Shown here: piece after piece, positions 1-32,629 of the stretch
Numbering within the stretch: position 1 is the first letter of the stretch
Layout of the letters: every line of letters begins with the position of its first letter
Source of the DNA: Pseudomonadota bacterium
GTDB lineage: Bacteria; Pseudomonadota; Gammaproteobacteria; Burkholderiales; Ferrovaceae
DNA length: 32,629 bases
Assembly: GCA_021811005.1 (NCBI GenBank)
Contig: JAJZPY010000003.1
Coordinates: 1-32,629, forward strand
Direction of reading: 5' to 3'
Position numbers and translations under genes: made by a program
The notes under the pieces: model-generated
What the model was told of the DNA's origin: nothing
Seen by the model: only the letters and a program-made list of their open reading frames with translations
The model's database searches: none

Positions 1-1442
<1,442 letters not shown>

Positions 1443-1455
1443 CTATAATCCGCGC

Positions 1456-3774
1456 ATGTCATCTCCCACCATGCCTGCCAAGTTGGCGCGCCTGCTGCGT
1501 GAAGCCCTGCTGGGGCTGATCGCGCTGGCGGCCGTGTATCTGGCCATGGTGCTCGTCACCTATCACCGCAGCGATCCCGGCTGGTCCGTGGGCTCCACTT
1601 CCAGGGCGGTGGCCAATGCCGGCGGTCGTGTCGGCGCCTGGATTTCGGATCTGCTGCTCTACCTGTTCGGTTTTTCCGCCACCTGGTTCGTGCTGGCCCT
1701 GGCGCTCGCCGCCTGGCGCGGCTACCGCGCCGTGATGGCGGAACGCGAACAGGCGCTCGGCATCGAACAGCCCAAACGCCAGCGCCACTGGGCACTGGCC
1801 ATGACAGGCGGCTTCTGGCTGCTGCTGCTGTCCAGCGCCAGCATCGAAGCCATGCGTTTTGCCGGCGGACGCTTTGAGCTGCCGCTCCACCCCAGCGGTC
1901 CCGGAGCCTGCAGCGGCGCGGGCGGCGTGGTGGGGTGCGAAATGGCGGATGTGCTGGCCTCCTCGTTTGGCGTGAGCGGAGCCCTCATGCTGCTGGTGAC
2001 GACGGCGGCCATCGGTTTCTCGCTGCTTTCCGGCGCGTCCTGGATTCAGGTGGCGGAATGGGTGGGTACGTTCACGGAACGCACCGCCCTGGGCGCCCGT
2101 GATCGGGTGCGTGCCTGGCAGGACCGCCGCGTGGGACGCAAGGCGGAAGTGGCGCGGGAAGCCGTGGTGGTGGAAGCGCGCAAGCAGCTGGACACCCAGG
2201 CCCCCCTGGTGATTGCACCGCCGCCGCCGCAGATCGCCCTCTCGGCGCGGGCCGTGAAGGAAAAACAGGCGGCGCTGTTCCTCGACCTGCCCGACTCCGA
2301 CTTGCCGCCGCTGGCCCTGCTCGATGCGGCGGAAAGCCAGGGCGAAACCCTGTCTCCCGAAACGCTCGAGTTCACCTCGCGCCTGATTGAACGCAAGCTG
2401 GCCGACTTCAACGTGGAAGTGAAAGTGCTGGCCGCCTATCCAGGTCCGGTCATCACCCGCTATGAAATCGAGCCGGCCGTGGGCGTCAAGGGCAGCCAGA
2501 TCGTCAACCTGGTCAAGGATCTGGCGCGTGCCCTGTCCGTGGGCAGCATCCGGGTGGTGGAATCCATTCCCGGAAAAACCTGCATGGGCCTGGAAATTCC
2601 CAATCCGCGGCGGGAAGTGGTGCGCCTCTCGGAAATCATCGGCTCGGCCGTGTACGGCGACATGAGTTCGCCCCTCACGATCGCGCTCGGCAAGGACATC
2701 GCCGGCAATCCCGTGGTGACGGACCTGGCCAAGATGCCCCACCTGCTGGTGGCGGGCACCACCGGCTCGGGCAAGTCGGTGGCCATCAACGCCATGATCC
2801 TGAGCCTGCTCTACAAGGCCACGCCGCAGCAGGTGCGGCTCATCCTGGTGGACCCCAAGATGCTGGAGCTGTCCGTGTATGACGGCATTCCCCATCTGCT
2901 GGCGCCGGTGGTGGTGGACATGAAGGAAGCCGCGCACGCGCTGCAGTGGTGCGTGGCGGAAATGGACAAGCGCTACAAGCTCATGTCGGCACTGGGCGTG
3001 CGCAACCTGGCGGGTTACAACCACAAGATCGCCGAAGCCGAAAAGGCTGGGGAAAAGATTTCCCACCCCTTCAGCCTGACGCCGGAAGAGCCGGAACCGC
3101 TCACGCCGCTGCCCAACGTGGTGGTGGTCATCGACGAGCTGGCCGATCTCATGATGGTGGTGGGCAAGAAAGTGGAAGAACTGATCGCGCGCATCGCCCA
3201 GAAGGCGCGGGCGGCCGGCATCCACCTCATCGTGGCCACGCAGCGTCCTTCGGTGGACGTGATCACCGGGCTCATCAAGGCCAACATTCCCACGCGCATC
3301 TCCTTCCAGGTGTCGAGCCGCGTGGACTCCCGCACCATCCTGGACCAGATGGGCGCGGAAGCCTTGCTGGGGCAGGGCGACATGCTCTACCTGCCCACGG
3401 GCGCGGGTTACCCGCAGCGCGTGCACGGGGCCTACGTGGCGGATCATGAAGTGCATCACGTGGTGGACTTCCTCAAGCGCCAGGGCGAACCCAGTTATGT
3501 GGATGGGTTGCTGGACGGCGGCGCCGCCGCGGCGGCAGAGCTGGAATTGGGCGGCGGCGACGCGGCCGAAGGGGAGAAGGATCCGCTGTACGACCAGGCG
3601 GTGGCGGTGGTGCTGCAGTCGCGCCGGGCGTCCATTTCCCTGGTGCAGCGGCACCTGCGCATCGGCTACAACCGGGCCGCGCGCCTCATTGAAGACATGG
3701 AACGGGCCGGGCTGGTGTCAGCCATGGCCACCAACGGCAATCGGGAAGTACTGGTCCCAGGAGGAAAGGAATGA
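1456..3774 (+). CDS. ftsK: DNA translocase FtsK (membrane domain, motor, gamma domain)
   Basis: ORF 1393..3774; start trimmed to [15 protein letters not shown]-terminal TM segments, Walker [20 protein letters not shown]-terminal gamma winged helix [26 protein letters not shown]. Confidence 0.96.
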
Positions 3775-4400
3775 GGGTGAAGTGGCGGCATTTGGGGGCA
3801 GGCGCGCTGATGGCGCTGCTGTTGGGCGCACAGGGCGCCTGGGCGGGCGGGCTGGAGCGGTTGCGCGCCTTCGTGCAGGACACGCACAGCGGGGAAGCCC
3901 AGTTCACGCAAACCAACCTGAGTGCCAAAAGCGGCGGGGCCGGCAGCAAAAGCAGCGGCCTGTTCCAGTTTTCACGGCCGGGCCGCTTTCGCTGGGAGTA
4001 CCGGGAGCCCTATCCGCAGCTCATCGTGGGCGACGGCAAGACGCTCTGGATCTGGGATCCGGACCTCAAGCAGGTGACGCGCAAGAAGCTGGCCGACAGC
4101 CTGGGTTCGACGCCGGCCGCCATCCTGGCCGGCGACAACGCCCTGGAAAAAGGCTTCAGTCTGCAGGAAGACGGGCAGTCGGACGGGCTGGAATGGGTGC
4201 TGGCCACGCCCAAGTCGCGCGAATCGGGCTTCGAGCGCGTGCGCCTGGGGTTTGATGCGTCTTCGCTGGCGCGCATGGAACTGCACGACAGTTTCGGCCA
4301 TACCATCCTCATCCGCTTCACCGCTTTCAAAACGGCGCCCCATTTTGGGCCGGATACATTCCACTTCACGCCGCCGGCCGGCGCGGATGTGATCCAGTAA
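3771..4400 (+). CDS. lolA: Outer-membrane lipoprotein carrier protein LolA
   Basis: Signal peptide, [65 protein letters not shown]; overlaps the ftsK stop (ATGA), as in common ftsK-lolA synteny. Confidence 0.95.
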
Positions 4401-4438
4401 TTTGATTTTTGAAGACACACCCCGGATAATTGAGGGTT

Positions 4439-4515
4439 CGGGGTGTAGCGTAGCCTGGTAGCGCGCCTGGTTTGGGACCAGGATGTCGGGAGTTCGAATC
4501 TCTCCACCCCGACCA
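4439..4515 (+). tRNA. tRNA-Pro (anticodon TGG)
   Basis: Cloverleaf CGGGGTG...CACCCCG acceptor stem, anticodon loop TTTGGGA, T-loop GTTCGAATC, encoded CCA. Confidence 0.95.
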
Positions 4516-4537
4516 GAATTTGAACGTGTTTCGACAG

Positions 4538-4614
4538 GTGCCCGTAGCTCAATCGGATAGAGCACCAGCCTTCTAAGCTGGGGGTTACAGGTTCGATTCC
4601 TGTCGGGCACGCCA
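4538..4614 (+). tRNA. tRNA-Arg (anticodon TCT)
   Basis: GTGCCCG...CGGGCAC acceptor stem, anticodon loop CTTCTAA, T-loop GTTCGATTC, encoded CCA. Confidence 0.95.
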
Positions 4615-4643
4615 TGTTGTAGAATAGCGGTTTGTCTTCAGTG

Positions 4644-4719
4644 GTGGCGGTAGCTCAGTTGGTAGAGTCCCGGATTGTGATTCCGGTTGTCGTGGGTTCG
4701 AATCCCATCCGTCACCCCA
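4644..4719 (+). tRNA. tRNA-His (anticodon GTG)
   Basis: GTGGCGG...CCGTCAC acceptor stem, anticodon GTG in CGGATTGTGATTCCG, T-loop GTTCGAATC, encoded CCA. Confidence 0.95.
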
Positions 4720-4753
4720 TTTCCCCAGGTTTTTCTCTTTTCCACCGCTGGCG

Positions 4754-6493
4754 TCAGTAGGTCAGCGGCAGCGTGTAAGCCTGCTCCCGGAACAGTTTGA
4801 GGCAGGCGGCCGCCACGTCCGGGTCGTACAGTTTTCCCGCGTTCTCCTCAATTTCCTGCAATGCTTTTTCCAGGCCATGGGAAGGGCGATACGGCCGATG
4901 GGACATCATGGATTCGACCACGTCCGCTACCGCCAATATTCGCGCTTCCTTCAGGATTTCATCGCCTTTCAGGCGGCGGGGGTATCCGCTGCCATCCATG
5001 CGTTCGTGATGCTGGTAAATGATTTCCGCGATGGGCAGCGTGAACTTCACGTCCTTCAGGATTTCATAGCCTCTTTCCACGTGCGTCTGCACCATCTGGT
5101 ATTCCAGGGGGGTCAATTTGCTGGGCTTGGTGAGGATTTCGGAGGGAATTCCGATCTTGCCGATGTCGTGGACATGGGCGATGAGCCGCAGGTCTTCGCA
5201 CCGCTTTTCGGAAAAGCCGAGTTCGCGCGCAATGTCCGCCGCCAAAATCCCCACGCGCCGTTCATGGCCGGCGGTGTAGGGGTCGCGCTGTTCGACCATG
5301 TTCGACACCGCTTTCAGCGTGTCTTCGGTGAATTGCTCCACTTGGCGCACGTACTTCGCAATCCGGGCCTGGGCTTTTTTTCTGTCCGTGATGTCCCGGA
5401 TGAAGGCAAACACCGTGCCCCCCATGGAAGGCACCGTGCTTGCCGAAATTTCCACAGGGAAACTCGTTTTGTTTTTTCTTCGATGAACCGATTCAAACAG
5501 GGTGTGTCCTGTCTCCAAGAGCCGATTGATGCGGTGCCTGATTTCGTCGGGGCTCTCTTGTACTTCCAGGTCCGAGATGCGCATGGCCAACAGCTCATCT
5601 TCGCTGTATCCGGATAATGTGACATAGGCACGGTTCACTGCCTGTATGTTTCCCTTCAGATCCGCCATGACGAAGCCGTCTGAGGCTGCCTCGATTACGC
5701 CACGGTAACGGAACTCGCTGTGCTGGAGGGCGTCTTCGGCATTTTTTTTGGCCGTGATGTCTTCGGAGAAAATAAGGACCCCCCCGATGTCGCGCCCTTG
5801 TGCTCTCCAGGGGCGAATATCCCTGCGCAGCCATTTGGTCTTGCCGTTTTTGCGCTGCAGCGGTTCTTCATCCACATGGATGGCCTCGCCCTGCAATGCC
5901 CGCTGATGTTCTGTTTTCCATCGTTCCGGCAGATTGGGAAAGGCCTCGTAGTGGGACGTGCCGGCGAGTGTTTTTTCTTCCAGCTGATGATCCGATATCC
6001 AGCGCGGACTGACGGCGATGTATTTCATGTCACGGTCCAGCATGGCGATGGATGCGGGCGATTCGGACACGAATTGGCTGAGCAGGTCATGACTCGAGCC
6101 GGGCAGAGTCTCCATGAGGCTGCTGACGTCTTCCATCCGCACCAGGATCTGTTCTGTTCCTTCTCCCGGGTCCTTCAGGGAAACCATTTCCAGTCGTGTC
6201 AAAAGGGGGCCGTTGCGGGTGTTTCGCCTGCGGGTGGTGATTTCGCTCACCGATTGGCCGCTGACGATGTTTTCGATTCCGGAAAGAATCCGTTCGTGGT
6301 CTTCGGGGGGAAACAAATCCAGATAATTGTTTTTGCTTTCATTCCACTCGCCACCCAGGAAGAGTTCCCTGGCGTAAGGATTGGCCAACCGTATTTCCAG
6401 CGTTGTGGCGTTGAGGATCAGGATTCCGAACGGGGACAAGCGAAAGATGGTTTCATAAAGGCTTTTGTTTTCAGCGCTGCCAGAAAAATTCAC
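4754..6493 (-). CDS. Multi-PAS HD-GYP domain protein (putative c-di-GMP phosphodiesterase)
   Basis: 579 aa with several PAS/PAC segments; HD-GYP signatures HVHDIGKIGIPSEIL and HHERMDGSGYPRRLKGDEI...ILAVADVVESMMSHRPYRP. Confidence 0.9.
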   Translation of the reverse strand: MNFSGSAENKSLYETIFRLSPFGILILNATTLEIRLANPYARELFLGGEWNESKNNYLDLFPPEDHERILSGIENIVSGQSVSEITTRRRNTRNGPLLTRLEMVSLKDPGEGTEQILVRMEDVSSLMETLPGSSHDLLSQFVSESPASIAMLDRDMKYIAVSPRWISDHQLEEKTLAGTSHYEAFPNLPERWKTEHQRALQGEAIHVDEEPLQRKNGKTKWLRRDIRPWRAQGRDIGGVLIFSEDITAKKNAEDALQHSEFRYRGVIEAASDGFVMADLKGNIQAVNRAYVTLSGYSEDELLAMRISDLEVQESPDEIRHRINRLLETGHTLFESVHRRKNKTSFPVEISASTVPSMGGTVFAFIRDITDRKKAQARIAKYVRQVEQFTEDTLKAVSNMVEQRDPYTAGHERRVGILAADIARELGFSEKRCEDLRLIAHVHDIGKIGIPSEILTKPSKLTPLEYQMVQTHVERGYEILKDVKFTLPIAEIIYQHHERMDGSGYPRRLKGDEILKEARILAVADVVESMMSHRPYRPSHGLEKALQEIEENAGKLYDPDVAAACLKLFREQAYTLPLTY

Positions 6494-6642
6494 AGCTCCC
6501 CCTGTGTCTCTATTTCACCGCAATGATGTCCCGATCCTGCCGGTCTATACAAGTGATTCGACCGACCCAAGCTATGCCTGTCGCCAGAAGTAATTTTTAT
6601 ATGGATAGATTCGATAACGCTTAGGGCCTTGCGCCGTACATT

Positions 6643-9141
6643 TCACTTTTGCATTCCGGAAGCAACAAAGGACGCCACGCGGGAAAGGGCCTCGTCCAAA
6701 TCGGTCTTCAATAACCTTGCTTTCGTGAGATTTCCGGCATTTGCGGCGCTTTCCAGAAATTCACAGGCCTGCGCAAGTTGTCTTGCACCCACCATGCGGC
6801 TGGCCCCCTTCATTTTATGGGCGATCTGCTGAGTGATTTCAAGGTCTGTCGTTTCCAGGCTGGCGGAAAGTTTTTCATGGTCGATCCGGATATGCTGGAG
6901 GAAGCTGTTCAACACTTCCCGCTTCGAAGCTTCATCCTTGATGACCATATTCAGTGCCGAAAGGTCGAACAGTTCTGCCGGGCTCATTTCGGTTTTCGAC
7001 TCGGGTATGTCGAGCCACTTCATCAGGGTGTTTTTCAGCTGTGTCATGTCGGCCGGCTTGACCAGGAGGTCGTCCATTCCCGCCTTGTGGCACCGACCTG
7101 ATTCTTCGGTCAGCGCGTTGGCTGTCCAGGCAATGACCGGCGTGCGAGGAAGCGCTGCGGATTCTTCGATTTTCCGGATGGCACAGGCCAACGCATAACC
7201 GTCCATTTCCGGCATGTGGCAGTCCGTGATGATCAGGGCATAGCCGCCTTTCTGCCATTTGCCGAGCGCATCTTTTCCGTGCTCTGCCGTTTCCGTGCGC
7301 AAACCCAGGAGCCTGATCTGGCGGGCGAGCAAATCCCTGTTGACGGGATTGTCGTCCACCGCCAGAACGATGGGGGTATCAGAACTGTCAGCGAAAAGTG
7401 GCCTGACTTCCCGTTGCCGTGCTTCGGGATAGCGGCCGCTGACCGGCTCTCCCGGCAGTCCGGATATGGGCAGGGTCAGTATGACGCTGAAGACCGATCC
7501 CCGGCCGGGCTCGCTTTCCAGACTGACCTGCCCATCCATGAGATCGGCCAGGCGTTTGCAGATGGACAATCCCAGACCTGTGCCGCCGTAGATTCGCGCC
7601 GTGTCCGCGCTGCCCTGTTGATAGCGCTGAAACAGATGAGCCTGCACTTCGGGGGCAATGCCTATGCCGGTATCCCGAACCGAGAAACGCACGCGGTCCC
7701 CGCTGTCGAGATGTTCAAGGAGCTCTGCCCTGACCTCGATTTCGCCTGACCTGGTGAACTTGATGGCGTTGCTGACGAAGTTGTTCAACACCTGCGAAAG
7801 GCGAAGGGGATCCACCAGGTAGGCAGAAGTCAGGCGCGCATCCGCCTGCTGCCAGAGCACCAGTGATCGGGCGCTGGCAGCCCGGGAATAGGCGTTGACG
7901 ACGTCCTTCAGAAGCTGCTCGACGGAAGTCGGGCGAGGGGAGATTTCCAGCTTTCCTTCTTCGATTTTCGACCAGTCCAGGATGTCGCTTACAATGCGCA
8001 GCAGCGCCCTTCCTGAATCCCAGGCCGCATCCAGGGTGTCGCGCTGTTCAATGTCAAGCGAAGTCAGGGAGAGCAGCTCCAGCATGCCCAGCATGCCGGT
8101 GAGCGGCGTCCGGATTTCGTGGCTCATCGTGGCAAGAAACGAGTCCTTGGCCTGATTTGCGGACTCTGCAGAGATGCGCAAGTCGTCGAGCAGTTTTTCC
8201 TTCAGCTTCGTTTCGCCGATGTCATTGATTACCCAGATGGCCCGACTCGTCCGGGCAGGGTCATCCATGAGTTTTGCCACGAGGTGTCCCCAAAAGACGG
8301 TTCCGTCGTGCCGTACGAGCTTTTCTTCCCGGTTGAACACCCGGCCGCTTGAAAGGAGGCTTTTCGCCGATTCGGCAGGCGAGGGGGATTTCCCCTGAAC
8401 CACCAGAAGCTCACGCAGCAGGACTTCCTGCAGGGCTTGCGCGGAAGGAAACCCGAAAATCTCTGCGGCCTTGGGGTTGGCCTGGGCGATGCGGTCATCG
8501 ACCACAAAGACGATGCCCACCTGGATGTTGTCCAGTATGGCCTGCAACTCGGAGGTCCGCTGTTGTACGCGCTGTTCCAGCTCCGAGTAGATGCGCACGT
8601 TTTCCATGGCCACTGCCGTGGTGTCGGCAAGCGCCTGCAGCAATTTGACCTGTTCGGGAGTCGGAAGGTGAGGGGTTGCCCAATAGTTTCCAATGGCCCC
8701 CACCGGGTCGAGGGTGCGGATGGGCACCATGGCCAGGCTTTTTACGAATGTGGGCCGATAGGCATCCGCTGGAATGCGCGAATCGGCGTAAATGTCCTCA
8801 ATGATGGCAGCCTTTCGGTTGAGCATGGCCCAGCCGCTGATGCAGGCGCTCATGGGAAAACGCTGTCCCTTCCAGAGCGGGCTGATGGCGTCTTCCTCGG
8901 CGTAAAAACATTTGTCTCCGTCACGCAGCACGAACGTTGCGCCGTCAGCGCCTGTGATGTCCCGCGCGGCATGCCGGACGATGTCCATGATCGTGTCCAG
9001 GTTGCGGGCCAGGGAGAGTTTCTGCACCACGTCCACCAGCTGTTCCATGGCCTGGGCGTACCAAAGAGGCTGTGTCTCGTTTTTTTCAGCTTCTGGATCA
9101 GGTTTGTTTGTCATGGCCAGACCTCGGGTTTCGTCGGTCAA
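6643..9141 (-). CDS. Hybrid sensor histidine kinase (GAF-PAS-HisKA-HATPase-REC-Hpt)
   Basis: H-box [21 protein letters not shown]-box [12 protein letters not shown]-boxes DTGIGI and GGTGLGLSI, receiver LAVDDNPVN...[12 protein letters not shown]...VKPAD, Hpt [13 protein letters not shown]. Confidence 0.93.
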
Positions 9142-11051
9142 TGAACAGACATGCTCAACGTGGGAAGCATCTCAAAAAGATCATTCAGGCGGTTGATGGA
9201 GACTTCCGTCAGTGTATGTCCTGCTGAAAGGATCAGGGTGCCATCCTTCAAGTGAACCCCATCCGACAGGACCATGCCAGGCCGCAGCCGGTAGAACGGA
9301 ACGGAATGGCTGGCAGGTTCAGCGCTTTCTCTTTGTTCGGACTTGAGGACGGTTGCTCCAAAGTTTTTGTTCCGGGGGAGGGTTTCGAGTATTTTAGACT
9401 CGGTTCTGACCGTCTCGTAGGCAATGGAGGATCGCAGCTTGAACTGTTCGGACAGGGCTTTTGCAAGGCGCTCTTCGGCCACGGCGGGAATGATGGGTTT
9501 GAGCAGGAACCCGTTCACATCCAGGGCCAGGGTAACGCCCAGTATTTCGGTTTGTGAAAACAGGGTCAGCACCATGACGCGGGTTCCCGGATTGGCGCGT
9601 GTTTTCCCGCTGCGAATCATCTGGATGAATTCAAGGCCATTGATGCCTCCCGGCATGTTGATGTCCGTGATGACCAGATCAAAGGATTCCGATTCCATTT
9701 TATGGATGGCCGCCTCGGCGCTTTCTGCATCGTGAATTTCTGAGTAGCCCAGGTCATGCAGCACGCTCAGGACGATCATCCGGGTAAAGTGGTCGTCATC
9801 GACGACCAGTATCCGTGTTTTCTTCTTGGTTTGAAGCGTGGGCACTTCGGTAGCGAACGACTCGGGGCGGTGGTTTCGGATAAAGTCGAGAAAATCTTTT
9901 TCGCACATGGGCCTCCCGACAAAATAGCCCTGCACCGTATCGCATCCGGCCTCTTTCAGGGACGTCCAGTCCTGAAACGTCTCCACCCCTTCGGCCACGC
10001 TTTCCACGTTGAGCTTGCGGGCCATGTCGATGCTCGAATGGACCACGATTTTCAACGCCGTGTTCTCCGAGAAGTCTTTCACAAAAGACTGGTCGATCTT
10101 GAGTTCGCTGAAAGGGATGCGCGTGAGCTGCTGGAGGTTCGACGAGCCCGTACCGTAGTCGTCGATGGAGAGGGAGAATCCGTTCATGCAAAGCCGCGCC
10201 AGGTTTTCCAGGGCCGGGGCAATGCTGGTCATGGCGGCCGATTCGGTCACTTCGAGCCGGATGTATTGCGGATCGATCCCGGCACTTTTCACGATGTCGG
10301 TGATCCGGTCGGCAAGGGACGTATCATCCAGGGAGGCCAGCGAGAGATTGACCGATACGATCAGCACGCATCCGTTTTCGTGGAAGGAGCGACAGGCCAG
10401 GGCCGCTTTTTTGAGGAGGCGGAAAGTCAGTTCATCGATATTCTTCGTTTTCTCAAGCAGGGGTATGAAGGAGCCGGGACCAACGATACCGTGCTCTGGG
10501 TGAAGCCAGCGGGCTAACGCTTCCGCCCCCACGATGCGCTTTGACCGGAGGTCGAGCTTGGGCTGAAAATATGGCTCGAACTGGTCGGTATCCACTGCTT
10601 GCAGAATTTCATCCAGAGAAAACAGCTTCTGATTCTGCGTTCCGTTGGCTGCAGTCTGGACTTCGTACTTCAAAAGCAGCGCTTCCAGATCTGACAGAAG
10701 GACGGGTTTTTCCATCGTACCCAACAGCTTGATTCCGTACAGGCGGGTCATTCGCCCCACCGAGGAAAGCAGTTTCCCGCTCAGGGCGCTGGTGAGTATG
10801 ACTGCAATATTCTGTTTTTCCTCGCCCAGATGCCTCAGAAATTCCATGCCGTCCATTTCAGGCATATTGAGGTCGCACAGGGCAACGTTGATCAGATCAG
10901 AGTTCCGCGAGTGGATGATTTCGAGCGCCTGCCTGCCGTTGCTGGCCTGAGCAAGGTTTTCAATTCCGAGCGATCGCAGGATCTCTGACAGGATGCGGCG
11001 CTGGAAGTCGTCGTCCTCAATGATCAGCACATTGAGGTTTGCAAGGCTCAT
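9138..11051 (-). CDS. REC-EAL-REC response regulator (putative c-di-GMP phosphodiesterase) with a C-terminal extension
   Basis: REC1 LIIEDDDFQRR...LCDLNMPEMDG; EAL domain FQPKLDLRSKRIVGAEALARW, DDYGTGSSNLQQL, KIDQSFVKD, AEGVET; REC2 RILVVDDDHFTRM...ITDINMPGG; stop overlaps the kinase start (ATGA). Confidence 0.92.
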   Translation of the reverse strand: MSLANLNVLIIEDDDFQRRILSEILRSLGIENLAQASNGRQALEIIHSRNSDLINVALCDLNMPEMDGMEFLRHLGEEKQNIAVILTSALSGKLLSSVGRMTRLYGIKLLGTMEKPVLLSDLEALLLKYEVQTAANGTQNQKLFSLDEILQAVDTDQFEPYFQPKLDLRSKRIVGAEALARWLHPEHGIVGPGSFIPLLEKTKNIDELTFRLLKKAALACRSFHENGCVLIVSVNLSLASLDDTSLADRITDIVKSAGIDPQYIRLEVTESAAMTSIAPALENLARLCMNGFSLSIDDYGTGSSNLQQLTRIPFSELKIDQSFVKDFSENTALKIVVHSSIDMARKLNVESVAEGVETFQDWTSLKEAGCDTVQGYFVGRPMCEKDFLDFIRNHRPESFATEVPTLQTKKKTRILVVDDDHFTRMIVLSVLHDLGYSEIHDAESAEAAIHKMESESFDLVITDINMPGGINGLEFIQMIRSGKTRANPGTRVMVLTLFSQTEILGVTLALDVNGFLLKPIIPAVAEERLAKALSEQFKLRSSIAYETVRTESKILETLPRNKNFGATVLKSEQRESAEPASHSVPFYRLRPGMVLSDGVHLKDGTLILSAGHTLTEVSINRLNDLFEMLPTLSMSVH

Positions 11052-11107
11052 GGGTGTTCACCTGAAAGCACAGCTGGCCACTTCCGACGCTTGCGAGGAC
11101 TTCTGAA

Positions 11108-11155
11108 AAACAAAAAAAGGCACTAACGCCTCATGACACAACTCATGTTGCGTTA
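11108..11155 (-). terminator. Candidate rho-independent terminator or attenuator (nested hairpin plus T-rich tract on the minus strand)
   Basis: Minus strand: TAACGC-AA-CATGA-GTTGTG-TCATG-AG-GCGTTA followed by GTGCCTTTTTTTGTTTTT. Lies between the MFS stop (11316) and the REC-EAL-REC start (11051). Confidence 0.55.
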
Positions 11156-11183
11156 CCCCCTAAAATCGCAGCAAGTCGAATTT

Positions 11184-11210
11184 CATATGGCCGATTAATA
11201 CGGCCATATG
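11184..11210. repeat. Perfect inverted repeat, 10-bp arms
   Basis: CATATGGCCG-attaata-CGGCCATATG. Confidence 0.85.
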
Positions 11211-11315
11211 GTTATATGATTATTACAACATATGCTAATTGCAAATGTAGCGTATTTTGTAACAGTCTTGCATGCAAGACCCGTTCAGTGGATTTCTGTT
11301 TCAATTGTCGCCAGG

Positions 11316-12563
11316 TCACTGCCTTCGTTTTGTTTCCGCCATTCTCAATGCTGCTGCCAATCCGGACAGGAAAGTCAGCACTGCCACGGCCCAGACGGCT
11401 GTGGCCGGGCCGAACTGTTCCGCGGTGAAGCCGGCCAGTAGCGCGCCCACCGCATAGCCCAGATCGCGCCACAGGCGATAGACGCCCACGGCGGAAGCGC
11501 GCCAGGAAGGATGGGCCACATCGCCGATGGCCGCCAGCAGCGTGGGATACACCATGGCCGTGCCGAATCCCAGCAACAGGGCGCCGGCCATGAAGGCCGG
11601 GAACGTGTTGGCGATGGCCGTGAGGCCGATGCCGGCTGCTTGCAGCCACATGCCTCCCACGATCAGGCCCTTGCGACCGATCCGGTCCGAAGCGGCTCCC
11701 GTGAATATCTGGAAAATGCCCCAGACGGCCGGATAGGCGGCCGTGAGCAGGCCGATTTGCGTGAGCGTCATGCCTTTTGCCGCAAACAGCAGGGGAAACA
11801 AGCCCCAGGCCATGCCGTCGTTGAGATTGTTCACCAGGCCCACCTGGCTCACGCTGGAAAGGTTGGGGTCGGTCCAGGAAGATCGACGGAATATTTCACC
11901 CTGGGAAGGAATGCCGAGGTGACGGGTGACTTCATGGTGCACTTTGATCTCGTGGGCCACATGGTGCCGGGTTTCCCGCACGGCAAGAAGCGACAGCAAA
12001 AAGCCGATGACCACGTAGCCGATGCCGAGGTAGAACGGCTGGGGGCGCAGCCCGTAATGCGCGGCAATCCAGCCGGTGGCAAGCGCGCTGCCTGCCACGG
12101 CAAAGTAGCCGGAAAATTCGTTGAGCCCCATGGCCAGCCCGCGACGTGACGGGCCCACCAGGTCGATTTTCATGATGACGGTGGTGGACCAGGTGAGTCC
12201 CTGGCTGACGCCCAGAAAGGCGTTGGCCACCAGAATCCAGTTCCAGGAGGGGGCCCAGATCAGCAGGAAAGGAACCGGGGCCGCCACCAGCCAACCTGCG
12301 ACCAGCACGTGCTTGCGGCCGAAGCGGTCGGAAAGCCGCCCGGCAAAATAGTTGGTCAGGGCTTTGGTGATGCCGAACACCACGATGAACGACAGGATGG
12401 CCACCTGCCCCAGCACATGGAAGTCCGTCTCTGCCAGGAGGGGCAGGATGCCGCGTTCCAGCCCCACCATGGCGCCCACGAAAGCATTCACCAGCAGCAG
12501 CAGAAGGAACTGGCCGAGGTTGTTTTTCAGGCCCAGCTGAACGGCCGGCCCGCCTGGCCTCAT
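11316..12563 (-). CDS. MFS transporter
   Basis: About 12 hydrophobic segments; MFS loop motif GRLSDRFGRKHVLVAG and repeat GAASDRIGRKGLIVGG; start overlaps the MBL-protein stop (ATGA). Confidence 0.88.
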   Translation of the reverse strand: MRPGGPAVQLGLKNNLGQFLLLLLVNAFVGAMVGLERGILPLLAETDFHVLGQVAILSFIVVFGITKALTNYFAGRLSDRFGRKHVLVAGWLVAAPVPFLLIWAPSWNWILVANAFLGVSQGLTWSTTVIMKIDLVGPSRRGLAMGLNEFSGYFAVAGSALATGWIAAHYGLRPQPFYLGIGYVVIGFLLSLLAVRETRHHVAHEIKVHHEVTRHLGIPSQGEIFRRSSWTDPNLSSVSQVGLVNNLNDGMAWGLFPLLFAAKGMTLTQIGLLTAAYPAVWGIFQIFTGAASDRIGRKGLIVGGMWLQAAGIGLTAIANTFPAFMAGALLLGFGTAMVYPTLLAAIGDVAHPSWRASAVGVYRLWRDLGYAVGALLAGFTAEQFGPATAVWAVAVLTFLSGLAAALRMAETKRRQ

Positions 12564-13297
12564 GCTGGCAGGCCGAGGTTGGCCCTGACCATCGCGTCCA
12601 TCTGGGCGGGGCGCGGCGGAATGTCGCTCGTCACCTGGGTGATGAAGTCCGGCCGGGTCATGGAGAGCGCGGGGTTCCAGCGCTTTTCAAAACCCAGGGT
12701 GGAGGAAGGTTTTCCCGACAGGCCCGCGCCGCAGGCGCTGCCCGCCTGGTGGCCCGGAAAGATTTCCAGCTCGTCAGGCAACACCAGCAACCGGCCGTGC
12801 AGGCTGTCGTACAGAATGCCGGCCATTTCCGCTTCATGCCCGGCCAGATCGGGGCGCCCCACGGCACCCACGAACAGGGTATCGCCCGTGATGACAAACC
12901 ACGGGGCTTCGCCGCGCCGCTTGTCGGTGACCAGCAGGCAGATGCTGTCGGGGGTATGGCCGGGCGTGTGCAGCACCTGCACGCGGACATTGCCCACGTC
13001 CAGCTGCTGGTTGTCCTGCAATGCTTCAAAATCGTGGCGCACGGCGCCACGGTTGGATTCATGCAAGCAGTACGGAACGCCCAGGCGGGCGGCCAGCTTC
13101 CAGCCTCCCGAGTAATGGTCGGCATGCACGTGCGTGTCGATCACGTAATTGATGGGCACGCCGGCCCGGCGCGCTTCTTCCACAAACCAGTCTTCGTCTC
13201 CCGCTACCACATCCACGGCAACGGACTTGCCCAGGCCGGTGCAGCCGAAGAAATAAGACAAGGTCGCTTCCCGCGTGGCCAATTGCCTGAAGAACAT
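12560..13297 (-). CDS. MBL-fold metallo-hydrolase, persulfide-dioxygenase-like
   Basis: Start trimmed to MFFRQLATREATLSYFFGC with AGGAGGT just upstream. Motifs THVHADHYSGG, HTPGHTPDSI, GDTLFVGAVGRPDL, GHQAGSACGAGLSGKPSSTLGFEKRWN. Confidence 0.87.
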   Translation of the reverse strand: MFFRQLATREATLSYFFGCTGLGKSVAVDVVAGDEDWFVEEARRAGVPINYVIDTHVHADHYSGGWKLAARLGVPYCLHESNRGAVRHDFEALQDNQQLDVGNVRVQVLHTPGHTPDSICLLVTDKRRGEAPWFVITGDTLFVGAVGRPDLAGHEAEMAGILYDSLHGRLLVLPDELEIFPGHQAGSACGAGLSGKPSSTLGFEKRWNPALSMTRPDFITQVTSDIPPRPAQMDAMVRANLGLPA

Positions 13298-13305
13298 AAG
13301 ACCTC

Positions 13306-13656
13306 CTAAAAAACCAGGACCTGGTTTGCTTCCGCGGTCCATTGCGCAAGCTGCGCCAGCGTGGACCGCTGGGCGCCTTCGACGAGCTCGGCATCGGTGA
13401 GTCCGCGCGCATCCATGCAGGTACCGCACAGGCGCACGGCACCCTTGCGCACAACCTTGCCCAGCATGAGCTGCAGGTTGTAATAGCCATCCGGTACTTT
13501 CTGTCCGGCTTTTGCGACAGCGACGGCATCGGCCAGCAGAAACAGGTGTACCTGCTGGTCCGGCAGGGCAGAGAGGGCGCCGGCAAGCCGCAGTCCGTTG
13601 TAGGACCGTTCGCTTCCGTAAGGGGCTTCGTTGAGAATGAACAGCGTGGTTTTCAT
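13306..13656 (-). CDS. DsrE-family protein (possible sulfur carrier)
   Basis: Start trimmed to MKTTLFILNEAPYGSERSYNGLRLAGAL; conserved Cys motif VRLCGTCMDARGL; 116 aa. Confidence 0.85.
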   Translation of the reverse strand: MKTTLFILNEAPYGSERSYNGLRLAGALSALPDQQVHLFLLADAVAVAKAGQKVPDGYYNLQLMLGKVVRKGAVRLCGTCMDARGLTDAELVEGAQRSTLAQLAQWTAEANQVLVF

Positions 13657-13706
13657 GGCAATCTCCAGATAGTCCCCCTCTGGATTCGTATGGGCCAACC
13701 CTTTCT

Positions 13707-14384
13707 TTATTGTGGTGTAACGACCAGGGTTTCCAGCGGCAGGCCGGCAGCCTGCCATTCGCTCACCCCATCCGACAGCTTGCGCGCCTGGCGTCCCTTG
13801 TTCCTGAGCATTTCGATGGCTTCGTCCGCCATGAGGCAGAAGGGGCCGCGGCAATAGGCCACGATTTCCCGGTTGCGTGGCAGTTCGGCGATGCGGCTGA
13901 CCAGTTCCGACAAGGGCATGGAACGGGCATAGGGCAGGTGAGCCCTGTCGTATTCCGCTCTTGGGCGCACGTCGATGACGATGATTTCGCCCCGCCTTGC
14001 CTGCTCCAGCAATCCTTCGCGGGCCATGGGCGTGAGGTGTTCAGGGTTGGCCACCATCCGGTCCAGCGCCAGGCGCAGTTCCAGCAGATGTTCCTCGGCC
14101 ACCTGCCGCAACTGGACCCACAGCAAGGCCACGTCCGTGCCGCTCAACTGGTACACCACATGTTTGCCGGCGCGCCGGGAAGTCACGAGGTGGGCGGCTT
14201 TCAGGCGCTTGAGGTGGGCGCTGGCGAGCTTGATGTCGATGGACAGTTCGCTGGCCAACTGCTCAACCGTTTTCTCGCCCTGGGCCAGCACTTCCAGCAG
14301 TTCCAGGCGCTTGGGACTGGCCACGGCGCTGCCAACGCGGGCCACCTGTTCGTACAGCAGGTCTTTGAGGGATCGTTTGTTCAT
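13707..14384 (-). CDS. ArsR-family HTH regulator fused to a rhodanese domain
   Basis: N-terminal winged helix (SPKRLELLEVLAQGEKTVEQLASELSIDIKLASAHLKRLKAAHLVTSRRAGKHVVYQL) followed by rhodanese (VIDVRPRAEYDRAHLPYARSMP...IVAYCRGPFCLMADEAIEML). Confidence 0.92.
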   Translation of the reverse strand: MNKRSLKDLLYEQVARVGSAVASPKRLELLEVLAQGEKTVEQLASELSIDIKLASAHLKRLKAAHLVTSRRAGKHVVYQLSGTDVALLWVQLRQVAEEHLLELRLALDRMVANPEHLTPMAREGLLEQARRGEIIVIDVRPRAEYDRAHLPYARSMPLSELVSRIAELPRNREIVAYCRGPFCLMADEAIEMLRNKGRQARKLSDGVSEWQAAGLPLETLVVTPQ

Positions 14385-14390
14385 TCGTAC

Positions 14391-14410
14391 ATTCTAATGA
14401 ATTAAAGAAT
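14391..14410. promoter_or_regulatory. Candidate operator upstream of the ArsR-rhodanese gene
   Basis: Imperfect AT-rich dyad ATTCT-aatgaattaa-AGAAT, starting 7 bp upstream of the ATG at 14384. Confidence 0.4.
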
Positions 14411-14471
14411 AAAAGCAATAACCCGGCGCGGCGATGGGAGGCATCGGATACTGAATTACGGGTGGGCCGCT

Positions 14472-15128
14472 TTAATTGTGGACGTGATGAATCAGGCGGC
14501 TGAGGGTTTCCGGGGCGATGTTCAGGTACTGGGCCAGATCTTTTTTGGTCAGTTGTTCGAGAAACTCGGGGTGCTTGCGCTGGAAGCGGGCCATTCTTCC
14601 GGCGGCATCCAGCAGGTGCAGCGTGATGGTGTGGGCCATGATGTCGCTCATGTGCCGCATGACCTGATATTCAAAATCGTGCTTGAGCGTTTTGTGATCG
14701 TCGAGAAAGGTTTTCCATGCGGGCATGGAGCATTTGGCAACGATGGTTTTTCTGAGGGCAATGATGCTGTAGGGAGAGCGCGTGCCCAGGGTCCAGGCGG
14801 CATAACAGGTTTCGAACTCGTCTTCGCCGGAAAAGCGCAGCGTCATGTCCTTGCCTTGCTTGTTGGTCACCACCCGTTTGAGCAGTCCTTCCAGGATGAA
14901 AAACTGCCCCATTTCGCTGCATCCCTGGGTCAGGAGGATTTCGTCCTTGTCGATTTCCACCACCGACAGGATTTTCTCCAGGTCGCGCCATTCGGCAGTG
15001 CCCAGACATTGCAGTGCAATATTCCGTTCCAGGCGCCCCTGAAACTGGCAGCGCAACGGATGTTGCGAGAGCGGGATTTCATTGCAAGGATCGGCGCAGC
15101 TGGGTTTCATGGTGGGGCAGGCTCGCAT
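14472..15128 (-). CDS. Crp/Fnr-family transcriptional regulator
   Basis: cNMP-binding-like fold (VEIDKDEILLTQGCSEMGQFFILEGLLKRVV...LRFSGEDEFETCYAA) and C-terminal HTH LTKKDLAQYLNIAPETLSRLI. Confidence 0.88.
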   Translation of the reverse strand: MRACPTMKPSCADPCNEIPLSQHPLRCQFQGRLERNIALQCLGTAEWRDLEKILSVVEIDKDEILLTQGCSEMGQFFILEGLLKRVVTNKQGKDMTLRFSGEDEFETCYAAWTLGTRSPYSIIALRKTIVAKCSMPAWKTFLDDHKTLKHDFEYQVMRHMSDIMAHTITLHLLDAAGRMARFQRKHPEFLEQLTKKDLAQYLNIAPETLSRLIHHVHN

Positions 15129-15146
15129 CGATAAGTTTAAATAATA

Positions 15147-15190
15147 AAACTCCCCCGATCTATAATTTCAAAGGCTCCGAATGGGAGTTT
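15147..15190. repeat. Inverted repeat with 8-bp perfect arms flanking a TATAAT box
   Basis: AAACTCCC (15147-15154) ... GGGAGTTT (15183-15190); TATAAT at 15161-15166. Confidence 0.6.
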
Positions 15191-15314
15191 AACGGACAGT
15201 CGTCAGAATTAATATCATCCTTTGAGGTTTATTATTATTCATATTTTTTAACCTTCATATAATGAAAGGTTCAGAATTCCCAAAACAGCGGGCAGGGCAG
15301 ATTGGAGGTGACCG

Positions 15315-15668
15315 ATGCATCCACTCACAAGGGCAGGCATCGCCTACATTGCAGGAGCATTGGCCAGCGGGAAGACCGGCGCGGGAGTCTTTGACTATGC
15401 CCACTGTAAAAACTATGTGTTCAGCGGGTCGGTGAATCACGCCTACGTGTCGGTATTCGATCATCATCGGCAATGCCACATCACGGGCCACCCCGAGCAG
15501 CTCTACGATCAGGGTCAGGAGGTTTTCATTTCAATTATTCTGAGCAGCACTCATTTCACGGGCTATGACTTTTGCGATTCCCGAGCCTTTTGCGGGGATG
15601 TGGACGGCTCCACAGTGACCTTTCATGAGCAGGATTCAATGACTCGTTTCAGTTTTCGCATTTTGTGA
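15315..15668 (+). CDS. Small uncharacterised protein with degenerate aromatic-Asp repeats
   Basis: 117 aa; repeat-like segments VFDHHRQCHITG / LYDQGQEVFISIIL / GYDFCDSRAFCGDV / FHEQDSMTRFSFRI; GGAGGTGA ribosome-binding site upstream of ATG. Confidence 0.7.
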   Translation: MHPLTRAGIAYIAGALASGKTGAGVFDYAHCKNYVFSGSVNHAYVSVFDHHRQCHITGHPEQLYDQGQEVFISIILSSTHFTGYDFCDSRAFCGDVDGSTVTFHEQDSMTRFSFRIL

Positions 15669-15725
15669 AATATTTTCCTGCCACCATGGGATGCACAGTG
15701 TCGTTACCCGTGTACAGGTCTTTTT

Positions 15726-16493
15726 ATGGTCCAAAATTCTGCTGTTGTTCAAAACCTGCGTTGCAAAGTCCCGGAAGTCACCCTGGGTTTCTGGATTGTC
15801 AAAATCGCCGCAACCACCTTGGGGGAGACGGGCGGTGATGCGGTTTCCATGTCCCTCGGTCTGGGTTATCTGATCAGCACCCTGATTTTTGCAGTGATTT
15901 TCCTGCTGGCGGTTTCGGCTCAGGTGAAGTCGGGGAAATTTCACCCGCTGCTCTATTGGATCACGATCATCGCCACCACCACGGTGGGCACGACGCTGGC
16001 CGACTTCGCCGACCGCTCCCTGGGCATTGGCTATGCCGGAGGTGCCATCCTGCTTGCTGTCTTGCTGGCGGGGTCGCTGCTGGTCTGGAAAAAAAGCCTG
16101 GGCAGCGTGTCCTTTCGCAGCGTGGGCGATTCCGGGACCGAAGTCTTTTACTGGATCACCATCCTGTTCTCGCAAACGCTGGGGACGGCGCTGGGGGACT
16201 GGACGGCGGATTCGGCGGGACTGGGCTACGGTGGCGGTGCAGTGCTTTTTTCGGTGCTGATTGCGCTGGTGGCGGGGGCGTATTTCCGGACCGCGATTTC
16301 CAGGACGGCGCTTTTCTGGGCCGCCTTCATACTGACGCGGCCGCTGGGTGCCGTGGTGGGGGATTTTCTGGACAAGCCGGTCAGCGCGGGCGGCCTGGCC
16401 TTGAGCCGTTACGGCGCCTCCGTGGCGCTTGTGGTGTTCATTCTGGCCTGGCTTCTCTTCTTCAGGCAGCGTGCCGCTGGTTCGGGTCATTAG
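15726..16493 (+). CDS. COG4705-like multi-pass membrane protein
   Basis: 255 aa, about 7-8 hydrophobic segments, four repeats with WI-x(6-8)-[TP]-[LV]-G-x(3)-[GA]-D cores (ATTLGETGGD, TTTVGTTLAD, SQTLGTALGD, TRPLGAVVGD). Confidence 0.8.
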   Translation: MVQNSAVVQNLRCKVPEVTLGFWIVKIAATTLGETGGDAVSMSLGLGYLISTLIFAVIFLLAVSAQVKSGKFHPLLYWITIIATTTVGTTLADFADRSLGIGYAGGAILLAVLLAGSLLVWKKSLGSVSFRSVGDSGTEVFYWITILFSQTLGTALGDWTADSAGLGYGGGAVLFSVLIALVAGAYFRTAISRTALFWAAFILTRPLGAVVGDFLDKPVSAGGLALSRYGASVALVVFILAWLLFFRQRAAGSGH

Positions 16494-16706
16494 GCGGAGG
16501 GAAACGGGATGATTTTCCTGGGTAAAAAGACCTATTGCAATTCCCTGCAACTTATTGCACAATGTCGTGTGCGATCTTCAAGTAGTGCAGTTGCTGTTAG
16601 GTTCAGTATTCCGCTGTCGCGGAAATTTCTCCCGCATCATCCCGCTGTCTTGACGCTCGCCCGACCAGGGGCAGCTCCCCTTTATTTTTTTCAGGATATT
16701 CAAGAC

Positions 16707-16910
16707 ATGGCAATCGGTACAGTTAAATGGTTCAACGACTCCAAGGGTTTCGGTTTCATCACGTCCGAGAACGGGGATGAAGACTACTTCGCCCATTTCT
16801 CCGCAATCCAGGGACAAGGTTTCAAGTCCTTGGCGGAAGGTCAGCGCGTCAGCTTTGACGTGACGACCGGCCCCAAGGGCAAGCAAGCTTCCAACATCCG
16901 TCCGGAGTAA
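16707..16910 (+). CDS. CspA-family cold-shock protein
   Basis: Start trimmed to [70 protein letters not shown] motifs KGFGFI and DYFAHF. Confidence 0.96.
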
Positions 16911-16947
16911 CCGGAACGCAGTTGGCGCAGCTTTGCTGCCGGCAACA

Positions 16948-16980
16948 ACAAAGCCCGGCACCCGCCGGGCTTTGTCTTTT
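16948..16980 (+). terminator. Rho-independent terminator after the cold-shock gene
   Basis: ACAAAGCCCGGC-accc-GCCGGGCTTTGT followed by CTTTT: perfect 12-bp stem, 4-nt loop. Confidence 0.9.
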
Positions 16981-17028
16981 ACACGACTCATTTGCCAGGC
17001 CGCACCGGCATTGATTAGGGCTCATGCC

Positions 17029-17274
17029 ATGACCACAGCGCAGATTTTCGATCACATCAAAAAAAGCGGACAGCTCCTTGATTCCGAAATAGCCAAGGAA
17101 CTGAAGCTCACGCGGGACCGCGTGCGCAACTCGTTGGTGGAGCTTTCTGAGCGCAGGATGATCACCTGTTGCGATGTGACGCGTTTCCACAATGGAAAAC
17201 CCGTGCAAGTGATTTTGTGCCGGGCTTCCGGATACATCCCTCCCGCGGCGCCAGGACGCAAGCCCGCCCGCTGA
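17029..17274 (+). CDS. Small winged-helix/HTH protein
   Basis: MTTAQIFDHIKKSGQLLDSEIAKELKLTRDRVRNSLVELSERRMITCCDVTRFHNGKPVQVILCRASGY; HTH pattern LLDSEIAKELKLTRDRVRNSLVEL. Confidence 0.65.
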   Translation: MTTAQIFDHIKKSGQLLDSEIAKELKLTRDRVRNSLVELSERRMITCCDVTRFHNGKPVQVILCRASGYIPPAAPGRKPAR

Positions 17275-17387
17275 CCGGGCGCAAGGTATGGTATAAGGGC
17301 TGCTGCATTTTGGTGCGCAGAGGCCCAAGACGCCTGGCGTCCGGGACATTCAGACAGAATTAAATAACTACAAAGAGGTTGTGGAGG

Positions 17388-17897
17388 ATGAAACGATTTG
17401 CTGTGACTGCATTGCTGTGCCTGTCCGTGGTTCCGGTTTTTGCGGAAGAAGGGCACGCTGAAAAGGGCTTGGACAACTACCTGGGAGTTTCGGCCAGTCG
17501 CCTGACCACCGGCGGGGCGTCCACGGGGCTGGGCGTCATGCTGGGCCACCGCTATTGCGAATATTTTGCGGCTGAAGTGGCGTACGAAGACACCGGTGCC
17601 CTCAATGCCGGCAACGAGCGGACTTCCGCTTATTCCGTGGCTGGCGTCGGTTACCTGCCGTTGACGGAACGGATTGAAGCCTACGGCCGCCTGGGACTGT
17701 CCACGGCCAATACCAAGGACATCACCGGTGCCAAGGCCAATCATGGCGGCACAACCTACGGGGCCGGGTTCGAAGGCAAGCTCACAAACCTGTACTCGGT
17801 CGCCATCGGCTGGGAACGGGTGCCGGTGGGAGACAATGTGGCCATCCCGCGTGGCAACGAAGATTCCTACACGGTGGGCATCATCCGCCGCTTCTGA
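17388..17897 (+). CDS. Outer-membrane beta-barrel (porin/OmpA-like) protein
   Basis: Signal peptide MKRFAVTALLCLSVVPVFA; alternating amphipathic strands; C-terminal EDSYTVGIIRRF ending in Phe; GGAGG ribosome-binding site. Confidence 0.75.
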   Translation: MKRFAVTALLCLSVVPVFAEEGHAEKGLDNYLGVSASRLTTGGASTGLGVMLGHRYCEYFAAEVAYEDTGALNAGNERTSAYSVAGVGYLPLTERIEAYGRLGLSTANTKDITGAKANHGGTTYGAGFEGKLTNLYSVAIGWERVPVGDNVAIPRGNEDSYTVGIIRRF

Positions 17898-17947
17898 TAT
17901 CGGGTTCGGGCCGGTTTTCTTCGCGGGGAACCGGTCCCGGCACCCTA

Positions 17948-19102
17948 TCAGCGCGTTGTTCCCCTTTCCCACTGCAACCGGAAGCGCCCGTCGCTTTCAC
18001 GCACCACGTCCGTTCCGAAAGGGCGGGATTCACGCGACAGCGTGTTGAACAGCCAGTCGGCTCCGGCCATTCCCGCATGGCGCACCTGCAGGGCACGAAT
18101 CTCGGTGGGGACCAGCGTGAACGACAGCAGTTGCCCGCTTGCGGCGTCCAGCACCGGAAAATACATGAACGAAAAACCCGAGCCGAAGGCATCGTATCCC
18201 TGGATGCCTTCGTAATCGTTGAGGAAATCGCCGCAGCCATACAGGATGGGCCGGCCGCGGTGAATTTCGATGGCCTTGATGTGATGGGAAGAATGCCCGT
18301 GCACCAGGTCCACGCCAGCCGTGTCGATCAGGCCGTGCGCAAAATCCCTTGCTTCCCGTGAAACAGTGAAATCCCAGTTGCTGCCCCAGTGGATGGACAG
18401 CACCGCCAGGTCGCCTGGCCGTTTTTCCCCATGCACCCGTTCCGCCACGTCCTGCAAGGCGGCGGGCGACAGGTCGGCAAGCCGGCAGACGCCCGGCTGT
18501 CCCGGGCCTGCGGACCATTCTGCCGGCACCCCGCTGTCGTCGGTGGCGCAGGAAAATACCAGCAGGCGCCCTTTGCCGGGCAGTTCCAGAATGGCAGGAG
18601 CCTGGGCCGCGGCATCGTTGCGTCCGGCGCCAGCACAATGGATGCCGGCCCGGTGCAGGGTGTCCAGGGTTTCCGTCAGGCCCAGGCGGCCCCAGTCCAG
18701 CAGATGATTGTTGGCGAGCGTGCAGCAGTCGATGGCGGCCGCGGTCAGGCAGGCGGCGTTGGCCGGATGCATGCGATAGTGCACCGCCTTGCCGGGCCAG
18801 GGGTGCGCGCTGGTGGTGAGCGCGGTTTCCAGATTGATGATGCGCGCGTCCGGACGCTGGTGCCGCAATTCGGCCAAGGCGTCCCCCCACACGTACGAAA
18901 AATCCGCGGGGCGCCGGATCGGCCCTGACACGCGCTCGGCCAGACGCACGTAATCAAGCGCCGAGCGCGCCACGGATTCTGTGAGCTGTGGCTGGCCCGG
19001 GTGGGGCAGGATCTGGTCGATGCCGCGTCCGGTCATGACGTCGCCGCACAGGAACAGGGATACGGGAAGCGCGGGGTCCATCCTTGTCACCGTGCGGGGC
19101 AT
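17948..19102 (-). CDS. CapA-family (poly-gamma-glutamate synthesis-like) metallophosphatase-fold protein
   Basis: LFLCGDVMTGRGIDQIL, NLETALTT, LANNHLLDWG, SIHWGSNWD, HGHSSHHIKAIEIHRGRPILYGCGDFLNDYE. Alternative start MDPALPVS at 19081. Confidence 0.9.
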   Translation of the reverse strand: MPRTVTRMDPALPVSLFLCGDVMTGRGIDQILPHPGQPQLTESVARSALDYVRLAERVSGPIRRPADFSYVWGDALAELRHQRPDARIINLETALTTSAHPWPGKAVHYRMHPANAACLTAAAIDCCTLANNHLLDWGRLGLTETLDTLHRAGIHCAGAGRNDAAAQAPAILELPGKGRLLVFSCATDDSGVPAEWSAGPGQPGVCRLADLSPAALQDVAERVHGEKRPGDLAVLSIHWGSNWDFTVSREARDFAHGLIDTAGVDLVHGHSSHHIKAIEIHRGRPILYGCGDFLNDYEGIQGYDAFGSGFSFMYFPVLDAASGQLLSFTLVPTEIRALQVRHAGMAGADWLFNTLSRESRPFGTDVVRESDGRFRLQWERGTTR

Positions 19103-19149
19103 TTGCTACGTTGGCAGTTGAGCAGGAAGGTCCTGCCGGAGCCCTTGGA

Positions 19150-20103
19150 ATGCAGTCCATGCTTCAAAAAACCTTGCAGGGAGCAGCCGTGTTGCTCGGT
19201 CTGGCTTTCCAGTCCGTTTTGGCGGCCACCTACCCGCTCCCGCCTGGCGCGGACCTGGTGGGGCGCGTGCAGGAAGTGGTGGCGACGGCACAGGACACGC
19301 TGCTCGACATCGCGCGGCGCCACGATCTGGGCTACGACGAAATCATCGCGGCCAACCCCAAGGTCGATCCCTGGCTGCCGGGTGCCGGCACGCGCGTGGT
19401 GTTGCCCACCCAGTTCATCCTGCCGGACGGCCCGCGGCGCGGCATCGTGGTGAACCTGGCCGCCATGCGCCTGTTCTATTTTCCGGTACCTGCAGCGGGG
19501 GAAGTCCCGGAAGTGGTCACGTTTCCCATCGGCATCGGGCGCATGGGCTGGAATACGCCCCTGGTGTCCACCCGCATCGCCTCCAAGGTGGCTGACCCCG
19601 TCTGGCATGTGCCCCCGTCCATCCAGCAGGAACATGCACAGGAAGGGGAAGTGCTGCCCGAATCGGTTCCTGCCGGCCCTGACAACCCGCTGGGTGACTT
19701 TGCCTTGATGCTCGATTTGCCGGGCTACCTCATTCATGGCACCAACAAGCCTTACGGGGTGGGGCGGCGCGTGAGCCATGGCTGCATCCGCCTGTATCCG
19801 GAAGACGTCGCCGACCTGTTTCGCCAGGTGAGCACTGGCCTTGCGGTCCGTTTCGTGGATCAATCCAATCTGGCAGGCTGGCTTGACGGCCGGCTTTATC
19901 TGCAGGCCCATGTGCCGCTCGCGGGCGATGCGGGGTCGGCCGCCAACCTGACCGCCATGGTGGACGCCGTACTCACCCAGGCGCATCGGGTGCCGGGCAC
20001 CGTCGTGGACTGGGATCTGGCCCTGAAACTGACGCGCGAAGCGCACAACCTGCCCGTTCCCGTCTTGCTCCCGGCGGTCCCTGCAGCGGAACCCGCACAC
20101 TGA
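19150..20103 (+). CDS. L,D-transpeptidase (LysM-like segment plus YkuD domain)
   Basis: Signal peptide MQSMLQKTLQGAAVLLGLAFQSVLA; LysM-like DTLLDIARRHDLGYDEIIAANPKVDPWLPGAGTRVVLP; YkuD catalytic HGTNKPYGVGRRVSHGCIRLYPEDV. Confidence 0.92.
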   Translation: MQSMLQKTLQGAAVLLGLAFQSVLAATYPLPPGADLVGRVQEVVATAQDTLLDIARRHDLGYDEIIAANPKVDPWLPGAGTRVVLPTQFILPDGPRRGIVVNLAAMRLFYFPVPAAGEVPEVVTFPIGIGRMGWNTPLVSTRIASKVADPVWHVPPSIQQEHAQEGEVLPESVPAGPDNPLGDFALMLDLPGYLIHGTNKPYGVGRRVSHGCIRLYPEDVADLFRQVSTGLAVRFVDQSNLAGWLDGRLYLQAHVPLAGDAGSAANLTAMVDAVLTQAHRVPGTVVDWDLALKLTREAHNLPVPVLLPAVPAAEPAH

Positions 20104-20121
20104 ACCGGATTCACCGCTTCC

Positions 20122-20451
20122 TTATTTCTGCAGGGACTTCTGGAACATGCGGTTGCACTTTTCTTCGGTTTCCTTGCAGGCAGCCTTGGTGCTGGCGGCC
20201 ATCGCACGGGCCTCATCCGCCGCTTTCAGGGCGGCCGCTGCCGAAGCTTTCGCTTCATTCGCGCTGGCCTGGGCTGTCTGGGCTGAAGTGGCCGCTGCTT
20301 CGGCGCGCGCCACGGCTTCGTCTGCGGTGGCCTGGGCGTGACGGGCCGCGGCCGCGGCATTGTTGACCTCCTCGGTGGTGGCGCATCCAGCCAGGCCGAA
20401 ACCGGTCAGCAGGGCGGCCAGCGTCAGCAAGTGTTTGGCTCGGTAGGACAT
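20122..20451 (-). CDS. Alanine-rich coiled-coil (Lpp/OprI-like) lipoprotein
   Basis: Start trimmed to MSYRAKHLLTLAALLTGFGLAGC (lipobox LAGC), then alanine-rich heptad-like region AAAAARHAQATADEAVARAEAAATSAQTAQASANEAKASAAAALKAADEARAM; C-terminus ...FQKSLQK. Confidence 0.82.
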   Translation of the reverse strand: MSYRAKHLLTLAALLTGFGLAGCATTEEVNNAAAAARHAQATADEAVARAEAAATSAQTAQASANEAKASAAAALKAADEARAMAASTKAACKETEEKCNRMFQKSLQK

Positions 20452-20588
20452 GACGATTCTCCTTGTTGAAATAACACGGGATGACAGGAATACCCCGATC
20501 TGCCAAATTGGAACCCTATACCCCTGTTGCCCAAGGCTGAATACATGCAACTACCTATACGTACTGCCCCTTATTCCGGAGCCGTCGC

Positions 20589-21335
20589 ATGCTGCCGGTT
20601 CTGATGGTGACCGGTGCGTCCCGCGGCATCGGGGCTGCCGTGGCGCGGCTGGGTGCCGCCGCGGGTTACGCCGTGTGCGTCAATTACCGCAGGGATCGCA
20701 CTGCGGCTGAACGCGTGGTGGCGGATATTGCGCGGGCAGGGGGCCGGGCTGTCGCCCTGCAGGCCGACGTATCCGTGGAAGCCGAAGTGGTGGCCCTGTT
20801 CCAGGCCGTGGATGCGACCTTGGGTCCTGTGGACGCCCTGGTGAACAATGCGGGCATCCTGGCCCCCCAGGCCCGGGTGGAGGCCATGGATGCCGCGCGC
20901 CTGGAGCGGATCCTGGCCGTCAATGTGACCGGCAGTTTCCTGTGCGCGCGCGAAGCGGTGCGGCGCATGTCCACCCGGCACGGCGGGCGCGGCGGCGCCA
21001 TTGTCAACCTGTCATCCCGCGCGGCGCGCCTGGGGGCAGCCGGGGAGTATGTGGACTACGCGGCGGCCAAGGCGGCGGTGGACACGCTCACCGTGGGGCT
21101 GGCCCGGGAAGTGGCTGCGGAAGGCATCCGGGTCAACGCGGTTAGTCCCGGAGTGATCTACACCGACATTCATGCCAGCGGCGGCGAGCCCGGACGGGTT
21201 GAACGGGTGAAGGAGAGCGTCCCCATGAAGCGCGGCGGTCAGCCCGAGGAAGTGGCGCGCGCCGTGCTCTGGCTGCTGTCGAAGGAGGCTTCGTACACCA
21301 CCGGCACTATCCTGGACGTGTCGGGCGGACGCTAG
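20589..21335 (+). CDS. SDR-family NAD(P)-dependent oxidoreductase
   Basis: VTGASRGIGAAVARLG, NNAGIL, active-site VNLSSRAARLGAAGEYVDYAAAKAA, C-terminal YTTGTILDVSGGR. Confidence 0.93.
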   Translation: MLPVLMVTGASRGIGAAVARLGAAAGYAVCVNYRRDRTAAERVVADIARAGGRAVALQADVSVEAEVVALFQAVDATLGPVDALVNNAGILAPQARVEAMDAARLERILAVNVTGSFLCAREAVRRMSTRHGGRGGAIVNLSSRAARLGAAGEYVDYAAAKAAVDTLTVGLAREVAAEGIRVNAVSPGVIYTDIHASGGEPGRVERVKESVPMKRGGQPEEVARAVLWLLSKEASYTTGTILDVSGGR

Positions 21336-21343
21336 GAGCAAAA

Positions 21344-21370
21344 AAAACGCCCTGCAGGGCAGGGCGTTTT
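21344..21370. terminator. Bidirectional rho-independent terminator between SDR and cytochrome genes
   Basis: AAAACGCCCTGC-agg-GCAGGGCGTTTT: A-tract and T-tract flank both sides of the stem between convergent genes. Confidence 0.9.
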
Positions 21371-21406
21371 GAGTGCGAAGTCTGTGCTTCGCTTGACTTG
21401 TGTTTT

Positions 21407-22132
21407 TTACTTCAGCGATTGCAGGTAGAGCGACACTTCGTGCTTCTGCATGTCGCTCAGGCCATGGGCGATGCCTTCCATGGCCACACCCGCCGGACGC
21501 TCAAGGTCATCACCATTCGAGTTCAGGTGATGTTTCTCGTTTTCCTCTTCACGCTGGGCGTCGTCGTTGAAAGCCATCAGCTGCTTGTAGAGGTAGTCCG
21601 CATGCTGGCCGGCCAGACGGGGAATCGGGCCATTGCCTTCGGCATTGGCGCCGTGGCAAGCCATGCAGGGCGGAACTGCCTTTTCCAGGAAACCTTCGTT
21701 GAAGATTTTCTGGCCGGCTTTCACCATGGCCGGATCGGCCTCGGCAGTGCCGGGGTTGGGCAACGGTTTCTGATGCGAGAAGTATTCGGCCAGTTCCTTC
21801 ATCTGCTTCGGCGTCATGTCGCGGGTGATGCCCCACATCATGGCCTGGCCGGCATCATCCTTGCGGTGGTGCGTCTGGAATTCCTGCAGTTCAGCCACGA
21901 TGTACACTTCCTGCTGACCTGCCAGGATCGGGAACGTCGGGTTGACCGAATTGCCGTTCACGTTGCTGCCCACGTCGCCGTGGCAAATGGAACACACTTG
22001 CTGGGCCAGGGTGTGACCCGACACGTCGGGATTGAGCAGGCTGCGGCTGCGGTCAAGACCCGTGGAGCAGGCACTCAATGCCAGCGCAACGGCCGAAAGG
22101 GTCAGAATTTTGGTGATCTGTTTCATATTCAT
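21407..22132 (-). CDS. Diheme c-type cytochrome (c4-like), predicted lipoprotein
   Basis: Two CXXCH motifs (VCSICHGDVGS and PCMACHGANAEG); lipobox LSACS; repeated PxLAGQ motifs (FPILAGQQEVY, IPRLAGQHADY) typical of cytochrome c4. Confidence 0.92.
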   Translation of the reverse strand: MNMKQITKILTLSAVALALSACSTGLDRSRSLLNPDVSGHTLAQQVCSICHGDVGSNVNGNSVNPTFPILAGQQEVYIVAELQEFQTHHRKDDAGQAMMWGITRDMTPKQMKELAEYFSHQKPLPNPGTAEADPAMVKAGQKIFNEGFLEKAVPPCMACHGANAEGNGPIPRLAGQHADYLYKQLMAFNDDAQREEENEKHHLNSNGDDLERPAGVAMEGIAHGLSDMQKHEVSLYLQSLK

Positions 22133-22139
22133 CCCTCTC

Positions 22140-23549
22140 TTAGTAGATCAACGTGGCGTAGAGCATGGACGTGTTGAAGTCATGCGCGCTCAGGTTGTTG
22201 GCGCCGGCCATTTGACCGCTCGTGCCACCCATCTGGGTGTAGAACGTGTACATATAGCCGATGCGGATATTTTGTGCCGGGGCCCAGAACACGCTTGGCA
22301 TCCAGGACTGCCAGTTGGGGCTGCCGTTGGGCGTGAACGCATACAGGCCGGTGTCGTTGCTGCCGGTAGCCCCATGGTAGAACAGCATGGCGCCGTACTT
22401 GGCCTTGTAAATGTAGGTCACGTCAGCCCAGGTTTCGTTCAGGGTGTCCGTGGGGTTGGTCGGAACCAGGCCCGAGGAGTTCGGCATGCCCAGGACGTTG
22501 TTCATGTCCTCGTGGGTGACACGGAAGTGGGCCGAGAAGTAGTGCGGGTCGAGCACGTACTGGTACTGGGCATCAATGCCGTAGTCGCGGTAGGTGCTGA
22601 CGGAGCCGGACCAGTCGGAATACCCCAGAACGTCGTTGTTATGAACATACGACGTCATGCCGTGGATACCGGCCTGGAAGCTGTGGGGACCCCATTCCTT
22701 GTTGTAGGCAAAACGGTAGTAGGGGGACGGATCCAGTTCAGGCACGCCACCGGAGCCCGTGGCACCACCCGTCATGAAAGACAGGGGACCGTGGGTGATG
22801 GACTTGTACACGCCCAGTTCGCCGTACCAGGTTTTGTCCTTGAACACGTAGGCACCTGCACCCACTTCGGCATGTTGGGCCGATGAGCCCATCAGGAAGG
22901 TTCCGGGAGCTTGCGCGCCACCACCGTTGAAGTAGCCGATCCAGTCGGAAGTCCAGTTTTCCGTGCTGTTCCACACATCGGACATGGTGGAGCGGTTGTT
23001 GGCATAGAAACCGTAAATCAGGTCGGTGTCCTTGCCCACAATGCGGTCCGCCCAGCGGAATTCCGTGTTGTCGATGCCGGAAGACTGGGTGTACTGGCTG
23101 CCTGACGTGATGTTGCCGTCATACTTGTTCCAGGTCCACTGCACGAAGGCACCGAGGTTATCGGTGATGTGGCCGCCGGTGAACAGGCTGACCACCTGCA
23201 GGTCAAACGAGGACGACGGTGCGCTCCCGTTGCCAGCAGCCGGGGTGGTGTTGGTGTAGTACTGGCGTGCGGTTTGCAGCATGACCGCAACCGGCGGACG
23301 GTCGATGTTGGTGGTGAGGTTGAAAATATCGTTCGCGTTGCCCAAGGTGTAACCGGTCAACTTGAACATGCGGCCCAGCGAAGTGAGCTGCGGATACTCG
23401 CCACCCACGTGACAGGCGACGCATTTGAAACCGGTCTGTCGTGCAAAGACCGGGATGGCACTGGCATCCATCGAGGCTGCCAGGGTTACCACACCCAAGA
23501 GCGCGAGCAATGGTCGCCGCGCCCTTTCCAGCAGGCTTGTTAACTTCAT
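22140..23549 (-). CDS. Monoheme cytochrome c-porin fusion (Cyc2-like architecture)
   Basis: Start trimmed to MKLTSLLERARRPLLALLGVVTLAASMDASA; IPVFARQTGFKCVACHVGGEYPQLTSLGRMFKLTGYTL holds a single CXXCH right after the signal peptide; the remaining ~400 aa are aromatic/Gly-rich alternating strands ending in ...SMLYATLIY. Confidence 0.78.
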   Translation of the reverse strand: MKLTSLLERARRPLLALLGVVTLAASMDASAIPVFARQTGFKCVACHVGGEYPQLTSLGRMFKLTGYTLGNANDIFNLTTNIDRPPVAVMLQTARQYYTNTTPAAGNGSAPSSSFDLQVVSLFTGGHITDNLGAFVQWTWNKYDGNITSGSQYTQSSGIDNTEFRWADRIVGKDTDLIYGFYANNRSTMSDVWNSTENWTSDWIGYFNGGGAQAPGTFLMGSSAQHAEVGAGAYVFKDKTWYGELGVYKSITHGPLSFMTGGATGSGGVPELDPSPYYRFAYNKEWGPHSFQAGIHGMTSYVHNNDVLGYSDWSGSVSTYRDYGIDAQYQYVLDPHYFSAHFRVTHEDMNNVLGMPNSSGLVPTNPTDTLNETWADVTYIYKAKYGAMLFYHGATGSNDTGLYAFTPNGSPNWQSWMPSVFWAPAQNIRIGYMYTFYTQMGGTSGQMAGANNLSAHDFNTSMLYATLIY

Positions 23550-23723
23550 CGTGAAACCCCCTAAGTGTTTTTCTGAAGGAACTGCGTACAGCTGATTGCT
23601 TGCGGGCGCTTTGTTATTAGTTGGGACAAACACCCGCTGGGCATAGCTTCTATTCACACGCTTGTAATGTCAAGACGAAGTCGCAAAAACGCAACAAGAG
23701 AAAACCCAAGGAAGGCACAAATG

Positions 23724-23751
23724 CAACATGCCTCCGGAAAGGCATGTTGCG
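23724..23751 (-). terminator. Candidate terminator downstream of the Calvin-cycle cluster
   Basis: Inverted repeat GCAACATGCCT-ccggaa-AGGCATGTTGC located 22 bp downstream of the tkt stop; only a short T-run (ATTTG) follows on the minus strand. Confidence 0.55.
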
Positions 23752-23772
23752 ATGCAGTATGATTTTTTGAAG

Positions 23773-25779
23773 TTACAGGATGTTCCGGACGGTCTGGGCG
23801 AGCCCTTCGGCGGTCAGGCCGAAGTGTTTGAAAAGGGCGCCGGCGGGTGCCGACTCGCCAAAAGTGTCGATGCCCAGCACGGCCTTGCAGCCGTATTTCC
23901 ACCACAGGGCGGTGCTGCCGGCTTCCACCGCCACCTTGGGGATGTGGGGCGGAAGCACGGCTTCGCGGTAGTCGCGTTCCTGCAGGTCGAAGGTGGTGGT
24001 GGCGGGCATGGACACCACGCGCACCGGAATGCCTTCCGCTGCCAGCAGTTTCTGCGCTTCCACCGCCAGCCCCACTTCCGATCCGGTGGCGATCAGCACG
24101 GCCTGGGCCATGCCTTCCGCTTCGCGCAGCACGTAGCCGCCACGCGCGATGTCCACGATCTGCTCGGGCGTACGCGACTGGAATGGCAGGTTCTGGCGGC
24201 TGAAGATGAGGCAGGTGGGCCCATGGGCGCGGCGCACGGCCGATGACCAGGCCACGGCCGTTTCTGTGGTGTCGCAGGGGCGCCACACGTCCATGTGGGG
24301 AATCAGGCGCAGGGTGGAGACGTGTTCCACTGACTGGTGGGTGGGGCCGTCTTCGCCCAGACCGATGGAGTCGTGGGTAAACACGAAAATCGAACGGATT
24401 TTCATGAGGGCGGCCATGCGCAGGGCGTTTTTGCTGTAGTCGGAGAACGTCAGGAACGTGCCGCCATAGGGAATGAAGCCGCCATGCAGGGTGATGCCGT
24501 TCATCATGGCGCTCATGCCGAACTCGCGCACGCCGTAGCTCAGGTAATTGCCCGGCTTGACGGCATCCAGCGGCACGCTGCCGCTCCAGTTGGTGAGGTT
24601 GGATCCCGTAAGGTCGGCCGAGCCGCCAAAAAATTCCGGCAGCACCGGTCCGAACGCTTCCAGGGTGTTCTGGCTGGCCTTGCGGGTGGCGATGGTTTCG
24701 CCCTTGTCGCGGCACTTGGCAATGAACTCCAGGGCCGATATTTCAAACTGGGCCGGCAGTTCCCCTTTCATGCGGCGCAGGAATTCCGCCGCTTCTGCGG
24801 GATAGGCCGCCTGATAGGCCTTGAAGCGCTGGTTCCATTCGGTTTCCTGGGCTTCGCCGCGGGGGCGGGCATCCCAGGCCTGGTAGGCGTCGGCGGGAAT
24901 TTCAAAGGGACCGTAAGCCCAGCCCAGGGTCATGCGCACGGCCGCGATTTCGTCGGGGCCCAGCGGGCTGCCGTGCACGTCGTGGGTGCCGGCCTTGTTG
25001 GGACTGCCGTGGCCGATGATGGTCTTGCAGCAGATGAGGGTGGGGCGGTCACTTTGCTTGGCCGCCTCGATGGCGTCCGAAATTTCCGCCACGTCATGGC
25101 CGTCCACGCCGCGCACCACGTTCCAGCCGTACGCTTCGAAACGCTTGGGCGTGTCTTCGGCAAACCAGCCCGTGACATGGCCGTCGATGGAAATGCCGTT
25201 GTCGTCCCAGAACGCGATCAGCTTGCGCAGTTTCAGGGTGCCGGCCAGCGAACAGGCTTCCTGACTTACGCCTTCCATCATGCAGCCATCGCCCATGAAC
25301 ACGTAGGTGTGATGGTCCACCAGGGTGTGACCGGGGCGGTTAAACTGTTCGCCCATCATGCGTTCGGCCAGCGCCATGCCCACGGCGTTGGCGATGCCCT
25401 GGCCAAGCGGGCCGGTGGTGGTTTCCACGCCCGGCGTGAGGCCGTATTCGGGATGCCCCGGCGTTTTGCTGTGCAGTTGCCGGAAATGCTTGATTTCGTC
25501 CATGGACAGGTCATAGCCCGTCAGGTGCAGCAGGGTGTAGAGCAGCATGGACGCATGCCCGTTGGACAGGACGAAACGGTCACGGTCGGCCCAATGGGGG
25601 TTGGCCGGGTTGTGCCTGAGGTGGCGTCCCCACAGGGCCACCGCCATTTCGGCCATCCCCATGGGGGCGCCGGGATGGCCGGAATTGGCCTTTTGCACGG
25701 CGTCCATGGAAAGGACGCGGATGCTGTTGGCCATGAGCGTGGTGTGCTGGCGGGCAAGGCCTTCGGTCATGATGGGCAA
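23773..25779 (-). CDS. tkt: Transketolase
   Basis: [76 protein letters not shown]. Confidence 0.96.
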
Positions 25780-25800
25780 TCTCTGAAAAGGGAATGGGGA

Positions 25801-26865
25801 TTAGCGGATTTTCGGGGCCAGCTCGCCCTTGGCGTAGCGCTCGCTCATGGCTTCCATGGAAAGGGGCTTGATCTTGCTGGCCTGGCCCGCGCTGCCGAAG
25901 GCTTCGAAGCGCAGCTTGCAAATGCCCATGGCGGCCTTGCGGGCGTCGATCAGGAACTTGCGCGGGTCGAATTCGGAAGGGTTCTTGAACAGGTGGGCGC
26001 GAATGGCGCCGGTCATGGCGAGCCGGATGTCGGTGTCGATGTTGACCTTGCGCACCCCGTGCTTGATGGCTTCCACGATTTCTTCCACCGGTACGCCGTA
26101 GGTTTCCTTGATGTCGCCGCCGTTGGCGCGGATCACTTCCAGCCAGTCCTGGGGCACGGAAGAGGAACCGTGCATCACGAGGTGGGTGCCGGGAATGCGC
26201 GCATGGATTTCCTTCACGCGCCAGATGGCGAGCGTTTCGCCGGTGGGGGCCTTGGTGAACTTGTAGGCGCCGTGGCTGGTGCCGATGGCGATGGCGAGCG
26301 CATCCACGCCGGTCTGGCGCACGAAATCGGCGGCCTGTTCGGGGTCGGTGAGCAGCTGGTCGTGGGAAAGCTTGCCTTCCGCGCCATGGCCGTCTTCCTC
26401 GCCCATCATGCCGGACTCCAGCGAGCCCAGGCAGCCCAGTTCGCCTTCCACCGACACGCCCACGGCATGGGCCATGTCCACCACCTGTTTGGTGGTGCGC
26501 ACGTTGTATTCAAACGTGGAGGGAGTCTTCATGTCTTCCATGAGCGAGCCGTCCATCATCACGCTGGAAAATCCGGAGCGGATGGAACGCTGGCACACGG
26601 CCGGGCTGGCGCCATGGTCCTGGTGCATGCACACCGGAATGTCGGGATACATTTCCACCGCCCCTTCGATCAGCTTGCGCAGGAACGGTTCGCCGGCATA
26701 TTTCCGGGCGCCGGCGGAACCCTGCATGATCACCGGGCTGTTGACGGCGCTCGCCGCTTCCATGATGGCCTGGATCTGCTCCAGGTTGTTGACGTTGAAG
26801 GCGGGCAGGCCATAGCCGTTTTCAGCTGCGTGATCGAGCAGTTGCCGGAGGGAAATGAGAGCCAT
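25801..26865 (-). CDS. fba: Class II fructose-bisphosphate aldolase
   Basis: [88 protein letters not shown]. Confidence 0.96.
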
Positions 26866-26889
26866 GATTTTTCCTTGGATGTTTTAAAT

Positions 26890-27591
26890 TCAAACAGTTA
26901 CTGCGCGTCCCGGGGTCATGCCCAGGCGCATTTCAAGTTCCTCAAAGCTGTCGAGCACAGCGTCCGGGCCGGCCGCAGCAATGGGTTCTCCGTGATTGTA
27001 CCCGTGGTTGAAAGCCCACACAGCCACTCCCGCGTTGCGCGACGCCTGCACGTCGTTGCTGGAGTCCCCCACGAACAGGGCTTCTTCCTGCTCCACTCCG
27101 GCGCGTTCCAGCGCCAGCTGCAGGGGCAGCGGGCTGGGTTTGCCCTGGGGCGTGTCGCCGCCGGCCACCACCACGTCGAATTGCGTGCTGAGCGCATGGC
27201 GTTCCAGCAGCTGCAGGGTCAGGCTGCGTTCCTTGTTGGTGACCACGCCCAGGCGGCAGCCGGCCTGGCGCAGCTCTTTCAGCACGGCCTGGGCGCCGGG
27301 GTAGGGGGCGCTGTATTCGCCGTTGACCGCGGCATAGTGATGGATGAAGCGCGGGTAGAGCTGCTCGAACAGCGTGGATTTCGGCCCTTCGCGACCCTGG
27401 GTGGCGGCGCCCAAGGCATTGCCGAAGAGCCAGGCCGTGCCCTTGCCGATCCAGTTGCGAATCTGGTCCGCGGGCAGGGGCGGCAGACCCGCTTCCGCCA
27501 GGGTGCGGTTGACGGCTTCGGCGATTTCGCTCGCCGTGTCCACCAGCGTGCCGTCAAGGTCGAACATGATGAAGCGGGGCAGGGTGTGCAT
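26890..27591 (-). CDS. gph: Phosphoglycolate phosphatase (HAD superfamily)
   Basis: ORF 26890..27987 trimmed to MHTLPRFIMFDLDGTLVDTASEIAEAVNRTL; HAD motifs DLDGTLVDT, GVVTNKERS, KPSPLPL, FVGDSSNDVQASRNAGV. Could equally be named cbbZ. Confidence 0.92.
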   Translation of the reverse strand: MHTLPRFIMFDLDGTLVDTASEIAEAVNRTLAEAGLPPLPADQIRNWIGKGTAWLFGNALGAATQGREGPKSTLFEQLYPRFIHHYAAVNGEYSAPYPGAQAVLKELRQAGCRLGVVTNKERSLTLQLLERHALSTQFDVVVAGGDTPQGKPSPLPLQLALERAGVEQEEALFVGDSSNDVQASRNAGVAVWAFNHGYNHGEPIAAAGPDAVLDSFEELEMRLGMTPGRAVTV

Positions 27592-27593
27592 GA

Positions 27594-28469
27594 TCAGAAG
27601 GCCTTGCGCTTGATGTCCAGCAGCTTGAGGATCATGGGCGTGAAAATGAGCTGCATGGCCAGTCCCATCTTGCCGCCGGGAATCACGATGGAATTGGGAC
27701 GCGTCATCCAGGAATCGTGCAGCATGGACAGCAGATACTGGAAATCGATGCCGCGCGGGTTGGCAAAGCGGATCACCACCATGCTTTCGTCGGCGGAAGG
27801 AATGTCCTTGGCGATGAATGGATTGGACGTGTCCACCGTGGGCACGCGCTGGAAGTTCACGTGGGTGTGTGAAAACTGCGGGCAGATGTGGCTCACGTAA
27901 TCCGGCATGCGGCGCAGGATGGTGTCGGTCACAGCTTCCTGGGAATAGCCGCGCAGCTTCTGGTCGCGATGCAGTTTCTGGATCCACTCCAGGTTGATGA
28001 TGGGCACCACGCCCACCAGCAGGTCCACCTGGGCGGCAATGTTGACCTTGTCGTCGGCGTAGCCGCCATGCAGCCCTTCGTAGAACATCAGGTCGGTGTT
28101 GGCCGGGATGTCTTCCCAGGGAATGAAAGTCCCGGGCTTTTGCTTGTAGGGAGCGGCTTCCGCGTCGTCGTGCAGGTAGCGCCGGACCTTGCCAGTGCCC
28201 GAGGCTCCGTAGGACTTGAACAGGGCTTCCAGTTCTTCCAGCAGGTTGGCTTCCGGGCCGAAGTGGCTGAAATGCAGGTTGCCGCGAGCTTCCTCGGCTT
28301 TCATCTGCTCGCGCATGCCGGCCCGGTCATAACGGTGAAAGGAATCGCCTTCCACGACCTGGGCGGCGATCTGTTCGCGCCGGAAAATGTGCTTGAAGCT
28401 GTTCATGACCGTGGTGGTTCCGGCGCCCGAAGAACCGGTGACGGCAATGATGGGGTGTTTGCGGGACAT
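27594..28469 (-). CDS. prk: Phosphoribulokinase
   Basis: ORF trimmed to MSRKHPIIAVTGSSGAGTTTVMNSFKHIFRREQIAAQVVEGDSFHRYDR; P-loop GSSGAGTTT; FYEGLHGGY; 291 aa, proteobacterial-type length. Confidence 0.96.
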   Translation of the reverse strand: MSRKHPIIAVTGSSGAGTTTVMNSFKHIFRREQIAAQVVEGDSFHRYDRAGMREQMKAEEARGNLHFSHFGPEANLLEELEALFKSYGASGTGKVRRYLHDDAEAAPYKQKPGTFIPWEDIPANTDLMFYEGLHGGYADDKVNIAAQVDLLVGVVPIINLEWIQKLHRDQKLRGYSQEAVTDTILRRMPDYVSHICPQFSHTHVNFQRVPTVDTSNPFIAKDIPSADESMVVIRFANPRGIDFQYLLSMLHDSWMTRPNSIVIPGGKMGLAMQLIFTPMILKLLDIKRKAF

Positions 28470-28501
28470 GGGACGATACCTCGCTCGGCAATGGGGGGAA
28501 A

Positions 28502-29569
28502 TCAGGACCGGTACAGTCCGCGCTCGCTGAACAGCGGGGATTCGTAAGGCTTGTCGGTTCCGGTGTCGTATTCGGCGTGGTAGCGCACCAAGCGCTCCAC
28601 CTCGTTGCGCGAGCCCAGGATCACGGGCACGCGCTGGTGAATCTGGGAAGGCACGAGGTCCAGCAGGCGCTCGCGCCCGGTGCTGGACACGCCGCCTGCC
28701 TGTTCCACCAGAAAGCTCATGGGATTGGCTTCGTACAGCAGGCGCAGGCGCCCCGGCTTGGAAGGATCCTTGGTGTCGCGCGGGTACATGAAAATGCCGC
28801 CGCGCATGAGGATGCGGTGCACTTCCGCCACCATGGAGGCGATCCAGCGCATGTTGAAATCGCGTTCGCGCGGGCCGGTCTTGCCGGCCTTGCATTCCGA
28901 CACGTAGCGCGTCACGGGCGGTTCCCAGAAACGTTCGTTGGAGGTGTTGATGGCGAATTCGCTGGTGTCGGCCGGAATCTGGATGTCGGGGTGGGTCAGC
29001 ACGAAGTTGCCCACTTCCCGGTCCAGGGTGAAGCCGTGGGTGCCGCTGCCCACCGTCAGCACCATCAGCGTGGCCGGGCCGTACAGGGCATAGCCCGCCG
29101 CCACCTGGCGCTGGCCGGGTTGCAGGTAGTCCCCTGCCACGGTATCGCCCGATTCGGGCGCGTGCAGGATGGAGAAAATGGAACCCACCGAGACGTTCAC
29201 GTCGATGTTGGAAGAACCGTCCAGGGGGTCGAACACGGCCAGGAACGGGCCGCGCCGGTTGGGGGCTTCAATGGGAATGGGGTCGTCCATTTCTTCGGAA
29301 GCGAGCCCGGCCACCAGTCCGCCCATCTGGAACACGTTGACGAACTCGTTGTTGGACAGCACGTCCAGGGGTTTCTGCGTTTCGCCCTGCACGTTGATGG
29401 AATCAAGCGAGCCCGTCGCGCCGCTCAAGGCTCCCTTGGAGCACAGCGCGGCAATCGCCTTGACGGCCGCGGCCACATCCACCAGAAGCGCCGCCAGGGC
29501 CGCACCATCACGGGTGCCGCCGACGTTTTCGATCAAGAACTTGGATAAGGTCATGCGGCCCATAGGCAT
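28502..29569 (-). CDS. fbp: Fructose-1,6-bisphosphatase class I
   Basis: [14 protein letters not shown]..., [63 protein letters not shown]. Confidence 0.96.
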
Positions 29570-29656
29570 GGGTTCCTCCCGCGGGATCGTTGTGATTTTA
29601 CCTGCTGTCGCCCGTTTCAGGACGCACAGGTCGGATCATAGCGGGGGATTGGTATA

Positions 29657-29697
29657 AGCAATACTCAGTAATTCTTATCGGGACAATAAGTATTGCT
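29657..29697. repeat. Inverted repeat, 9-bp perfect arms, between the MFS gene and fbp
   Basis: AGCAATACT (29657-29665) ... AGTATTGCT (29689-29697). Confidence 0.75.
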
Positions 29698-30923
29698 CAT
29701 GGTTGGGCGGGGGCCGCCGCTGCCCGCATCGGGGCTTCCCGGATCGGCAAATTGATCAGGGCGGCGCCGGCGGCGAGCAGCGCATCGGCCATCCACAGGG
29801 CATCGTAGCTGCCGCTGCGGGCCACCGCCACGCCGCCCAGCCAGGCCCCGAAAAAGCCCCCCACCTGATGGGTGAGCAAGGTCAGGCCAAACAGGGTGGC
29901 CAGATGGCGCGTGCCGAACAGCTTGCCCACCAGGCCGGCCGTGGGGGGCACGGTGGCGAGCCAGGTCACGCCCATGCCCACCCCGAAAATATAGAAATTG
30001 AGCGCCGTCTTGGGGGCGCCCAGAAACACCAGGATCATGAGGGCGCGCAGGGCATACATGCCGAACAGGATGTACTTCATGCGCATGCGCCCGCCCAGCC
30101 AGCCGGCAAAAAGGCTCCCGAAAATGTTGGCAAACCCGATCAGGGACAGGGCCAGGGCCGACACGCCTTCGGGCATGCCGCACAAGGCGGCGTAGCCGGG
30201 CAGGTGGGTGGTGAGGAACGCCACGTGGAAGCCGCAGGTGAAATAGCCTGCATGCAGGCACCAGTAGCTGCGGTTTTTGAACGCCTGGCGCATCTGGGTT
30301 CCCGCCGGCAGGTGGGTGGCGCCGGCATCGCCATCATCCGGCGGGGAGGCGCGGGTAAAACCCAGCGCCAGAGGAATCGTGGCCAGGGTGGCGGCCGCCA
30401 TCACCCACAGCGCGCTCATCCATCCCAGGGCGGAAATGGCGGCCTGGGCCAGCGGGGCAAACAGGAATTGCCCGAAGGAGCCGCCGGCGTTGATGAAACC
30501 GGCGGCAAAGGCGCGCTGCTGTGGGGGCAGGGCCCGGGCTGCCGCCGAAATGAGGAGGGCAAAGCTGCCGGCGCCGGCCCCGGCGGACACCAGGACGCCG
30601 AAAGTCAGGGCCAGTCCCAGCGGGGAAGTGGCGAAGGCCGTGGCGGCCAGGCCCAGCGCCATCAGCCCGGCGCCCAGCACCATGACCTGGAACGCCCCGA
30701 TGCGCTCCGCCAGCAGGCCGAACAGGGGTTGGGATGCCCCCCACACGAACTGGCCGATCGCCAGGGCCAGGCTCAGGGCCACGATGCTGACCCCGGTGCC
30801 CAGGTGCAGCGGGCCCACGAACAGCCCCAGGCATTGGCGCAAGCCCATGGTGACCATCAGGACACCGGCGGCGGCCAGCAGGATGCGCCAGTAGGCCTTG
30901 CGGGAGGTGTGAATTGGACTCAT
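29697..30923 (-). CDS. MFS transporter
   Basis: About 12 TM segments; MGLRQCLGLFVGPLHLGTGVSIVALSLALAIGQFVWGASQPLFGLLAERIGAFQVMVLGAGLMALGL; GWLGGRMRMKYILFG. Confidence 0.88.
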   Translation of the reverse strand: MSPIHTSRKAYWRILLAAAGVLMVTMGLRQCLGLFVGPLHLGTGVSIVALSLALAIGQFVWGASQPLFGLLAERIGAFQVMVLGAGLMALGLAATAFATSPLGLALTFGVLVSAGAGAGSFALLISAAARALPPQQRAFAAGFINAGGSFGQFLFAPLAQAAISALGWMSALWVMAAATLATIPLALGFTRASPPDDGDAGATHLPAGTQMRQAFKNRSYWCLHAGYFTCGFHVAFLTTHLPGYAALCGMPEGVSALALSLIGFANIFGSLFAGWLGGRMRMKYILFGMYALRALMILVFLGAPKTALNFYIFGVGMGVTWLATVPPTAGLVGKLFGTRHLATLFGLTLLTHQVGGFFGAWLGGVAVARSGSYDALWMADALLAAGAALINLPIREAPMRAAAAPAQP

Positions 30924-31026
30924 TTGACGAATCGCGCGTTTGTGTTTACTTTTATCTGCATGCTAGAGACCCTTTTCGCCCTTCTGTTTCTCGGCGCCAT
31001 CGCTTTCGTCCTGTTTACCTGACAGG

Positions 31027-31470
31027 TCATCGCTGGCGCATGAGGCGCTGTTTTTCGCGTTGCCAGTCGCGTTCCTTCTCGGCTTCGCGCTTGTCGTGCT
31101 GCTTTTTCCCTTTGGCCAGTCCCACTTCCAGCTTGATGCGGCCGCGGCTGTAATGCAGGTTGAGCGGCACCAGGGTGTAGCCCGCGCGTTCCACCTTCCC
31201 CACCAGTTTGGCGATCTCCTCGGCGTGCAGCAACAGCTTGCGCGTGCGCGTGGGATCCGGCCGCACGTGGGTGGAAGCGGTGGGCAGGGGGCTGATGTGG
31301 GCGCCGATGAGGTAGAGTTCGCCCGACAGGATCACCACGTAGGCTTCCTTGAGTTGGGCCCGTCCGGCCCGGATGGCCTTGACTTCCCAGCCTTCCAGGA
31401 CCAGCCCGGCCTCGTGGCGCTCCTCGATGAAGTAGTCGTGAAACGCCTTTCGATTGTCGGCAATGCTCAT
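31027..31470 (-). CDS. smpB: SsrA-binding protein SmpB
   Basis: ORF trimmed to [45 protein letters not shown]...GAHISPL...[37 protein letters not shown]. Confidence 0.97.
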
Positions 31471-31521
31471 AATTCGGTATCTTCGCGCAGTGATCCGCCA
31501 TTCTAGCCCATCAGGTATGCC

Positions 31522-31971
31522 ATGACGCGTGTGGAAAAATCCGTTCTGGTGATGCACTCGGCCCGCGACATGTGGGAACTGGTGCATGACATTCCCGCCT
31601 ATCCGCAGTTTCTGCCCTGGTGCAGCGGGGCCGACGTGCATGAAAGCGACGGCGCGCTCACGGTGGCGACGCTGCACATCAATTTCCACGGGCTCAAGCA
31701 GCAGTTCACCACGCGCAACAGTTCGGTGCCGGGCGAATCCCTGGTGATGGACCTGGAACGGGGGCCTTTTCGCCACCTGCGCGGCGAGTTCCGCTTTACG
31801 CCGCTGCAGGCCGGGGCCTGCAAAATCGCCTTTTCCCTGGAATGGACCTTTGCCAGCAAGCTGCTGGAGAAAGTGGTGGGGCCGGTGTTCAACGGCATCG
31901 CCAATTCCATGGTGGATGCCTTCGTGGCGCGCGCCCAGGTGGTGTACGGGGAAGCCGCGCGGTGCAAGTGA
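31522..31971 (+). CDS. ratA: RatA/COQ10-like START-domain protein
   Basis: [41 protein letters not shown]...[15 protein letters not shown]...[20 protein letters not shown]; divergent from smpB as in the common smpB-ratA-rnfH arrangement. Confidence 0.93.
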
Positions 31972-32231
31972 CGGTGGCCTACGCGTTGCCGGAGCGGCAG
32001 ACGCTCCTGACCCTCGAGGTGGAAGTGGGCTGCACGCTGGAGGCGGCGCTGCGCCGTTCGGGCCTGCTGGAACGCCATCCCGAAATCGACCTGGCACGCC
32101 AGGCAGTGGGCATTTGCGGGCGGGTGCGCGCCTTGTCCACGGTGCTCAAGGCCGGCGACCGGGTGGAGGTTTACCGGCCCCGCCTGGCCGACCCCAAGGC
32201 CTTGCGGCGCAGCCGGGCAGAACGGTCCTAG
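31962..32231 (+). CDS. rnfH: RnfH/RatB family ubiquitin-like protein
   Basis: GTG start overlapping the ratA end: [87 protein letters not shown]. Confidence 0.92.
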
Positions 32232-32235
32232 CGGT

Positions 32236-32264
32236 TTGGAGTCCGGGGCGGACTTGCGTATAAT
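32236..32264 (+). promoter_or_regulatory. Candidate sigma70 promoter for guaB
   Basis: TTGGAG (32236-32241), 17-bp spacer, TATAAT (32259-32264), 24 bp upstream of the guaB ATG. Confidence 0.65.
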
Positions 32265-32288
32265 GCCGTTTTGCCAAGGGATATTGCC

Positions 32289-32629
32289 ATGCGAGTTGTC
32301 CAAAAGGCACTCACGTTCGATGATGTTCTGCTCATTCCGGCCCACTCTGAAGTCCTGCCGAAAGACGTCAGCCTCGCCACGCGACTGACCCGCAACCTCA
32401 ACATCAACCTGCCGCTCCTGTCTGCCGCCATGGATACCGTGACGGAAGCCCGGCTTGCCATTGCGCTGGCGCAGGAAGGCGGCATCGGCATCATCCACAA
32501 AAACCTGAATGCGGCGCAGCAGGCGTCCGAAGTGGCCAAGGTCAAGCGTTTCGAATCCGGCGTGGTGCGCGACCCGATCATCGTGTCGCCCGACATGCCG
32601 GTGCGCGAAGTGATGATTCTCACGCGCCA
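32289..32629 (+). CDS. guaB: IMP dehydrogenase, N-terminal part (runs off the right window edge)
   Basis: [73 protein letters not shown]. Confidence 0.96.

Follow-up and report, generated by a model that had tools for sequence, protein, structure and literature searches.

The window, by which we mean the whole 32,629-nucleotide stretch analysed here, comes from a Ferrovaceae bacterium of the acid-mine iron type (source assembly 1.88 Mb, 85% complete). It carries on its reverse strand a gene (cyc2) that joins a monoheme cytochrome to a predicted outer-membrane barrel and, directly downstream, a gene for a diheme cytochrome c4. The stop codon of cyc2 (TAA, 22142–22140) is followed by a 7-bp spacer, GAGAGGG, and then by the ATG of c4 at 22132. 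A Shine–Dalgarno-like AGGGGG stands 7 nt ahead of the cyc2 ATG, and an alternative c4 start at Met3 (22126) suits the ribosome-binding-like GAGAGG better. The coordinates, strand, lengths and residues of both genes, the gap and the lipobox agreed exactly with the original prediction. The features of the locus are as follows.

22140–23549, reverse strand: cyc2, 469-aa fusion of a monoheme cytochrome and a predicted outer-membrane barrel, assigned to the Cyc2 family by motif
23457–23549, reverse strand: Sec signal peptide, residues 1–31, MKLTSLLERARRPLLALLGVVTLAASMDASA, called by eye with its position from alignment A1
23433–23459, reverse strand: AIPVFARQT, Cyc2-defining motif, residues 31–39, from the published consensus and alignment A1
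23409–23423, reverse strand: CVACH heme motif, residues 43–47, followed by PQL (PXL) at residues 53–55
22143–23291, reverse strand: putative beta-barrel region, about residues 87–469, with 15–16 strands in low-confidence models
21407–22132, reverse strand: diheme cytochrome c4 (Cyc1/CytC-18 homologue), predicted lipoprotein, 241 aa, PF00034/PF13442
22067–22078, reverse strand: lipobox L19-S20-A21-C22 with Ser at +2 (LALSAC-S), conserved within the clade wherever such a c4 lipobox is found next to Cyc2
21995–22066, reverse strand: tether from the putative lipid-bearing Cys to heme 1, STGLDRSRSLLNPDVSGHTLAQQV, with conserved SR[NDSTA]
21980–21994, reverse strand: heme 1 motif CSICH, residues 47–51
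21653–21667, reverse strand: heme 2 motif CMACH, residues 156–160
21344–21370, reverse strand: terminator-like hairpin past the pair, 12 bp stem and T tail, the longest stem among six such sites

Six terminator-like sites were found where 2.5 were expected, and beyond the hairpin past the pair lies a convergent short-chain dehydrogenase (SDR) gene. A row of Calvin-cycle genes with the same orientation as cyc2 stands just upstream of it (23773–29569), encoding transketolase, class II aldolase, phosphoribulokinase and fructose-bisphosphatase. Elsewhere in the window (12560–14384), genes read by eye as metallo-beta-lactamase-fold, DsrE-like and ArsR–rhodanese proteins possibly serve sulfide or polysulfide handling.

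Because Cyc2 was found in 29 of 32 Ferrovaceae genomes (in all 18 of good quality) and its adjacency to c4 is kept across the family, the pair is not a chance arrangement. The same genome holds a second pair of cyc2 and lipobox-bearing c4 on contig C40 (4474–6518; L003), its products 55% and 60% identical to those of the first. This second Cyc2 has YARQTGQACVSCHLGG where the first has FARQTGFKCVACHVGG, and its type also occurs in other genera, standing in tandem with the first type at one locus (L006).

Assignment of the fusion protein to Cyc2

The fusion protein is laid out as a signal peptide, AIPVFARQTGFKCVACHVGGEYPQLTSLGRMFKLTGYTL and then a long strand-rich region running to a C-terminal ATLIY, with a single CXXCH (CVACH) 12 residues past the predicted end of the signal peptide. 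Keffer et al. 2021 (PMC8406198) gave AXPXFAR[Q/K][T/Y] upstream of CXXCH as a motif unique to Cyc2, alongside a PXL after CXXCH (at a consensus spacing of 4 residues), one heme, a fused 16-strand porin barrel and a length of at least 365 aa. The N-terminal AIPVFARQT-GFK-CVACH fits the motif; PQL follows CVACH after the five residues VGGEY, a spacing common to the clade; and the protein has one CXXCH, a Sec-type N-terminus and 469 residues. In alignment A1, A31, P33 and A36-R37-Q38-T39 are invariant, and the barrel loops are variable. No Pfam or NCBIfam model matches the protein, whose best matches (95–84% identity) come from MAGs that bear the names Betaproteobacteria, Proteobacteria and Ferrovaceae bacterium, while an uncultured Ferrovum stands at 67%; across genera of Ferrovaceae, Cyc2 is roughly 60% identical.

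On these sequence features, the product of 22140–23549 is an ordinary Ferrovaceae Cyc2, and it would belong to cluster 2, an assignment resting on a 2026 survey that places all Ferrovaceae Cyc2 there (PMC13390463). Fe(II) oxidation by Cyc2 has been published for representatives of all three clusters. The original prediction had judged by eye that the barrel does not obviously match canonical Cyc2, its only wrong detail given that all sequence criteria for Cyc2 are found in the protein, and had raised a separate subfamily with a different donor. That suggestion is not supported: the N-terminus, AIPVFARQTGFKCVACH..PQL, has the Cyc2-unique motif, and both cluster 2 and the cyc2–c4 adjacency are already published. 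A new subfamily or different donor was rejected on the exact motif.

AlphaFold models of the full and mature protein, built from alignments of 12 and 14 rows, were of low confidence (pLDDT 52 and 49, pTM 0.57 and 0.55, respectively), with 15 and 16 antiparallel strands in hairpins. A Foldseek search with the mature low-confidence model returned significant matches that were nearly all porin-type barrels (OmpF, OprO, OprP, AlgE), at low TM; PMC8406198 gives OprO and OprP as templates for Cyc2. The modelled strand pattern and the porin matches are consistent with a closed barrel. Since both models are of low confidence, we make no claim that the heme plugs the pore and treat the fold search as a sanity check only.

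The lipobox of the adjacent c4 and its inheritance with Cyc2

The downstream protein has tandem class-I heme domains, two CXXCH motifs and c4 homology; its best PDB match is 1h1o, the Acidithiobacillus ferrooxidans c552 (CYC41/Cyc1), at E = 1.4e-29. The c4 of A. ferrooxidans and that of Ferrovum are described as soluble and periplasmic, whereas the c4 of the window bears a lipobox and is by pattern a predicted lipoprotein. Lipidation was called throughout from this pattern rather than from SignalP, and the pattern admits Ser at −3 (L098, L102, L105) and Phe at −2 (L160).

Our survey covered 32 Ferrovaceae genomes and samples of the order (300 genomes) and the class (369), with Cyc2-like proteins found in 70 of the 300 and 56 of the 369. 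Among 118 distinct Cyc2, 48 had an adjacent lipobox c4, 12 a Sec-type c4, 11 a monoheme cytochrome and 43 none of these, with four loci cut. The 48 lipobox loci span ten families, of which nine, Ferrovaceae among them, belong to the order and one to another. Their +2 residue is Ser in 33, Ala in 12 and Thr in three, and never Asp; under the Escherichia coli sorting rule, any of these three residues directs a lipoprotein to the outer membrane. From the lipobox Cys to heme 1 the tether measures 23–32 residues, and SR[NDSTA] is present in 44 of the 48. By comparison, the lipobox is absent from 18 other c4, namely the 12 beside other Cyc2 types and six unlinked Ferrovaceae c4 (Fisher p = 1.5e-16, with rows that are not independent).

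Within Ferrovaceae, a lipobox c4 lies close behind every FAR-type Cyc2 with enough downstream DNA except for two loci, both of genus g2: in one the c4 has an ordinary Sec signal (L042), and the other is without an adjacent c4 (L078). The unlinked second c4 of Ferrovaceae (L091, L095, L096, L074, L075, L073) likewise has an ordinary Sec signal. The lipobox c4 accompany essentially one Cyc2 clade. Other Cyc2-like branches adjoin a small monoheme cytochrome instead of c4 (L111, L117, L131, L132, L167, L176, L179, L181, L183), and the type of partner therefore follows the Cyc2 branch. Genus g2 also has extra Cyc2-like proteins (L044, L077, L079, L083) that read FAEQTGQPC, with the Arg of FAR replaced by Glu; these have no heme neighbour and form their own fully supported branch.

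In an 87-row Cyc2 tree, the 46 rows with lipobox partners formed one group (support 92) with a single state change. In the 118-row tree, two long-branch rows with Sec-type partners (L136, L137) fell beside Ferrovaceae, giving two state changes; removal of these rows restored one change, with support of 47 for a single lipobox clade. The c4 tree placed the lipobox rows together except for L136 and L137, and one clade was not rejected by the AU test (p = 0.35). A single origin of the lipobox c4 thus appears likely from the trees. Path lengths in the Cyc2 and c4 trees correlated (r = 0.77 over 59 pairs, 0.80 over the 47 lipobox pairs and 0.60 over 24 pairs outside core Ferrovaceae), and none of 2000 permutations gave a correlation as high. 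The two trees are thus congruent, and the two proteins are inherited together.

True RuBisCO, counted as strong matches above 400 bits only, occurred in 14 of 18 genomes with lipobox pairs outside Ferrovaceae, compared with four of 18 phylogenetically unmatched control genomes from the order (p = 0.002). Homologues are consistently cytochrome-linked, with the closest Cyc2 clade enriched in RuBisCO genomes. The four lipobox-pair genomes in which true RuBisCO was not found, together with the variable barrel loops and the occurrence of Cyc2-like proteins in more genomes (70 of 300 and 56 of 369) than dedicated iron oxidisers alone would explain, would suit a separate cytochrome–porin subfamily that draws on a reduced sulfur compound, or on an electrode or mineral. 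We consider this very unlikely for the pair in the window in view of the exact Cyc2 motif, of the presence of the same Cyc2 type in the surveyed Ferrovaceae, whose known members live on Fe(II), and of domain-profile searches that found no sulfur-handling domain in either protein.

The conserved lipobox is apparently undescribed: no mention of a lipobox or lipoprotein on Cyc2-adjacent c4 was found in the openly available literature searched, and priority is not certain. Together, a AGGQFPELTPYGR / GGEYPQLTSLGR Cyc2 and a lipobox c4 with SR[NDSTA] offer a sequence marker for Cyc2 with a dedicated partner, setting it apart from the many Cyc2-like proteins of uncertain function.

A proposed route for electrons leaving Cyc2

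The electron-transport inventory of the source genome was drawn up by targeted searches. Profile searches found no rusticyanin in the 32 Ferrovaceae genomes, and a rusticyanin route was rejected on this result. Matches to the HiPIP profile rose above cut-off in genus g2 only and were not found in the source genome; as the profile may miss HiPIP-41-type Ferrovum forms, this absence is weak evidence. With no rusticyanin, and HiPIP in one genus only, the adjacent c4 becomes the obvious acceptor for Cyc2. Subunits of a cbb3 oxidase were found in the source genome.

These observations suggest that the two genes probably form an outer-membrane Fe(II)-oxidation module of Cyc2 and an outer-membrane-tethered c4. 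Fe(II) would give its electron to the single Cyc2 heme, at or in the pore, and at the periplasmic face the diheme c4 would receive it from Cyc2. After export by Sec, this c4 would gain a lipid on Cys22 and be routed to the outer membrane, in whose inner leaflet a tether of about 24 residues would hold it beside Cyc2. From such a position c4 would probably not get as far as the inner-membrane oxidase, and the next carrier would most naturally be the unlinked, soluble c4; this second, Sec-type c4 would then take the electron to cbb3 or uphill to bc1. We infer the lipidation, the outer-membrane location, the direct transfer from Cyc2 to c4 and the order of the chain. The core of the original prediction, that a cytochrome–porin fusion and a lipoprotein c4-type diheme cytochrome make up an outer-membrane conduit, very probably for Fe(II), is supported; its separate subfamily with a different donor is not.

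An outer-membrane c4 conflicts with a direct c4-to-oxidase step as published for Ferrovum, where CytC-18 is put between HiPIP and the inner-membrane oxidase (PMC10879576). In line with that assignment, and with the published A. ferrooxidans model, the same Cyc2 Fe(II) oxidase could be served by an adjacent c4 that is a soluble periplasmic shuttle, accepting electrons from HiPIP or rusticyanin and handing them straight to the inner-membrane oxidase; the published model of recombinant CytC-18 omits the signal and treats the protein as an ordinary periplasmic carrier, the A. ferrooxidans c4 is called soluble in the title of Cavazza 1996, and the c4 of the window is homologous to 1h1o. Such a shuttle seems unlikely to us, given that the lipobox, a Ser, Ala or Thr at +2 and the short tether are conserved in the clade and that the 18 other c4 have no lipobox; nor should a c4 with these dimensions, once fixed by a lipid, be able to bridge the periplasm.

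The source genome also encodes an MtrB/PioB-family outer-membrane protein (contig C75, 1090–3252; L192) above the curated cut-off, as do seven other Ferrovaceae, and a porin of this type has been published for a subset of the family. Its presence in Cyc2 genomes implies that Cyc2 and an Mto-like route coexist. Porin–cytochrome systems can run both ways, and with this second porin in the genome the pair might be imagined to move electrons outward, to Fe(III) or to partners. Such export is highly improbable in an autotrophic, cbb3-bearing genome, and the redox potentials of Ferrovum CytC-18 (276 and 416 mV) suit a carrier that takes up electrons from Fe(II) at acid pH and passes them to an oxidase.

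Returning to the tethered module, we regard it as an evenly balanced proposal that one Cyc2 clade, across ten families and two orders, works with a dedicated, bound outer-membrane lipoprotein c4, the two forming a minimal three-heme outer-membrane wire that replaces rusticyanin. If this is true, the step straight from c4 to the oxidase that has been published for Ferrovum would be wrong and a second carrier would be required. The proposal bears on how electrons pass from Cyc2 into the periplasm, a question common to acidophilic and many neutrophilic iron oxidisers.

Comparison with known iron-oxidation systems

The pair itself is already known, since Ferrovum CytC-18, encoded directly downstream of cyc2, has been published for strains JA12 and PN-J47-F6 (PMC4725956, PMC10879576). 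The window shares with that system the family, the same two genes in the same order and a diheme c4 with Cyc1 homology. It differs from the published model in that c4 there is periplasmic, between HiPIP and the oxidase, whereas the c4 here has a lipobox; the word 'lipoprotein' has no occurrence in the published CytC-18 text. The genome of the window also differs in having a second, paralogous pair and no HiPIP match.

As in the Cyc2–Cyc1 system of A. ferrooxidans, a cytochrome–porin gene precedes that of a diheme c4 whose best PDB match is Cyc1. Unlike the rus operon (cyc2-cyc1-cup-coxBACD-rus), no rusticyanin, cup or coxBACD lies downstream, the pair being followed by the hairpin and the convergent SDR gene. 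The Cyc2 of JA12 is only 29% identical to that of A. ferrooxidans, and descriptions of the A. ferrooxidans c4 have it either soluble or anchored by a helix, in contrast to the lipobox-bearing c4 of the window. Searching the class sample for rusticyanin pointed to one locus resembling the rus operon, in a distant member of the class (L205, 3461–10348), which has cyc2, coxB-like and coxA-like (by eye) genes and rusticyanin, with no c4 between them.

With cluster 1 Cyc2 (Mariprofundus, Gallionellaceae), the protein shares the AXPXFARQT...CXXCH...PXL cytochrome domain, fused here to a predicted porin. It differs in the five rather than four residues between CXXCH and PXL, and rows whose motif is cluster-1-like fall on a fully supported branch of their own, in which an adjacent heme protein is almost never present. 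With MtoAB and PioAB it shares the role of an outer-membrane electron conduit for Fe(II) that we propose here; those systems set a decaheme cytochrome in a separate 26-strand porin, unlike the one and two hemes of this pair and its porin without a family match. Set beside these systems, the family and the probable donor are known, and the partner, lipid-tethered by prediction, is a conserved variant.
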